Shown piece after piece: positions 1 through 64,000 of a stretch of DNA of 64,000 nucleotides. The notes under the pieces are model-generated. The model was not told where the DNA came from and ran no database searches. It saw only the letters and a program-made list of their open reading frames with translations. This DNA is from Scytonema sp. RU_4_4. Its GTDB lineage: Bacteria; Cyanobacteriota; Cyanobacteriia; Cyanobacteriales; Nostocaceae. Numbering within the stretch: position 1 is the stretch's first letter; every line of letters starts with the position of its first letter. Location: contig JAAUSC010000003.1 of assembly GCA_012031965.1 (NCBI GenBank), positions 1-64,000 of the forward strand, read 5' to 3'. A program made the translations under genes and the position numbers.

Positions 1-96
1 AGGCGGCGAGGCTCTGCCTCGATCTAAGTACCGGAGGCGGAGCCTCTTAGTAGCGCATTCCCTGGCTCAGCCAGGGAACGAGAAGCTTAGGGGGTG
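1..96. repeat. Dispersed palindromic repeat, cut by window start
   Basis: Successive short hairpins: GAGGCTCTGCCTC, then GGAGGCGGAGCCTC, then TTCCCTGGCTCAGCCAGGGAA followed by CGAGAA. The same building blocks recur at about 14634-14742, and one arm lies inside the kinase reading frame near 18914-18943. This is a mobile palindromic repeat family of unknown mechanism. The left end is outside the window. Confidence 0.75.
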
Positions 97-268
97 TAAC
101 GCCTCATTTATTCGCCAACAACATCATAAATTTTCGCGCTAACCGACTGACTAACGTTGTCTCTTAGTCAGTTGAAACTGAGTTTGGTTATAAACCAGGA
201 ATTTTGATTCTTGGTTTAGTACAGATTGGCTGAGCACAGAATTTAGAGATTTATTGGAGATTTCACTC

Positions 269-1384
269 ATGAGTACTAACATCAACTTACTCTCCCCCTA
301 CAAATTAGGTCATTTAGAACTACCCAACCGCATAGTGATGGCTCCTTTAACTCGTAATCGTGCAGGAGAGGGTAACGTACCGCACCAACTCAACGCCATC
401 TACTATGCTCAACGCGCTTCTGCGGGGCTGATTATCACTGAAGCAACTCAGGTTTCTCCACAAGGTCAAGGGTATCCCTATACACCAGGTATTCACTCAA
501 GCGAACAAGTAGAAGGTTGGAAGTTAGTCACAGATGCAGTACACGCTCAGGGAGGAAGAATTTTCCTGCAACTATGGCATGTAGGACGCATTTCACACCC
601 TGATTTTCAACCGAATGGTGAGTTACCACTAGCACCTTCTGCTATTGCACCTAAGGGTGAGGCACCAACCTATGAAGGCATGAAACCATATGTGACTCCT
701 CGTGCTCTAGAAACGTCGGAGATTCCTGAAATTATAGAACAATATCGCAAAGGGGCAGAAAATGCTCTGGCAGCTGGTTTTGATGGTGTGGAAATTCACA
801 GTGCTAATGGTTATTTACTTGACCAATTTCTCCGGGATGGTACGAATCAACGTACAGATAAATATGGCGGTTCTGTAGAAAATCGTGCCCGACTGCTGTT
901 AGAAGTGACTGAAGCAGTTGTTGGAGTATGGGGTGCAAAACGGGTTGGGGTACGTTTGTCTCCCAGTGGAACGTTTAACGATATGCAAGATTCTAATCCG
1001 CTGGTAACATTTGGTTATGCAGCCCAAGCGTTGAACCAATTTGATTTAGCATATCTGCATATTTTTGAGGCGATAGAAGCAGATATTCAACATGGGGCGA
1101 CAGTGGTGCCAACCAGTCATATACGGGAGCGCTATCACGGTACACTCATGGTTAATGGGGAATATACTCCTGAAAAAGGTAACGCAGTTTTGGCAAAGGG
1201 AGAAGCGGAGCTCGTTTCTTTTGGCACACTGTTTATATCAAATCCCGATTTACCCCGACGTATAGCCCTCAATGCACCACTGACTGAGGCAGATTCGACA
1301 ACTTTTTATGGTGGTGGAGAAAAGGGTTACACTGACTATCCCCAATTGGAAGAGCAATATCCCTCTCTAGTAGGAGCAAAATAA
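269..1384 (+). CDS. Old Yellow Enzyme family alkene reductase (FMN)
   Basis: FMN-dependent NAD(P)H:flavin oxidoreductase of the Old Yellow Enzyme/N-ethylmaleimide reductase group, expected to reduce activated C=C bonds of enones or nitro compounds in the cytosol. A single TIM barrel of 371 residues has the family hallmarks: NRIVMAPLTRNRA near the N-terminus, the LQLWHVGR strand, and the substrate-anion site H177-x-x-N180 followed by Y182 in HSANGYLLDQF. The C-terminal part carries the usual FGTLFISNPDLPRR phosphate-binding region. An in-frame TTG at 254 would add five residues, but the ATG at 269 is preferred because GGAG sits about 9 bases before it. It is the first gene of a redox/detoxification group with GST and a quinone reductase. 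Family assignment is firm; substrate unknown. Confidence 0.93.
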   Translation: MSTNINLLSPYKLGHLELPNRIVMAPLTRNRAGEGNVPHQLNAIYYAQRASAGLIITEATQVSPQGQGYPYTPGIHSSEQVEGWKLVTDAVHAQGGRIFLQLWHVGRISHPDFQPNGELPLAPSAIAPKGEAPTYEGMKPYVTPRALETSEIPEIIEQYRKGAENALAAGFDGVEIHSANGYLLDQFLRDGTNQRTDKYGGSVENRARLLLEVTEAVVGVWGAKRVGVRLSPSGTFNDMQDSNPLVTFGYAAQALNQFDLAYLHIFEAIEADIQHGATVVPTSHIRERYHGTLMVNGEYTPEKGNAVLAKGEAELVSFGTLFISNPDLPRRIALNAPLTEADSTTFYGGGEKGYTDYPQLEEQYPSLVGAK

Positions 1385-1413
1385 TTCTTAAGAAGAACGT
1401 AGATAATCCAGAT

Positions 1414-1533
1414 ATGGCGATCGCCGTTCTTGTACCTGTTGGATATGCAGCAGAACCACGCCGCAACCCTGGACGCCTACCATTTGCCCGCAACGTCTTT
1501 GTGGATAGACTGGGAAATCCTTATGAGGGTTGA
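1414..1533 (+). pseudogene. Nitroreductase C-terminal remnant
   Basis: A 39-codon open stretch encodes MAIAVLVPVGYAAEPRRNP...FVDRLGNPYEG. It resembles the C-terminal tail of flavin nitroreductases (VPVGYPAE...RRP..E..F.DR.G.PW). No upstream nitroreductase body exists; the alkene reductase stop is only 30 bases away. It is most likely the surviving 3' end of a deleted nitroreductase gene, in keeping with the redox neighbours. The match is from memory of the family motif, so confidence is moderate. Confidence 0.5.
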
Positions 1534-1719
1534 GATGAGAACTGTCCATGTTGAGAGAGATTCAACACGAGCAAACAGTGGGTAGACAGCAAGTCGCCAG
1601 AGTACTGCTCATTTGATTAACTCATAAGCGATTGACTTTGCACCAAAGTCAATCGCCCCAAGATTATCTACCAAGCAAAAAACATTTCAACATGATTGCA
1701 AAATTTAAGGAAATAACCA

Positions 1720-2427
1720 ATGATTGAGCTTTATTATTGGACAACACCAAACGGACATAAAATCACGATGTTCCTTGAAGAAGTCAGCTTGCCTTACACT
1801 GTTGTTCCTGTCAACATTGGCGCTGGGGATCAGTTTAAACCTGACTTTCTCAAAATTTCTCCTAACAATCGTATCCCCGCAATTGTGGATCCAGAACCTG
1901 CAACTGGAGGTGAGCCGATTTCAGTCTTTGAGTCTGGTGCTATCTTGCTGTATTTGGCAGAAAAAACTGGAAAGTTAATCCCAGCAGATTTACGCGATCG
2001 CCTTGAAGTCCTTCAATGGTTATTTTGGCAAGTCGGGGGTTTGGGACCAATGGCGGGACAGAACCACCACTTTAACAACTACGCTCCACAGAAGATTGAC
2101 TATGCCATTAACCGCTATGTGAATGAGACCGCACGCTTATACGCTGTGCTGGATAAGCGGCTTGCTGATAGAGAGTTTATTGCTGGGGATTATTCCATCG
2201 CTGATATTGCTACATATCCGTGGATTGTGCCATATGAGCGCCAAAGCCAAAAGTTAGAGAACTTTCCTCACTTAAAACGCTGGTTTGAAACAATTCAGGC
2301 GCGTCCAGCAACAATTCGTGCTTACGAGAAGGCTGAAGCCTTCAAAAATCAGGCGCTTGATGTAGAGAAGGCAAGAGATTTGTTATTTAACCAGTCGGCA
2401 AAAACAATTCAGACGCCTACAACCTAA
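1720..2427 (+). CDS. Glutathione S-transferase family protein (YfcG/YghU/Ure2p-like)
   Basis: Cytosolic GST-fold protein of 235 residues. The N-terminal thioredoxin-like domain (about 1-85) begins MIELYYWTTPNGHK, with the T-P-N-G-x-K motif (9-14) of the nu-class/Ure2p-like disulfide-bond oxidoreductases instead of a catalytic Tyr or Ser. It contains the glutathione-binding NNRIPAIVD and FESGAILLYLAEK segments. An all-alpha C-terminal domain follows (about 95-215; SIADIATYPW is the N-capping box). Expected activity is glutathione-dependent reduction of disulfides or peroxides. It lies between the alkene reductase and quinone reductase, all on the plus strand but separated by about 200-330 bases, so co-transcription is uncertain. 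Confidence 0.9.
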   Translation: MIELYYWTTPNGHKITMFLEEVSLPYTVVPVNIGAGDQFKPDFLKISPNNRIPAIVDPEPATGGEPISVFESGAILLYLAEKTGKLIPADLRDRLEVLQWLFWQVGGLGPMAGQNHHFNNYAPQKIDYAINRYVNETARLYAVLDKRLADREFIAGDYSIADIATYPWIVPYERQSQKLENFPHLKRWFETIQARPATIRAYEKAEAFKNQALDVEKARDLLFNQSAKTIQTPTT

Positions 2428-2464
2428 AAGATGCGGCTCTTTTGGAGTATCATTGTAAGTCCTA

Positions 2465-2496
2465 CGGACACGTTGCGCATTAGCGTAGCGTGTCCG
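2465..2496. repeat. Short inverted repeat (CGGACACG...CGTGTCCG)
   Basis: Eight-base arms at 2465-2472 and 2489-2496 enclose a GCGCATTAGCGTAGC core in the spacer between the GST and quinone reductase genes. It is one of the dispersed 'gcgtagcgt' palindromes that also appear near 7650 and 9060. A role in termination is not supported because no T-run follows. Confidence 0.6.
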
Positions 2497-2597
2497 TTAG
2501 GGCAAAGGGGGTGCTGCGAACCATTACGTGGCTCTAAGTTTGGTATGTGTATCAAAAGCAGCATATTAGACTCGGATAAGTGTTTAGGGATGTCAAG

Positions 2598-3299
2598 ATG
2601 AAATTCTTTATTGTTCACGCCCATCCAGAACCCAACAGTTTTAATGGTACCCTGACTCGTTATGCCAAGGAAGTACTACAGACCATAGGACATGAGGTCA
2701 TCATTTCTGATCTTTATACCATGCAGTTCAACCCAGTTTCTGACCGTCGCAACTTCACTTATAATAAAGAAAAAAACTACTACAATCAGCAAAGTGAAGA
2801 AATGTATGCCACTGAAGTTGATGGCTTTGCACCAGACATCAAAGCAGAGATGGAGAAACTTGACTGGTGTGATGTGCTGATTTTTCAGTTTCCTCTTTGG
2901 TGGTTTGGACTTCCTGCTATCCTCAAGGGTTGGGTTGATAGAGTCTTTGCGATGGGGCGAACTTATGGTGGTGGGAGGTTTTATGACAATGGAGTTTTCA
3001 AGGGCAAAAAAGCTATGTTGTCTCTCACCACAGGCGGTCCATTAACCATGTATACCGAAATAGGGGTTAATGGTGATATTCATACCATTCTTTATCCGAT
3101 TAATCACGGAATTTTTCACTTTGTGGGTTTCGGTGTTTTGCCACCTTTCATCGTTTGGAACGCAAGTCGCATCGGGGATGAGCGCCGCCAATCTTATTTA
3201 GAAGAGTACAGGCAGCGGTTGTTAATGGTTAATGCAACGCCTCCTATTGTCTATCCCTCGCTGCAAGATTTTGATGAAGATTTCCAACTTAAGGAATAA
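2598..3299 (+). CDS. NAD(P)H:quinone oxidoreductase, flavodoxin-like fold
   Basis: A 233-residue Flavodoxin_2-family protein (NQO1/MdaB/KefF-like), predicted to carry out two-electron reduction of quinones with FMN or FAD. It begins MKFFIVHAHPEPNSFNG, the typical first beta-strand and flavin-phosphate loop. The core FQFPLWWFGLPAILKGWVDRVFAMGRTYG is the diagnostic quinone-reductase signature, followed by KKAMLSLTTGGP. An in-frame GTG at 2580 would add six residues; ATG 2598 is chosen because AGGGA lies 7-12 bases before it. It is the third plus-strand redox gene in a row, which suggests a small electrophile/quinone detoxification set. Confidence 0.92.
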   Translation: MKFFIVHAHPEPNSFNGTLTRYAKEVLQTIGHEVIISDLYTMQFNPVSDRRNFTYNKEKNYYNQQSEEMYATEVDGFAPDIKAEMEKLDWCDVLIFQFPLWWFGLPAILKGWVDRVFAMGRTYGGGRFYDNGVFKGKKAMLSLTTGGPLTMYTEIGVNGDIHTILYPINHGIFHFVGFGVLPPFIVWNASRIGDERRQSYLEEYRQRLLMVNATPPIVYPSLQDFDEDFQLKE

Positions 3300-4028
3300 C
3301 TTAAGGAATAATTATAGCGCTTTTCAATTGAGTGCAATACATCAAAGAATTAAGGAACTGCACCCTCAACGAGGCACTACTGGCTCCACGGACAGGTGCG
3401 CGATTGTCGGAAAACCATGCACGACTTGAGGCAGTCGCTCATAGGGGGGAATCTCCAAGACCGCGCTGCCTCACATGCAACGTCAAATCAGAGGTGATGG
3501 TTCTTGCAAATTATCTGATCAGCAACCGTATTTGGGTTAAATCCCATCCTTACGGACTGGCTGAGCACAAAGTATATGCTGCCCTTATGCTTCATAATCC
3601 TCGAAGTCAAACAATATCGAGACCTTGTTAAGCACTAAATTTTACTTCAAGTATAGTGTTTTCTACCAATTTAAATTTCCTAAAAATTTAGTATACTACG
3701 AAAAAACGTTTTCAACAGACTTAGTGCTTAAAATTTCTATTTATATAGAAAAATCTTAAGAAGAGGTTTTAAAAACTAATGTTATTTTTCTATCAAAATA
3801 ACCAATATGTGTAACTGGTTAGTAAAAATAAATTAAATTTATTTTTGTGACTAAAAAGGATAAGAAGTAAAATCTAAAGAGTGTAGAAATATTGACTTCG
3901 TTTGATATAATTTCGTTCTATGCTGTAAAAAACTGCCCTAACAGCCAAACACTTATACGCTTAGATTTTCTACATCCTTACCAATGATTCATCACGTTTA
4001 CGGTTGACCTTTATTTTATCAAACTCCT
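3300..4028. other. Intergenic region with degenerate repeats
   Basis: 729 bases without a supported gene. At about 3313-3350 lies a copy of a repeat read as TATAGCGCTTTTCAATTGAG followed by GTGCAATACATCAAAG. It is also found inverted at about 6780-6818 and, shorter, at about 27960-27990. About 3360-3480 looks like another degenerate GC-rich repeat. From 3630 to 4028 the sequence is AT-rich and probably holds the promoter of the CHAT gene, but no clear -35/-10 pair could be fixed. Confidence 0.6.
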
Positions 4029-5741
4029 ATGAGTAGGTTAGTTGTTTTAAACTTAGGTCAAGGAAACCTACACGAAGGCTGTGCTAGGGTGACGGCACAG
4101 CTTGGAGAAGCAGACAACCCCTACCGGATGAAATTTTCTGCCAGTTTACCAGCAGCACCCAAAATTTATGAACTCTACCAAAATTGGCAGTTAGTTTATT
4201 ATGCTTTTTATCAACGTTTGAGTTGGCGTCTCGATCACGAAATCGATGACAATTTTGAAATTGAAGAAGATTATGTAACTAATATTTCAGAGGCTGATAT
4301 TTATGAGTTGTGTCAATTGTTGTCAAAAAAAATAAATACATGGCTCAACTCAACAAAGTTTCGCAAAATTGACCAGCAATTACGCACGCACTTAAAAACC
4401 TCTGAAGAAATTCGCTTTATTATTGAAACCAACGACAATATATTGCGACGACTTCCTTGGCATCTATGGAAATTCTTTGAGGATTACCCATATGCAGAAG
4501 TGGCGTTGAGTTCAGCAGAGTACCAAAATCCAAATAAATTGGTTATTAAGAACCGCAAAAGTCAAGTCAGAATTTTGGCTACTTTTGGAAATAGTCAAGG
4601 GATTGATATTAGTCATGATAAAAATCTTTTCGAGAGATTATCAACTCAAGCAGAAATTAAGTTTTTGGTAGAGCCGAATCTAAATCATTTAAACGAGCAG
4701 CTATGGCAACAAAGTTGGGATATTCTCTTTTTTGCAGGTCATAGTTTTAGTAAAGAAAAAGGATTTTTGCAAATCAATCAAACAGACACGATTACTCTTG
4801 AGCAGTTAAAATATGCTCTGAGGCAAGCGATTAGTCGTGGGTTAAAGCTAGCGATTTTCAACTCATGCGATGGTTTAGGGTTGGCGCAGGAACTCCAAGA
4901 TTTGCATATTCCACAAGTGATTGTGATGCGTGAGCCTGTCCCGGATGTGGTTGCTCAAGAATTTTTAAAGTATTTTCTGGCAGAGTTTTCGAGTGGAAAA
5001 TCTTTGTACACTGCGGTGCGTTCTGCACGCGAAAGACTGCAAGGATTAGAGGGGGAATATCCCTGTGCAACTTGGCTACCAATGATTTTCCAAAATCCTG
5101 CTGAACCATCTATGATTTGGTCACAGCAAAGTGTATGGACTCAATGGAAAGAGAAGACAGATTCTTCCAGACTGGTTTCCAACGGAAATGCTAGAAGTGT
5201 GCAAACAAACGTCCGATTCCCAGTCGTCGCTTCAGTTCTCTCCAAAACCACGGCTCTCGATTCACTTATTGAGATACTAGATGGCAAGCTTTTGGAATAC
5301 CAGAATCACCCCCTCAATCACAAAGAAATTTTGGTTTTACGAGGTATTTGGCAAAGTCAAACTTACAATCAAATTGCTCAACAGGGGGGCTATAGTCCGA
5401 GCTACTTTACTAGCGTTGTCGCCCGAGGATTGTGTCAAAAATTGTCTCATCTCATCGGCGAGCGTGTGACCAAAAAAAACTGTCGAACTCTATTAGAGTC
5501 GTATGTGACTGCACAAGCTTCTCCAAAAATAATACAACAACAAAATCCTCCTATCAGTTATTTTTCTCATCCCAAACAAGAAATCTTACCTCGCTTTCCT
5601 AGTGGTTTAGTCCCGCTTGGCTCTCCTTATTACATTGAACAACCGGAGATTGTGACACAGGTTTATGAAGAAATTATGAATCCAGGAGCTTTAATTCGCA
5701 TTAAAGCTCCTCAGGAATGGGGAAAACCTCGTTCCTATTGA
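4029..5741 (+). CDS. CHAT protease-HTH protein, N-terminal part of frameshifted CHAT-AAA gene
   Basis: A 570-residue product ending in the wrong frame. A caspase-like CHAT domain occupies about residues 90-370, with the candidate catalytic dyad His238 (FFAGHSF) and Cys280 (FNSCDGL). A linker follows, then at about 410-490 a helix-turn-helix segment (LVLRGIWQSQTYNQIAQQGGYSPSYFTSV) resembling the HTH of cyanobacterial vWA/MoxR-associated ATPases. The protein then enters an AAA-like domain (PLGSPYYIEQPEIV...GALIRIKAPQE), but one base is missing just before the Walker A ATG, so the frame runs into a stop at 5739. The remaining ATPase continues from 5717 in the +1 frame. Joined, the gene would be 4029-6616, about 862 residues. 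CHAT-ATPase proteins are known as effectors in bacterial conflict or cell-death systems; function here is inferred. Confidence 0.85.
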   Translation: MSRLVVLNLGQGNLHEGCARVTAQLGEADNPYRMKFSASLPAAPKIYELYQNWQLVYYAFYQRLSWRLDHEIDDNFEIEEDYVTNISEADIYELCQLLSKKINTWLNSTKFRKIDQQLRTHLKTSEEIRFIIETNDNILRRLPWHLWKFFEDYPYAEVALSSAEYQNPNKLVIKNRKSQVRILATFGNSQGIDISHDKNLFERLSTQAEIKFLVEPNLNHLNEQLWQQSWDILFFAGHSFSKEKGFLQINQTDTITLEQLKYALRQAISRGLKLAIFNSCDGLGLAQELQDLHIPQVIVMREPVPDVVAQEFLKYFLAEFSSGKSLYTAVRSARERLQGLEGEYPCATWLPMIFQNPAEPSMIWSQQSVWTQWKEKTDSSRLVSNGNARSVQTNVRFPVVASVLSKTTALDSLIEILDGKLLEYQNHPLNHKEILVLRGIWQSQTYNQIAQQGGYSPSYFTSVVARGLCQKLSHLIGERVTKKNCRTLLESYVTAQASPKIIQQQNPPISYFSHPKQEILPRFPSGLVPLGSPYYIEQPEIVTQVYEEIMNPGALIRIKAPQEWGKPRSY

Positions 5742-6616
5742 GGATTCTTGAGTATGTGAATCGGAGTGGTTACCATACAGTCAGCTTGAACTTGCAGGAG
5801 CAAGTTGACCGAGCTATTTTGAGTGATTTGAATCGTTTTTTGCGTTGGTTATGTGCTAATGTCTCTCGTCAGCTTCAGCTTGAACCAAGATTAGACGAGT
5901 ATTGGGATGAAGATATTGGTAGTAAAGTCAGCTGCTCGCTTTATTTACGAAATTATGTGTTAGAGCAGATTGATTCTCCTCTGGTTTTGGCGTTGGATGA
6001 GGTACACCAGATTTTTGAACATCCGCAAGTCGCAAAAGAATTCTTACCTTTGTTGCGTTCTTGGTACGAAGATGCCAAAAGACAACCTATTTGGCAAAAG
6101 CTGCGTCTTATTGTGGTTCACTCGACTGAAGTTTATGTTCCTTTGCAGCTCAATCAGTCTCCATTTAATGTAGGATTACCGATTCAGTTAACCTGTTTCA
6201 GTTTAGATCAGGTGCAGCAGTTAGCTCAACGCTTTGAACTCAATTGGACAGATGATGAGGAAGCAAGGCTTCTGATGGACATTGTTGGAGGACATCCTGC
6301 ATTGGTACACCTCACACTTTATCACCTCAGTCGTGGAGAGGTGACTTTGAATCAACTGCTGCAAAATGCTTCTACACCTAAAGGCATTTATTACCATCAT
6401 ATGCAGCGTCATTGGGCAACTTTGCAGGCGCAGCCAGAATTAGCATCTGCTCTTTCTATAGTCATGAATGCGACCCAACCTGTAAAGTTAGAACCTGTTG
6501 TTGCTTACAAGTTAAGCAGTATGGGGTTAATTAAGTTGGATAACAATCTAGCGACACCTAGTTGTCGGTTATATCGACAATATTTTCAGCCGAAGTGTGA
6601 GATAAGTGTTCGTTGA
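5717..6616 (+). CDS. AAA-like ATPase, C-terminal part of frameshifted CHAT-AAA gene
   Basis: 299 residues in a different frame from the upstream CHAT part, overlapping it by 25 bases. It begins exactly in the P-loop (MGKTSFLLRIL); homologous AAA-like (AAA_35-type) domains read ...IKAPRQMGKTSLL, so the first half of the P-loop is in the other frame. Walker B is VLALDEVHQIFE (about residues 88-99). The rest matches the AAA-like/winged-helix body, ending in a short HTH-like region. Supplying one A in GGAATGG (5710-5716) joins both parts with no other change. No good ribosome-binding site precedes the ATG, so independent translation is unlikely. Either a recent inactivating mutation or a sequencing error. 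Confidence 0.85.
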   Translation: MGKTSFLLRILEYVNRSGYHTVSLNLQEQVDRAILSDLNRFLRWLCANVSRQLQLEPRLDEYWDEDIGSKVSCSLYLRNYVLEQIDSPLVLALDEVHQIFEHPQVAKEFLPLLRSWYEDAKRQPIWQKLRLIVVHSTEVYVPLQLNQSPFNVGLPIQLTCFSLDQVQQLAQRFELNWTDDEEARLLMDIVGGHPALVHLTLYHLSRGEVTLNQLLQNASTPKGIYYHHMQRHWATLQAQPELASALSIVMNATQPVKLEPVVAYKLSSMGLIKLDNNLATPSCRLYRQYFQPKCEISVR

Positions 6617-6948
6617 AAACGGGAGCATCCGGTAATCATGTCCGAAAGTCGGTGCAACTAGCGTGCGATTTCCTTGATTCTAAAGACCAGCTCTCCAATG
6701 CAGTAGCACTTACAGCGCTTTTCATCCAGGTGAAGTACAGATTTATCTGCGTTTATCTGCGTCCGTCTGCGGTTTCTTAACTCTTTGATGTACCTCACAC
6801 AATTGAAATCCGCTGTATCTGGTTCAGCCCCAGCTTTTTTGAATCGGTTTCTAATGGTGGGACTCCCCATAGGAGTCCAGAAGCATGTTTCTAACGCACT
6901 TGCTGATATGTTGGATTGACACGAAAACATGACGGCGCTACCATAAAA

Positions 6949-6972
6949 ATCTCGACATTTGAATGTCGAGAT
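6949..6972. terminator. Perfect hairpin, possible minus-strand terminator
   Basis: Arms ATCTCGACATT and AATGTCGAGAT are perfectly complementary with a two-base centre. Read on the minus strand the stem is followed by TTTTTATGG, the form of a rho-independent terminator, although no minus-strand gene lies upstream. It could also be part of a mobile repeat. Confidence 0.4.
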
Positions 6973-7162
6973 AGGGTCTTTCTTTACATCAATCAACTAG
7001 ATAGTAGCAAGTTATTGAGCAGAGCAAATCCCGTCCGGGGGGATTTGAGATGAAATTGATACACGATTTTTCTCGTAGGCGATACGCGCAGCGTCAAGCC
7101 AGAGGCTGATCGCGCTATATGTTGGATTGAGCAATTACTTATTTGAATAATTACTCAATAAC

Positions 7163-7269
7163 CTAGTACAGGTCGGCGGAAATAAAGCTACTATTCCAAA
7201 TCAACGAAAAGCTTATGATGTAAGCTTTTCGTTGATTTTTGACTTTTGACTTCCGCCTTGCGGTACTAG
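7163..7269. mobile_element. Miniature inverted-repeat element, copy 1
   Basis: A 107-base element with paired ends: CTAGTAC-5 bases-GGCGG on the left and CCGCC-5 bases-GTACTAG on the right, with identical spacing. Its centre is a long perfect palindrome (about 7198-7239) with AACGAAAAGCTTA against TAAGCTTTTCGTT. A second, longer copy lies at 26390-26579 and shares both ends and the internal AAAAGCTTATGATGTAAG. It has no coding capacity, so it would have to be moved in trans. Confidence 0.75.
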
Positions 7270-7552
7270 TCCTTTTCATACGAGAAGATCAAAATCAAGT
7301 GACCTTCAAAACCGAGAAACCAAAACTTAAGTGAAAAGTCACTTAATGGATTGGACCTCATGCACCCTGATATATGTTTTATATGCGAGTAATTAGGGTT
7401 TGCACTGAGGGGGAACACCCCTCATATGGAGATCAAAATAAGGCGACCTTCACAAGCTTGACTACGAAAAAGGTTCAGATGGGAATTGGCACAAGAAACC
7501 AAGGTAAATTCTACTAGGGCGATCACGCTCTCCATCTTTTACATAAGTACAA

Positions 7553-7674
7553 TTTGTCATTCTGAGCGGAATGAAATGGAGCGAAGAATCCCAATTTTTC
7601 GTTGAGGCTCAGATGCTTCACTCCACTGCGCTACGTATGCGCTAAGGCGCACGCTACGCGAACAGCATGACAAA
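7553..7674. mobile_element. GTCAT-type miniature inverted-repeat element, copy 1
   Basis: About 122 bases bounded by TTTGTCAT and ATGACAAA, with internal runs such as GAGCGAAGAATCCCAA and GCGCTACG. A related element with ends GTCATTGCG/CGCAATGAC lies at 9050-9187. The form is that of a non-autonomous short mobile repeat. Confidence 0.6.
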
Positions 7675-7853
7675 AACTATACTTTTCAAACATCCTCTTA
7701 GAAGCAGCAGTCGAGGCAATACAGGAATTGGTCAAACCAGATGAAAACAGAGTAAACTAGCAAACATAAGGACAGTTGAGTTACTAATAGGAGTGAGGGA
7801 GTAAGAACCTTGCTGTTAAAGAGGGCTACAAAATTCAGCTAGCGAAAGCTCTG

Positions 7854-8753
7854 ATGGGCGATCCGAATCGACAAGAATATGAAAAAGCACTGATGAGTGA
7901 CGCTCAATCTCTATTCGATGTTTTCCTTTGCCACAATAGCGAAGATAAGGAAGCAGTCATAAAAATTGCAGAGCAATTAAAGTATGAATATAAAATTGAA
8001 CCGTGGCTGGATGAATGGGAGTTACGACCTGGTTTACCTTGGCAGTCGGAACTAGAAAAACAGATTGCTCATATAAAGTCAGCAGCAGTTTTTGTTGGTG
8101 AGAGTGGTATCGGTCCTTGGCAAGAAGATGAAATAAATGCCTTTTTGCGTCAATTTAAGCAACGAAAGTGTCCTGTTATTCCTGTGTTGCTTCGTAATGC
8201 TCCACAACAGCAGCCTCAACTCCCACCTTTACTTGAAGGTATGACTTGGGTTGATTTTCGGGAACAGATACGTGTTTATACTCCTCCAATGGTTAAACTG
8301 GTTTGGGGAATTACTGGGAAAAAGCCAGAGACGATAGTGAAGGTGATCCCACAAAGTCAACCTCAAAACACTCCACAAAATCAAAGAAATGATTCAGGTG
8401 ATGACCTCAGTTCTGAAAAAGGCGTAAACTACACGAAACTGCGAGATTTACTAGCAGCCAAGAAGTGGAAAGAAGCTGACTATGAAACTTACCTAGTGAT
8501 GCTACAAGCTGTCGGGCGCAAGGAAAATGACTACATTAGAGAGGAAGAACTCTTAAACTTTCCCTGCACTGACCTCCGCACAATTGACCAACTTTGGGTA
8601 AAATACAGCAATGGGCGCTTTGGCTTCAGCGTTCAGAAGGAAATTTACCTGAGTGTCGGCGGCAAGCTGGACGGTAAATACTACGAAGAAGCCTGGGAAA
8701 ATTTGGCGATCGCGTGGGATGGAGAGTGGGCGATCGCGTGGGATGGAGAGTGA
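7854..8753 (+). CDS. TIR-GUN4 fusion protein (frameshifted near its 3' end)
   Basis: A 299-residue product. Residues about 20-155 form a TIR domain: FDVFLCHNSEDK (BB-loop side), the long WLDEWELRPGLPWQSELEKQI segment with a glutamate in the usual catalytic position of NADase TIRs, then AAVFVGESGIGPWQ and CPVIPVLL. After a Gln-rich linker, residues about 195-285 form a GUN4 domain: LRDLLAAKKWKEADYET...LNFPCTDLRTIDQLWVKYSNGRFGFSVQKEIY. A missing G at 8705-8706 shifts the frame inside GUN4, and a 24-base tandem duplication follows, so the product ends in a repeated AIAWDGE. GUN4 domains bind porphyrins; TIR domains in bacteria often degrade NAD+ or make nucleotide signals. A tetrapyrrole-sensing effector is an inference. 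ATG 7893 is an alternative start. Confidence 0.85.
   Translation: MGDPNRQEYEKALMSDAQSLFDVFLCHNSEDKEAVIKIAEQLKYEYKIEPWLDEWELRPGLPWQSELEKQIAHIKSAAVFVGESGIGPWQEDEINAFLRQFKQRKCPVIPVLLRNAPQQQPQLPPLLEGMTWVDFREQIRVYTPPMVKLVWGITGKKPETIVKVIPQSQPQNTPQNQRNDSGDDLSSEKGVNYTKLRDLLAAKKWKEADYETYLVMLQAVGRKENDYIREEELLNFPCTDLRTIDQLWVKYSNGRFGFSVQKEIYLSVGGKLDGKYYEEAWENLAIAWDGEWAIAWDGE
8706..8753 (+). repeat. 24-base tandem duplication in the GUN4 region
   Basis: Two copies of GCGATCGCGTGGGATGGAGA plus GTGG (8706-8729 and 8730-8753; the last base differs). In the ancestral frame each unit reads GDRVGWRV, a core GUN4 motif, so the duplication itself keeps frame; only the loss of a G just before it breaks the gene. 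Confidence 0.85.
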
Positions 8754-8941
8754 AAGGAAGCTGGATTTCTTATAGAGAAGTCACTTTTGATACTAGTGCT
8801 CTCCAAGGACACCTCCCGGTTGGACACCTCCGCATGGACACCTCCGCATTCATATATCGCATTAGTATGGTACCTGCATGGTGTGGTACCTGCATTGGGT
8901 TCTCTTCTCTCGCATCGAGACTTGTAGAGCTTAACATTTAA
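8714..8941 (+). pseudogene. GUN4 C-terminal remainder, out of frame with TIR-GUN4
   Basis: This frame reads GWRVGDRVGWRVKGSWISYREVTFDTSALQGHLP...FSSLASRLVELNI, the normal end of a GUN4 domain (W..Y.dLTFd.SA..GHLP, SLASRL). It is the continuation of the TIR-GUN4 gene after the frameshift. It also contains small duplications: GGACACCTCC appears three times between about 8807 and 8845, and GGTACCTGCAT twice just after. These give a degraded GUN4 tail. The full ancestral gene would be 7854-8941. Confidence 0.75.
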
Positions 8942-9049
8942 GCGTTTCAGAAGAGTGTAAATATTTATTGCTGCTTCCTTTCACACGCTAGAATCAACAT
9001 TTCAGGATTTCATTACCTGGCACCCCGAGGGGAAATATCCATTGGCTTC

Positions 9050-9187
9050 GTCATTGCGTTAGCGCAGCGTGCCCGAAGGGCATACGGAACGAAGTGGAGC
9101 GTAGACCCCGGAGGGGGCTTCCCGCTTTCTTAGCAATCTCAAGATTCGGCGATTGCTTCACTCCGCTATCGCTACGTTCGCAATGAC
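9050..9187. mobile_element. GTCAT-type miniature inverted-repeat element, copy 2
   Basis: 138 bases with ends GTCATTGCG and CGCAATGAC, carrying an internal GCGCAGCGTGCCCGAAGGGC palindromic block. It shares its plan with 7553-7674. It ends four bases before the 42-base tandem repeat. Confidence 0.6.
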
Positions 9188-9191
9188 AAAA

Positions 9192-9298
9192 ACGAGTGTT
9201 TAGGACTCGCGAACGAGTCTTTGAGACTCGACGACGAGTGTTTAGGACTCGCGAACGAGTCTTTGAGACTCGACGACGAGTGTTTGAGACTCGTTCAC
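9192..9298 (+). repeat. 42-base tandem repeat of hairpins (2.5 copies)
   Basis: Two exact 42-base units at 9192-9233 and 9234-9275 and a partial, slightly rearranged third at 9276-9298. Every unit holds two small inverted repeats, CGAGTCT-ttg-AGACTCG and an imperfect CGAGTgtttaggACTCG. The array ends about 33 bases before the lipocalin-like gene, so it lies in that gene's promoter or 5' untranslated region. There are no spacers of variable sequence, so it is not a CRISPR array. Confidence 0.85.
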
Positions 9299-9331
9299 AA
9301 GATTTATACTAGCTACTAAAAGGAGTGAGTT

Positions 9332-9817
9332 ATGTCTGATTTGTCGGCTGCTCAGACTAATCCGTTGCTTGGAACTTGGAGGCTAATCTCAGCGATCGCC
9401 ATCAATCCTGATGGGACAGTGATTCCTCAAGTGTATGGTCCTAACCCAATCGGCTACATCACTTATACAGCCGAGGGGCGGATGATGGTCGTCTTTTCAA
9501 AGAGCGATCGCCCACCCTTTAGTGAAGATATTCGCACACCATTCAGCAAAAACATTTGCTCTTTACCGACAGAGGAATGTGTGCAGGCGTTTTCTACATT
9601 CAATGCTTATGCAGGGACATACACGTTGAATGGAAACACGGTCACTCATCACGTCGAAGTAGCATCAATTCCCAATCGGATTGGCAAGGATTTAGTCCGA
9701 ACGTTCATGTTGAATGGAAATCGAGTCACGCTAAGAACGCCACCGACTAACACAGATGGAGTCCTCAAGGTCTTTGAACTGTTGTGGGAACGTGTGGAGC
9801 ATGCTGTATCAAAATAG
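9332..9817 (+). CDS. Lipocalin-like domain protein
   Basis: A 161-residue soluble protein of the Lipocalin_5 type. It starts MSDLSAAQTNPLLGTWRLISA, the GTW turn of lipocalin-like barrels, then NPIGYITYTAEGRMMVVF and the antiparallel strands YAGTYTLNGNTVTHHVEVASIPN and RTFMLNGNRVTLRTPP, ending KVFELLWERV. AGGAGTGAG lies just before the ATG. No signal peptide is seen. Likely binds a small hydrophobic ligand; the ligand is unknown. It stands alone between repeat-rich spacers. Confidence 0.85.
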   Translation: MSDLSAAQTNPLLGTWRLISAIAINPDGTVIPQVYGPNPIGYITYTAEGRMMVVFSKSDRPPFSEDIRTPFSKNICSLPTEECVQAFSTFNAYAGTYTLNGNTVTHHVEVASIPNRIGKDLVRTFMLNGNRVTLRTPPTNTDGVLKVFELLWERVEHAVSK

Positions 9818-10308
9818 ACCAAGATTATTCCAAGCTAGAGCGTCGGTCCAGTAATGCCAAAAACCTGGTTTCTTTGTGTTTACTCCCTTCCCGCCAAAAG
9901 ATTACCGATTTGAAAACCGCAGAGGCGCAGAGAACGCAGAGAAAATACGCTTCGCTTGATAGGTAATTTTAGAGTGGGAAGGGAGTAGTCAACGAGATAT
10001 CAAGCTTTGCAGGCGAATAAACCGGGTTTTTTAGCCCACTTTTTGAATAATGGACTGATGCTCTAGCCATTCAACTCAAGTCTCCTTTTTTACCGTTTAT
10101 CATTCTGACTACTGTGTTCTGTGTTCTGTGTTCTTTCCTGGGAAAAAGGTCAGACTGCATAAGTCAGATTCGCTTACATCTACATGCAGGTTAGGTAGTG
10201 ATAGTCAACCTAATCTAACCTTTGAAACAAAGATGGTAGGAAAAGTCAGACTGACTTCAGCTATCTGATGTTATACATGAGGTCAAAATAAGTAAACGGT
10301 AAGCTAAT
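9818..10308. other. Intergenic region with short repeats
   Basis: 491 bases without a supported gene. It contains an AACCGCAGAGGCGCAGAG-type dispersed repeat (about 9917-9945), which produces a false reading frame through 9966, and a heptamer tandem repeat (TGTGTTC, about 10110-10133). The promoter of the carotenoid oxygenase gene presumably lies in 10200-10308. Confidence 0.6.
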
Positions 10309-13300
10309 ATGACCAACATAATCCCAATGTCCATTCTGACTGTTCGCCAGGAAGAGCTCTCAGATACTCAGATGATTGTTGATGGAACAATACCAAATGA
10401 TTTATCTGGTCATATTTTTCTCTTAGCTCCTGTAGGACACGTAGATTCTAAACGAGATGGTGCTCTTGTCTTTCCATCTAAAGATGGTACTCCACTGTTT
10501 AATGGCAATGGAATGATTTATCGGCTTGATTTTGACAAGCCTGGGACAGTAGGGTTAAAGTCCAAGATTGCTAAAACGCCGTGCTACTATGCCGATGACG
10601 CAACAAAACCAGGAAGTGAATATCAAGAGTATGGCTTCCGCAATTTCGGCTTGGCGCGTCTCTCAATCTCGCTAGGTGTTCGCAGTGTCGCAAATACAGC
10701 ATTGGTACCTCTGAAATTTGCGGGCGAAGATGAGCGTATGCTGGTGACTTGTGATGTGGGGCGTCCCTACGAAATCGATACGCATTCTCTTGAGGTTGTC
10801 ACGCCTATCGGATGGAACAAAGAGTGGAGAGAACAGTTACCAATTCATCTTCCTTTTGAAATGGTGATGAATACAGCGCATCCTTTCTTTGATGCTCATA
10901 CCAATGAGATGTTCACAGTTAATTATGGTAAGTCATTACCGACTTTTTTATCAACCATCTTCAAATCTGAGGTAGGAAAGTTATCATCAGCCTTCAAAGG
11001 AATGATTGAAAGGTTTGCGAAATTACCAGAAGAAAAGCAGAATATAAAAAACTTAGAAATCGAAAAAGAGATTCCTAGGGAGCTTTTCAATAAAGAAACT
11101 GATGAAAGTTCAGAACGTGTCAAGAGTTTTTGGCAAAGATTGCGAGAACTGCTCAAAAGAGAGAAAGAAGAACAAGAACAACAAGAAGAGAATGAAGGAA
11201 ATGCTCGCGAACTGTTAAGTGAACTCAAACAACTGATGATAGTCGTCAAACAAATGATGGAAGGATTGGATGAGTTTGACGATTTTGTCTATCTCATGCG
11301 CTGGGATGGTAAAAGTGAGTTTGAAAGATGGGAGGTGAAGCTTCCTAATGGTTCACCAGTTAAAATTAGGCAGACAATACATCAAATTGGTGTCACGCAG
11401 GATTATGTAGTGTTGATGGACACTGGCTTCAAAGTTGGTCCAGAGCAACTGATTACCAAACCAGTGATTAAAAATAAAAAGCTACAAAAACTATTCAGAG
11501 AGGTACTGAATGAGCCAGTATCATCTGAAATGTGCTTATATATCGTGCGTCGTGCTGATCTAAAAGCCGGAGAACGCCCCGCATTAGGTCAAAACAACGT
11601 TGAGGTTGTTGCACAAAAGGTGGTGATACCTGGGGGGGTGATTCATTTTCAGGTTGATTATGACAATCCTCAAAACCAGATTGTACTTCACGTTGCTCAT
11701 AGTTCTGCCTGGGATGTGTCTGAATGGGTGCGGGAGTATGACATAACTTCTCTTTTAGCTTCAAACTCAATAGCTTCAAACTCAAACCGTCCGGTGGGAA
11801 TGATGTCTGGTCCTGTAGATATTCACTCCCTAGGACGATATGTGATTGATGCTCAGACAGGGAAATTGGATGAGGGACTGTCTAAGGTGATTAGCGATCG
11901 CGATCTGACTTGGGCTATTGCGATCAGCGCTTACAACGAGCACACCACCTCGAAAAAGCTCGATAATATCTACTGGAACTCTTGGGGATGCTCACCAGAT
12001 CTGTTACCCGATTTCATTGTTAACCTATATGAAAATTATCCTGGTCGGAATTTACCGATGGAGGAAGTCAAGAAAATAACACAAGAAACCAGACCTGCAA
12101 ACATATGTCGGTTAGTCACAGACTCTAAAGAAGGGATGGCGATCGCCGACAATTACAAGTTCCAACCAGGGTACTTTGGTAGCTCAATTCAGTTTGTACC
12201 ACGAACTCACAGTGATGGTAGCTCAACTGATGGCTATATCGCGTGTACAGTTCTGTCTGACAAAAGCGAAATCTGGATTTTTGACGCCAAGAATCTCGCT
12301 CAAGGTCCCCTTTGTAAATTAAGCCATCCCCAACTCAAGTTTGGATTTACCACCCACACCACTTGGTTACCCAAAATTGCACCCCGCACCAATAGCTACT
12401 ACATCCCTGTGCGTGAGGATTATAAAGACCTGGTGGAAAAACAAAATCGTGAAATCCAGAAACTCTTTGAGGAAGCTGTTTACCCCAATTTTCCCACAGC
12501 TTGGGCGTCTGTTCCTGATTCAGTTCTCGACGCTAGTCGCCAAGAACTCGACATCAAACTGAATATTCTTGAGTCAAAATTGCCAGACAAAAAACTACCA
12601 GAGGGACTGCACGGTCATGTTTTTATTATGGGTCCAGTGGGTTCTCTTAATTCTGGCGGTCTTCCCTACAGTAATGGCGATCCAATCTTCAATAGTGATG
12701 GGATGATATACCGACTCGACTTTAATCAGAAGGGAGAAGTTGGTTTAAAAACTCGGATCACTAAACCACCATGTTACTACGCCGACATGGCAACTCAACC
12801 TGGAACCAAATATGCTAAGTATGGATTCCGTAATCTTGGAATTTCACGATTCTCCACTCAGTTAGGTACTCGCAACCAGTTGAATACTGCTTTTGTGTCA
12901 ATATATGGTGGAGAAGAACCTGAACGCTTATTAATCAGTTGTGATGCTGGTCGTCCCTACGAGATTGATAGCGAAACTCTTGAAGTTGTCACGCCTGTTG
13001 GAACAAACAAAGAGTGGCGTCCAGAGATTAAGCTGAAGTTTCCGTTTCCACCTGTTCTGACAACAGCGCATCCCGCTTTTGATGCTCAGACTCGTGAGAT
13101 ATTCACTGTCAATTATGGTCGGTCGTTGTCAAATTTCCTGGAAACCATACCTTCGATTAACGAATTGGATAAATTTCTTGATGAAGTTGAGGAATTTTTG
13201 GAAAAAGGCTTTTTAAAAACCTTTTCTCAGGTTTCTTACAAACTTCGTCAATTACATCACAGATTTGTTTCAAAAACTGCCAATTTCATACCTCAAGACT

Positions 13301-14544
13301 TTGTTTATCTCATCCGTTGGGATGGCGTTGGTTATCTTGAGCGATGGAAGTTGGTACTTCCGGATGGAACTCCTGTTGAGATTGAGCAATCTCTGCATCA
13401 GGTTGGAATCACGAGAGACTATGTTATCCTCATAGACACAAATTTCAAAGTTGGAATTGCTCAAGCATTCAACAATCTTTTTCCAAATAACAAGAAAGTA
13501 GAGAGACTCACAAGAAAATTACTCACACTACCAGTGTTACCTGATACGACACTTTATATTGTCAGCCGTGCAGACTTGAAAAACGGACAACGCCCAGAAG
13601 TGAGTCAACAGGAAGTTAAAGTTGTCGCGCAGCAGATAATTATTCCAGAGGGTACAATTCACTTTGCATCAGATTACGAAAATCCTGACAACAAAATTAC
13701 GCTCCACGTAACCCATAACAGTGCTGATGTCGCTGAGTGGGTGCGCCAGAGTGACAATTTAGCCTCTAACTCCGAAACACCCGTAGCATCAAATCTAGTC
13801 GGTATGCTCACTAGCGTGACAGATGTTAGCCGTTTAGGTCGCTACGTTATTAATGGTGAAAGTGGAGAGATTCTTGAGTCAAATGTGTTATCTAATTCCA
13901 GGTACACTTGGGGAGTCGGACTTTACACTTACTGTGATAGATTATCAACAGGTCTACCTTCAGGGCAGTTAGAAAATATTTACTGGCAGTCTTCAGGATT
14001 TTGGCAAGAGCTATTCACAAAATTTATCTTTGATTTATACAAAGATAACCAAAATCGGATAGTGTCACCTAAGAAACTACTTCAAGCAAACAATAGACAA
14101 AACAGACCTTCTTGTTTATTCCGTCTAAATACAACAGACATGAAAATTGCTGACGCTTATGAATTTCCTGTCACGTTAGAAGACGAGAAATGGAACAGCC
14201 ATATGATTCTGTCTCCACAGTTTGTACCCCGCGCTAATGGTGATGGTAGTTCAACAGATGGTTACATTGTTTGTACCGTTGCTTCAGAAGACGGCGACGA
14301 AATCTGGATTTTTGATGGCAAAAATCTTGCTCAAGGACCTCTTTGCAAACTTGGTCATCCCTGTTTGAATTTCAGTTATACAATACACACAGCCTGGTTA
14401 CCAAAAATAGCACCTCGTACAGCTAGTTATAACTGTCCCGTGCGCGAAGATTATCAAGAGCAAGTGGAGAACAATTCTCAAGATATTCAGGATTTGTTTG
14501 AGACGGAAATTTACCCGTATTTTGAGGGAAAATCAGCTAAGTGA
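10309..14544 (+). CDS. Double carotenoid oxygenase (tandem RPE65/CCD-family domains)
   Basis: A 1411-residue protein made of two full copies of a carotenoid cleavage oxygenase-like seven-bladed propeller, about residues 25-725 and 780-1405. Each copy keeps all four candidate Fe(II)-binding histidines in order: H191 (TAHPFFD), H358 (HQIGVTQDY), H446 (VIHF) and H683 (TTHTTWLP) in the first; H921, H1030, H1118 and H1360 in the second. Both start with GH.F...PVG and end with APRT.SY..PVREDY. The first copy has an extra Lys/Glu-rich coiled-coil-like insert (about 245-315). No signal peptide or membrane segment. The family cleaves double bonds of carotenoids, apocarotenals or stilbenes with O2; the substrate is unknown. 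The two halves are clearly diverged, so the fusion is not a recent assembly artefact. Confidence 0.9.
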   Translation: MTNIIPMSILTVRQEELSDTQMIVDGTIPNDLSGHIFLLAPVGHVDSKRDGALVFPSKDGTPLFNGNGMIYRLDFDKPGTVGLKSKIAKTPCYYADDATKPGSEYQEYGFRNFGLARLSISLGVRSVANTALVPLKFAGEDERMLVTCDVGRPYEIDTHSLEVVTPIGWNKEWREQLPIHLPFEMVMNTAHPFFDAHTNEMFTVNYGKSLPTFLSTIFKSEVGKLSSAFKGMIERFAKLPEEKQNIKNLEIEKEIPRELFNKETDESSERVKSFWQRLRELLKREKEEQEQQEENEGNARELLSELKQLMIVVKQMMEGLDEFDDFVYLMRWDGKSEFERWEVKLPNGSPVKIRQTIHQIGVTQDYVVLMDTGFKVGPEQLITKPVIKNKKLQKLFREVLNEPVSSEMCLYIVRRADLKAGERPALGQNNVEVVAQKVVIPGGVIHFQVDYDNPQNQIVLHVAHSSAWDVSEWVREYDITSLLASNSIASNSNRPVGMMSGPVDIHSLGRYVIDAQTGKLDEGLSKVISDRDLTWAIAISAYNEHTTSKKLDNIYWNSWGCSPDLLPDFIVNLYENYPGRNLPMEEVKKITQETRPANICRLVTDSKEGMAIADNYKFQPGYFGSSIQFVPRTHSDGSSTDGYIACTVLSDKSEIWIFDAKNLAQGPLCKLSHPQLKFGFTTHTTWLPKIAPRTNSYYIPVREDYKDLVEKQNREIQKLFEEAVYPNFPTAWASVPDSVLDASRQELDIKLNILESKLPDKKLPEGLHGHVFIMGPVGSLNSGGLPYSNGDPIFNSDGMIYRLDFNQKGEVGLKTRITKPPCYYADMATQPGTKYAKYGFRNLGISRFSTQLGTRNQLNTAFVSIYGGEEPERLLISCDAGRPYEIDSETLEVVTPVGTNKEWRPEIKLKFPFPPVLTTAHPAFDAQTREIFTVNYGRSLSNFLETIPSINELDKFLDEVEEFLEKGFLKTFSQVSYKLRQLHHRFVSKTANFIPQDFVYLIRWDGVGYLERWKLVLPDGTPVEIEQSLHQVGITRDYVILIDTNFKVGIAQAFNNLFPNNKKVERLTRKLLTLPVLPDTTLYIVSRADLKNGQRPEVSQQEVKVVAQQIIIPEGTIHFASDYENPDNKITLHVTHNSADVAEWVRQSDNLASNSETPVASNLVGMLTSVTDVSRLGRYVINGESGEILESNVLSNSRYTWGVGLYTYCDRLSTGLPSGQLENIYWQSSGFWQELFTKFIFDLYKDNQNRIVSPKKLLQANNRQNRPSCLFRLNTTDMKIADAYEFPVTLEDEKWNSHMILSPQFVPRANGDGSSTDGYIVCTVASEDGDEIWIFDGKNLAQGPLCKLGHPCLNFSYTIHTAWLPKIAPRTASYNCPVREDYQEQVENNSQDIQDLFETEIYPYFEGKSAK

Positions 14545-14588
14545 ACTGTTGAAATTGTTGGATGGTAATTGTTGACAATACCATTTCC

Positions 14589-14742
14589 CTCGTTCTCTCG
14601 TTTTCTCGTTCTCTCGTTCTCTCGTTCTCTCGTTCCCATGCTCTGCATGGGAATGCCTATAAGGAGGCTCTGCCTCCGAATAATTATATTGAGGCAGAGC
14701 CTCAAGTTATGCATTCCCTGGCTCTGCCAGGGAACGAGAAAT
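14589..14742. repeat. CTCGTTCT tandem repeat followed by palindromic repeat cluster
   Basis: 14589-14633 is a run of TCTCGTT-type units. It joins a set of hairpins: CCCATGCTCTGCATGGG, GGAGGCTCTGCCTCC, GAGGCAGAGCCTC and TTCCCTGGCTCTGCCAGGGAA followed by CGAGAA. The last three match the repeat at 1-96. It lies between the carotenoid oxygenase gene and the kinase operon and could act as a transcription or mRNA-processing boundary. Confidence 0.8.
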
Positions 14743-14796
14743 GTATTGCAAAGATACAATAAAACTCACATAGTGAAACGAGTGTCATCTTGAACT

Positions 14797-17700
14797 ATGA
14801 TTACAATTCCTGGCATTGAAATTACCAAGCACATCTATGAAAGTGCTAATACCCTGGTTTATCGAGGTCTCCGAACTCAGGATAAAAAACCTGTTATTCT
14901 CAAGGTTTTGAACAAGGAATATCCTACTTCAGAGGAACTAGCTAAGTATAAGCAGGAATTTGAAATCATTAGCTCGTTAAATATGCCTGGAGTGGTAAAG
15001 GCATACTCTTTAGTCAAATATCAGAGGACTTTAGTCATTATTTTAGAGGATTTTGGTGGTGAATCTTTAAGAGTTTTAAGAAATGCTAGAAAGTTAACAC
15101 TAGCAGAAGTTCTCTTAATTGCTATACAAACTGTTGATAGTTTAGCAAGAATACACTCTGCGAACATTATCCATAAAGATATTAATCCCTCCAACATCGT
15201 TTTTAACTCAGAAAATGGTGAAGTTAAACTTATTGATTTTGGTATTTCTACAGTTTTCTCCCAAGAAAAATTCAGTCTTGAAAATGTCAATTTTTTAGAG
15301 GGTACCCCAGCTTATACTTCGCCAGAACTCACTGGTAGAATGAATCGTTCATTTGATTATCGTACTGATTTTTACTCTCTAGGAGTAACTTTTTATGAAC
15401 TCCTAACCAATCAACTGCCTTTTGAAACGACTGATTTAATGGAGTTAGTACATTGTCATATTGCTAAACAACCTGTACCTCTCCATGAAATCAATCCAGA
15501 AATTCCCCTGGTGATTTCCAATATTGTTATGAAATTATTGGCTAAAAATGCTGATGATAGATATCAAAGTGCTTGGGGAGTTAAAGCAGATTTAGAAGAA
15601 AGTTTACTCCAACTCCAGGCAAACGGTGAAATTTCAAACTTACCTATTGCTTGCCAAGATATTTCTAATAAATTTCAAATTTCTCAGAAACTCTATCACA
15701 GGGAGCAAGAAATTGAAACTCTACTGAAGGCGTTTAAGAGAGTCAGTCATGGAAACTATGATACGCCTAATAGAAGTGAAATGATGCTGATATCTGGATA
15801 TTCAGGCGCTGGGAAATCAACCTTAGTTCAAGAAGTTTATAAATTCCTGACTCAGCAGCAAGGTTATTTCATTTCTGGCAAGTTTGAAGAATTTTATCGC
15901 CATATTCCCTATTCAGGATTGATTCAAGTTTTTCGGGAGTTAATCAAGCAATTATTAACCGAAAGTGAATTACAGATTAATCAATGGAGAGAAAAATTGT
16001 TAGAAGCATTTGGACCTAACGGTCAAATGCTTATTGATGTCATTCCTGAAATAGAATTAATTGTTGGTCAGCAATCGTCAGCTCCTGCATTGTCATCGAT
16101 AGAATTTCAAAATCGCTTTAATTTAGTCTTTCAAAACTTTGTGAAAGTGTTTACTCAACCAGAACATCCGCTTGTCATATTTCTGGATGATTTACAGTGG
16201 GTAGATAGCGCTTCAATGCAATTGATACAACTGCTGATGACAGCAGAGAATAGCCAGTATTTGTTTTTCATTGGTGCGTACCGTGATAATGAAGTGGGTG
16301 CAAACCATCCATTGATACTAACGTTAGATAAAATCCAAACATCAGGGACTGTTGTAAATTATCTTCATCTTTCTCCTTTGGATGTGCAAAATGTTAGCCA
16401 GTTGATTGTAGATACCTTCAATTGCTCTTTAGAACGAGGAAAACCTCTAGCAGAATTAATCTTTCGTAAAACGAATGGTAATCCTTTCTTTATCAATCAG
16501 TTTTTGCAATCACTTTATCAAGAAAAACTGTTATATTTTGATTTTTCTTATCTTACGTACGAAGGAAAATGGCAATGGAATTTAGAGCAAATTCAAGCGC
16601 GGGACTTTACAGATAATGTTGTTGAACTCATGGTTAGCAAGATTCAAAAGTTGTCCCCTGATACGCAAGAGGTATTGAAGTTAGCAGCTTGTATAGGTCA
16701 TCAATTTGATATTCAGACAATAATAGATGTCAATCAAAAATTACCGCAAGAAACACTGATTTCGCTGCATGAAGCAGTTGCAGAAGGTTTCGTTATGCCC
16801 TTGAAAGATGCCTACAAGTTGATTGCTCCAGATTTGTCACAACAAAAAGAGCATAATATCAAAACTGAATACAAGTTTGCTCATGACAGAATTCAGCAAG
16901 CAGCGTATTCTTTGATTCCGCCAGAACACAAAAGCGCCGTTCACCAAAAGGTGGGTCAAATTTTGCTGCAAAATACTCCACAAGATAAACGTGAACGGAA
17001 CATTTTTGATATCGTCAACCAATTGAATTTGAGCATTGAATTAATCAATCATCAGTCAGAGCGAGATGAACTGGCTATACTTAATTTAATGGCTGCTCAA
17101 AGAGCAAAAAATGCAGTTGCTTACGAACCAGCATTGAGATATCTAAAAATCGGCATAGAATTATTAGCAGAAAATAGCTGGCATAAGCAGTATAACCTAA
17201 CACTGGCGTTGTTTTTAGAGGCAACAGAAGCAGCATATCTCAACACTAACTTTGAGGAGATGGAGAGACTGGCTGAGGTAGTACTGTGTAACGCAAAAAA
17301 TTTGCTGGACACAATAAAAGTCTATGAAGTTAAAATTCAAGCTTATATGGCACAGAATCAGCCACTACAAGCTTTAAAGATTGTGTTACCTGTCGTGAAA
17401 ATTTTGGGAGTGAAATTTCCGGAAAAACCAAATCAATGGAATATTTGGATTAGTTTTTTAAGGACAAAGATATCTTTGGCTGGACATCGAATTCAAGATT
17501 TCATTGATTTACCGGAAATGACTGACCCCTACAAACTCGCAGCTATAGACTTATTATCTAGAGTAAGAGTTGCTGCATATCTGGCTTCTCCTCAACTATA
17601 TTCACTCATTGTATTTCAAGAAATTAATTTATTAGTTAAATATGGAAATACTTTTGACTCTGCTTTTGTCTATGCTGCTTACGGGATGATTCTCTGTGGA

Positions 17701-20265
17701 GTCGTGGGAGATATTGATTCTGGGTATCAATTTGGTCAACTTGCTATGCAGATTTTAGATAAGTTCAATATAAAACGTAAAGAGAATCGGGTATTGCATC
17801 TGATGAATGGTTTTATCAGACATTGGAAAGAGCATGGAAATCAAACATTACAACCATTGGCAGAAACTTATCAAATGGGAGTAGAAAATGGAGATTTCGA
17901 GTTTGGCAGCTATTCAGCATTTATGCATTGTTTCAATTCATATTGCGTTGGTGAAAACTTGAGAGAAACTGAGCAGCATATCTGCTCATATAGTCATGCG
18001 ATGAATAGGCTAAAACAACAAACTATATTGAATTATCTAAAAATTCTACATCAAGGAATTTTGCAATTAATGGAGAAATCAGATGGTGAAGATTGTGGTC
18101 AATTAGTAGGTGAAAAATACGATGAAAGAATAATGCTTCCAATTCATTTTGAAGTTAACGACCATACCGCAATTTGCAATGTTTATTTACACAAAATGAT
18201 GAATTGTTATTTCTTTCATAATTATCCAGAAGCTATTAAAAATGCAACTATACTTCAACAGTATTTAGCGAGTGTTACAGCATCACTTCTTGTTCCTCTA
18301 TTCTATCTTTATGATTCTTTAGCGCGGCTCGCTGTTTTCGGTGATGTTTCTAAATCAGAACAAAAACATATTTTCAAGCAAGTTATCAATAACCAGAAGA
18401 AAATTAGGAAATGGGCACATCATGCTCCGATGAATTATCTACACAAATTTTATTTGGTGGAAGCTGAACACGCTCGTGTATTAGGCAAAGATAAAGAGGC
18501 TAGAGAATATTATGATCGTGCGATTGCTTTAGCACATGAGAATGAATATCTTAACGAAGAAGCCCTCGCCTACGAACTCGCAGCCAAGTTTTATTTAAAC
18601 AGAAACCAAGACCATGTTGCTCGCCACTATCTGCAAGATGCTCACTACACTTATCAACTTTGGGGCGCTACAGCCAAAGTAAAAGATTTGGAAGCGCAAT
18701 ACCCACAATTTCTAAGTCAAGCTAATAAAGGTTATCTTAAGACGACTTTATCCACTTCAACAACGGGGCACAATACGTCTCATGTCTTAGATTTTCAAAG
18801 TGTACTTAAAGGAACACAAACGATTTCCGGCGAAATCATTATAGACAAGTTACTAGCAAAGTTAATGAAAATTGTGATTGAGAATGCAGGAGCCCAAAAA
18901 GGGTTTCTAATTCTGCATTCTCAGGCGGAGCCAGGGAACGAGGAAGAAGAGAACTGGGTTATCGAAGCTACAGGAACTGCGGATTCTGATGAAGTTAACA
19001 TTCTGCAATCAATACCCATAGAATCACTCAATACCGAGACTCAAATTCCCCTCTTATCAGCCGCTATTATCAATTATGTCGCCCGCACTCGGGAAAATGT
19101 GGTTTTAAATGATGCTGTCCATGAAGGACAATTTACACGTGACTCCTACATTGTCACTACTCAAACCAAATCTATTCTCTGTACTCCCTTATTGTATAAA
19201 GCCAAACTCAGCGGCATTTTATATTTGGAAAATAATCTCACAACAGCCGCATTTACTCCAGAACGTGTCGAAGTCTTAAGAATTCTTTCTGCTCAAGCCG
19301 CCATCTCGATAGAAAATTCCCGTCTCTACGAGCAGTTAGAGGGTTATAGCCGAACTCTGGAACAAAAAGTAAAACAGAGAACTCAAGAATTACAACAGAA
19401 GAATCAGGAGTTAGCAAGTCTGTTGCAAAAGCTTAAAGCTACACAGTCTCAGATTATCGCACAAGAGAAATTAGCTTCTTTGGGAGCTTTGACAGCAGGG
19501 ATTGCTCATGAAATCAGGAATCCCTTAAATTTTGTTAACAATTTTGCTGAACTTTCCGTAGAGTTAACTCAGGAACTGCTTGAAGAGATTGAAAGTCAAA
19601 AAGACCGATTAGACTCAGAATCTAGAGAGTATATAGAAGAAATATTAAATAATCTTAAACAAAACACTCAAAAAATCAATGAACATGGCACAAGAGCAGA
19701 TAATATAGTGCGTGGGATGCTCATGCACTCACGGGGGCAAACTGGCGCTCCACAACTGACTGACATTAACGCTCTGCTAGCAGAAGCTGTTAGTTTAACT
19801 TATCACGGAATGCGTGCCAAAGACGCTTCCTTCAACATCAACATAGAAACTGAATATGATGATAACCTTGGCGGGCTCAGTATCATACCACAGAGTATGA
19901 GTCGTGCTTTTATAAATATCATTAATAACGCTTGTTATGCAGCATGTAAAAAGAAAAAGCGTTTGTACGCTGAGCTAACACAGGAGGGTGAGGAATTTTC
20001 GCCTATACTTTTTGTTAGAACGAAAGATCTGGGTGAGCAAGTAGAAATACACATCCGAGATAATGGCGAAGGGATTCCTCAGAAAGTGCTAGATAAAATT
20101 TTTAATCCTTTTTTCACTACCAAACCGCCTGGTGAGGGAACTGGATTGGGTTTATCTATTACTCATGATATTATTGTCCAGCAGCATCAAGGAGATATCA
20201 GGGTGGAAACAGAAGTGGGTAGTTATACAGAGTTTATCATTACTCTACCCAAACTAGCTTCCTAA
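14797..20265 (+). CDS. HstK-type dual Ser/Thr and histidine kinase with AAA and GAF domains
   Basis: An 1822-residue multidomain signalling protein. Residues about 10-265 are a Ser/Thr kinase (ATP lysine K36 in VILK; catalytic D128 in IHKDINPSN; DFG at 147-149). Residues about 300-650 are an AAA ATPase (Walker A GYSGAGKS 334-341; FLDDLQWVD as Walker B). About 700-1300 is an alpha-helical TPR-like region, about 1335-1515 a GAF domain, then a coiled coil, HisKA with phospho-acceptor H1571 (AGIAHEIRNPLNF) and HATPase (DNGEGIP, GEGTGLGLSI). This is the cyanobacterial HstK plan. The GAF domain contains an in-frame piece of the palindromic repeat (about residues 1374-1385). It is first of a three-gene operon with two receiver proteins that may receive its phosphate; the signal is unknown. 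Confidence 0.93.
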   Translation: MITIPGIEITKHIYESANTLVYRGLRTQDKKPVILKVLNKEYPTSEELAKYKQEFEIISSLNMPGVVKAYSLVKYQRTLVIILEDFGGESLRVLRNARKLTLAEVLLIAIQTVDSLARIHSANIIHKDINPSNIVFNSENGEVKLIDFGISTVFSQEKFSLENVNFLEGTPAYTSPELTGRMNRSFDYRTDFYSLGVTFYELLTNQLPFETTDLMELVHCHIAKQPVPLHEINPEIPLVISNIVMKLLAKNADDRYQSAWGVKADLEESLLQLQANGEISNLPIACQDISNKFQISQKLYHREQEIETLLKAFKRVSHGNYDTPNRSEMMLISGYSGAGKSTLVQEVYKFLTQQQGYFISGKFEEFYRHIPYSGLIQVFRELIKQLLTESELQINQWREKLLEAFGPNGQMLIDVIPEIELIVGQQSSAPALSSIEFQNRFNLVFQNFVKVFTQPEHPLVIFLDDLQWVDSASMQLIQLLMTAENSQYLFFIGAYRDNEVGANHPLILTLDKIQTSGTVVNYLHLSPLDVQNVSQLIVDTFNCSLERGKPLAELIFRKTNGNPFFINQFLQSLYQEKLLYFDFSYLTYEGKWQWNLEQIQARDFTDNVVELMVSKIQKLSPDTQEVLKLAACIGHQFDIQTIIDVNQKLPQETLISLHEAVAEGFVMPLKDAYKLIAPDLSQQKEHNIKTEYKFAHDRIQQAAYSLIPPEHKSAVHQKVGQILLQNTPQDKRERNIFDIVNQLNLSIELINHQSERDELAILNLMAAQRAKNAVAYEPALRYLKIGIELLAENSWHKQYNLTLALFLEATEAAYLNTNFEEMERLAEVVLCNAKNLLDTIKVYEVKIQAYMAQNQPLQALKIVLPVVKILGVKFPEKPNQWNIWISFLRTKISLAGHRIQDFIDLPEMTDPYKLAAIDLLSRVRVAAYLASPQLYSLIVFQEINLLVKYGNTFDSAFVYAAYGMILCGVVGDIDSGYQFGQLAMQILDKFNIKRKENRVLHLMNGFIRHWKEHGNQTLQPLAETYQMGVENGDFEFGSYSAFMHCFNSYCVGENLRETEQHICSYSHAMNRLKQQTILNYLKILHQGILQLMEKSDGEDCGQLVGEKYDERIMLPIHFEVNDHTAICNVYLHKMMNCYFFHNYPEAIKNATILQQYLASVTASLLVPLFYLYDSLARLAVFGDVSKSEQKHIFKQVINNQKKIRKWAHHAPMNYLHKFYLVEAEHARVLGKDKEAREYYDRAIALAHENEYLNEEALAYELAAKFYLNRNQDHVARHYLQDAHYTYQLWGATAKVKDLEAQYPQFLSQANKGYLKTTLSTSTTGHNTSHVLDFQSVLKGTQTISGEIIIDKLLAKLMKIVIENAGAQKGFLILHSQAEPGNEEEENWVIEATGTADSDEVNILQSIPIESLNTETQIPLLSAAIINYVARTRENVVLNDAVHEGQFTRDSYIVTTQTKSILCTPLLYKAKLSGILYLENNLTTAAFTPERVEVLRILSAQAAISIENSRLYEQLEGYSRTLEQKVKQRTQELQQKNQELASLLQKLKATQSQIIAQEKLASLGALTAGIAHEIRNPLNFVNNFAELSVELTQELLEEIESQKDRLDSESREYIEEILNNLKQNTQKINEHGTRADNIVRGMLMHSRGQTGAPQLTDINALLAEAVSLTYHGMRAKDASFNINIETEYDDNLGGLSIIPQSMSRAFINIINNACYAACKKKKRLYAELTQEGEEFSPILFVRTKDLGEQVEIHIRDNGEGIPQKVLDKIFNPFFTTKPPGEGTGLGLSITHDIIVQQHQGDIRVETEVGSYTEFIITLPKLAS
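18914..18945 (+). repeat. Palindromic repeat fragment inside the kinase GAF domain
   Basis: GCATTCTCAGGCGGAGCCAG followed by GGAACGAGGAAG corresponds to the GCATTCCCTGGCTCTGCCAG/GGAACGAGAA unit of the intergenic repeats at 1-96 and 14589-14742. Here it is read as HSQAEPGNEEEE between FLIL and NWVIEA, two strands that are normally joined by a short loop in GAF domains. Confidence 0.65.
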
Positions 20266-20280
20266 AGAAAGAGAAAAAGC

Positions 20281-20655
20281 ATGAAAATAATGGTTGTAGA
20301 CGATGAACAAGATGTTCAGTTTTTGTTTGAGCAAAAATTTAGAAAAGAACTCAAACAAAATCAGGTTAGCTTATGTTTTACCCTGTCAGCAGAGGAAGCA
20401 CTGGAAAAAATCCAAAGTCAAAGTCAGCTAATAGAATGCCTATCCTTGATACTAGCAGATATTAATATGCCTGGGATGAATGGGTTAGAATTACTCAAAA
20501 TTATCAAAGAAAATTTTCCTTATTTAAAAGTTTTTATTATTACTGCTTATGATGATGAATATAATTACTTAATAGCCAAAAAATATGGGGCTGATGAATA
20601 TATTACAAAGCCAATTGAATTTAACAAACTGAAGGAAAAAATTTTTACTGTGTGA
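20281..20655 (+). CDS. CheY-like single-domain response regulator
   Basis: A 124-residue lone receiver domain: acidic pocket D7-D8 (MVVDDEQ), phospho-acceptor D60 in LILADINMPGMNG, Thr/Ser switch in VFIITAYDD and the conserved lysine in YITKPIE. It has no output domain, so it probably acts as a phosphorelay carrier or by protein contact. It starts 15 bases after the HstK-like kinase stop with GAAAGAGAAA before the ATG, so it is almost certainly co-transcribed and a likely partner of that kinase. Confidence 0.93.
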   Translation: MKIMVVDDEQDVQFLFEQKFRKELKQNQVSLCFTLSAEEALEKIQSQSQLIECLSLILADINMPGMNGLELLKIIKENFPYLKVFIITAYDDEYNYLIAKKYGADEYITKPIEFNKLKEKIFTV

Positions 20656-20679
20656 AAAATCCCAATCAGGGAAAAAACT

Positions 20680-22860
20680 ATGCCAGCTAAAATACTGGTT
20701 GTGGATGATGAGCCTGACTTAGAACCGCTCCTTTGTCAGGCATTTAGAAAAAAAATTCGGCAAAAGCAATTGCAATTAATTTTTGCCCAAAATGGTTTAG
20801 AAGCACTAGAAAAACTGCAAGCCGAACCGGATATAGATATGGTATTAACTGATATCTATATGCCAGAAATGGATGGACTTACTTTACTGACTAAACTTCA
20901 TGAGTTATATCCCATCATTAAAGCAGTCATTATTTCTGCCTATGGCGATATAGAAAATATCAGAACGGCGATGAATCGGGGTGCTTTTGACTTCCTGACT
21001 AAGCCAATAAATTTTCAGGATTTAGAAATTACGACCAACAAAACTCTGCAACATGTGCAGCGGATGAAAGCAGCACATGAACAGGAGCGTTTAGCACAGC
21101 AGGCTCAGGCAGAATTATTAATTCGTTTACAACAAGAAGTGACTGAACGCCAGCGAGCAGAGGAAGCATTGCGCGAAAGTGAGCGAAGATTGGCTCAATT
21201 TCTAGAAGCTGTACCAGTCGGAATATTTGTCGTTGATGCCAACGGCCAACCCTACTATACTAATCAGACAGGTCAGCAGATACTTGGTAAGGGAATCGTC
21301 ACCGAAGTGACAGCTACTCAATTTCCCGAGATTTATCAAGCTTATCTAGCGGGGACAAAGGAGTTATACCCCGTTGAACAGCAACCTATTTTACGAGCTT
21401 TGAATGGCGAAAGTGTAACCGTCGATGATATAGTGCTCCAGCAAACTGACAAAATCATTCCCTTAGAGGTGTCCGCTACCCCAATTTATGACGAGAAGGG
21501 GAAAATTATCTATGCCATAGCTGCTTTTACTGATATCACCCAACGCAAACAGGCGGAAGCCGAACGGATTCAGTTTACTCAAGAATTGGCTGGTAAAAAC
21601 GCAGCCTTGCAGCAAGCAAAAGATGCATTAGCCGAGTCCAATTGTAGCTTGGAACAAAAAGTTGAGGAGCGGACTCGTCAACTGTCTCAAACATTAGAAA
21701 TTCTTAAAGCGACTCAAGCTGAACTGGTTTTTGAAAACGCTTTGCTTAGAAGTGCAGAACAATCCTCAACCTTTGATTACCAAGTTGGGGGTAGTTTACC
21801 GATGAATGCTCCCACTTATGTGGTACGTTCCGCAGATCGTCTCCTCTATCAAGCACTCAAGCGCGGAGAGTTTTGTTACATTCTGAATGCACGGCAAATG
21901 GGTAAGTCAAGCCTCATGGTACACATGATGCATCATCTCCAGCAAGAGGGGTTTAGCTGTGCAGCGATTGATATCACTCGCCTTGGTTCTGAAAACGTCA
22001 CTCCTGCTCAATGGTATAAAGGATTTGCTGTGGAGTTATGGCAAAATTTTAACTTGTTTGGAAAGGTGAATCTAAAAGCGTGGTGGAATGAGCAAAAAGA
22101 TTTATCTTCTATTCAGTGCTTGAGTCGGTTTATAGAAGATATCATACTCACTCAAGTTGAAAGTGAAAAAATATTTATTTTTGTCGATGAAATTGATACT
22201 GTCTTGGGTTTGAATTTTCCTGTTAATGACTTTTTTGCTCTCATTCGCTTCTGCTTCAATCAACGCAGTATTAATTCAGAGTATCAACGTTTAACTTTTG
22301 CTCTGTTTGGAGTTGCAACTCCTTCAGATTTGATAACTGATCATCAGAGAACGCCCTTCAATATTGGTCAAGCAATTCAACTAAATGGCTTTCAAATTCA
22401 TGAAGCTCAACCTTTGCTTTCTGGGTTGACAGAGAAAGTGAGTCATCCACAAGTCGTGCTCAAAGAAGTGTTAGCCTGGACAAGCGGTCAACCTTTTCTC
22501 ACTCAAAAGTTGTGTAAATTCATACGCTGTTGCTCATCTCCTATTCCTACAAACAGTGAAGCGCAATGGGTTGAGGATTTGGTGCAAAATTATGTGATGA
22601 AGAATTGGGAATCTCAGGATGAGCCAGAGCATTTGAGAACTATACGCGATCGCATTCTCAATAGCAAGCTGAAATCATCTAGGCTACTAGAAATATATCG
22701 ACAAATTTTGTCTCAAGGAGAAGTCGTCTCTGTTGATAGTCCAGAAGAAAAAGAGTTACTGTTGTCAGGGCTAGTCGTCAAGCAACAGGGTTCTTTAAAA
22801 GTGCATAACCGTATTTATGAATTGATATTTAATAATAGTTGGATTAATCTGCACCTTTAA
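20680..22860 (+). CDS. Response regulator-PAS-AAA-like ATPase fusion
   Basis: A 726-residue protein. Residues 1-125 are a receiver domain with phospho-acceptor D58 ([13 protein letters not shown]) and lysine in LTKPINF. A coiled coil (about 125-165) leads to a PAS domain (about 165-295, with [13 protein letters not shown] at its end) and a second coiled coil (about 295-350). Residues about 360-725 are an AAA-like (AAA_35-type) ATPase with Walker A ARQMGKSS (403-411), Walker [12 protein letters not shown] and the [11 protein letters not shown] segment. AAA-like domains of this type are usually joined to WD40, CHAT or CHASE2 parts; joining to a receiver suggests that phosphorylation controls a STAND-like switch (inference). 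Third gene of the operon, 24 bases after the CheY-like gene. Confidence 0.88.
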
Positions 22861-23133
22861 ACAAGATTGTCACAAGCTAATGCGCATAGAACTTGCATAT
22901 TTTTTACCTTTCTATGGCTTTCAATACCGTACCTGATTCGACGTGTGACGATACCACAGAGAATTCTTGAAGTTGCATTTTTGTCCACCACACCCTGAGG
23001 ACAATGCTCAGTTTACCTGTTTTTGGTCTTAACCGAACGCTATTGAGAGTAGCCTTCCAAGCATTTCTGTGATGTTGCTGGATTTTTTAGGTGTCTTTAC
23101 TTTATTATATGTAGCAGCAGTTGCCACATAGTG
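22861..23133. other. Intergenic region, no gene seen
   Basis: Between the convergent operon end (22860) and the FAS1 gene terminator. No reading frame or structured element beyond the terminator at 23134-23177 could be supported. Confidence 0.5.
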
Positions 23134-23177
23134 CAAAAAAGTCGTGGGGCAGTGACTATAGATAGTCACTGCCCCAC
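23134..23177 (-). terminator. Rho-independent terminator of the FAS1 gene
   Basis: A perfect 16-base stem, GTGGGGCAGTGACTAT against ATAGTCACTGCCCCAC (23144-23159 / 23162-23177). On the minus strand it is followed by GACTTTTTTGCAC. It lies 29 bases after the FAS1 stop codon. Confidence 0.88.
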
Positions 23178-23205
23178 AGATAGTCTTCGCTATCTGAGCG
23201 TTTGC

Positions 23206-23616
23206 TTACGCAGGAATTAACACTGTGTCAATAATGTGGATGACACCATTATCAGCAGCAACATCCGGCGTTGCGACTGTTGCATCATTTACCTTGACAC
23301 CATTGGAAGCATCAATTTTCACATCTGAACCTTGAACTGTTTTAGCTGATTTCAGCTTAACTACATCAGCCGCAGTCACTTTGCCTGAGACAACATGATA
23401 GGTCAGGATTTTCTTAAGCTTTGGAATGTCCTTAAGCAATGCGTCTACTGTGCCTTCTGGAAGCTTAGCGAACGCCTCATCTGTAGGTGCAAAAACAGTG
23501 AATGGACCAGCACCTTTAAGAGTATCTACCAGGTTGGCAGCTTTGATTGCAGCAACTAGGGTGTTAAACGAACCAGCATCAACAGCGGTATCAATAATGT
23601 CAGCCAAGTGTTTCAC
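23206..23616 (-). CDS. Fasciclin (FAS1) domain protein
   Basis: 136 residues, a single FAS1 domain without signal peptide or anchor. The H1 motif [17 protein letters not shown] and the H2 region [12 protein letters not shown] are both present, with [17 protein letters not shown] between them. Stand-alone FAS1 proteins are thought to mediate adhesion or protein contacts; the lack of a visible export signal leaves the location open. It is monocistronic with its own strong terminator. Confidence 0.92.
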
Positions 23617-23803
23617 CTAGTTTTGTGTAATCTATTAACAAGTGTAAACTATTTTTTAAGAAAAAGTATCTAATGTTAAATATTTGTCTAAATCTATTTC
23701 ATTGAGATCCATAAAAATACAGTATATATTTTATACTTATTCTTACCAAAGATGTGTAAACTGAAACTTGATTGTAGATGACATACTTGATGAGCAAAGA
23801 ATT

Positions 23804-23836
23804 AGGGGCAAAAGTAGCTGTGCTACTTTTGCCCCT
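23804..23836. terminator. 15-base hairpin after the small conserved gene
   Basis: AGGGGCAAAAGTAGC / GCTACTTTTGCCCCT with a three-base loop lies 47 bases beyond the stop of the minus-strand gene at 23883. The T-run after it on the minus strand is poor (AATTCTTT), so it may terminate only weakly or be a repeat. Confidence 0.5.
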
Positions 23837-23882
23837 ACCTAAATTGAATAAAATCGAGCTTGGAGTTGGACATACATAATTT

Positions 23883-24089
23883 TTAGCTTGCTAAATCCAC
23901 CAAAGCGTCCCACCGGAACCGGACTACGCGTGAGATGGATTGGCGATAATGCTCAGCAGTAAATACTGATAGTGTGATATTGGGCTGAGCGGAATCTAGG
24001 ATACTTTTCACCGTGCAGATCTGCCTTCTGTTATTGCAGTATGCAACGATGCGGTCTCCAACCTGGATGTTTAACGCTTTAATTTTCAA
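23883..24089 (-). CDS. Small conserved cyanobacterial protein of unknown function
   Basis: 68 residues, MKIKALNIQVGDRIVAYCNNRRQICTV...ITLSVFTAEHYRQSISRVVRFRWDALVDLA. The pattern of strands with an N-terminal VGDRIVAY turn suggests a small beta-barrel (SH3/KOW-like), but no family could be named with certainty. The basic C-terminal part would allow nucleic-acid binding. It is divergent from the permease gene at 24192, with 102 bases of shared promoter space. Confidence 0.7.
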   Translation of the reverse strand: MKIKALNIQVGDRIVAYCNNRRQICTVKSILDSAQPNITLSVFTAEHYRQSISRVVRFRWDALVDLAS

Positions 24090-24191
24090 TGACGACTCTA
24101 CTTTATTAAGAGATTAGCAAAGCTTGCGCTGCATTTAACGCTATCTGATTGTATAGTAACTAAAATCTATGAAAATAAGTTATGTAAACTT

Positions 24192-25109
24192 GTGTCTACT
24201 CAAATTCCTCATCCTCAATTACATCCCTCAAGTGATATTGTCGAAGCACCAAAATTATCTCGTCTATGGCTAAGTTGGCTACAACCCTTGCCATTGCTTG
24301 CACCTGCTGGGATCTGGTTGTTGCTTTTGCTGGTTCTGCCAACACTGATCATTTTTGAGTTGAGTTTAGTACCAAATATTCGACCAGGAGAGTTCGTCAA
24401 TCCTAGTGGTTTCGATAACTATACCCGAATACTTGACCCCCTGTACTTACAAGTCATGGGGCGATCGCTCTTTTTTGCACTCACCTCAACAATCATTTGT
24501 TTAATCTTGGGTTTCCCTGTCGCCTATTGGATTGCTCAAATGATACCTCGGGGATGGCGAAATTTGCTCCTCATTGGCTTTGTCTTGCCTTTGTGGACTT
24601 CTTCTTTACTTCGTTCTTATGCTTGGATTACAATTCTCCGTCCTACTGGGTTACTCAATAGTCTTCTTAGTCGTTTCAGCTTACCAACTTTAGATATCCT
24701 TAACAACAGTTCAGCCGTCTTAATTGGTATGAGCTACAGCTTGCTACCCTACATGGTTTTGATTTTATATGCAGCCCTAGAAAAACTAGACAAGCGTTTG
24801 CTAGAAGCAGCAGCTGATTTAGGCGCAAATCCCGTACAAACTTTTTGGAAAGTCACTGTTCCACAAACTCTCACTGGAATTGCTGCAAGTTCTTTTTTGG
24901 TATTTATCACTGCATTTGGGGATTTTATCAATCCAGAATTACTTGGTGGTGCTTCCAGTATGACAGCGGCGCGGCTAGTTTATAACCAGTTTCTTGGACC
25001 TACCCAAAATTGGGGATTTGGTTCAGCTTTAAGTACGACGATAATTTTGGTTGTTAGTCTTGCTATTGCTCTTTTAATTAAGTTTGGCGATGCAAGACCA
25101 AAGCAATAG
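24192..25109 (+). CDS. PotB-like ABC transporter permease (spermidine/putrescine type), orphan
   Basis: A 305-residue inner-membrane protein with about six membrane helices (first at residues 33-55, LLAPAGIWLLLLLVLPTLII). It carries the binding-protein-dependent permease EAA loop EAAADLGANPVQTFWKVTVPQTLTGI (about 211-236) and the PotB-type FGDFINPELLGG segment. The expected role is one half of the membrane channel for polyamine or related uptake. Translation starts at GTG 24192. No PotA ATPase, PotC or PotD is adjacent, so its partners must be encoded elsewhere. The substrate is inferred from family likeness only. Confidence 0.85.
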   Translation: MSTQIPHPQLHPSSDIVEAPKLSRLWLSWLQPLPLLAPAGIWLLLLLVLPTLIIFELSLVPNIRPGEFVNPSGFDNYTRILDPLYLQVMGRSLFFALTSTIICLILGFPVAYWIAQMIPRGWRNLLLIGFVLPLWTSSLLRSYAWITILRPTGLLNSLLSRFSLPTLDILNNSSAVLIGMSYSLLPYMVLILYAALEKLDKRLLEAAADLGANPVQTFWKVTVPQTLTGIAASSFLVFITAFGDFINPELLGGASSMTAARLVYNQFLGPTQNWGFGSALSTTIILVVSLAIALLIKFGDARPKQ

Positions 25110-25151
25110 AAAAATCCTTAGTAAACCAGTATATTCTTTACTAAAGAGCCT

Positions 25152-25883
25152 TTATTCTTTTGGTGTCATCATCTTCTGTTCTTCTTTGACCAAACTAAAA
25201 TTGTAGTAAAATAGTCCAACACCCAACAGACTAGCTATCGCAAATATAATTAGTATTAACTTCAGATTCAGCCCAGACTTTGTAGCAGGAGATTCTGTTG
25301 GCACAAAATTAAACATATCTGAGTTACGACTCGACTGCGATGCATTCTCTAAATTGGAAATGTCCTTCTCATTGTTCAAGTTAGATGTAGTAACAGGAGG
25401 CTCGATAGAGCTAGAATCAACAGTGTCTTGGTTTGTACTTGACCAGATGTCATTCTCAAATTTAAGAGCTTCTTCATGAGACTTTGTTCCTTCCAGCATT
25501 AAGTCTACTATCTGTGCATAGGCATCTGACCATACCTGTTTAATATCTGGAGTCCAGTCCGTTCCTAAATATTCTTCTAAGGTTTTCAATAGCACTTCAC
25601 CTATAATTGGATAATGCTCTGGTATAACAGCATACCTTGCATGTCTTTCTCCTAAGTTCTTGAGTATCTCTGATAAGTAAGCAAGGTTACCTGAATTGTA
25701 AATGACTAACACCAAAGTTTGTATTAACTTCTGGTTTTGCTGCTCCATATTGGTGTTGACAAATAAGGGCGTAAACTCTGGATAGTCACGAAACAGATTG
25801 TAATAAAATTTAGAAGCAAATTTTTCTCCGTAGGGTCTAATGGGTGCAAAACTTTTTTGTAAGATATCGAAATTCAAAGACAT
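25152..25883 (-). CDS. Flavohemoglobin-type globin with C-terminal membrane anchor
   Basis: 243 residues. The N-terminal 135 residues are a 3/3 globin of the bacterial haemoglobin/flavohemoglobin type: Tyr27 (B10, KFYYNLF), Gln51 (E7 position), proximal His81 (LGERHARY) and Tyr91 in the PEHYPIIGEVLL motif. In place of the FAD and NAD reductase domains there is a low-complexity Ser/Asn/Glu linker (about 140-205). A single hydrophobic helix follows (about 208-230, LKLILIIFAIASLLGVGLFYY), then a short charged tail. A tail-anchored globin facing the cytosol, possibly for NO or O2 chemistry at the membrane, is an inference. About 0.8 kb from the DUF3050 gene on the same strand. Confidence 0.85.
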   Translation of the reverse strand: MSLNFDILQKSFAPIRPYGEKFASKFYYNLFRDYPEFTPLFVNTNMEQQNQKLIQTLVLVIYNSGNLAYLSEILKNLGERHARYAVIPEHYPIIGEVLLKTLEEYLGTDWTPDIKQVWSDAYAQIVDLMLEGTKSHEEALKFENDIWSSTNQDTVDSSSIEPPVTTSNLNNEKDISNLENASQSSRNSDMFNFVPTESPATKSGLNLKLILIIFAIASLLGVGLFYYNFSLVKEEQKMMTPKE

Positions 25884-26389
25884 GGTTTAAGGTTTCCTAG
25901 AGATAAGATGTGGTGAACAAATCCTAGTAAAAGGTTATGTTGTGGATTTGTAGTGAACGACTTTGGAATCAAACCAGATTAGGTTGCAACAGAAGTCCAC
26001 CAAGCAAGTCTGCAAATAAACCTAAAATACTGATAGAATCAGCAAGCATAGTAGCATAGTCAGATGAAAATTCACTGTTCGTGAACTTTTCATAGTTTAT
26101 CTGCTTGTCAGTTATGACTCTTAGAAACAAAATTTTTATCCAAACCTGTAGTGAACACTTCTGTACACTAACAACAGTTATGGGTCAAATTCTTAATTGC
26201 TTTTTATCATGTATTTTTCAAGTTTTAGCTGGGTTTACATAACCTTCTTGCAGTCTTTATTAAAAAAACAAATTTTGGATGAAGTGGGCGAACAAACAGT
26301 GTGATGAAAGAAGTCAGAACGTAGACACAAAATACAGAATAACTCCACCCATAAAAGGATGGAGTTTCAGTAAGGAAGATATTTTAGTA
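25884..26389. other. Intergenic region upstream of the globin gene
   Basis: AT-rich spacer with no supported gene. Near 26342-26367 AACTCCA..TGGAGTT forms a weak hairpin. The globin promoter should lie within about 25884-26100, but no confident consensus was found. Confidence 0.5.
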
Positions 26390-26579
26390 CTAGTACAACG
26401 CGGCGGAAATAAGGCTACCCTTCGGGGAAGACCTCCGGTCTCGCTGCGCTAACACCAGTCGCCTACGGAGGGAAACCCTCCTGCAACGCTGGATTCACCA
26501 TTTTCAATCAAGGAAAAGCTTATGATGTAAGACTTTTGACTTTTGACTTTTGACTTTTGACGAACGCCAGCGATACTAG
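26390..26579. mobile_element. Miniature inverted-repeat element, copy 2, with nested insertion
   Basis: 190 bases starting CTAGTAC-5-GGCGGAAATAAGGCTAC and ending GCC-4-ATACTAG, matching the ends of 7163-7269 with small changes. It shares AAAAGCTTATGATGTAAG with copy 1 but carries about 80 extra bases (about 26421-26505). These look like another repeat type (GGAGGGAAACCCTCC hairpin, CAACGCTGGATTCACC). The right part holds a TTTTGAC heptamer run. Confidence 0.7.
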
Positions 26580-26678
26580 CCCTTTCAAGGTAGGTAAAAA
26601 ATCTGGAAAATCATGCCCGATTTTCGATATCCGTTCTATGATTTCCTTGCTGCATTACAAATGTAGTCGTAACAGATG

Positions 26679-27503
26679 TCACTTGTAAACAAGAGGTACT
26701 CTCTGCCAATCTGGTAAAGCTTCCTCTATTTTTACCTCAGCATTTAACATATGAAATACCACCCCATTCCAAAGAGAAATACGGGATAAAAGGGCTTTTT
26801 GAGCAGCTATTGTACTCTGTTCCCATTTTTCGTCGTTATCTTCACATAGATTCTTAAGGAGTTGTTCACCCATTGGTCCATGAACATCTTCGTCAAGATA
26901 GGTATGACGTTCTAGGTAGAGAGATAATTGCTGACAATCTAATTTGGAATTATCTAAACTTTGAAGAATTCGTCGAAACATAGATGGAATAACATCTTCC
27001 CTGCCAAATAAAAAGGTGGCAGCTACCTCATGGATTGACTGAGAAGTCGCTTTCATTGTAGAGAGGACAAATGCCTTAGTTGCAGATGGAATTTTGATAT
27101 TCTCTAGGGCATATTGTACAGATTTACCATCTTGAAGTTGCCGGACAAAGCTTTGAATAGGAATAGTATTAGCACCAATTTCATGCATCCCAGCAACATA
27201 AAGGTCAAAATGACTTATGAATCGACCCGGTAAAACTTCATCGGTTTCTTCAGCCAAAACAATATCATTAATTAATCGAGCTGAAAAAATATCTTTGGGT
27301 GGTATCCAAGGTACCGTTACACAAGTCAGTTTGGTTTGTAATGTTTTTATTAAACTCATAAAATCCCATACTGCAAAGATATGAGATTCCATAAAAAGTT
27401 GTAGAGAGTATAAGTCGTGAAGTTCAGTATAAATTGGATGGTTTACTAGAGTATTTTTAAGATAAGAAATACGCTCTATCAGTTGCGAATAACGTTCTGA
27501 CAT
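26679..27503 (-). CDS. DUF3050 family protein (heme oxygenase-like fold)
   Basis: 274 residues, all helical. The family signature is in the first third: [44 protein letters not shown], followed by [12 protein letters not shown] and a His-rich core ([45 protein letters not shown]). The repeated His/Glu positions in helices fit the di-metal or heme-binding arrangement of heme oxygenase-like proteins. The function of DUF3050 is not known to me. No operon partner; the globin gene is downstream across a 0.8 kb spacer. Confidence 0.85.
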
Positions 27504-28141
27504 ATGTAGGCACCCTTATTTTTAAAAAAAATCTCTCTACTTTTTTGGTGTCATTCTTGAGAGAGTTGAGCTAATTCCGCTAGAGATAAAACATCAACAG
27601 TTTGATGCATACTTGATATTTTTATTCAAAGTATTAGCAATCAAGCTATTTTCGTTTTTCTCTCAGTCAAGGCTGTATTTGTATAAATTTCAGCATTGAT
27701 CATGTCAAGTATATATTGAACATGATTGAAACATACTAAATATAAGAAATCCTGACATTCAGCATTAATACAAAACAAAAGTTAACAAGTATTAATTGCT
27801 ACCTTGTATCAAAAGTGAATGACTTTTTATTTTGCAGTATAATAACTATCTTGGCAATTTTACTTACTTGTATCTTATCAAGGTAAGATACATTTTTAAC
27901 TCTTCAGATATAATTGTTTTAACAAAACGATTTATAAGATAAACTAAAATAAAAACTATAGCAGTTTGCATTTGAGTGCAATACATTAAGAATGAGTCTA
28001 CTCTGAAAAGAAATTTTCATTGGTGGTGCTGAACTGCAAGTTCATGACCCACTAAACTCCAGTATCTGGCGTCCGGGCAATGCCCGACTTGTAGCACCTG
28101 CCGTGCAAATAAATTTGTACAACTACGTGTCACAACGCATT
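27504..28141. other. AT-rich intergenic region with a repeat remnant
   Basis: No gene seen. 27520-27960 is strongly AT-rich. 27960-27990 holds a shortened copy of the TTTGAGTGCAATACAT repeat also found at 3313. 28060-28110 contains GCATCTGGC/GCCAG-type palindrome remnants (TCCGGGCAATGCCCGA). Confidence 0.5.
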
Positions 28142-28184
28142 AAAAAACCGCCTGTGTGTTAAACAACAAAACAAGCGGTTTTTT
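28142..28184 (-). terminator. Rho-independent terminator of the ribosomal/prfA cluster
   Basis: AAAAAACCGC (28142-28151) pairs with GCGGTTTTTT (28175-28184). On the minus strand the stem is followed by TTTTTTA. It lies about 80 bases after the prfA stop and would end the transcript; the symmetrical T-runs allow action in both directions. Confidence 0.8.
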
Positions 28185-28266
28185 TACGGTATGAAAAAAG
28201 TCGTGGTTAGTTGTTAATAGTAAAAAACAACCAATAACCAACAACTAACTCTAACAAACCTAAAGA

Positions 28267-29367
28267 TTAATTATTAGCACCAGAAGCAGCGAGTTCCGCT
28301 AAGCGTTCTTGCTGGTCTTGAGAAATACAAGCCTGAATAATATCCTCAAGTTCGCCTTCTAGAATTGTGTTGAGCGAATAGTTTTGACCCAAGCGGTGGT
28401 CAGTGGCGCGGTTATCTTTGTAGTTATAAGTGCGAATCTTTTCAGAACGCGACCCTGTACCTACTTGCGATCGCCGCATAGAAGTCACAGCTTCCTGTTG
28501 TTCGCGCAACTTCATCTCATACAGCTTTGCTCGCAGGATCTGCATTGCCCGTTCTTTGTTTTGTAACTGGCTGCGTTCTTCTGTACAGAAAATGCGGATA
28601 CCAGTGGGTTTGTGGAACAAGTCAGCCGCTGTTTCTACCTTGTTGACGTTTTGTCCACCTGCACCACCAGAACGGGCAGTGCTCATTTCAATATCCTTCG
28701 GATCAATATGGATTTCTACTTCATCCACTTCTGGCATGATCGCCACAGTTGCGGTTGAAGTATGAACCCGTCCCCCAGCTTCAGTGACTGGGACACGCTG
28801 CACGCGATGCACTCCAGCTTCAAACTTTAGCTTGCTGTATACGTTATCGCCTTGAATTTCCAAAATGGCTTCTTTAAAGCCGCCCATTTCCGCCAAGGAC
28901 TCACTGACCAACTTCACACGCCAACTTTGGCTATCAGCATAGCGTGAGTACAATCGTACTAAATCCCCCGCCCAAATACTTGCTTCATCACCACCAGTAC
29001 CTGCACGAATTTCCAACATGATGTTTTTATCATCGTTGGGGTCACGGGGTAGTAGCAATATTTTTAGGCGATTTTCTAACTGTTCTATTTTTTGCTCAAG
29101 TTCTTGAACTTCCAGGGCTGCCATTTCTTGCAGTTCCGAGTCACCTTGAGCTTCTTTGAGTACCTGACGCGCCCCTACCAGTTCTTCCTGGGCGTTTTTC
29201 CAGATTTCGTAGGTATCTACAACTTCTTCTAAAGAAGAGCGTGCCTTTGCCACTTTTTGATACTCATCAGGGTTTTTGGCAGTATCAGGGTCAGCAAGGC
29301 GACGAGTCAATTCATGAAAAGTTTGTTCAACGGATTTTAATTTCTCCAGCAGATATATTTCAGCCAT
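28267..29367 (-). CDS. prfA: Peptide chain release factor 1
   Basis: Class I release factor (366 residues) that recognises UAA/UAG in the ribosomal A site and triggers peptidyl-tRNA hydrolysis. It contains the catalytic GGQ in [14 protein letters not shown] (about residue 235), the upstream [12 protein letters not shown] segment and the long N-terminal coiled-coil domain 1. Length is normal. It is the last gene of the ribosomal cluster, after rpmE, with a terminator behind it. Confidence 0.97.
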
Positions 29368-29419
29368 GATGATTATAGTCGCTCCTTAAAAATAGCAAGT
29401 TGGCTTGAGCATTAAATAC

Positions 29420-29452
29420 AACAATCGACCCGGCTGATGCAGGGTCGTTGTT
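29420..29452. other. Hairpin between rpmE and prfA
   Basis: ACAATCGACCC pairs with GGGTCGTTGT around a ten-base loop. It lies 20 bases after the rpmE stop codon. No long T-run follows, so it may be an attenuator or mRNA-processing structure and not a full terminator. Confidence 0.45.
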
Positions 29453-29471
29453 AACAGCTAAAGCCAATCCG

Positions 29472-29711
29472 CTACTTTTTCTTTCTACCGCCTTTGGGTT
29501 GACCTTCCACCATGCCGTATTTACGGAGGAAGCGTTCTACGCGACCTTCGGTGTCAATAATCTTTTGGGTTCCTGTGTAGAATGGGTGGTTTCCAGACCA
29601 AACATCTACGTGCAATTCTGGCTTAGTAGAACCAACAGTCATCACATGTTGACCGTTGCAGTAAACTTTTGCTTCTGGATACCACTGGGGATGAATCTCT
29701 GGTTTCGCCAT
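29472..29711 (-). CDS. rpmE: 50S ribosomal protein L31
   Basis: A 79-residue large-subunit protein, MAKPEIHPQWYPEAKVYCNG...WSGNHPFYTGTQKI. Only one cysteine is present, so this is the zinc-free (C-minus) form. The basic GGRKKK tail is usual in cyanobacteria. It follows rpsI on the minus strand. Confidence 0.96.
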   Translation of the reverse strand: MAKPEIHPQWYPEAKVYCNGQHVMTVGSTKPELHVDVWSGNHPFYTGTQKIIDTEGRVERFLRKYGMVEGQPKGGRKKK

Positions 29712-29854
29712 TTTTCTTGTCGTGGTCTATCTATATAGATTATAACTTTTGCCTTTGGGTTCTTAGCATTGAGAAGTTCCGAGTCATGAGTGCTGAGTAG
29801 ACTGACTCATCAACTCACTCATAACTCGTGACTCAGTACTCATCAACTGTCTGA

Positions 29855-30271
29855 TTAACGCTTAGAGTACTGAGGTGCTTTGCGAGCTTTGTGCAAACCG
29901 TATTTTTTGCGTTCTTTCGCCCGTGGATCGCGGGTGAGGTAGCCTTCGATTTTTAAAGGTGGACGGTTTGCTGGGTCGAGTTGGCATAGGGCGCGAGCAA
30001 CTCCCAGACGAACCGCATCTGATTGTCCGGTTAAACCACCGCCTTCAGCTTTTACGAGAATGTCGTATTCGTTTTCCAAACCTAGGGTTTCTAAGGGTGC
30101 CTTGGCAATGGAAATGTAGTTAGGGTTGAATTGAAAGTAAAGGTCTCCTGGTTTGCCATTGACAATCATTTGTCCAGTTCCGGGAACCAAGCGAACCCGT
30201 GCGATCGCGGATTTACGACGACCTGTACCCCAGTACATGGCACGACCACTAGTGTTATCTACTGCTTGCAT
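29855..30271 (-). CDS. rpsI: 30S ribosomal protein S9
   Basis: 138 residues; [21 protein letters not shown] at the N-terminus and the C-terminal ...[18 protein letters not shown] tail that reaches the P-site tRNA. Its ATG overlaps the rplM stop by one base (TAATG), so the two are translationally coupled, the normal L13-S9 pair. Confidence 0.97.
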
Positions 30272-30732
30272 TAGTCTTCTACTCCTGGAATTGTCTGAAT
30301 ATTTAACTCTTTTGGTTTTTGTGCTGCATGGGGATGAGTGGGTCCAGTGTAGACTTTTAGCTTCGTAAACAACTGCCGTCCCAAGCTATTTTTCGGTAGC
30401 ATACCTTTGACAGCATGTTCTACAATCCGTTCTGGCAAACGTTGTTGTAGCTTGTCAAAGGTTTCTGTCTTCATTCCACCGGGACGACCGGAGTGACGAC
30501 GGTAGAGTTTTTGTGTCCGCTTTTTACCTGTGACTTCCACTTTTTCTGCATTTACAACAATAACGAAATCACCTGTGTCCATGTGAGGGGTGTAGTGGGA
30601 TTTCTTTTTCCCTCTGAGAATTATGGCGATTTCGGTTGCTAAGCGACCAAGGCGTTGGTTGGTAGCGTCTACAACGTACCAATCGCGCTCTAGAGTATCC
30701 ACTGGAGGAAGGAATGTTTTGTTTGTTGTCAT
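30271..30732 (-). CDS. rplM: 50S ribosomal protein L13
   Basis: 153 residues; contains [18 protein letters not shown]-like start ([10 protein letters not shown]), [27 protein letters not shown] and the signature [18 protein letters not shown]. It overlaps rpsI. The 165-base spacer after truA is full of TCATTAG-type heptamers. Confidence 0.97.
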
Positions 30733-30779
30733 TAGTCAATAGTCCTTAGTCATTTATCATTAGTCATTGGTCATTAGTA
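30731..30779. repeat. TCATTAG-type heptanucleotide repeat
   Basis: Degenerate tandem heptamers (AGTCAATAGTCCTTAGTCAT and onward) directly upstream of rplM. The same unit occurs before rplC-rplD (46409-46454) and, less regularly, in the rplO, rpsE and rpsC spacers. Confidence 0.7.
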
Positions 30780-30897
30780 TTGACCCAACAGGAGAGCCAG
30801 TGCGGACGCCACATGAGCGCGGAGGAAGACAAGGACGACTACTTTACTTGGTTCGTCTTGGGGTGTCAGCGTTGGAAACCCTCCCGCAGTGCTGGAC

Positions 30898-31734
30898 TCA
30901 CTGCGCTGGCTCACCAAAAACTAATTTGGGCTGAGCGTCAAACCAAATCTCTGGGGGGAAGGGGAAATCAGGGTAGCCAACTCGCAACAAGCATAAGCCA
31001 TGAGGGGGTGCGGCATATTTCACTTCTTCCCGTTGTTCGTGTTTCCAAAGGTCGGTGAAGTTAGTCAGTGTCCGTTGTCTGGAACCAACCTGCACCAACA
31101 TCCCCACTAATAACCGCACCATACCATACAAAAACCCATCTGCTTGAATTTCAATATGGAGAAATGGTCCGTTGCGATAACACTCTGCTGCTTGTACGTC
31201 TACCCAAGAATGCTGACGTCCTGAGTTCGAGCGGTGAAAAGCAGCTAGGTGATGGCGTCCAATCAGAGGTTTGAGTGCATTCTGAATCAGAGATTCATCC
31301 AGGTGTGCATGATAATAATGCCAACTCAAAGGGCTGGCAAATAAATTTGGTAGCTCTTTATTATAAAGTGTGTAACGGTACCGTCGGTATGTGGCACTAA
31401 AACGAGCGTGCCAATTTTGACTCACTTTTGCGGAAGCTCGAATCAGTACATCTTTGGGCAAATAGCTGTTAAGAATTGTTGCCCATTTGTGATCTGGTAT
31501 CACACTTGTGGCATTAAAATGTGCTATCTGAGCAGCTGCGTGAACTCCAGCATCAGTTCGCCCTGCACCGTACAGTGTCACTGGATGACCTAGTACCTTA
31601 GAAATAGCTGTTTCTATCTCTTGTTGGACAGTGCGGTGTTGCAGTTGCCTCTGCCAGCCATGAAAATGAGTGCCCAGGTATTGAATGACCAGGGCAACTC
31701 GATAAGTTTGTGTCGGCTGGTGGCTATCTAACAT
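30898..31734 (-). CDS. truA: tRNA pseudouridine(38-40) synthase
   Basis: 278 residues; isomerises uridines 38-40 of the tRNA anticodon stem. The catalytic Asp61 lies in YGAGRTDAGVHA. YLGTHFHGWQRQ near the N-terminus and DGFLYGMVRLLVGMLVQVG near the C-terminus are family motifs. It sits between rplQ and rplM, the usual place in bacterial alpha-operon extensions. The C-terminal end reaches into a repeat (GCGTTGG...AGTGCTGGACTCACTG) just downstream. Confidence 0.95.
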   Translation of the reverse strand: MLDSHQPTQTYRVALVIQYLGTHFHGWQRQLQHRTVQQEIETAISKVLGHPVTLYGAGRTDAGVHAAAQIAHFNATSVIPDHKWATILNSYLPKDVLIRASAKVSQNWHARFSATYRRYRYTLYNKELPNLFASPLSWHYYHAHLDESLIQNALKPLIGRHHLAAFHRSNSGRQHSWVDVQAAECYRNGPFLHIEIQADGFLYGMVRLLVGMLVQVGSRQRTLTNFTDLWKHEQREEVKYAAPPHGLCLLRVGYPDFPFPPEIWFDAQPKLVFGEPAQ

Positions 31735-31799
31735 AAAATCAATCAGAGGCTGAAGTCTAAAGGATAAGATGAAAATTTTATCCTTCTACCTTCATCTGT

Positions 31800-32150
31800 T
31801 TAGACGAGTTCGACAATTGCCATCTCAGAATTATCACCCCGACGCCTTATGGTATGCAGGATGCGGGTATAACCACCTTGGCGATTACCATACCGCGTGG
31901 GAGCTTGCTCAAACAGAGCATGAACGAGTTGTTTATCGTATATGTAGCCGAGAGCTTGACGGCGTGCTGGTAAAGAACCTTCTTTCGCAAGAGTAATCAT
32001 TTTGTCCACTTCGGAGCGTAGCACCTTAGCTCGAGCTAAAGTGGTAGTGATCCGTCCATGACGGATCACTTCAGTGGTCAGCGATCGCAACAGAGCGCGG
32101 CGTTGGTCAGCTGGTTTGCTGAGTTTTTTGACTCGACAACGGTGACGCAT
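31800..32150 (-). CDS. rplQ: 50S ribosomal protein L17
   Basis: 116 residues beginning [34 protein letters not shown], with [24 protein letters not shown] at the C-terminus, the L17 signature. It follows rpoA after a 481-base repeat-filled spacer. Confidence 0.97.
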
Positions 32151-32158
32151 AATCTTTC

Positions 32159-32631
32159 TTTAGGTTGTTAGTTGGTAGTTGTTAGTTGTTGGTTGTTAGT
32201 TGTTGGTGAGTCAGTGCGTTACGGTGAATCCAGCGCTATGCAGTCCTTGTTTCCCACGCTCAGGTGACTGGTGAGACCAGTCGGAGCAGTCCGGGAGCCA
32301 GTGCGGACGCCACATGCCTACGGAGGAGCCAGTGCGGTCTTGGGGAAACCCCAAGTAGAGCATCTGGCGTTGGAAACAAGGACTGCAGCAGTGGGTCGTC
32401 TTGGGGAGCCAGTGCGCCCTTGGAGGTTCCTCCGAGAGTGCCATCTGGCGTGTCTCCCCAAGTAGAGCATCTGGCGTTTTCCCAACAGAGGGAACTAGCT
32501 CTCCCGTTAAGCGTTGGGGTCTCCTTCCTTGCCATTCATCCCCAGAGAGGACGCATGAGCCTCCCGTTGTAGCAACTGGCTCTCCCGTTGGGTTGTTGTA
32601 CTAACCACTCACGACTAACCAATAACCAGTT
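32159..32631. repeat. Repeat array in the rpoA-rplQ spacer
   Basis: A TTGTTAG-type heptamer tract (32159-32211) followed by several copies of a palindromic unit that starts GGAGCCAGTGCG, has a CTTGGGGAAACCCCAAG or GGAGGTTCCTCC hairpin, and ends AGAGCATCTGGCG (about 32287-32365, 32404-32450, 32455-32480 and a variant to 32600). Translation of the array gives several false reading frames on both strands. No gene is present. Confidence 0.8.
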
Positions 32632-33579
32632 TTAGGTGTGTTTGGAAGCTCTTTCAGTTGGTAGAGTGATCCCCAAGCGTCGCTGTAGAGCTTCAACGAC
32701 CTCTTCAGCTGACTTCTGACCAAAGTTTTTTATTTCTAATAAGTCTTCTTGGGTATAATCCAATAAGTCAGCAACAGAATTCACTTGTGCCCGTTTGAGA
32801 CAGTTATAAGCTCGTACAGACAGTTGTAGCTCTTCGATAGGAATCTGAGCAGTTGGATCATCTGGAATTTCTGCGCCTACGTCTGGTGTGTCGAGTGATA
32901 TATCTTTCAACGGGTTAAATAAATCCACCAGTATAGTAGCGGCAGAGGAAAGCGCTTCTTGGGGGCTCAGACTACCATTCGTCCAAACTTCCAAAAGTAA
33001 TCTGTCTCTTGGTATCCCAGTATCTCCACGAGTTTCTTCAACGCTGTAGTTCACTTTCCGCACTGGCATAAATACTGAGTCGATTTGGAGAAAGTCCAAA
33101 GATGTGGCTTCTTCACGACTCCGCTCTACAGTGCGATATCCTTTGCCTCTTTCAATCCGAAATTCCATTTCCAGCTTGCCACCTTCAGCGACAGTAGCTA
33201 CATATTGGGTCGGATCGATGACTTCTACTTCACTAGGCAAATCAAAATGTGCCGAAGTCACTGTTGTTGGACCTGTAACGAGTAATCGACCAATCTGGGG
33301 TTGAGAGGAGTAGCTTTTAAGGATAACTTCCTTCATTTTCATTAGGATTTCTAGCACGTCTTCCCGTACACCCGAAACGGTGGCGAACTCGTGTGTAACG
33401 CCAGCAATCCGAACTGCTGTGACTGCTGTACCCTCCAAGTTGGAAAGTAATACGCGTCTGAGGGCATTGCCAACAGTCGTTCCTTGACCGCGCTCCAGAG
33501 GTTCTATGACAAATTTACTGTGGTTACTCCTATTATCCTCAGTACTTGACTCTACACATTCAATTTGAAACTGCGCCAC
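32632..33579 (-). CDS. rpoA: DNA-directed RNA polymerase alpha subunit
   Basis: A 315-residue alpha subunit that dimerises to assemble beta and beta-prime. N-terminal assembly domain (LERGQGTTVGNALRRVLLSNLEGTAVTAVRI) and C-terminal DNA/activator-binding domain (about 245-310, LQLSVRAYNCLKRAQVNSVADLLDYTQEDLLEIKNFGQKSAEEV). An ATG at 33597 would add six residues, but the GTG at 33579 (MAQFQIECVES, the family start) is preferred because AAGGGAGG lies 8 bases ahead of it and overlaps the longer start. Confidence 0.96.
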   Translation of the reverse strand: MAQFQIECVESSTEDNRSNHSKFVIEPLERGQGTTVGNALRRVLLSNLEGTAVTAVRIAGVTHEFATVSGVREDVLEILMKMKEVILKSYSSQPQIGRLLVTGPTTVTSAHFDLPSEVEVIDPTQYVATVAEGGKLEMEFRIERGKGYRTVERSREEATSLDFLQIDSVFMPVRKVNYSVEETRGDTGIPRDRLLLEVWTNGSLSPQEALSSAATILVDLFNPLKDISLDTPDVGAEIPDDPTAQIPIEELQLSVRAYNCLKRAQVNSVADLLDYTQEDLLEIKNFGQKSAEEVVEALQRRLGITLPTERASKHT

Positions 33580-34269
33580 GGGGTAGCCTCCCTTCATATA
33601 AGGTCCTGCTAGCAGACAAATTTGTTACCTTAACTGACATAAGTTGTGGTCAAAACCATCTTTACAGTGTCTTTAACGAGCAGTCCAACACCAGTTGCCT
33701 AGAGTTGGAGAAGTAGCCCTGAAAAGCTCCTGATGCCGAGCTTGTGCTGTATAGAGATATTCTCCGTAGAACCGACACTTGCTACCCTACAGGAAGCCGA
33801 AGAGCACGTCTACAAGCTGGGAAACAACGGCAGTTCCTTTAACGGGGGGCTTACGCTCACCATGCGGCTCTGCCCTCTCGAATTTACTTAAGACCCTTTT
33901 AAGCTACGACGTTTATCAAACTCTATTTCCAATGGCGGTGAAGTTTGGCTCCTCAAAGAGCTAGCGGGCGCTCATGGTGTTTTGTTGTTTGAAATTTTGA
34001 GCTTTCAAGGGTAAGTTGGTCAATACAAGGAAAGAAAACTCTCCGTAGTGGAGATGTTTTGTAGAATCCTTTTGCAACCAAAGTTGTTTAAACTTTTCGT
34101 CCTTACACCTTTGGGGTACTCTGCGAGAAGCCGTCTTCCGGGCGTCTACGGCAATTGCACAAGAGGGGAAACCCCCAAGACCCTTACGGGATAGCCAGTC
34201 ACCAGCACCAGGGTTACCCTCATCAAGTGCTGGACTCACCGCGCCACCTCACTGCCTCACAAGTTATAT
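33580..34269. other. Repeat-bearing rpsK-rpoA spacer
   Basis: 690 bases, unusually long for this junction. It carries three related repeat fragments: GCTACCCTACAGGAAGCCGA..GTCTAC (about 33780-33815), CTCTGCGAGAAGCCGTCTTC..GCGTCTACGG (about 34119-34153), and GTGCTGGACTCACCGCG (about 34227-34246). No gene is supported. Confidence 0.65.
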
Positions 34270-34668
34270 TTATACTCGGCGGCGTTTGGGTGGACGGCAA
34301 CCGTTATGAGGAATCGGGGTAATATCCCGAATTAATGTAATTTCTAGTCCTGCTCCTTGGAGTGCCCGAATCGCTGTTTCTCGACCTGCTCCAGGACCAC
34401 TGACCATGACCTCTATTTGGCGCATCCCTTGGTCGATCGCTCGACGTGCTGCACTTTCGGCAGCGGTCTGAGCCGCAAAAGGAGTACCCTTTTTTGCTCC
34501 CTTAAAACCGCTAGAGCCAGCACTTGCCCAGGAGATGACATCTCCATTTTGATCGGTAATGGTAACAATGCTATTGTTGAAAGTAGACTGGATGTACCCA
34601 ACCCCATTTGGAACATTACGTTTTTGCTTTTTGCTCCCGGGTTTCTTACCACTTTGTTGTCGCGCCAT
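34270..34668 (-). CDS. rpsK: 30S ribosomal protein S11
   Basis: 132 residues; [46 protein letters not shown] and the C-terminal [18 protein letters not shown] motif that contacts the platform of the small subunit. It is between rpsM and rpoA. Confidence 0.97.
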
Positions 34669-34721
34669 ATTGCACTTAGTTAAATTAGGATAAGTATTGC
34701 TGTAGGTTAGCGTAGAAAGAA

Positions 34722-35102
34722 TTACTTGGATGGGGCTTTCTTCTTACCAGCTACTGTCTGCCGTCTTCCTCGGCGAGTTCTGGCGTTCGTGCGAGTTCTT
34801 TGTCCTCTTACTGGTAAGCCCATGCGGTGGCGACGACCCCTATAGGTGCCAATTTCGATTAAGCGCTTGATGTTCAATGCTTCCAAGCGCCTTAAGTCAC
34901 CTTCAACTTGGTAGTTCTCTTCTATTTCTGCCCGCAAGGCTGCTACGTCGGCATCGCTCAGGTCTTTGACACGAGTATCAGGGTTGACACTCGTGGCTGC
35001 TAGAATCTCTTTTGAGAGAGATAGTCCAATTCCGTAGATATAAGTTAGACCAATTTCAACGCGCTTGTCACGTGGAAGGTCTACTCCGGCAATACGTGCC
35101 AC
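34722..35102 (-). CDS. rpsM: 30S ribosomal protein S13
   Basis: 126 residues from a GTG start ([26 protein letters not shown]); C-terminal [24 protein letters not shown] reaches the P site. An upstream ATG at 35126 would add eight residues, but GGGAGA lies about 9 bases before the GTG and the family starts at MARIAG. Confidence 0.96.
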
Positions 35103-35201
35103 AACTAGTGTCTCCCTATTCTTCAAAGCTAGTAGTGTATCTTTTATCAGTCAGCAGTTATTTGGATGATTTTCCCTGATGACTGTTCGCTTTTGGTTGT
35201 G

Positions 35202-35315
35202 TTATCCTTGGCGCTGCTTATGCTTGGGATTCACACAAATCACCATGACGCGACCACGACGTCTGATCACGTTACACTTTTCACAGATTTTCTTGACAGA
35301 GGCTCTAACTTTCAT
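35202..35315 (-). CDS. rpmJ: 50S ribosomal protein L36
   Basis: 37 residues, [20 protein letters not shown] then [17 protein letters not shown]. The zinc ribbon Cys11, Cys14, Cys27 and His32 is intact (C-plus form). It lies between infA and rpsM, the standard position in the spc/alpha junction. Confidence 0.97.
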
Positions 35316-35461
35316 GCCTTTTCTATTGACTCCAAATGGTGAATTATAACATTTTATGATGAATTAATCAGTAAAATTCATTGTTAAATACCAAAAAAGA
35401 TTTTGTGGTATTATTTTCTACATAGTCTTGCTTAACCTCCCAGGAAGAGTTTGAAAGTGAC

Positions 35462-35686
35462 CTATTTCTTACGCAGTCGATAAGTAATCCTGCCTTTTGT
35501 CAGATCGTAAGGTGTTAACTCCACCTTGACGCGATCGCCAGGTAAGATTTTGATGTAGTTACGGCGAATCTTGCCAGAAATGTGAGCTAAGACATTGAAG
35601 CCGTTATCTAAATCAACACGAAACATCGCATTTGGCAGGGACTCGGTGACCGTGCCTTCCATTTCTATCAAATCTTGTTTAGACAA
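35462..35686 (-). CDS. infA: Translation initiation factor IF-1
   Basis: A 74-residue OB-fold protein (S1-like) that binds the 30S A site during initiation. [70 protein letters not shown] is a canonical sequence. Located between adk and rpmJ. Confidence 0.97.
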
Positions 35687-35893
35687 GTTTTTTCCTCAAC
35701 TCAACAGTCTCCTACTTTAGTTACAACGACTTCTAGTCTGCAAAAGAACATATTTCGGAGAATATATCAACAGTTCATTAATATATCTTATCCAAGATTT
35801 ACATACATCTGCTTGGGGGACAGGGAATAGGGTGCTGGGTACAAGGGATTGAGAAAAAGTAGTCACCTTTAACCTGTCACCTACTCCCCCGTT

Positions 35894-36448
35894 CTAAGAC
35901 GCAATGACCTTTTTTAATTCAGCAGTGACTTCTTCTAGGGACTGATTACCGTTGATACTGAGGAGAATCTGGCGACTGCTGTAAAAGTCAATCAAAGGTG
36001 CCGTTTCTGCGCGATAGACTTCTAAGCGACGACGGATGACCTCTTGTGAGTCATCTTTTCTACCTCGCTCCAGCAACCGCGCGATCACAGTTTCATCTGG
36101 CACTTCCAGATTGACGACCTTTTCTCCATGCTGGTTGAACTTTCGCAGTAATTCCTCTAAAAAAACTGCTTGACTGACTGTGCGGGGAAAGCCATCAAGA
36201 ATCCAACCTGATTTCGTATCAACTTGGCTCAGACGTTCCTGTACCATTTCCTGTACGAGATCGTCAGGAACCAACTCACCTTTATCCATATAACTTTGAG
36301 CTTTAACACCCAAAGCAGTTTGGTCTTTGAGGGCTTGGCGCAGTATGTCACCCGTAGAAATATGAGGAATATTGCAATCGTCAGCTAATGTTTTAGCTTG
36401 AGTTCCTTTACCAGCTCCAGGTGGTCCCAAGAAGATTACTCGTGTCAC
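35894..36448 (-). CDS. adk: Adenylate kinase
   Basis: 184 residues; interconverts ATP + AMP and 2 ADP. P-loop GPPGAGKGTQ (8-17), AMP-site STGDILRQ and GWILDGFPRT. This is the short form with a reduced lid. It starts at GTG 36448, whose G is the last base of the secY stop (TAGTG), so the two are coupled. Confidence 0.96.
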   Translation of the reverse strand: MTRVIFLGPPGAGKGTQAKTLADDCNIPHISTGDILRQALKDQTALGVKAQSYMDKGELVPDDLVQEMVQERLSQVDTKSGWILDGFPRTVSQAVFLEELLRKFNQHGEKVVNLEVPDETVIARLLERGRKDDSQEVIRRRLEVYRAETAPLIDFYSSRQILLSINGNQSLEEVTAELKKVIAS

Positions 36449-37761
36449 TACTGTTTCACCATTCCTTCATAGCGCTGAGAGATAACGTAGGTTTGAATTT
36501 GCTTTGACGTATCAATCGCTACACCAACCAGAATTAACAAAGAGGTAGCGCCTAGTCCCCTAAAGGTTCGTACATTTAAAGCACTTTCAACGGCGGTAGG
36601 GATAATAGCAATCAAGCCCAAGAAGATAGCACCTAAAAAAGTTAATCGATTCAGCACACGCTCAATGTACTCGCTTGTTGCTTTTCCCGGACGAATACCA
36701 GGAATACTAGAACCCATTTTCTTCAGGTTCTGGGCGACATCAACTGGGTTGACAATCAATGAAGAATAGAAGTAGCTGAAGAACACGATGGAAACTAGGT
36801 AGACAAGGGCATAGACCCAAGCCCCAGAACCGCCAGGTATGAGATAGGTGTTAACAATTTTTGAATATTCTGGATTTCTGATAAAGTTCTCTGCCAACAG
36901 TGGCAAACTCAGAATCGCAGCAGCAAAGATAATTGGCATCACACCCCCTTGATTGAGTCTCAAGGGCAGGTAGTTACGCTGCTCTGCAAAAATTCGTCTA
37001 CCGACTTGGCGACGCGCTGAAATAATTGGGATACGGCGGATCCCTTCCTGTACAAACACAATACCAACAATCGTGACTAGGAAAAGCAGCAATAGCACAA
37101 CAACTCGACCCACTGTTTCCCGGTTTCCGCTTTGTACAAAATCGATTGTGTCGCCTAGAGATTTTGGCAGTGTTGCCACAATATTGACAAAAATCAACAA
37201 AGATGCACCATTGCCGACGCCCCTCTCTGTAATCACTTCTGATGCCCACATGACAAACATCGAACCAGCAACAAGAGCTAGCGCGGTCTCAATCACGAAA
37301 ATCGGTCCATAGTTATGAGCAAAGGGTTTAAGCCAGAACGATGCCAAGAAGACACTTTGAATAATCCCCCAACCCAAAGAAACATAGCGTGTAATCTGGG
37401 AAATCTTCCGCCGTCCTGCTTCGCCTTCATTTTTCTGTAAATTTTCTAAAGCTGGGATGGCAGCGGTAAGCAATTGGATGATAATTGAGGCATTAATGTA
37501 AGGCAAAATACCCAAGGCAAAGACTCCCAAAGCAGAGAGTCCACCTCCAGAAAAGATATCCAAAAAGCTTAATATCTGGTTATTACCTTGGATGGCTCTG
37601 GCAAACTCATCTCGATTAATACCTGGTATTGGCAAATGTATGCCCAGACGAATCAAAAATAAAATACCTAAAGTCACAAGCAGCCGACCTCGCAGCCCTG
37701 CTGCTTGCGCCATCTGCATAAAAGTTTCTTGAGCCGTTGGGGCTTTGTCTCGACTGATCAT
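36448..37761 (-). CDS. secY: Preprotein translocase subunit SecY
   Basis: 437 residues with ten predicted membrane helices; the channel subunit of the SecYEG translocon. Recognisable segments are PGINRDEFA, DIFSGGGLSALGVFALGILPYINASIIIQLL, GVGNGASLLIFVNI, NQGGVMPIIFAAAILSLP and PGIRPGKATSEYIERVLNRLT. Between rplO and adk as in all cyanobacterial spc operons; in these organisms it serves both plasma and thylakoid membranes. Confidence 0.97.
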   Translation of the reverse strand: MISRDKAPTAQETFMQMAQAAGLRGRLLVTLGILFLIRLGIHLPIPGINRDEFARAIQGNNQILSFLDIFSGGGLSALGVFALGILPYINASIIIQLLTAAIPALENLQKNEGEAGRRKISQITRYVSLGWGIIQSVFLASFWLKPFAHNYGPIFVIETALALVAGSMFVMWASEVITERGVGNGASLLIFVNIVATLPKSLGDTIDFVQSGNRETVGRVVVLLLLFLVTIVGIVFVQEGIRRIPIISARRQVGRRIFAEQRNYLPLRLNQGGVMPIIFAAAILSLPLLAENFIRNPEYSKIVNTYLIPGGSGAWVYALVYLVSIVFFSYFYSSLIVNPVDVAQNLKKMGSSIPGIRPGKATSEYIERVLNRLTFLGAIFLGLIAIIPTAVESALNVRTFRGLGATSLLILVGVAIDTSKQIQTYVISQRYEGMVKQ

Positions 37762-37832
37762 AAAGGGCTACCTTGCTAGTTAAGTAAGGCGCTAGATTGG
37801 AGTAGGATCTGTCATAGGTGTGCTGTTCTAGC

Positions 37833-38279
37833 TCACTCTAATACTTCGCAACTTCCACCAGCCGCCTCAATTTTGCTACGAGCTGTACCTGTAAAAGCTG
37901 CCGCTTGCACCTTGAGCGGAACGCCCAATTCCCCATCCCCTAAAATTTTCAAAGGTCCTCGAACAGCAGTAAGGATACCTGCTTCTTTTAACGAGGTCAG
38001 TGTGACTTCTGTATTTGCAGGGAGGGAGGCTAGCTTTTCTACATTAATCGTAGTGTACTTCTTACGATTAACGAGAGGGAAGCCCTTTAACTTGGGTATG
38101 CGGCGGTACAATGGCTGTTGACCACCTTCAAATCCGGGTCGTGTGCTACCGCCTGAACGTGCTTTTTGACCACGCATACCCTTACCAGCACTAGCACCCT
38201 GACCGGCAGAAACACCTCTACCTAAACGACGAGGGCGTTTTTTTGAGCCTTTTTGAGGACGAACATCAGTGAGTCTCAT
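37833..38279 (-). CDS. rplO: 50S ribosomal protein L15
   Basis: 148 residues, [44 protein letters not shown]. The longer frame up to 38321 adds 14 residues from the heptamer-rich spacer; ATG 38279 with AAGG about 8 bases upstream is the family start. Confidence 0.96.
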
Positions 38280-38286
38280 AATTGAA

Positions 38287-38366
38287 ACCTTATGTAAAAT
38301 TTGTCGTTTGTCATTTGTCATGAGTCACTTGTCATCTACTAAGGACTAATGACCAATGACTCATGA
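38287..38366. repeat. Degenerate GTCATTT/GACTCAT heptamer tract (rpsE-rplO spacer)
   Basis: Runs such as GTCGTTTGTCATTTGTCATG and GACCAATGACTCATGACTAA, drifted copies of the TCATTAG-type unit, on one or other strand. Confidence 0.55.
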
Positions 38367-38891
38367 CTAAATATAGAGATTTTCAACAGGAATACCCCGG
38401 TCTTCAGCGACTTCTGCAAAAGTCCGCAAAGTAGATAAAGCATTAACAGCAGCTCTTGCATTATTGAGAGGATTGTTTGATCCGAGTTGCTTAGCTAGGA
38501 TATTACGAACTCCTGCTAATTCTAGTACTGTACGCACAGCACCACCAGCAATAACTCCAGTACCAGGTGCAGCCGGTCGCATGATAACCTTAGCACCACC
38601 ACCAATGCCATTAATAGGATGGGGTATGGAGTTGGATTTGGTCATAGGAATTTCAATGAGATGCTTTTTGCCATCAGCGACACCTTTTTTCACAGCACCA
38701 ATGACATCTGAGGCTTTGCCTACTCCTACACCAACTTGACCGCGTTCGTTACCCACAACAACGATTGCCCGGAAGCTTAGTTTTTTACCTCCCTTGACGA
38801 CTTTACTGACCCGTCGGATTTGGATAACCCGCTCTTGCCAGGTGATTTCTTCTTTTTTTGTACGGTTAGCTTTACGACGACCAGTTGCCAT
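38367..38891 (-). CDS. rpsE: 30S ribosomal protein S5
   Basis: 174 residues; the double-stranded RNA-binding first domain ([30 protein letters not shown]) and the second domain with [43 protein letters not shown]. Normal length, in the rplR-rpsE-rplO order. Confidence 0.97.
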
Positions 38892-38998
38892 TTTAATTAC
38901 CTCGTGTTACAAGTCAATTGTCATTTGTCCTTTGTCTTTGGTCATGTGTCCTTTTTGACTAATGACTAATGATCAATAACTCATGTTCAATAACTCAT

Positions 38999-39361
38999 TT
39001 AGAAATCTAAACCAGCTTCGCGAGCTGCTTCTGCTAATGCTTTGACGCGACCGTGGTAAAGATTGCCACCTCGGTCAAAGACGACTTGGGTGATACCTTT
39101 TTCTAAAGAGCGAACTGCGATCAATTTGCCGACTTCTACTGAAGCTTGGCAGTTTGAACTCGAAGCTAATACAGATTTCAACTCTGGTTCTAAAGTTGAG
39201 GCTGCCACCAAGGTATGATGCTTGGTATCATCAATGACCTGAGCATAGATATGTTGGTGGGAGCGAAATATAGCTAACCGTGGACGGTCGGAAGAACCAT
39301 CAACTTTGCCACGAATGCGTCTATGGCGACGCTCCCTAGATTCTCTACGAGTACTTTTCAT
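38999..39361 (-). CDS. rplR: 50S ribosomal protein L18
   Basis: 120 residues, [45 protein letters not shown] ... [28 protein letters not shown]; 5S rRNA-binding protein of the central protuberance. Two bases separate it from rplF. Confidence 0.97.
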
Positions 39362-39363
39362 TT

Positions 39364-39912
39364 TTACTTCTTACCACTCTTACCAGTCTTACCAGCTTTA
39401 CGTCTGACCACTTCACCAGCGTAACGAATACCTTTGCCTTTGTAAGGCTCTGGTGGGCGAACAGCACGAATCTTGGCTGCTGTATTGCCAACAACTTCTT
39501 TGTCATAGCCGCTGACAATAACGTTGGTATTATTTTCAACAGCAAACTGAATTCCTTCAGGTGGAGTAATTTGTACTTGATGGCTGTAGCCCATGTTCAA
39601 AACCAGGTTACGACCTTGAACTTGTGCTCGGTAGCCAACTCCTTGAATTTCCAAACGACGTTGAAACCCTGTGGAAACTCCCTCAACCATATTGGCAACC
39701 AAGGTGCGGCATAAACCGTGCATTTGGCGGGATGTACGAGAATCATCGCGACGATTGACTTGCAATATTTCTCCTTCTTGGGAGACTATCACATGGGGAG
39801 GCAAGTCGCGAAAAAGTTCACCTTTAGGACCTTTGACAAGCACTTTTGTGCCATCAATGGTCACTTGCACCTTGGCGGGGATTGTAATTGGGCGTTTACC
39901 AATTCGAGACAT
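39364..39912 (-). CDS. rplF: 50S ribosomal protein L6
   Basis: 182 residues, [21 protein letters not shown] start; [23 protein letters not shown] and the C-terminal signature [27 protein letters not shown]. Two duplicated RNA-binding subdomains as usual. Confidence 0.97.
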
Positions 39913-39993
39913 AACTTTTTGTCCTTTCTTATTGAGTCTTGAGTCCTGAGTTCTAAGTCTTGAGTCGAAAAGTCAATAATTAATGACTAATGA

Positions 39994-40395
39994 CTACCAA
40001 ACGTAGCACAGTACTTCACCACCCAAATTCTGACGCCGTGCTTCCCGGTCAGTCATAATGCCACTTGATGTAGAAATAATGGCAATACCGATACCGCCTA
40101 GTACCCTTGGTAGTTCTTTTTTATTGGAATAAACGCGCAAACCAGGTTTACTCACCCGCTTAAGGGCAGTGATCAGAGGCTGGCGATTTTTGCCTTTGTA
40201 TTTCAAAGCAATCACCAGATTGCGCTTCACTCCTTCTCCTGCTTCTTCAAACTCACCAATAAAACCTTCTTCGCGCAGCACTTTTGCAATGCTACGAGTC
40301 ATTTTTGTGGATGGCACTTGTGTTGTTTGATGCCGCGCCATGTTCGCATTGCGGATGCGCGTGAGCATATCTGCAATTGTGTCGTTAACCGCCAT
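39994..40395 (-). CDS. rpsH: 30S ribosomal protein S8
   Basis: 133 residues, [46 protein letters not shown] and C-terminal [31 protein letters not shown]. Primary 16S rRNA-binding protein, and in several bacteria the translational repressor of the spc operon; no leader copy of its site could be confirmed here. Confidence 0.97.
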
Positions 40396-40415
40396 CGTTT
40401 CCTCTTTAGATGAAC

Positions 40416-40964
40416 TTATTGATCCCGAAAGGGCATTCCCATTTCTTTAAGTAAGGCGCGACCTTCTTCGTCATTCTTTGCCGTGGTGATGATGGAAATA
40501 TCCATACCACGAATTTGGTCAATTCTGTCATACTCAATTTCTGGAAAAATGAGTTGCTCTCTGACGCCTAAAGTATAATTGCCGCGACCATCAAAGCTTT
40601 TGGGACTAATACCGCGAAAATCTCGGATTCTTGGTAATGACAGATTGATGAGACGATCGAGAAAGGCGTACATTCTTTCGCTTCTTAAGGTCACCATGAT
40701 ACCAACTGGCATGCCTTGACGAATTTTGAAGCCCGCGATCGCCTTTTTCGCCCGCGTCACAACAGGTTTTTGACCCGTAATCAGCGCAATCTCGCTTAAA
40801 GACGCTTCCAACGCTTTCGCATTTTGAGATGCTTCCCCCAAACCCCTGTTAACCGTAACTTTCACCAACTTCGGGACTTGATGAATGTTAGTGTACTGAA
40901 ACTGTTGTATCAGTTTGGGGACAATGGTCTCTTTGTATAGAGTTTTCAGTCTTGTTGTTGCCAT
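40416..40964 (-). CDS. rplE: 50S ribosomal protein L5
   Basis: 182 residues from ATG 40964 ([22 protein letters not shown]); [22 protein letters not shown] and [31 protein letters not shown]. The open frame continues up to 41168 but those 68 codons translate a palindromic repeat and heptamers, not protein. Confidence 0.96.
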
Positions 40965-41039
40965 AGTTTTTTGTCCTTTTTCTCCCTGGGCTTGGTCAGG
41001 GACGATTGTCCTTAGTCTTTGTCTATTGTCTATTGTTTT

Positions 41040-41167
41040 TTTACTAATGACTAATGACCCAAAGGGTCTCTCCTGCAAAGACGCGGCGCTAACGCCACTT
41101 GCTACCCTACGGGAAGCCTTCTGGCGGGCGTCTATATGCTGGGAGACTTGTCCACCACAGTGACTCA
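41040..41167. repeat. Palindromic repeat inserted in the rplX-rplE spacer
   Basis: GCTACCCTACGGGAAGCCTT then CTGGCGGGCGTCTA (about 41102-41135), flanked by CGCGGCGCTAACGCC and GCTGGGAGACTTGTCC. It is related to fragments at 33780 and 34119. The insertion widens to about 200 bases a gap that is usually short, and opens a false N-terminal extension of rplE. Confidence 0.65.
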
Positions 41168-41521
41168 CTATTTATCTAGAATTTCGCCAGTTTTTTTAAG
41201 CATTCTAACTTTCTTACCTTCTTCGGTGAAAGTGTAGCAGATGCGGCTGGCAACGTTTTGTTTGGTGGAATAGAGCATGACATTGGAACTATGGATTGGG
41301 TATTCCTGAGTCATAATACGACCAGATTCCCCTTCTTGCTGAGGTTTGACGTGCTTAGTTTTAATATTGACACCTTTGACAAGAACTTTACTTTCTTGGG
41401 GAAGTGTTTTGATAATTTCACCAACTTTGCCTTTGTCTTTCCCAGCAATGACTTGCACAGTATCTCCTGTTTTGACGTGCATTTTCAAAAATCTTGGTTG
41501 ATCTTTTTTCTTGCTTGCCAT
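41168..41521 (-). CDS. rplX: 50S ribosomal protein L24
   Basis: 117 residues with a KOW motif ([23 protein letters not shown]), then [24 protein letters not shown]. The start overlaps the rplN stop by one base. Confidence 0.96.
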
Positions 41522-41889
41522 TACAGCACCTCCGGAGCCAGGGACACAATTTTGGTAAAGTTTTTATCACGTAGTTCCCGTGCGACTGGTCCAAAAACCC
41601 GTGTTCCTCTGGGGTTACCATCTTTGTTGATGATAACTGCGGCATTATCGTCAAAACGAATACTCATGCCGCTATCTCGATTGATATGATGACGAGTGCG
41701 GACGATGACTGCTTCTACAACATCAGACTTCTTCACAGCCATGTTTGGCTGAGCGTCTTTAACGACGGCGATAATCCGATCGCCTATGAAGCCGTAACGG
41801 CGGTTACCAGCTCCTAATACGCGAATGCACATGAGTTTGCGGGCACCGCTATTATCTGCAACATTAAGGTAAGTTTGGGGCTGAATCAC
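41521..41889 (-). CDS. rplN: 50S ribosomal protein L14
   Basis: 122 residues, [50 protein letters not shown]-terminal [26 protein letters not shown]. Coupled with rplX. Confidence 0.97.
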
Positions 41890-41937
41890 AATTGTTCTCC
41901 CTTTTTTGTGTTGTTAGCGACCTAACAACAATAATCT

Positions 41938-42185
41938 TTAGCTAAGTTTTGTATTCAGGATTTCTGTGACTTTCCAGCGCTTGGTTTTACTCAGGGGTCG
42001 CGTTTCCTGAATACGAACGCGATCGCCTACTTTGCACTTATTTTCTTCATCATGCACCTTATAGCGCTGGGTTCGCACGACGATTTTGCCGTATTTCGGA
42101 TGGGGAGCGCGGTTTTCGATAGCGACTACCACCGTTTTTGCATTTTGTCGCTCACGACCAAGCCAACTCGTTCTTTTACTGCCAT
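41938..42185 (-). CDS. rpsQ: 30S ribosomal protein S17, with single-base frameshift
   Basis: The true start is ATG 42185 ([16 protein letters not shown]), but the frame breaks at 42135-42139: the minus strand reads ATGCAAAAACGG where the family protein (DKMQKTVVVAVEN) needs ATGCAAAAAACGG. Zero frame then meets a stop within three codons (CGG TGG TAG). From there the rest of S17 is intact: [25 protein letters not shown]...[21 protein letters not shown]. With one A restored the protein is 82 residues, the normal length. S17 is essential, so either the read is one A short or the ribosome slips back one base on AAA. Confidence 0.92.
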
Positions 42186-42191
42186 AATCTC

Positions 42192-42422
42192 CTACTCTGA
42201 TTCTTTAGCGCTTTGACTTAAGGAAGCGCGTTTGCGCTCTGCTTCTACAGTCATTAATTGAGCCAGACGGTGGCGAGCATGTCTGAACTGGTGGGGTTTG
42301 TCGAGTTGTCTGGTTGCTTGTTGCAAGCGCAACTGGAAGAGTTGCTTTTTGACAGCGACAATTTCTTGATCGAGTTGTTCGTCAGTTAATTCTCTAGCTT
42401 CTGAAATTTTAGGAAGAGGCAT
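42192..42422 (-). CDS. rpmC: 50S ribosomal protein L29
   Basis: 76 residues, [63 protein letters not shown]; helical L29 fold near the polypeptide exit. Three bases after rplP. Confidence 0.96.
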
Positions 42423-42425
42423 AAC

Positions 42426-42851
42426 CTACACCTGCTGTTGCTCTTCGGAGCGTGTGATGAACTTAGTTTTAATAGGTAACTTGAAAGCCGCTAGACGCAT
42501 TGCTTCGCGAGCAGTTGCTTCCGGAACGCCTGCAATTTCAAACAAAATTCGTCCTGGTTTGACAACTGCAACCCAGTATTCGGGCGAACCTTTCCCGGAA
42601 CCCATCCGGGTTTCTGCAGGACGCATAGTGACTGGTTTATCAGGGAAAATCCGAATCCAGATTTTGCCACCCCGGCGGATGTAACGAGTCATTGCTCGAC
42701 GAGAAGCCTCAATTTGACGAGAGGTGATCCAGCAGGGTTCTAGAGCTTGCAAAGCAAAATCTCCAAAATTCAGGTCGCTACCCCGATAAGCTAGACCATT
42801 CATTCGTCCGCGCTGTTGTTTGCGGAATTTCGTTCTTCTTGGACTTAGCAT
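42426..42851 (-). CDS. rplP: 50S ribosomal protein L16
   Basis: 141 residues, [108 protein letters not shown] in canonical form. Complete, between rpsC and rpmC. Confidence 0.97.
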
Positions 42852-42957
42852 GATTTGTCCTTTGTCATTTATCCTTTGTCAAACGTCCTTTGTCAAAAGT
42901 CCTTTGTTAAATAGTTATTTGTTAGATAGCTAATGACGAATGACTAATGACTGATGA
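42846..42957. repeat. TTTGTCC heptamer tract (rpsC-rplP spacer)
   Basis: Repeated TCCTTTG/TTTGTCA units, e.g. GTCCTTTGTCATTTATCCTT and onward, then ACTAATGACTGATGACTA before rpsC. It makes a long false frame antisense to rpsC. Confidence 0.65.
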
Positions 42958-43737
42958 CTATCCTTCATTTGAGCGGTCTTCAAATTGCTGGCGGCGGCGT
43001 TGTTGACGGCGAGAGGAGGGGCGATCGCGATCACCACGATCACCGCGATCGCGCTCGCGAATTGCTGGGGGAGGTGTTTGTTCCTGTCCAGGAATAATTT
43101 CTCCCTTGAAGACCCACACTTTAATACCGAGAATGCCGTAAACTGTTTTTGCTGTGCAGTATGCGTAATCAATGTCAGCCCGTAAGGTATGTAAAGGAAC
43201 TCTACCTTCACGAGTCCACTCTGTCCGGGCAATTTCTGCCCCGTTGAGCCGTCCGCTGACTTGAATTTTGATGCCTTGTATGCCAGCACGTTGGGCACGC
43301 TGAATGGCTTGTCGTACGACTCGCCGGAAGGAAACGCGGCGTTCGAGTTGTTGAGCAATGTATTCAGAAATAAGGTAAGCATCAGCATCAACTCGTTGGA
43401 CTTCAACAACGTTAATGCGAATCTGACGATTGCTACCTAACAGTTGCTGGAGACCAGTACGTAAAGCTTCTATACCTTGTCCGCCTCGACCTACGACAAC
43501 ACCAGGTCGGGCTGTACGGACTTCTAAATCAATTTGGTCTGCTTTACGATCAATCCGCACCTCAGAAATTCCGGCGTTGTTTTGAGCGTATCTACCCAGT
43601 TTTCGTTCTATATATTGACGAAGTTTGTGGTCTTCTTGTAGAAGTTCTGGATAGCGGCTAGGGTCAGCAAACCATCGGGATTGATGCTCTTGGGTCACTC
43701 CCAAGCGAAAGCCTACTGGATGTATCTTCTGTCCCAC
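42958..43737 (-). CDS. rpsC: 30S ribosomal protein S3
   Basis: 259 residues, [28 protein letters not shown] domain with [22 protein letters not shown] and a C-terminal domain with [23 protein letters not shown]. The last 40 or so residues are an Arg/Asp-rich tail (REDRGD-type: [25 protein letters not shown]) coded by overlapping GCGATCGC/GATCACC motifs, longer than in most bacteria. Confidence 0.97.
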
Positions 43738-43787
43738 AAATGCTTCCTCTAAATAAAAATTCTTCTCGTGTACCTATACGTCATTTC

Positions 43788-44150
43788 TTATTGGGCTGCG
43801 GTGGGGTCAGCAGCAACAGCCACGGTGATATGACACGTTGGCTTGCGAATTTGGTAAGCACGACCTTGCGCCCTCGGTTGGAACCGTTTCAGCACAGGAC
43901 CTTGATCCGCGTAAGCTTGAGTAATGACAAGCTCACTTCGGTCTAGCCCAGCGTTATGTTCAGCATTGGCCGCAGCACTTCTGAGAACCTTCAACACCGG
44001 CTCACAGGAGCGATAGGGCATGAATTCTAGGATGATGAGCGCTTCTCTGTATGAACGCCCTCTTATTTGGTCAAGTACGCGACGCACTTTATAAGGTGAC
44101 ATACGTACATAACGGGCGATCGCTTTTACTTCAGTCGTATCTATTGCCAT
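43788..44150 (-). CDS. rplV: 50S ribosomal protein L22
   Basis: 120 residues from ATG 44150 ([66 protein letters not shown]). GGAG six bases ahead fixes this start over the one four codons upstream. Lines the exit tunnel through its beta-hairpin ([19 protein letters not shown]). Confidence 0.96.
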
Positions 44151-44221
44151 GTTTTTCTCCATTTGTCAAGAGTCAAGAACCACTCATTTTGACTTTTAAC
44201 TGGTGGACTCTTGAGAGTTGG

Positions 44222-44500
44222 CTATCTACTTGATTTTTTGTCACTCTTGGCGTGACCTCTATAAGTGCGCGTGGGGGCGAACTCGCCCAGTTTATGTCCT
44301 ACCATCTGGTCAGTGATAAAAATCGGAACGTGTTGGCGTCCATTGTGAACTGCGATGGTATGACCTACCATAAGGGGCAAAATTGTTGAAGCCCGTGACC
44401 AAGTTTTAATAACTTCCTTTCTGTTGGCGTCATTGAGCCTTTCAATTTTTGTTAGGAGATGATCCGCAACAAAAGGACCTTTTTTTAGAGAACGACCCAT
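44222..44500 (-). CDS. rpsS: 30S ribosomal protein S19
   Basis: 92 residues from ATG 44500 ([85 protein letters not shown]). The open frame reaches 44536 but the extra codons are TTTGGAT-type repeat. Confidence 0.96.
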
Positions 44501-44502
44501 AA

Positions 44503-44598
44503 TTCTATTTTGGATTTTGGATTTTGAATGAACCAATTTTGGATTTCGGATTTTGGATTAACTTCCCAATCTAAAATCCAAAATCTAAAATTCTAAGA
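44503..44598. repeat. TTTGGAT/ATCCAAAA short tandem repeat (rplB-rpsS spacer)
   Basis: TTTTGGATTTTGGATTTTGA, GGATTTCGGATTTTGGATTA and the opposite AATCTAAAATCCAAAATCTA lie in both orientations, so the spacer could fold on itself. Confidence 0.65.
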
Positions 44599-45456
44599 TT
44601 CACGACCACCACGACCGCGCTTAGAAGATTTACGACGACGGCGCACAATAAACTTGCTACTGGCTTTTTTGGGCTTGCGTGTCTTCAAACCTAAAGCAGG
44701 CTTACCCCAAGGTGTGACAGGTCCCGGTCTACCGATGGGTGCCCTACCTTCACCACCTCCGTGTGGGTGGTCCACTGGGTTCATTACACTACCTCTGACT
44801 TGAGGACGGCGACCCTTCCAGCGAGTTCTACCGGCTTTACCCGCGCTCAAGTTTCTGGCATCGATATTACCAACTTGTCCAACAGTGGCGTAGCACTCAC
44901 GACGGATCATCCGGACTTCTCCAGAAGGCAACTTGAGTGTTACGTAACTACCTTCTTTTGCCACAACTTGAGCAGTTGCACCAGCAGCGCGAACGATTTG
45001 ACCGCCTTTACCAGGTTTTAATTCCACGTTGTGAACGCTGGTACCCAAGGGAATGTTGGACAAGGGTAAAGCGTTACCATCTTCAATAGGAGCATCTGGA
45101 CCAGCAACAATTGTTCTCCCTACTTTTAAACCGTTAGGTTGAAGGATATAACGCTTTTCGCCGTCTTCGTATTGCAAAAGGGCAATCCGGGCATTCCGGT
45201 TGGGGTCGTATTCAATCGCCGTCACTTTGGCAGGAATACCACGCTTATCCCTTTTGAAGTCGATGATACGGTAGAGACGTTTGTGCCCACCACCTCTGTG
45301 GCGAACAGTAATCCGCCCTTGATTATTTCTACCTTTGGCGCGATGCTTCGATACGGTGAGCGATTTTTCTGGCTCGGTTTTGGTAATTTCTGAGAAGTCA
45401 GAAATCGTAACTTGGCGAGTACTGGGGGTGTAAGGGCGATAAGAACGAGTACCCAT
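44593..45456 (-). CDS. rplB: 50S ribosomal protein L2
   Basis: 287 residues; [17 protein letters not shown]-type N-terminus, [28 protein letters not shown], and the peptidyl-transferase-region loop [37 protein letters not shown]. Complete and of normal length. Confidence 0.97.
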
Positions 45457-45460
45457 TTTT

Positions 45461-45775
45461 TTAAACCTCTGGGAATAGAACTTGTCTAATCTTCTCTACG
45501 TCCCCAGACGCCACTGTAACAATGGCTTTTTTATATTGGGGCTTGTAACCAAGAAACTTACCAACGCGCTTCTTTTTGCGTGGTGGTTTAGTGGTGTTGA
45601 CCTTTTCGACTTTGACTTCAAATAAATCTTCAATCGCCGCTCTGATTTGTGGCTTGGTTGCTTTTGGAGTCACTTCAAAAGTGTATTTATTTTGCTCCAT
45701 TAAGATGGTCGCTTTTTCAGTCAGTATTGGGCGACGTACAAGGTCGGGGAGGTTGCGGGGGTCAAATCTAGTCAC
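45461..45775 (-). CDS. rplW: 50S ribosomal protein L23
   Basis: 104 residues; [50 protein letters not shown]. Tunnel-exit protein and docking site for signal recognition particle and trigger factor. Its start overlaps the rplD stop by 8 bases, suggesting coupling. Confidence 0.96.
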
Positions 45776-46399
45776 TGTAGACCTCCTGAATTTTTTCTAA
45801 GGCTGATGCTGTCACAATAATCTTGTCAGCGTGCAGCAAATCGTAAACGTTTAACTGGTCAGCTCCTATCAGCTTCAGATTTGCTACGTTACGAGCTGAC
45901 AAATAGACGTTTTCTATCCGTTCAGACAAGATTAACAAGGTTTGCTGTTCTGGTTCTGACCCCCAACGGGCGATCGCTCCCACCAATTCTTTCGTCTTGG
46001 GACGCTGAATCTGATCTCCAAATTCTTCAACGATAATTAAATCGTCAATCCGACTGGCAAAAGCTGTTCGCAAAGCTAAACGCCGTTCTTTGCGGTTCAT
46101 CTTGATGTTATATTCTCGTGGTTTTGGTCCAAAGATGACACCACCACCACGCCACAACGGTGAACGAATAGAACCAGCACGCGCACGACCAGTTCCTTTT
46201 TGTCGCCAAGGTTTACGACCGCCACCTCTGACTTCAGAACGGGTTTTGGTACTCGCAGTTCCTTGGCGGGCATTGGTCATTTGTCTTACCAAGGCTCGAT
46301 GGACGACATGAGATGCCGTTTTTCTTTGGCAACTTTGAAGTCGAACGTTTTTTGTCCGACTTGTTCTCCTTGCCAATTTTTGACTATACACTCAAACAT
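45768..46399 (-). CDS. rplD: 50S ribosomal protein L4, with single-base frameshift
   Basis: The true start is ATG 46399 ([27 protein letters not shown]). The frame breaks at 46319-46323, where the minus strand reads GAAAAACGG while the family sequence [16 protein letters not shown] needs GAAAAAACGG. The rest is canonical: [54 protein letters not shown]. With one A restored the protein is 210 residues. Without it, a false N-terminus ([10 protein letters not shown]...) would be annotated in another frame. The break has the same sequence context, A5 then CGG, as that in rpsQ. Confidence 0.92.
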
Positions 46400-46408
46400 T
46401 TTTTATCC

Positions 46409-46454
46409 TTAGTCATTAATCATTAGTCATTAGTCATTAGTCATTAGTCATTTG
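46409..46454. repeat. TCATTAG heptanucleotide tandem repeat (rplC-rplD spacer)
   Basis: About six consecutive copies of the 7-base unit AGTCATT (one with a substitution). It is the clearest example of the short tandem repeats seen in most spacers of this cluster. Confidence 0.9.
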
Positions 46455-46495
46455 TACAGGACAACAGAAATAACTAGAGTGAAATGACTCATGAG

Positions 46496-47137
46496 TTACG
46501 ATTTTTTACCAACTACGTTTGCAGGGACAATATCTACTAAACCACCTGGTTTACCAGGAACACTTCCCTTGATAAGTATTAAGTTGCGTTCTGGGTCTAC
46601 TCGTACCACAGTCAGTTTGCGGATTGTGACGCGGCTACCACCCAAACGTCCTGCCATCCTCTTACCTGGATAAACACGACCGGGAGTTGTACCCGCACCA
46701 ATCGAACCTGGCTCTCTATGGTTTTTTGAACCGTGCGACATCGGTCCTCGACCAAAGTTGTTGCGTTTTTGGTTACCAGCAAAACCGCGACCAATACTTG
46801 TACCGATGATGTCTACAGTTTGACCTGTACTAAAAATATCAGCTTTAATTTGTTGACCTAAAGCATATTCGCTCTCGTTATCTATGCGATACTCTTTCAA
46901 ATGACGCAATGCTGGGGCAGACGATTTGGCAAGGTGTCCCAACAGTGGTTTGTTCAGCGCCTTTGGCTTGACTTCGCCATAACCTACTTGGATGGCGGAG
47001 TAACCGTCGGTCTGTTTTGTTTTTACTTGGGTAACGGTGCATGGTCCCGCTTGAATGACGGTGACAGAAATAGCGATTCCTGCTTCGTCAAATATTTGGG
47101 TCATGCCCAGCTTGGTGCCGAGAATACCTACAGACAC
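46496..47137 (-). CDS. rplC: 50S ribosomal protein L3
   Basis: 213 residues from a GTG start ([20 protein letters not shown]); contains [56 protein letters not shown], the L3 signature. First gene of the ribosomal cluster; rpsJ is not beside it, as is usual in cyanobacteria, where S10 lies with the str genes. Confidence 0.97.
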
Positions 47138-48082
47138 AGTTACTGGCTCTCCTTATTTGCTTTTTGTTGACATCGGATTCTCAAGGACACACTTTGTGAA
47201 CGCTCCTCAGGACGAGTTCCAATTTTTTTTTGGACTGACCTCTGAAGTCGAGCTGGTCAGGTTGTGACAACTGCAACTTCTTTGGGTCTTCACTCAGAGT
47301 CCATACTGTTTGATGAATCCGTTTACTTTGTACTTGTTACCAGAAAACCCAAAAGAGCCTTCTTTTTCGGAAGGGACAACTCTTGAACTTAGTGCAAGGC
47401 TTTTGGTGCTTTGCGCTTTGTGCAGCAATGCCTTCATCCAAGCAATTGCTCTGGCACCTTGTTGTAGTAGGACTTGGGCAGCTTGCTGCCCAGTATCCGT
47501 TGGCTGAGATTTATGCAATGCTACAAACCAACACGACTGCTCAACTCCTACTTCATCAATAACCTCAAATAGTTGTTGAAACTTGTTTAAGGCTTTTCCT
47601 CGTTGTCTTGAGGTTCAGGAGTGAATGCAGTCTATTCTCAAGGTTGGCGTTGATTTTTTAACCAACCACTCCTAAGTTGCCCTCGTAGCTTTTACAGTTT
47701 ACCAGTCTTTTATCAATTTCTACTAGTTTATCCGACTCGGAACGTTACTCATCAGTTTTTGATGCTAACACTAGGGGGAAATATCCATCAGACGGTTACT
47801 TATCTAATTTTTTGGTCACAATCTAATAATATAGATCATTGATTTATATTTGTCTACAAATTTGTTTCAAGCGTTTTTTGCTTTAGCGTGTAGCAGCGCC
47901 GCTAGAAACAATAAAACAGTATATTCAGTTGCAATTAAAGAAGTCTGACGGCGAATAAATTCGCCTAAGCCTAGTAAGCACGCTATGCGAACGAGCTGAC
48001 CCCACCGATGAGTCACGCTTGCGCCCTCCAATTTTCGGTCAATAATAGAGATATCGAAGTGGGATAGAACAAAAATTAATTT
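47138..48082. other. Divergent promoter region between rplC and ndhN
   Basis: 945 bases without a convincing gene. It should contain the main promoter and untranslated leader of the ribosomal cluster (minus strand) and the ndhN promoter (plus strand). A 74-codon minus-strand frame at 47294-47518 has no recognised family. Around 47225-47270, ACTGACC...GGTCAG can pair next to a nine-T run, but the T-run lies on the wrong side for a terminator in either direction. Around 47980-48010 there are GCTATGCGAACGAGC repeat remnants. Confidence 0.5.
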
Positions 48083-48559
48083 ATGGCACTCATTACCACT
48101 GGCAACGCTTTCATTCGAGATTTGGAGAAATTTGGCGCTCTTGGTGTTTACGCACCTCTAGAAGGAGGTTTTGAAGGTCGTTACAGACGCCGACTGCGTG
48201 CAGCAGGTTATGTCACTCTCGATCTGACTGCAAAGGGATTAGGCGATATCGCTGCCTATCTCACAAGAGTTCATGGTGTAAGACCTCCTCATCTTGGCAA
48301 AAAAAGTACTAGTAGTGGTGCGGCAGTAGGTCATGTATATTATGTGCCGCCCATTCTTAGCTCTCAACTCGAACAGCTTCCACCCAAATCAAAAGGCTTG
48401 GTGTTGTGGCTCATCGAAGGGCATATTCTTTCCAATGAGGAAGTTGAATTTTTGGCGACTTTACCTAGCTTAGAACCACGAGTAAAAGTGGTCATTGAAA
48501 GGGGTGGTGATCGCGCTTTTTGTTGGACGCCTTTGCAAAAGACCCTTCTAGCTAGTTAA
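48083..48559 (+). CDS. ndhN: NAD(P)H-quinone oxidoreductase subunit N
   Basis: 158 residues; peripheral-arm subunit of the cyanobacterial/plastid NDH-1 complex, which carries out respiration and cyclic electron flow at the thylakoid. MALITTGNAFIRDLEKFGALGVYAPLEGGFEGRYRRRLRAAGYVTLDLTAKGLGDIAAYLTRVHGVRPPHLGKK is diagnostic. Single gene, divergent from rplC. Confidence 0.95.
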   Translation: MALITTGNAFIRDLEKFGALGVYAPLEGGFEGRYRRRLRAAGYVTLDLTAKGLGDIAAYLTRVHGVRPPHLGKKSTSSGAAVGHVYYVPPILSSQLEQLPPKSKGLVLWLIEGHILSNEEVEFLATLPSLEPRVKVVIERGGDRAFCWTPLQKTLLAS

Positions 48560-48609
48560 GTCAAAAGCACAGGGAACAGGGAACAGAGAAAAACTGTAAC
48601 CTGTTCTTA

Positions 48610-48656
48610 GTTTCAAAAAGTTTTCAAAAAGTTTTCAAAAAGTTTTCAAAAAGTTT
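48610..48656. repeat. 11-base tandem repeat (TTTTCAAAAAG)
   Basis: Four copies of TTTTCAAAAAG in the convergent gap between ndhN and the 2H phosphoesterase-like gene. The repeat covers the last codons and the stop of the minus-strand gene (its FLKTF tail). Confidence 0.8.
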
Positions 48657-49438
48657 AAAATTGGCCAGTTTGGTTCGCGATAATAGCGCGTCATGTCGTC
48701 AAATTTCCGTAGTTCGGCACGTTGTATAATCAATTCTGGGGAGTTCTGTGTCCATTGCTGATTCAACTGAGAGAACATAGTCGTAAGGTGCTCGTGATCT
48801 AGATTAGGCGCAATCTCTCCAAAATAGCCCAATGTCACATGAGCGGTGAAGTGATAATGTTGCTCAATCCCCAATGCCATCAAGTTGGAATTTTGATAAA
48901 TCGCTCGACGCAAGTTAATAATTTGCTCGTAGCAGGCTTCATTTTGAGGTACCAAACAAACGCCTATAGCTCTTGGCATCACGACTAGTCCCTGCATTTG
49001 CCAGCGAATGGGGTGAATTTGCCCCTGCGTAGATTGTTGATACTGCTTAAAGATGTCCGCAAAGCAAGAGCATAGCTGTTCTTCAAATTTTGGATTTTTT
49101 CTTTGAGCATCATAGTAAGCACTGTCCCAAATCAAGTCCGCTAAAGTTAAATGAAAGCTAGCAGGAGGTACAAGCACAATCCAATCAGAGTTGGCAGATA
49201 GTTGTAAAAGCTCCTGTTGGTAACCCTGTAAGTGTGCGTAGAAAGTAGAGTTGTCTGTTTCTTCTTCCCAAGGTGGGGTGATCACTGTATACCCTGGAAA
49301 AGGTACTGCTTGCCTTCCTTGTTCTGAATGCGGCTGAAATTTAGAAGATGTTTGGATATGCTGGACTTGAGTTCTGTACGCTTCTGATAGCGTCATCCGC
49401 GCTAAACGATTTAAGTAAATTTGATATTTGTCGTCCAA
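48635..49438 (-). CDS. 2H phosphoesterase-like protein (DUF1868 type)
   Basis: 267 residues. Two HxT motifs of the LigT/cyclic phosphodiesterase fold are seen: SFHLTLADLIWD (about residue 114) and HFTAHVTLGYFGE (about residue 199). The N-terminal FPGYTVITPPWEEETDNSTFYAHLQGYQQEL matches DUF1868 proteins. Activity on 2'-3' cyclic phosphates or RNA ends is an inference from the fold; no substrate is known. Convergent with ndhN. Confidence 0.8.
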   Translation of the reverse strand: MDDKYQIYLNRLARMTLSEAYRTQVQHIQTSSKFQPHSEQGRQAVPFPGYTVITPPWEEETDNSTFYAHLQGYQQELLQLSANSDWIVLVPPASFHLTLADLIWDSAYYDAQRKNPKFEEQLCSCFADIFKQYQQSTQGQIHPIRWQMQGLVVMPRAIGVCLVPQNEACYEQIINLRRAIYQNSNLMALGIEQHYHFTAHVTLGYFGEIAPNLDHEHLTTMFSQLNQQWTQNSPELIIQRAELRKFDDMTRYYREPNWPILNFLKTF

Positions 49439-49721
49439 TGTTCATATCCTCGAACTCCATGCTTATTGATTGTAGGCAAAACGACCTGCATTGAATAAGC
49501 GATTTAAAAAGTATTTAGCTTTTCTGAGGTGGTAGGGTGATGAGAAGGGTTTTGGAGGGTTCTGGAGGAAGAAGAGGGGGAAACGGGGTAGGGAGAAGGG
49601 TGCTGAGGGGAAGAAAAACTCATCGATATTAGCTTTTCCTCTCCCTTTCTCAGAACTCCCCCTGCTCCCCCCTGCTCCCCTGCTCCCCCTACTTCCTCGT
49701 CTAATAACAGTGAGCTTCCCT

Positions 49722-50708
49722 ATGCCAGTCTACTTTTACTGGGGTGAGGACGATTTTGCTATGGAAAAGGCGATCGCTCTTGTACGCGATCGCGTCCTAG
49801 ATCCCCTATGGACAAGTTTTAACTACACAGTACTACCTCCAGATTTACCAGATGCTCCGATCCAAGCATTTAATCAAGTGATGACACCACCTTTTGGCAC
49901 TGGTGGACGCTTGGTATGGCTTGCGAATACCACCCTCTGCCAGCAATGCTCAGATAATGTGTTATCAGAACTGGAGCGAACCTTGCCAGTTATCCCCGAA
50001 GATTCATATTTATTGCTCACGAGCAGTCGCAAACCAGACGAACGCTTGAAATCAACTAAAATTTTGAAAAAATTTGCTGAATTCCGAGAATTTTCTTTAA
50101 TTCCACCTTGGAAGACGGAACTCCTAGTGCAGTCTGTTAGTCAAGCTGCTCAAACAGTAGGAGTGAAATTGACTCATTCGAGTGTAGAGATGTTGGCGGA
50201 TGCTGTAGGTAATGATACACGTCTTCTCTACAATGAATTAGAGAAATTACGGCTTTACGCTGAAGGCAGCGATCAACCTTTGAACACAGACGCTGTTGCT
50301 CAGTTAGTCCGAAATACAACTCAAAATAACCTACAATTAGCAGCGGCAATCAGAACAGCTGACACAGCTAAAGCTTTAGCGATATTAACCGATCTTATCA
50401 ATGCTTGTGAACCACCTTTGCGAGTTGTTGCTACGCTTATTGGTCAATTTCGTACTTGGTTATGGATCAAGCTCATGGTAGAAAGTGGTGAGCGCAATCC
50501 CCAAGTTATTGCCAAAGCTGCGGAGATAGGCAACCCCAATCGCATTTACTATCTACAAAAAGAAATTCAATCTGTTTCTGTAGAGCAACTTATTGCCACT
50601 TTACCTATATTGTTAGATTTAGAAGTTTGTCTTAAACAAGGAGCCTCAGAGATGTCAGCACTACAGACTAAAGTCATAGAGCTTTGTCAAGTATGTCGAG
50701 GAACTTAA
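49722..50708 (+). CDS. holA: DNA polymerase III subunit delta
   Basis: 328 residues from ATG 49722 (MPVYFYWGEDDFAMEKAI); an upstream in-frame GTG at 49710 would add four residues. It is the clamp-loader subunit that opens the beta clamp. The YFYWGEDDF start, PPWKTELLVQSVSQAAQTVGVKLTHSSVEMLADAVGNDTRLLYNELEKL (domain II lid) and the C-terminal collar helices (PLRVVATLIGQFRTWLWIKLM) are typical. Its promoter area is a CTCCCCCTG-rich pyrimidine tract (49640-49700). Confidence 0.93.
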   Translation: MPVYFYWGEDDFAMEKAIALVRDRVLDPLWTSFNYTVLPPDLPDAPIQAFNQVMTPPFGTGGRLVWLANTTLCQQCSDNVLSELERTLPVIPEDSYLLLTSSRKPDERLKSTKILKKFAEFREFSLIPPWKTELLVQSVSQAAQTVGVKLTHSSVEMLADAVGNDTRLLYNELEKLRLYAEGSDQPLNTDAVAQLVRNTTQNNLQLAAAIRTADTAKALAILTDLINACEPPLRVVATLIGQFRTWLWIKLMVESGERNPQVIAKAAEIGNPNRIYYLQKEIQSVSVEQLIATLPILLDLEVCLKQGASEMSALQTKVIELCQVCRGT

Positions 50709-50844
50709 CAAAAACAACAAACATTTGCCGGATTTTAACAAGAAAAACAAACATTTGATGGTTTGAGTGTTTTCTGGAACTTCTCACTCTTAAAATAATT
50801 CACAGTGATTAAGATATCCCGACTGTAGTTGTTTCATAAAACAA

Positions 50845-51327
50845 ATGAAAAGATATTATCATCGCTTTTTGCGACCTAGTTTAATTCGGATGCTTTCTCA
50901 GTCTTTGTTTGTTGGTGCTATTGCAACTGTAAGTTTGGTTTCTAGTGCTTTCGTTTTGAGTTATAAAATCGATGCTCAAGCTCCACAAACAGTTAATCCT
51001 AGTGAACTTAGAAGTTATGCTAGAGCTTTGTTGAAAATGGAACCGGAGCGTCAGCAAGCCTTTGATGAAATAAAAAAAATTATAGGGAATGGAGATGTTC
51101 CCAAGATTGTTTGTAATGATAACAATAGCTTAAGTGGTCTTCCTGGCAAAGCAAAAGAGATTGCTGTGAATTACTGCAAACGTTATCAAATAGTAGCTAA
51201 AGAGAACGGCCTTGATAGTGATAGATTCAACACAATTACTCAACAGTTACAAAGTAATAAAGATTTAGAACGAAAGATGTTTAATATGCTGCTTTGTCTC
51301 CAAAAAAATCCCGAATGTGGTAAGTAA
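50845..51327 (+). CDS. Exported DUF4168-type protein
   Basis: 160 residues. An N-terminal hydrophobic segment (about 16-40, MLSQSLFVGAIATVSLVSSAFVLSY) works as a signal peptide or anchor. The rest is helical: VNPSELRSYARALLKMEPERQQAFDEIKKIIG ... ENGLDSDRFNTITQQLQSNKDLERKMFNMLL, which fits the DUF4168 pattern (a final EFN-I-x5-dpeL-like motif). Four Cys in the mature part may form disulfides. Likely periplasmic; function unknown. Confidence 0.75.
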   Translation: MKRYYHRFLRPSLIRMLSQSLFVGAIATVSLVSSAFVLSYKIDAQAPQTVNPSELRSYARALLKMEPERQQAFDEIKKIIGNGDVPKIVCNDNNSLSGLPGKAKEIAVNYCKRYQIVAKENGLDSDRFNTITQQLQSNKDLERKMFNMLLCLQKNPECGK

Positions 51328-51456
51328 AATTTCAAATCAAGAGAAAATTTATCTATCAAAAAGTAATTATACCAGTTAAAACTGGAAGGAGGAAATGTCA
51401 AAAAATAAAAAATCATATTTTCTTTTCATGGAATGAATTTTAATTGCTAAAAAAGC

Positions 51457-52080
51457 TTAAACTTCACAATTTAAAAAGGCTTGGCGCTTTGCATGAATGT
51501 TTCTCATGTGCTTTTTTACCGTATTTATAGAAATGTAAAGCTGAGTAGCAATCTCTTTGTAGCTAAATTTTTCTTGATAAAGACACCAAATCTCTGCTTC
51601 TCGTGGCGTTAACTCGTATTTTTTGACTTCAGCAAGTGCAATATTTTTCAAAGACTCATACTTATTTTCTATTATAACTAATAGGTAAGAGTGATGAAAT
51701 TTTTCCAAATTAAGCCATTTTGCACAAACACAAAACACTTTTGACCTATTGACTCTAATTTCATTAGAGAGAATGATAGCTTTATTGGGCACAAGGCTAC
51801 GATTTTCTAGTAAGGTTTTGCAAATGCACCAGATAGCAGGTGGTACACAATTTGAATTGGAACTATCTTGATTAATTTGAGAAAAAATATGACAAGCAGA
51901 TGTGTTTGCATGAATGAGTTCGCCCGTCTCGTTTAAGAGGACAATACCGTCTTGTAACCCTTCAATAACTTCTTGGAAAAAATAACCTCGCTGAGAATCA
52001 TGTAACTCAAGGTTATTTATCTTCTGTTGTTTAACTGGTATTTTTCCCGATATTGTCGATATTTTGGTTGTGGTGACCAT
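51457..52080 (-). CDS. PAS-LuxR type transcriptional regulator
   Basis: 207 residues. A PAS-like domain (about 35-150: QEVIEGLQDGIVLLNETGELIHANTSACHIF) precedes a LuxR/GerE helix-turn-helix (about 150-205: YELTPREAEIWCLYQEKFSYKEIATQLYISINTVKKHMRNIHAK). Eight of the residues before the PAS part are low-complexity. GTG 52089 is a possible longer start. No receiver or kinase is adjacent except the large hybrid histidine kinase 0.45 kb upstream on the same strand. An 11-base inverted repeat lies 63 bases upstream. Confidence 0.88.
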   Translation of the reverse strand: MVTTTKISTISGKIPVKQQKINNLELHDSQRGYFFQEVIEGLQDGIVLLNETGELIHANTSACHIFSQINQDSSNSNCVPPAIWCICKTLLENRSLVPNKAIILSNEIRVNRSKVFCVCAKWLNLEKFHHSYLLVIIENKYESLKNIALAEVKKYELTPREAEIWCLYQEKFSYKEIATQLYISINTVKKHMRNIHAKRQAFLNCEV

Positions 52081-52142
52081 GAGATACACTTTACTTTTTA
52101 CAATAGTTTTTGCAATTCATTTGAGTTGAAAATATGTACATT

Positions 52143-52170
52143 CATTGTCTGCAATATTATGCAGACAATG
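52143..52170. promoter_or_regulatory. Perfect 11-base inverted repeat upstream of the PAS-LuxR gene
   Basis: CATTGTCTGCA / TGCAGACAATG with a six-base AT spacer (ATATTA). It sits about 63-90 bases before the regulator's ATG, a fitting place for a dimeric LuxR-family operator controlling its own gene. A role as the 5' side of a terminator for the hybrid kinase gene is less likely because no T-run follows. Confidence 0.45.
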
Positions 52171-52526
52171 ACAAATAGCTAAACCAAAGAGTGTGTCATA
52201 GATAACATGGCACACAAGAGAGTGAATTTTTTGAAGTTTTTATAACCTTCTTAACGACTTAATTTTGAATACAACTGTTAAAGAGTCTATTTCGGATACA
52301 GCTTTTGCAAGTGTAAATTCTAGGACTTACGTTACGCATTGACAAAAATCTGATTATGTAAACCAGACTCATTTGCTGTCCTTCCTTCTTTAGTTAAGTG
52401 CAAGCAAAATCAACTTATGCATTAGTTGAGATAAAAAGGGGAAATTCTAGCTCAATCAGACTATTGCAGAACCACACGGAAGTTGGCGCTCTTTGCACGT
52501 TGTTAGTTTTTTAAATTTTGAAATGT
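52171..52526. other. Intergenic region, no gene seen
   Basis: Between the regulator's inverted repeat and the stop of the hybrid kinase. No further structure recognised. Confidence 0.45.
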
Positions 52527-55500
52527 TCACATACGTCCAACAAGACTAGCGACGACTGTAGCTAACTCAGCAGGCTCAACAGGTTTAGGCAAATGCAACT
52601 GATAACCTTCCTGAATAGCTCGCATTCTATCTTCTGGTCTCGCATATGCTGTTAACGCTGCTGCTGGAATCTTTCCACCTTGCTGTGATGAAAGCGATAT
52701 TTCTCCAGTACGTTCGCGCGATCGCACTTTGCGGATCAAAGAATAACCATCCTCTTGGGGCATTCCAATATCACTAACCAAAACATCTGGTTTCCATTGT
52801 GTCATAGTATCGAGTGCTTCCTGCACCGACCCCACTGCTTTAACTTCGGCTTGGCACTGTTGCAGTACAGTGGTGAGAAAATCACGAGTATCAGCTTCGT
52901 CATCCACCACTAACACCCGCACACCATCAAGGGAAATATGAGGTTCTGAGATTTCAGAGTCAGAGTCCGCTAACGGTTGTTGAACGATTTCTCTTGTTTG
53001 GTTGTCTCCTTGTTCTCTTGTTCGATCATCTGCATTATTCACCAAATTATTCACCAACGGTAACTTAACTGTGAATGTTGTACCTTGTCCTTTACCTGGA
53101 CTTTCTACGTGGATGGTACCACCATGCAGTTCTACTAAATGACGCACAATTGCCAAACCTAGTCCCAGTCCACCATGTGATCTTGTACTGGAACTATCAG
53201 CTTGACGAAAACGGTCAAAGACGTAAGGAAGAAAATCAGAACTAATACCGATACCCGTGTCGCTGACCGAGATTTGAGCATGGAGTGGGGTGTGGACTAA
53301 AGGGGATGAGGGGGATACCACTCCTTTGTCTTCCTTATCTGCTTTATCATCTTCTGTCACGACTCCAAGCTGCACTTCTACTCGACCAGCTTGAGGTGTG
53401 AACTTGATGGCGTTAGATAGCAGATTCCAAATTACCTGCTGCAAGCGTTCTGCATCGCCAGAAATCAAGAATTTTGGTTTTTGAATGTTCGCTTTTAAAT
53501 TATCAGGTTGTTTTGGCGCAAGTTTGGAATTTTGATTGGAATTTTGATTGAGATTTTGATTGGAATTTTGATTGAAATTTTGAGTATTAGAAAATTCTGG
53601 GTTTTCTCCAGTACAGTTCAAGTCATTATCTAAAATACAAAAGCTCAAATCGATTTTCTTTGCTTCAGCGGCTAAGCGTACGGTTTCAAGTGCAGCATCA
53701 ATGATGGAAACTAAGTCATAAATCTGGACATGAAGCCGTAACTTACCTCTGATCATCCGTGAGATATCTAGTAAGTCTTCAATGAGCTGCGTCTGCGCTT
53801 TAGCATTTCGCTCTATGGTTTCTAATGCTTTTGCTACCTTAGTTTGATCGAGTTGGCGGCGGGAACGCAAAAGCTGCGCCCAACCAAGGATGGCGTTGAG
53901 GGGCGATCGCAATTCGTGGGACAATATTGCCAAAAATTCATCTTTCATGCGGTTTGCTTCTCTCAACTGTTCAGTTTGTTGTTGTAAAGAAGCAATCAAG
54001 CTAGCGCGTTCCATTGCGATCGCAATTTGGTCGCACACTGCTTGCATCATCCCCAGTTCATTTTGAGTAAATTTGGCTAAGCTGCGGCTACCAAAAGCAA
54101 GAGTCCCCAGAAGTTGTCCCTGCGCTATTAACGGGTAGCTGTAATATGCTGTAATACCCATAGCGCGGATAAACGTTGTCTTTGGATCTGTTGAGTTCTG
54201 CACATCTTCCAGAGCTATTGAACGGCGTTCTTGGGCTGTCGTACCGCACACTGCTTGACCAAATTTCAGCCACTCAACTTCTTTTGCCTGTTCCTCTGTC
54301 ACACCACTATAGGATGCTAGTTGCAATATCTGCTTATTTTCATGAACTAAATAATTAAAGTAAACATCTAAACGAATTTGTTCCGAGAGTTTTCTAAACA
54401 AACTATCTATCAATGCCACAGGTTGCTGACTTGATAGTAAATCACTTGCTGTGTTGAATAACAAATGGAGTCTTTTATATCCCAATGAAAGAGCTTTTTC
54501 CACACTCTTGAGATTGGTAATGTCTTGAAATACCAAAACACAGGTCGCTGGATGACCATGCATTGCGTTTAAAGTATCAGCAAATATTAGCAGAGAGCGG
54601 ACACCGACTGGAGTGTGCCAATCAAGTTCAAAGCCCTCAATCTGTTCACCACGGGCAACCCTTATCCCAGGAGCCTGTTCTACTGGAATAGTATTTCCTG
54701 CTGCGTCAGTGGAGTAGTAATAAGTGCTATAATCTTCGGTTGATTCTGCCTTGGGAAATTTGCCCCCAGCCACTTCATCAGCGGCTTGATTTGCAAAAGT
54801 GACCTTTGCTGTTTCTGGTTCTATTAACAGCATTGGCATTGGCATTAAGTTGAGCAAATCTTCCAGCCATTTTTGCTGATTACGGAGTGTTTCCTCCACC
54901 TGTTTACGCTCTGTGATGTCGTTCGTAAATGCCAAAATTTGTTCTATTTCACCCTTTGCATTTAAGAGCGGCAGATATTTAATTTCTGTGGTGAAGGTGC
55001 CGTAATCTGGTAGGGTGATTGTGGCTTCTGTTGTCTGTAAAGTGCGTGTTTCTTGCGCCTTAATTAAAGTGGAAAGATAAGCTTGTGTTGCCTCAGGAGG
55101 TAGAATTTCCTCGTCAGTTCGTCCGAGAATTTCTTCTTTTGGCTTTTTCATGCGCTGTAATGCGGCTGTATTGACAAACTGCAACCGCCGTTGAGCATCG
55201 TAGATGGCAAAAACATCAGGGATATTATCAAGCGCCAACCGAAATCGTTCTTCGCTTTGATGTAGCGCTTGCTCCGCCTGTTTGCGATCGCTCAAATCTA
55301 AGATAAATGCGACCGACTCCTCGCGCTTTTCGCCCAACAACGCGTAACCTATTAAAATAGGAATACGACTACCATCCTTACGGATGTACTCTTTTTCGTA
55401 GGGCGTACAAGCACCTTTCTCTGCAGCTTCAGCAATGTGTTCTTCATCTAGAGGCAAATATTCCGGTGGTGTAATGTCAATCCACCTGATTTTATCTGCT

Positions 55501-56633
55501 TGTAAGTCCTCTCGCGAGTAGCCTATCATCCGTAGAAATTCGTCGTTTGCCTTGCGGACATGACCGTGAATGTCGCCAAAAAGAATGCCGATAATGTTCG
55601 CATCTACAAAACTATTGAGCTTCTCTTCATTTGCTCTTAGAGCTTCTTTAACGCGATCACGCTGAATTCCCAACCGTTCCAGCGCCGCTACACTTTCCCA
55701 TATCAAAACGCAGAAGCTAACAATAAGCACAACCACAAGCAGGGCTACTGCAAACGCTGGCTCATAAAATCCTGCTCTTTGTCCTTGCAGAATCAACCAC
55801 CCCAGTGATAAAGGTACGGCGATCGCCGCGAGTAACAACCGACGTGCTAGCATCCCGCCGTAAGTATCGCTTGTAACTATCTGCATCACCCCTTGTTCGG
55901 GATGAGTCCACATAACACCTGCACAGAGCACAGTAAATGTCAGTGCTGTGTGTAACGCCATTGATGTGCTGTAAGGGCGAAAGTCGTAAAGGATTTCAAC
56001 TCTGTAAGCATAGCCGATAATAACCTGCAAGGATATCACAGCAGCAATGAGGGCGAAAACTTGCGCATACCAAAAGCTACGGCGAGTTTTTGGTTGACCC
56101 ACAAGCTCCAAGGCTCTACCAATAACTAAAAAATTCAGTGCTGTGTTCAATCCCATTCGTCCCGGATGGGATGTCATCAAAGCGTTTGGCGAGTCATGAA
56201 ATAGCAGTTCATCTATACCGAAGTTCCAGCCGAATATATATTGACTGAGTGTGAGTAAAGCAATAACGAGCACTGTTGATGCACACACCCTGGACAAGAA
56301 TGAGGGGGATAAGGGAGATGTTAGCGTTAGCTCCGCGCCCCCTACGGGGCTAGAGAGCCGTAGGCTGGGGGATGTGACTTCCTTATCTCTCCCTACTCTT
56401 GTTTGGGACAACCATAGGGATATGCCAGACAAAATAAAGCACACAGCTGCATTTGCCTTCATGGTCACTATACTTAACCAGAAGAAGTTTTTGAAAGACT
56501 CTAGGTCAAGCCACCAGCCAAGCAATACCAAGCAGCCGACCAAGATGGTAATTGCACTTGCAGCTTGTGTAACCAGTGAATGTGAAGAGACTTTACATGG
56601 ACTTTGTTGGCGCAAGCGGTTGACTTGTAACAT
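52527..56633 (-). CDS. Membrane-bound hybrid histidine kinase (PAS-PAS-PAS-GAF-HisKA-HATPase-REC)
   Basis: 1368 residues. About eight membrane helices in the first 325 residues form an integral sensor region. Then come PAS domains at about 330-450 (ending AFILDLSDRKQAE), 455-580 (AFTNDITERKQVE) and 585-710, a GAF domain (about 735-880), HisKA with H906 (LSHELRSPLNAILGW), HATPase (WNLLSNAIKFTP, DTGIGI, GLGLGLAIV) and a C-terminal receiver with D1288 (VLVSDIGMPQEDGY). Two in-frame low-complexity insertions are present: one in the membrane region (about residues 80-112) and an Asn/Gln-rich repeat (about 1012-1036) just before the HATPase N-box. Signal and downstream target unknown; the receiver suggests an internal phosphorelay. 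Confidence 0.93.
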   Translation of the reverse strand: MLQVNRLRQQSPCKVSSHSLVTQAASAITILVGCLVLLGWWLDLESFKNFFWLSIVTMKANAAVCFILSGISLWLSQTRVGRDKEVTSPSLRLSSPVGGAELTLTSPLSPSFLSRVCASTVLVIALLTLSQYIFGWNFGIDELLFHDSPNALMTSHPGRMGLNTALNFLVIGRALELVGQPKTRRSFWYAQVFALIAAVISLQVIIGYAYRVEILYDFRPYSTSMALHTALTFTVLCAGVMWTHPEQGVMQIVTSDTYGGMLARRLLLAAIAVPLSLGWLILQGQRAGFYEPAFAVALLVVVLIVSFCVLIWESVAALERLGIQRDRVKEALRANEEKLNSFVDANIIGILFGDIHGHVRKANDEFLRMIGYSREDLQADKIRWIDITPPEYLPLDEEHIAEAAEKGACTPYEKEYIRKDGSRIPILIGYALLGEKREESVAFILDLSDRKQAEQALHQSEERFRLALDNIPDVFAIYDAQRRLQFVNTAALQRMKKPKEEILGRTDEEILPPEATQAYLSTLIKAQETRTLQTTEATITLPDYGTFTTEIKYLPLLNAKGEIEQILAFTNDITERKQVEETLRNQQKWLEDLLNLMPMPMLLIEPETAKVTFANQAADEVAGGKFPKAESTEDYSTYYYSTDAAGNTIPVEQAPGIRVARGEQIEGFELDWHTPVGVRSLLIFADTLNAMHGHPATCVLVFQDITNLKSVEKALSLGYKRLHLLFNTASDLLSSQQPVALIDSLFRKLSEQIRLDVYFNYLVHENKQILQLASYSGVTEEQAKEVEWLKFGQAVCGTTAQERRSIALEDVQNSTDPKTTFIRAMGITAYYSYPLIAQGQLLGTLAFGSRSLAKFTQNELGMMQAVCDQIAIAMERASLIASLQQQTEQLREANRMKDEFLAILSHELRSPLNAILGWAQLLRSRRQLDQTKVAKALETIERNAKAQTQLIEDLLDISRMIRGKLRLHVQIYDLVSIIDAALETVRLAAEAKKIDLSFCILDNDLNCTGENPEFSNTQNFNQNSNQNLNQNSNQNSKLAPKQPDNLKANIQKPKFLISGDAERLQQVIWNLLSNAIKFTPQAGRVEVQLGVVTEDDKADKEDKGVVSPSSPLVHTPLHAQISVSDTGIGISSDFLPYVFDRFRQADSSSTRSHGGLGLGLAIVRHLVELHGGTIHVESPGKGQGTTFTVKLPLVNNLVNNADDRTREQGDNQTREIVQQPLADSDSEISEPHISLDGVRVLVVDDEADTRDFLTTVLQQCQAEVKAVGSVQEALDTMTQWKPDVLVSDIGMPQEDGYSLIRKVRSRERTGEISLSSQQGGKIPAAALTAYARPEDRMRAIQEGYQLHLPKPVEPAELATVVASLVGRM
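53523..53590 (-). repeat. 12-base tandem repeat coding NQNS/NQNL in the kinase
   Basis: GAATTTTGATTG units (about five, slightly varied) code for FNQNSNQNLNQNSNQNSK. They expand a loop between the first strand of the HATPase domain and the ISGDAERLQQVIWN segment. Length is a multiple of three, so the frame survives. Confidence 0.85.
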
Positions 56634-57118
56634 TGAAGGCTTTGTAACCGCATCTATCTAGCGCGGTAGTGTTTGGTGTTTGCTGAAAACTATTGTTTTT
56701 TACCCTAGTCTTTTATGCTTCTCATTTTGACATTTCATTACATCTACCTTTATACAGATTTTTTCTTGAGAAGAATTCAGTCAAACAATTTTGGATTTTA
56801 GATTTTGGAGCCACTGCGTTGCGGAGCCAGTACTGCAGGAGGGTTTCCCTCCGTAGGTATCTGGCGTTGAGGTTCCCTCCGTTGTAGCATGTGGCGTGAT
56901 AATGGAATTGACCCCATAGATAAATCTGGGGGCTTGTACCATTTAGGAATTATTGGTCAGAATTTAGCTGAAACCAAAAGAAGCCCCACGTCCTACACGA
57001 AGTTTTTAGACGTTCTGTTTGGGATGAGATACAGAAGATTATTCATTCTCTTGACGATTGCTTGCTCGATATCAGTTCTGGTGATGAGCAGGAGGAAGAA
57101 AAACCAGAGAATTGAAGC
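56634..57118. other. Gene-free region with palindromic repeats upstream of the hybrid kinase
   Basis: 56810-56897 holds several units of the GCCACTGCG/GAGCCAGTAC...GGAGGGTTTCCCTCC...TATCTGGCG palindrome family seen in 32287-32600. The 87-codon frame at 56889-57152 starts inside one of these and is not recognised as any protein; about 56975-57000 (AGAAGCCCCACGTCCTAC) resembles the end of an IS200/IS605-type element. The kinase promoter should lie in 56634-56800. Confidence 0.5.
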
Positions 57119-57120
57119 AC

Positions 57121-57157
57121 AAAGACTATTCGCGATAAATACTCGCGAATAGTCTTT
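57121..57157. terminator. Strong hairpin terminator without an assigned gene
   Basis: AAAGACTATTCGCGA pairs perfectly with TCGCGAATAGTCTTT around a seven-base loop, followed on the plus strand by CTCCCTTTATTTTT. No recognised gene ends here; it could end a small RNA or be left from a lost gene. Confidence 0.7.
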
Positions 57158-58232
57158 CTCCCTTTATTTTTGCCAAATTGGGATGCTCCCCACGAACCTT
57201 GCCATGAAAAAGATTTTTTCCCAGATGAGGAGCGTGAGTTCTATTTTCAAGCAAGAACCCCTTGATGGCATAAAAAAATTGTGGGTTCTAACTGCGCTAA
57301 TACAGCCGGCTTTGTGAAATATATTTCATGACTAATCAAGTCAATATTAGCGATACAATAACCACCACTACCCTCAATATAAAATTCAACGTTTGAATGC
57401 AAGAAGTTAAATGACAACAACACCCAAACTTCTACTAGATGAGTGATTTCCTCTCTTTGTTCATTCTAGCCAGGGATGTACCGAGTTTATCACTCTTTTG
57501 AGCGATTGCCCTCAGTTACAGCGCCCTCTGTGTCTCTACACTTGAGGAAATATCACCATTCGACTTGGGTGTTGCTGTGTTGTTGCGAGACAGATGTTAG
57601 GTTCAACAGCGTATTTTACCTCTTTACTTATTTTCATCTAGCTGTTTGATCTGCCAGGGAAGCTTCTTAGCTTCAATTCTTAAATTAGCATGTGTTGAAT
57701 TTTAGTTGTTCTTGTTGAAATTAAAGTTTACTTTATTAAGCAAACTAATGTTTAGAAAATGTTGTTAATGTCTGCTATTTCTATCACAAACATCCTTGTC
57801 GTCAATGAGTTATTACTCAGTGATTGTTAAATATTAGCAACATTTGAGCCATAACCAAAGCTTTGATAATCACTCCATTGCTCCTTGAGTGCCACACTTT
57901 CTCTTCTCGGGAACTGTTTCTGGGATAGCAACCGTCATAGCCGACAAATAGGGAGATGAGGAGCCAGCCCCGTACGAAAGTTCTTTCCGTTGAGGGGATT
58001 GGCGTGCGACTGGCATCGAAATGAGGAAGATAAGCCGCTACTTCCCCTAATCCCCTTCTCATTTGAGGGTTGTTTGGTTAACAATGGGTTGGATGTGCTT
58101 TAAATTATTCAACATGATGCCCAAAACACCAGATGAGTACGCCGTACACCTTCTACTGGAAAGTGGTCACCGTTAAGAAGTCCGTTTTCCAATAATTTAA
58201 GAATTTCAGAAGTGGAAAGATTTACCTAAATC
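57158..58232. other. Gene-free region upstream of mltA
   Basis: About 1.1 kb with no supported gene. A minus-strand 81-codon frame (57817-58062) has no recognisable family and overlaps repeat-like sequence. The sequence is AT-rich from 57600 to 57840. Confidence 0.5.
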
Positions 58233-59564
58233 ATGAGAAAAACGCTTGCTTTGGTTTCCTTGAGTCTAGGAATTGCTCTCGTTCATCCGGTTTGGTCGGT
58301 ATTTGCTCAGCAGATGCCTAGCTTACCACCGATACCAATACCAGTCCCAGGTCAACCTGAGATTTTGCCACCGCCACAACCAAGCCAACCTCAGCAGGTT
58401 CTATCACCATTGGTTCCAGTAGATGTCGCAACAGCCTGTAACTCCTCATACAGTTGCTTGGGTTGGGATGAGCAAATTTGGGATGCAAATGGGAAAGGAG
58501 ACGATGCTCCCAGAGGGAGCCGCCTAAAGGGCGATGCTCCAGTTCTTAGCCGCCTAAAGGGCGATCGCAACGCACTCTTAACAGCGATAGATCATAGCTT
58601 GCGTTACCTGACCACTGATAAAGCCATAACAACGTATCAGAATTATCCTATTAAGGAGATAACCCTTGCTCGCGTTCGTCGTAGTTTGCTACGTTTCCGC
58701 CAATTGGTTGTGAGCAGTAAGTCACCAGCACAACTGCAAGCTGCTGTTCATCGGGAGTTTGTCTTTTACCAGTCAGTCGGGAACGATGGCAATGGTAGTG
58801 TGAAGTTTACTGCTTATTACGAGCCTGTTTATCTCGCCAGTCGCGTACGCACTTCAGTTTATAAGTATCCCGTTTATCGACGACCACCCGACTTTGACAA
58901 ATGGGCGAAACCACACCCAAAACGGGTTGATTTGGAAGGAAAAGATGGTTTACTAGCGGATAAAAGTCCGTTACATGGTTTGGAGTTATTTTGGCTTCGC
59001 AACCGCTTAGATGCGTACATGGTTCAAATCCAAGGTTCTGCACAGCTTAAGTTAACTGATGGCAAGATAACATCTGTGGGTTATGCAGGTGGAACAGATT
59101 ACCCTTGGACAAGTATAGGAGGAGAACTGGCGAAAGATGGAAAACTCCCCTTAAAAGGTTTGACAATGCCAGTTTTAATTCAGTATTTTCAGCAGAATCC
59201 AAACCAAATGAATAATTATCTGCCCCGGTGGGAACGCTTTGTCTTTTTCCAGGAAACTAATGGTACACCTGCTACAGGAAGTATCCGTGTACCAGTAACA
59301 CCAGAACGTTCTATTGCGACTGATAAATCTGTTATGCCTCCAGGAGCATTGGCATTGGTTAACACCAGTTTACCTTATCCTACTGGGAGTGGACAGCTTG
59401 TGTATCGTACTGTGAGCCGCTATGTGCTTGACCAAGATACAGGAAGCGCTATCAAAGGACCAGGACGAGTTGATTATTTTATGGGAACTGGCAAATTAGC
59501 CGGCGATCGCGCTGGTGTGACAGGCGGCAATGGCAAATTATACTATTTATTGTTGAAGCAATAA
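58233..59564 (+). CDS. mltA: Murein transglycosylase A (MltA, 3D domain)
   Basis: 443 residues. An N-terminal signal peptide (MRKTLALVSLSLGIALVHPVWSVFA), a Pro-rich linker, the MltA barrel (VKFTAYYEPVYLASRVRT, YPVYRRPPD...GLELFWLRNRLDAYMVQIQGSAQL) and the C-terminal 3D domain with the catalytic-type Asp in GPGRVDYFMGTG. It cleaves peptidoglycan glycan strands with formation of 1,6-anhydro ends in the periplasm. Residues about 90-112 (DDAPRGSRLKGDAPVLSRLKGD) are an in-frame dispersed-repeat insertion. Monocistronic by spacing. Confidence 0.92.
   Translation: MRKTLALVSLSLGIALVHPVWSVFAQQMPSLPPIPIPVPGQPEILPPPQPSQPQQVLSPLVPVDVATACNSSYSCLGWDEQIWDANGKGDDAPRGSRLKGDAPVLSRLKGDRNALLTAIDHSLRYLTTDKAITTYQNYPIKEITLARVRRSLLRFRQLVVSSKSPAQLQAAVHREFVFYQSVGNDGNGSVKFTAYYEPVYLASRVRTSVYKYPVYRRPPDFDKWAKPHPKRVDLEGKDGLLADKSPLHGLELFWLRNRLDAYMVQIQGSAQLKLTDGKITSVGYAGGTDYPWTSIGGELAKDGKLPLKGLTMPVLIQYFQQNPNQMNNYLPRWERFVFFQETNGTPATGSIRVPVTPERSIATDKSVMPPGALALVNTSLPYPTGSGQLVYRTVSRYVLDQDTGSAIKGPGRVDYFMGTGKLAGDRAGVTGGNGKLYYLLLKQ
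58518..58565 (+). repeat. In-frame repeat inside mltA
   Basis: AGCCGCCTAAAGGGCGAT occurs twice, 58518-58535 and 58548-58565, a 30-base period, giving SRLKGD twice. The unit looks like a spacer palindrome (compare GCTCC..GGAGC next to it) that entered the coding sequence in multiples of three between the linker and the first conserved helix. Confidence 0.75.
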
Positions 59565-59868
59565 CTCTCATCACTCTTCAATCTTTGCTCTTAGAGGTCA
59601 CTTGTTAAGCTAATACCTAGCTGCAAATACATAATTGTAGAATGTTTGGAACCGCAGATGTAGACAAGGGAGGCGGCTTCCCGCAGGGTACACAGATGCA
59701 CACAGATAATTTATCTGCTATGGGCTGCGTTTATCTGCGGTTTTATTTTCCTAAAATTAACTTCTGTACCAAAAGGTTAAATATTATTTATCTACGTGCA
59801 AAGAACATAATCCTAATAAAAAGCGACAATAATTTTGCCTATATTTAAGGACTTCTGAAAAAACAATC
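59565..59868. other. mltA-lpxD spacer with CTGCGGTT inverted repeat
   Basis: 304 bases. 59649-59744 is bounded by AACCGCAGATG and TTTATCTGCGGTTT in inverse orientation, a dispersed repeat also seen near 6735-6775. A 68-codon false frame covers it. Confidence 0.6.
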
Positions 59869-60918
59869 ATGAAATTTAGTGCCATTTTAGAAAAACTTGG
59901 TGACGCCGCCTCCTCTAATAGTCTTTCCTCCAATAAAGAGAACGACCCAGAAATTACAGAAGTCGCAGCAGTTGATGAAGCGACAATGGGTACTCTCAGT
60001 TACATTGAAGGAGCAAAATTTGCTTCTATGGTCAGTAAAACCAGTGCCAGTGCTCTGATTTTACCTCCAGATGAAATCTTACAGACACAAGCACAAGAAC
60101 GAGGTATTGTTTGGATCGCAACGCCAGAACCACGACTGTTATTTGCGAAAGCTATTGCGTTGTTTTACCAACCCTGGCGTCCTACTCCAGAGATTCACCC
60201 CACCGCGGTTGTTCACCCCACAGCAAAAATTGGGAAACAGGTGTATATTGGTCCTCATGTTGTGATTCAGCAGGGAGTAGAAATTGGTGATGATGTGTGC
60301 ATTCATCCCAATGTGGTGATTTACCCTGATGTTAAGATAGGCGATCGCACAACTTTACACGCTAATTGCACTATCCATGAACGGAGTCAGATTGGTGCAG
60401 ATTGTATGATTCACAGTGGTGTTGTCATTGGTTCAGAAGGCTTTGGCTTTGTTCCCAGTTCCACTGGTTGGGTAAAAATGGAACAATCCGGCTACACTCT
60501 TTTAGAAGATGGCGTGGAAGTCGGCTGCAATAGCGCTATTGACCGCCCCGCCGTGGGAGAAACACGGGTAGGTCGCAATACGAAAATTGACAATTTGGTG
60601 CAAATTGGTCACAGTTGCCAAATTGGTGCCGGTTGTGCTATTGCAGGTCAGTCTGGTATGGCAGGAGGTGTAAAAGTTGGTAATGGTGTTATCCTGGCTG
60701 GACAGTCAGGAATTACCAATCAGGTGAAGATTGGCGACAGGGCGATCGCATCTGCAAAAGCTGGAATTCATAATGATATAGCACCCGGTGAAATTGTCTC
60801 TGGAAGTCCAGCGCTACCGCATAAACAGTACTTGAAGGTGTCAGCTATTCTCAGTCGCTTACCGGAAATGTATCAAGCAATAAAACAGTTACAACGTCAG
60901 CTTAATAATGGTGACTAA
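59869..60918 (+). CDS. lpxD: UDP-3-O-(3-hydroxyacyl)glucosamine N-acyltransferase
   Basis: 349 residues; third step of lipid A synthesis, N-acylation of UDP-3-O-acyl-glucosamine. An N-terminal uridine-binding domain (about 1-100) precedes a left-handed beta helix of hexapeptide repeats (about 108-310: IHPTAVVHPTAKIGKQVYIGPHVVIQQGVEIGDD). The catalytic-type His is in NLVQIGHSCQIGAG, and a C-terminal helix (SAILSRLPEMYQAIKQLQRQL) is present. Not clustered with lpxC/fabZ/lpxA, as far as the window shows. Confidence 0.94.
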   Translation: MKFSAILEKLGDAASSNSLSSNKENDPEITEVAAVDEATMGTLSYIEGAKFASMVSKTSASALILPPDEILQTQAQERGIVWIATPEPRLLFAKAIALFYQPWRPTPEIHPTAVVHPTAKIGKQVYIGPHVVIQQGVEIGDDVCIHPNVVIYPDVKIGDRTTLHANCTIHERSQIGADCMIHSGVVIGSEGFGFVPSSTGWVKMEQSGYTLLEDGVEVGCNSAIDRPAVGETRVGRNTKIDNLVQIGHSCQIGAGCAIAGQSGMAGGVKVGNGVILAGQSGITNQVKIGDRAIASAKAGIHNDIAPGEIVSGSPALPHKQYLKVSAILSRLPEMYQAIKQLQRQLNNGD

Positions 60919-60983
60919 ATGAAACCATAGATAAAACTGAATTCTGAATACGAATTCTTCTTTAACCAAATACACAAGATGTG

Positions 60984-61010
60984 TAGAGACGTTCCGGTGG
61001 AACGTCTCTA
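60984..61010. repeat. TAGAGACGTTCC hairpin after lpxD
   Basis: TAGAGACGTTCC / GGAACGTCTCTA with a three-base loop, 66 bases after the lpxD stop. No T-run follows, so it fits a dispersed short palindrome; it may still stabilise the mRNA end. Confidence 0.65.
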
Positions 61011-61069
61011 ACTGTTCACTGTTTGTTAGCGGAGCGCCCCGTTAGGGCTAGACGGCTGATTTTTCTACG

Positions 61070-61215
61070 TGTAAGACCCCCGCCTCAAGCACCCCACTCA
61101 CTTGTTGAGTGGTAATCAACTTCAATCGGGGATGCTTTCGTTATTCATTACCCGGTCATTCATCCCACACCGAGACTGCGGGTAGGATGTGGGGCTTCTG
61201 TCGGAGTAAGCTAAA
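61070..61215. mobile_element. Possible remnant of an IS200/IS605-type element end
   Basis: Contains hairpins CCACTCA-cttgt-TGAGTGG (about 61096-61114) and CATCCCACA...TGTGGGG (about 61158-61195). On the minus strand it reads AGAAGCCCCACATCCTACCC followed by GCAGTCTCGGTGTGGGATG. This resembles the structured 3' region that follows tnpB genes in many cyanobacteria (guide-RNA/right-end region). No tnpA or tnpB is present. Assignment rests on recalled similarity only. Confidence 0.35.
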
Positions 61216-61269
61216 CCTAAAATTAAGATTTTTTGTAATTCTTATCATTGACTGGAATTTTCCTCACTG

Positions 61270-61309
61270 ATTCCACAGAGTTTCCACAGACACTTTCCTA
61301 TTTTCCACA
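61270..61309. promoter_or_regulatory. Cluster of three DnaA-box-like sites
   Basis: ATTCCACAG, TTTCCACAG and TTTTCCACA occur in the same orientation within 40 bases; cyanobacterial DnaA boxes are close to TTTTCCACA. An AT-rich stretch (61385-61410) lies nearby. Could be DnaA binding or chance; no dnaA or dnaN gene is in the window. Confidence 0.35.
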
Positions 61310-61830
61310 GCTGCTTCATGATGTTACAAGCTTTTGCCGTGTTACTGGGGATTTCGTTCTCTTGTTAGCAGGGTTCTTAAGTAACTGAGTTTATATTAAA
61401 AAATATAACAAAAATAGCTGGAAACCCTGATTCTTTCGTAAAGATTTATTTTTTCTGAACTGCTTCTTAATATTTCGCAGCATTGACAAACCCACCCCCT
61501 TTTGACGCAAAATGATGCGGCTTGCTTTTTTAGTCCGTTGAACTGCTGTGTCAATTTACCTAAGCTGTTGCCACAGATGATCGGACAGACCAAGAGTTGG
61601 GGTAAACATTAGACAAAAGTGCTCAACCTTCCACGCAAAACGGGTTCTCGATTTGAATGTATCAAAAAACACGAAAAAATTGCATGGCATCTCTAGGAGA
61701 GTCTTTTCTGGGTAGAAATGACCAAGGTTGGGCAATTTTGTCCGGTTTGGATGCAACGGCTGTTTGTTCCCACTATGGCTTACTAGAAGCAAGTTTTCCC
61801 CATTGGAGAACTTCAAAGGAGACGAATCTA

Positions 61831-62028
61831 ATGAATGCAACAGTTAGCATATTTACAGAAATTCCTGAAACACTTCATGAGTCGCTGAAAAACTACTTGG
61901 AAACACATCCAGACTGGGATCAAAACCGTGTATTGACGGCAGCATTGTCCTTGTTTTTACTTCAAAATGGAGATAGCGATCGCCGCGCTGCTCGGGTTTA
62001 TCTGGAAACTTTGTTTCATCACTGCTAA
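61831..62028 (+). CDS. DUF2811 family small protein
   Basis: 65 residues, MNATVSIFTEIPETLHESLKNYLETHPDWDQNRVLTAALSLFLLQNGDSDRRAARVYLETLFHHC. This matches the DUF2811 family of cyanobacteria; the ribbon-helix-helix-like shape (strand then two helices) suggests a small DNA-binding or antitoxin-like fold, an inference. AAGGAG sits 11 bases ahead of ATG 61831, which excludes the longer frame beginning at 61657. Confidence 0.88.
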   Translation: MNATVSIFTEIPETLHESLKNYLETHPDWDQNRVLTAALSLFLLQNGDSDRRAARVYLETLFHHC

Positions 62029-62673
62029 GTAGAAATGTGTTTTCTCAGTCAGGTGTCAGTAAGACTTGAAATTGATGAATCATCAGTTGCTTTGTCATAT
62101 CTGCTGGAATAGTGAGAAGCAAACAACGCCTTTGGGTCTCATAACTACTGTGGAGTCCCAAAAGCTTAGTTGACAGCAGAAAATCAGAGCCTGGAGCAAT
62201 ATATCAATCTATCAACGTTGTTTTTTCTGCGCTTGCAAGTGAGGATATTGAGCCAATTTCAGAAGCACCATTTGAGTGATGAGCATGAAAAATAGCTGAA
62301 CTGCTATAGTTCGGTTCCGTATGGTCAAATATTGATAGACATACGTTCGTTTCTGAGTTGATACGGGGTATCCACCACAAAAAATCTTGAGTGGCAAAAG
62401 TCGCCGCTCAAGATCATCACTTGCAGGATTATAAATTGACCAAAAAAGAACTCACCAACTCAGTAATCAGCTTTACTTCATTGTCTTTCATCATTAAGAC
62501 TTCATCCAGTCGCACTCCAGTGTTTGAGGTCAAGACACTGAGCCCTTAAAGCAATGCCTAATTGCTGTTTGTGCGGTAGATGTAATTAATAACTTGCATT
62601 AAGGTTATTTTTTTACCTGCATTCTCAGTCAAATCTCCATATTCACATATTTTGGCAATATTTCGATTATTAT
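62029..62673. other. Gene-free region
   Basis: 645 bases between the DUF2811 gene and the response regulator stop. A 61-codon minus-strand frame at 62212-62397 (TYVYQYLTIRNRTIAVQLFFMLI...) might be a transposase tail but no family motif can be shown. No terminator-grade hairpin seen. Confidence 0.45.
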
Positions 62674-63390
62674 TTAAGATTTTTCAGATTGCTGATTTTG
62701 AGAAGGACATTCAAACTTGTACCCAACGCCACGCACAGTTTGAATTAATGCTGGTTGGCTAGCATCAGCCTCAATCTTCTTGCGAATTTGACCAATATGA
62801 ACATCTACGACCCTTTGATCGCCGACGTACTCATAGTCCCAAACCTCCTGAATGAGTTCAGCACGCCGCCAAACTCGACCAGGATGGCTAGCTAAAAAAT
62901 GCAACAGGTCAAATTCCAAAGCAGTTAAGAGTACTGGTTGGCTATTGAGTGTGACTTCCCGCCGTACGGGGTCAATCATTAGCTTTTCAAATACTAGCCT
63001 TTTCTGTTCTGCCGTAGTAACAACACGCTGACGCCTTAAAATTGCTGCGACTCTCACTTCTAGTTCTTGTAGACCAAAGGGCTTGGTGAGATAATCATCA
63101 GCACCTTTAGAAAAGCCGCGAATCTTATCAGCTTCGTCAGCACGGCTTGTTAGCATCAGTACAAAAACTCCGTTACGGCTTTGCATCTCTTGACAGAGGT
63201 TAAACCCGATGACGTCTGGTAAATTTACGTCTAAAATTACCAAGTCTGGGTTAAATTGCTCAAACAGCGCTAGGGCAGTTTTACCATCTTCGGCAGCTTC
63301 TACCTGATAGTTTTGCTTAATTAAGAAGCGTTGGATTAAATTCCGAACCGCAGGGTCGTCATCAACTACAAGAATCTTGGCAGGAGCCAT
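62674..63390 (-). CDS. OmpR/PhoB-family response regulator
   Basis: 238 residues from ATG 63390 ([17 protein letters not shown]); ATG 63396 and TTG 63408 are possible longer starts. Receiver domain (about 1-118) with acidic pair DDD, phospho-acceptor in LVILDVNLPDVIG, switch in VLMLTSRADEADKIRGFSKGADDYLTKPF. Winged-helix output domain (about 135-232): LLTALEFDLLHFLASHPGRVWRRAELIQEVWDYEYVGDQRVVDVHIGQIRKKIE...IQTVRGVGYKF. Orphan: no kinase gene next to it in the window. Confidence 0.93.
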   Translation of the reverse strand: MAPAKILVVDDDPAVRNLIQRFLIKQNYQVEAAEDGKTALALFEQFNPDLVILDVNLPDVIGFNLCQEMQSRNGVFVLMLTSRADEADKIRGFSKGADDYLTKPFGLQELEVRVAAILRRQRVVTTAEQKRLVFEKLMIDPVRREVTLNSQPVLLTALEFDLLHFLASHPGRVWRRAELIQEVWDYEYVGDQRVVDVHIGQIRKKIEADASQPALIQTVRGVGYKFECPSQNQQSEKS

Positions 63391-64000
63391 GACCATCACT
63401 TTGCACAAAAATTTATAGGATTAACGAGCGAATTCCGTAAAAAAGTGGTTTTCGCATTGGAGACAATATCTATATCTACAAGGCTAAGGTATGATTTCCC
63501 TGATTATTCAAATACTAGTGTAATCAGGATTCTCAACAATTAGTGTGTAAATATTTTGGTAATGCTACCTTTTGCTCCACTATTTGGCTTTTTTGGTCTG
63601 TCAATCTTATGTCCACAAGGCAAATTCTCTGACCCTAGCCACGGTAACTGGGTCAACTTGGACAGAAGGTTATCCCAGATGCGCAATCATTTAAAACGCT
63701 TTAATTTTAAATCGATATGCGGCTTTATGGAACGAGGAATCTAAGGGGAATGATTCAAAACTCACCTCAAAGTACAGCAAATTGTTGAATCTGAAACAAA
63801 AGAAAATTTTTTCATCAGAAAACTGCCTTCTAGGTATTATTAGCTCAAATTCTAGAGTAAAGCTCTAGTTAGTGAACGACATGAGGGGATACACGGAGGT
63901 ATGTCTATATGTTAGAGTGACTATAGTTAAAATTACCAAATTAATGTAGCTTACCTATGTTAATATCCAGGTCAAGCATACGAATTGACCAAAACATTGG
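63391..64000. other. Right-end region, no gene supported
   Basis: 610 bases upstream of the response regulator. The plus-strand 62-codon frame at 63556-63744 has no recognised motif. The regulator's promoter should lie in about 63391-63550. A neighbouring gene may begin beyond the window. Confidence 0.45.

What the first reader, a model, noticed from the sequence alone, without database searches (positions are those of the whole stretch)
10309..14544. Double carotenoid oxygenase with two complete four-histidine sites
The usual enzyme is a single domain; here two diverged full domains are joined, each with its own His quartet (191/358/446/683 and 921/1030/1118/1360). This could give two sequential cleavages of one carotenoid (e.g. 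both ends) in a single chain. The highly charged insert only in the first domain may control access or partners.
Basis: partly seen in the sequence, partly recalled or inferred. Interest (0 to 1): 0.6.

Follow-up and report, generated by a model that had tools for sequence, protein, structure and literature searches.

The report
Fused twin carotenoid-oxygenase beside signalling kinase
A filamentous cyanobacterium joins two related carotenoid-oxygenase-type enzymes into one protein, and in many related species such enzymes sit next to a large signalling kinase, which hints that they make or read a chemical signal.

Summary
One 1411-aa ORF (10309-14544 +) holds two complete RPE65/carotenoid-oxygenase domains, 43% identical, each with its His quartet. 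It is no artefact: the fused gene recurs in other genomes, and both halves are under purifying selection (dN/dS 0.15-0.24).

(1) Neither half is an ordinary carotenoid oxygenase. They belong to a diverged subfamily that keeps the four His ligands, replaces two second-shell glutamates (to Asp and Ser), and carries a helical insert in both halves. (2) The halves come from two paralogous groups, A and B, encoded as adjacent A-then-B genes in at least seven other genomes; the fused A halves form one clade, so one fusion event is likeliest. (3) 72 of 101 fetched A/B loci have an HstK-type kinase gene within 1.5 kb, 63 of them downstream on the same strand; 14 of 17 third-clade loci instead have a WD40-type gene upstream. 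(4) One third-clade protein is separately fused to an ordinary apocarotenoid-15,15'-oxygenase.

Best reading: a two-site polyene-cleaving oxygenase whose product is read by the neighbouring kinase. Oxygenase chemistry is likely; substrate and signalling are inferred. New variant of a known kind.

The parts
10309..14544 (+). fused A-B carotenoid-oxygenase-like protein, 1411 aa
10309..12513 (+). N half (clade A domain), residues 1-735
   Evidence: profile hit 2-733; clade A; AF2 pLDDT 87.8, pTM 0.90; Foldseek to ACO/CAO1/NOV1
12514..14541 (+). C half (group B domain), residues 736-1411
   Evidence: profile hit 733-1409; group B; AF2 pLDDT 88.6, pTM 0.90; VIA Z 25.9 to NOV1
10879..10881 (+). His191 codon, predicted Fe ligand 1 of N half
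   Evidence: His in 128 of 129 domains
11380..11382 (+). His358 codon, ligand 2 of N half
   Evidence: His in 129 of 129
11644..11646 (+). His446 codon, ligand 3 of N half
   Evidence: His in 128 of 129
12355..12357 (+). His683 codon, ligand 4 of N half
   Evidence: His in 126 of 129, 2 of the others gaps in truncated rows
13069..13071 (+). His921 codon, ligand 1 of C half
13396..13398 (+). His1030 codon, ligand 2 of C half
13660..13662 (+). His1118 codon, ligand 3 of C half
14386..14388 (+). His1360 codon, ligand 4 of C half
10939..11280 (+). helical charged insert between His1 and His2 of N half (residues 211-324, 114 aa, 20 K/R, 25 D/E)
   Evidence: block pLDDT 59-84 over most of it
13126..13293 (+). 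shorter helical insert at the same place in C half (residues 940-995, 56 aa)
14797..20265 (+). HstK-type (cbSTKIII) kinase, 1822 aa: Pkinase, AAA_16, GAF, HisKA, HATPase_c
   Evidence: kinase of the same blastp cluster or a fragment of one near 72 of 101 A/B loci
20281..20655 (+). response regulator receiver protein directly after the kinase; possible output partner
   Evidence: its blastp cluster is present at 5 loci (cluster 8)
20680..22860 (+). receiver-PAS-AAA_35 protein, same strand, 24 nt further on
   Evidence: membership in the same unit is inferred
9332..9817 (+). lipocalin-like protein (Lipocalin_5) upstream; also near the fused gene in G002 and G006
   Evidence: link to the system is only suggestive

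Best explanation
The ORF is a fusion of two paralogous, diverged carotenoid-oxygenase-type domains (type A then type B). SHOWN by sequence and model: both halves are complete RPE65-fold domains with a conserved four-His site; adjacent unfused A-B gene pairs exist and the fused A halves form one clade; genes of both types recur beside HstK-type kinase genes. INFERRED: each half binds Fe(II) and cleaves a double bond of a hydrophobic polyene (a carotenoid or apocarotenoid most likely), the two sites acting in sequence or on both ends of one molecule. INFERRED, weaker: the product, an apocarotenoid-like small molecule, or the loaded oxygenase itself, is sensed by the kinase encoded next door (through its GAF or AAA region), which passes the signal through its His-kinase part to the response regulator encoded at 20281-20655.
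For: Ligands intact in 126-129 of 129 domains, and the Thr that I take for the iron-occluding residue (position recalled; the role is in PMC12051055, passages read) kept in 117 of 129. Models close to ACO, NOV1, LsdA and CAO1. dN/dS 0.15-0.23 (N half) and 0.15-0.24 (C half) in the 10 pairs of 5 fused orthologues. Among domains put in the tree, many genomes show only B (45) or only A (20), and 18 show both (based on fetched regions, not on whole-genome absence), which suggests that each domain can work alone. Adjacent A-then-B genes: G045, G115, G058, G676, G701, G702, G358. Kinase or kinase fragment within 1.5 kb in 72 of 101 A/B loci, 63 downstream on the same strand, median gap 137 nt, 6 gaps negative. 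Expected rate 0.3-4.3% from kinase counts in ten genomes (those counts are lower bounds, since only 47 candidates per genome were scored). Kinases at these loci are not one clade (8 changes, at least 5 forced by well-supported branches), so the pairing seems to have arisen repeatedly. A separate fusion (G403, 1252 aa) joins a third-clade domain to an ACO-like enzyme, 540 bits to Synechocystis ACO; ACO takes apocarotenals but not beta-carotene (PMC5133782, passages), so an upstream cleaving partner would make sense.
Against: No activity, metal or substrate data. Two second-shell glutamates are replaced (Asp in 128 of 129, Ser/Thr in 128 of 129), which could lower or change activity. 29 of 101 A/B loci show no kinase (at least L043 and L048 are cut by contig ends), and 0 of 17 third-clade loci have one. 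The fused gene of G077 has no kinase next to it, nor has the Bernardetia relative. The 252-nt gap in the window holds repeats, and co-transcription is unproven. Adjacency does not show that the kinase reads the product.
Confidence: 0.5

Rival explanations
1. Sensor, not enzyme: the RPE65-type domains have become ligand- or oxygen/iron-binding input modules for the kinase and no longer turn over substrate.
For: Frequent partnership with kinase, WD40-type or AAA_35 genes; Ser at one second-shell position and Asp at another.
Against: All four ligands and the putative occluding Thr are kept over deep divergence; the top Foldseek hit of the C half is an ACO Glu150Asp mutant structure, so that change is compatible with the fold; one member is fused to an ordinary ACO-type enzyme.
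Confidence: 0.25
2. Ordinary metabolic pair: two oxygenases degrade or tailor polyenes and the kinase merely regulates their use; no signal molecule is involved.
For: FAD enzyme gene 6-77 nt downstream of the B gene in 6 loci; the one tested is related to 2b9w (recalled as a polyunsaturated fatty acid isomerase, named 'putative aminooxidase' in the tool); 29 of 101 loci without a kinase.
Against: The commonest neighbour clusters are signalling proteins; but I identified only some of the clusters, so other pathway genes may have been missed.
Confidence: 0.2
3. Non-carotenoid substrate: stilbenoid, lignin-derived or other aromatic alkenes.
For: Highest structural Z to NOV1, LsdA, LSD4; best NCBIfam hit is lignostilbene dioxygenase NOV2, far under cut-off.
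Against: Z to ACO is only about 1 lower, a near tie; 92 bits against a cut-off of 650.
Confidence: 0.2
4. Assembly or sequencing artefact joining two genes.
For: Draft assembly of 400 contigs.
Against: Halves only 43% identical; fused frame in G002, G005, G006, G011, NIES-4073 (titled nearly complete), and more distantly G077 and G373; purifying selection on both halves.
Confidence: 0.01

Closest known systems
RPE65 / carotenoid cleavage oxygenase superfamily (PF03055), e.g. Synechocystis ACO 2biw, NOV1 5j55, CAO1 5u8x
   Same: Fold, order of four His ligands, putative occluding Thr
   Different: about 650-850 aa per domain, not ~480; helical insert between His1 and His2 (6-9 aa in 10 ordinary ones; medians 78 in A and 67 in B); second-shell Glu to Asp and Glu to Ser; LHxAH motif after His3; fused in pairs
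Ordinary cyanobacterial enzymes ACO (Diox1/NosACO), NosCCD (NSC1), NSC3
   Same: Same superfamily and phylum; two other RPE65 genes are in the same genome, one of them in two pieces
   Different: About 30% identity over short stretches to the ordinary oxygenases of relatives; the passages of PMC5133782 that I read mention no fused or kinase-linked one
Lignostilbene dioxygenases (NCBIfam NF053780, NF053778)
   Same: Best NCBIfam match; nearest structures by Z
   Different: Scores far below curated cut-offs
HstK / cbSTKIII kinases (PMC2176072, passages read)
   Same: The neighbouring gene has Pkinase, GAF, HisKA architecture
   Different: No oxygenase partner is mentioned there ('carotenoid' occurs 0 times in the main text)

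Membership tests
RPE65 / carotenoid oxygenase superfamily | PF03055 profile match above curated cut-off | tested here: met
   226.7 bits against 27
RPE65 / carotenoid oxygenase superfamily | four metal-binding His | tested here: met
   both halves; 126-129 of 129 domains per column; metal binding itself not tested
RPE65 / carotenoid oxygenase superfamily | propeller fold of the superfamily | tested here: met
   AF2 models with Foldseek E about 1e-20 to ACO, NOV1, CAO1; blades were not counted
RPE65 / carotenoid oxygenase superfamily | three second-sphere carboxylates (Glu/Asp) bonded to three of the His (PMC12051055) | tested here: inconclusive
   one column Asp (128/129), one column Ser/Thr (128/129), third not reliably aligned to ordinary enzymes
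RPE65 / carotenoid oxygenase superfamily | oxidative alkene cleavage | not testable with these tools
   needs enzymology
ordinary cyanobacterial carotenoid oxygenases (ACO, NosCCD, NSC3) | ~480 aa, no insert, Glu at the two aligned second-shell positions | tested here: not met
lignostilbene dioxygenase (NF053780/NF053778) | curated NCBIfam cut-off | tested here: not met
   92.3 against 650 and 56.5 against 800 bits
HstK / cbSTKIII kinase (neighbour gene 14797-20265) | Ser/Thr kinase plus GAF plus HisKA in one chain | tested here: met
   class as in PMC2176072

The most novel reading that the evidence does not exclude
A dedicated apocarotenoid (or other polyene-derived) signalling system of multicellular cyanobacteria: a diverged oxygenase subfamily, sometimes as an A-B fusion, makes a lipophilic messenger that is read by a co-encoded HstK-type kinase, or in a sister clade works with a WD40-type signalling protein.
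Probability: 0.3. Interest if true: 0.8.

Novelty: new variant of a known kind. Interest (0 to 1): 0.58.

Why it matters
Biological roles of bacterial carotenoid oxygenases are not well established (PMC5133782, passage), and HstK-type kinases are numerous in filamentous nitrogen-fixing cyanobacteria (PMC2176072, passage) with inputs that are, to my knowledge, mostly unknown. A repeated, mostly strand-matched link between a diverged oxygenase subfamily and these kinases gives a concrete input hypothesis that can be tested with single-gene deletions. The A-B fusion suggests that the two paralogues work as a physical pair. The natural Glu-to-Asp and Glu-to-Ser second shell is a ready test of how the four-His iron site is tuned.

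Tried and rejected
Artefact: rejected (fused in several independent assemblies). 'Degenerate second half': rejected (all ligands kept, dN/dS below 0.25). 'Charged insert only in the first domain': rejected. 'G045 pair is one stop codon away from fusion': I wrote this in notes; the junction shows two in-frame stops (TAA, then TGA) between A and the B start, so it is only an adjacent same-frame pair. 'Fused proteins of the A-B kind arose several times': not supported. The fused A halves form one clade (support 100). For the fused B halves, one search gives one set together with the unfused B gene of G358 (94) and leaves the order inside open; one search separates them from G358 at 94. G403's fusion is another event with a different partner. 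'B is a clade': FastTree says so (94), but IQ-TREE leaves the B lines and A in one unresolved fork, so A may have arisen inside B. Defence system: PADLOC gave no hit to the oxygenase at 1e-10; its hits to the kinase are generic kinase matches. Third second-shell carboxylate: alignment to ordinary enzymes too poor to call. Plasmid places (4 records): Fischerella NIES-4106 has a kinase gene 137 nt downstream; Bernardetia (Bacteroidota) and Nostoc ATCC 53789 have none annotated nearby; the Kovacikia record has no annotation. Literature searches (listings only, except passages of PMC2176072, PMC5133782, PMC12051055) listed no title on a double-domain carotenoid oxygenase or an oxygenase-kinase operon; the library lacks most subscription papers.

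Limits of counts: only 3 candidates per genome were scored, only 5, so the genome tallies are lower bounds. Outside cyanobacteria only the plasmid collection was searched with a broad method (the genome-contig scan finds close relatives only). The 118 loci (101 + 17) are regions I chose to fetch from the hits (plus the window and L038), not all hits; I left out many lower-scoring or near-duplicate ones. Some of the 101 hold only fragments of a family gene, and two (L155, L169) fall outside A and B in the tree. From the count I dropped L040 (same sequence as L184) and L058 (remote). From the trees I dropped domains covering under 520 profile positions and the ordinary half of L096. 'Kinase' at other loci means membership of a blastp cluster with the window's kinase, or a blastp fragment of it; only the window's kinase was scanned with Pfam. 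Likewise only one WD40-type gene (L167) and one separate AAA_35 gene (L119) of those clusters were scanned. The name vMAP in notes and script labels is recalled. The 23 non-adjacent kinases are biased to relatives of the window's kinase.
Full report
OBSERVATION. The ORF 10309-14544 (+) reads 1411 aa without a stop. Pfam finds RPE65 (PF03055) at 226.7 bits. In an alignment of 129 family domains and 10 ordinary carotenoid oxygenases, the ligand columns are His in 128, 129, 128 and 126 of 129 (the exceptions are the remote L058 and two truncated rows) and in 10 of 10 ordinary ones. AlphaFold models of the halves have pLDDT 87.8 and 88.6, pTM 0.90 each. The 50 PDB hits listed by Foldseek for each half are, by their titles, oxygenases of the carotenoid/stilbene/RPE65 kind, and VIA-align gives Z 25.9, rmsd 3.3, 435 residues to NOV1 for the C half.

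NOT AN ARTEFACT. Full-length fused orthologues are in G002, G005, G006 and G011, in Brasilonema sp. UFV-L1, Scytonema sp. NIES-4073 and S. hyalinum (some of these are the same genomes as the G handles), and more distantly in G077 and G373. G006's contig has the length of the UFV-L1 contig, and G006 is of the window's genus, so the window is probably from Brasilonema (inference). In that genus group, besides the window, G002, G005 and G006 have the fused gene, G004 has a fragment, and G001 and G003 show no family match at E 1e-60. Among 5 fused orthologues, dN/dS is 0.148-0.232 for the N half and 0.153-0.243 for the C half in the 10 pairs; the N insert is looser, 0.14-0.66. The window also carries ribosomal protein L2 and L5, SecY and RpoA genes, so it is chromosomal.

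A DIVERGED SUBFAMILY. Family domains have an insert between His1 and His2: 114 aa in the N half, 56 aa in the C half; medians 78 in clade A (minimum 48) and 67 in group B (minimum 31); shorter in the remaining 20 rows (median 34, and only 8 in L169); 6-9 aa in 10 of 10 ordinary enzymes. The column of ACO Glu150 is Asp in 128 of 129 (Glu in L170) and Glu in 10 of 10 ordinary ones. The column in the 'EPxFVPR' motif, recalled as ACO Glu426, is Ser/Thr in 128 of 129 with one gap, Glu in 10 of 10 ordinary ones, and aligns with Glu in NOV1. The third carboxylate could not be aligned safely. Carotenoid oxygenases are described as using a four-His cluster, three of them bonded to second-sphere carboxylates (PMC12051055, passages). 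A Thr that I take for the occluding residue is kept in 117 of 129. A pair of further His (LHxAH; 461 and 464) is kept in 112 and 121 of 129 and absent from the 10 ordinary ones.

DISTRIBUTION. With a profile of 17 domains at E 1e-60, 91 of 388 genomes of the order, 18 of 386 of the phylum sample (14 of them the window's own genome or others of its order, 4 same class) and 39 of 217 of the family matched. These are lower bounds, as only 3, 3 and 5 candidates per genome were scored. A Bacteroidota plasmid (Bernardetia) carries a single-domain relative at 34% identity; other phyla were not surveyed.

HISTORY OF THE FUSION. A FastTree of 129 domains splits into clade A (42 rows), B (67 rows) and 20 others, mostly a third clade of 17. 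The 7 N halves of A-B fusions are in A as one clade (100). The 7 C halves are in B, in a set of 8 with the unfused B gene of G358 (94), the order inside unresolved. An IQ-TREE check on 54 rows (6 fusions) gives 100 for the N halves, 94 for the C halves alone and 98 for clade A, but does not resolve B as a clade against A. G077 and G373 are sisters in both halves. Unfused A-then-B neighbours occur in G045, G115, G058, G676, G701, G702 and G358; G045, G058 and G676 group together on both sides. So an old tandem pair, fused once, is the simplest reading. Same-type tandem pairs also exist (A-A in G300 and G175, B-B in G245). Among tree rows, 45 genomes showed only B, 20 only A, 18 both (3 of these also a third-clade row), 2 B plus third, 1 A plus third and 14 others only; this reflects fetched regions, not whole-genome absence.

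NEIGHBOURHOOD. An all-against-all comparison of flanking ORFs gave one dominant cluster, ~1800-aa kinases at 73 loci, 71 of them with one within 1.5 kb. Counted on 101 A/B loci, with fragments allowed, 72 have it within 1.5 kb: 63 downstream on the same strand, 7 upstream same strand, 2 upstream opposite; 29 have none; median downstream gap 137 nt. With 1-27 strong matches to this kinase per genome in ten genomes (lower bounds, 47 candidates scored each), the expected rate is 0.3-4.3% (the binomial figure there ignores shared ancestry and should not be quoted as a probability). The kinases are not one lineage: 41 form one clade (support 87), and the label needs 8 changes, 5 of them forced by starred branches; the window's kinase belongs with those of the fused lineage including G373, apart from the 41. 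So the link seems to have been made repeatedly. The window's kinase has Pkinase, AAA_16, GAF, HisKA and HATPase domains, the cbSTKIII/HstK architecture (PMC2176072, passages). A receiver protein follows 16 nt later. Third-clade loci have 0 of 17 kinases, but 14 of 17 have a gene of the WD40-type cluster within 1.5 kb upstream on the same strand. A gene of the AAA_35 cluster lies within 1.5 kb of 20 A/B loci, 16 of them upstream on the same strand.

SUBSTRATE HINTS. In G403 a third-clade domain is fused to a complete ordinary oxygenase, 460 bits to PF03055 and 540 bits to Synechocystis ACO; in G400 the same two kinds are neighbours 71 nt apart. A search of the ORFs of the fetched loci with a profile of ordinary oxygenases found no other separate ordinary oxygenase next to a family gene. 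ACO accepts apocarotenals but not beta-carotene (PMC5133782, passages), so a partner that makes apocarotenals would fit. Six B loci have an FAD amine-oxidase-family gene downstream, 6-77 nt away; the one tested (L046) has 2b9w as its only PDB relative under 1e-8, recalled as a polyunsaturated fatty acid isomerase. Both point to lipophilic polyenes; neither proves it.

MECHANISM. Shown: fusion, two intact sites, A-B pairing, kinase linkage. Inferred: Fe(II)-dependent double-bond cleavage at both sites, coupled on one substrate; product or protein state read by the kinase and passed to the receiver. I give about 0.7 to enzyme activity of at least one half, about 0.5 to a functional link with the kinase through the oxygenase or its product.

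NOVELTY. The fold and site are known; the subfamily, its paired fusion, its altered second shell and its kinase linkage I did not find in print (searches; listings only). New variant of a known kind.

Noticed in passing
L096:2502-6260 (G403), L158 (G400): Separate fusion of a diverged third-clade domain to an ordinary ACO-type oxygenase; the two are neighbouring genes in G400.
   Followed up: yes
L046, L097, L170, L180, L181, L185: FAD amine-oxidase-family gene 6-77 nt downstream of the B gene; the one tested (L046) has only 2b9w as PDB relative.
   Followed up: partly
window 4029-6616: CHAT plus AAA_35 protein split over two overlapping ORFs (AAA_35 profile 1-44 in one, 42-330 in the other): frameshift or sequencing error.
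   Followed up: no
window 7854-8753: TIR domain joined to a GUN4-like domain in one 299-aa protein.
   Followed up: no
window 14560-14740: Gap between oxygenase and kinase holds a short tandem repeat and several GC-rich palindromes; perhaps a mobile repeat element.
   Followed up: no
L055 (G004): Same-genus genome with only a fragment of the fused gene but a full-length kinase ORF next to it: probably recent decay.
   Followed up: no
L228:8992-11199 (Bernardetia plasmid): Single-domain relative in Bacteroidota, 34% identical, without a kinase annotated nearby.
   Followed up: partly
G000:C351:21280-22658: An ordinary RPE65 gene of the same genome is reported as two pieces in two open frames: possibly broken.
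   Followed up: no
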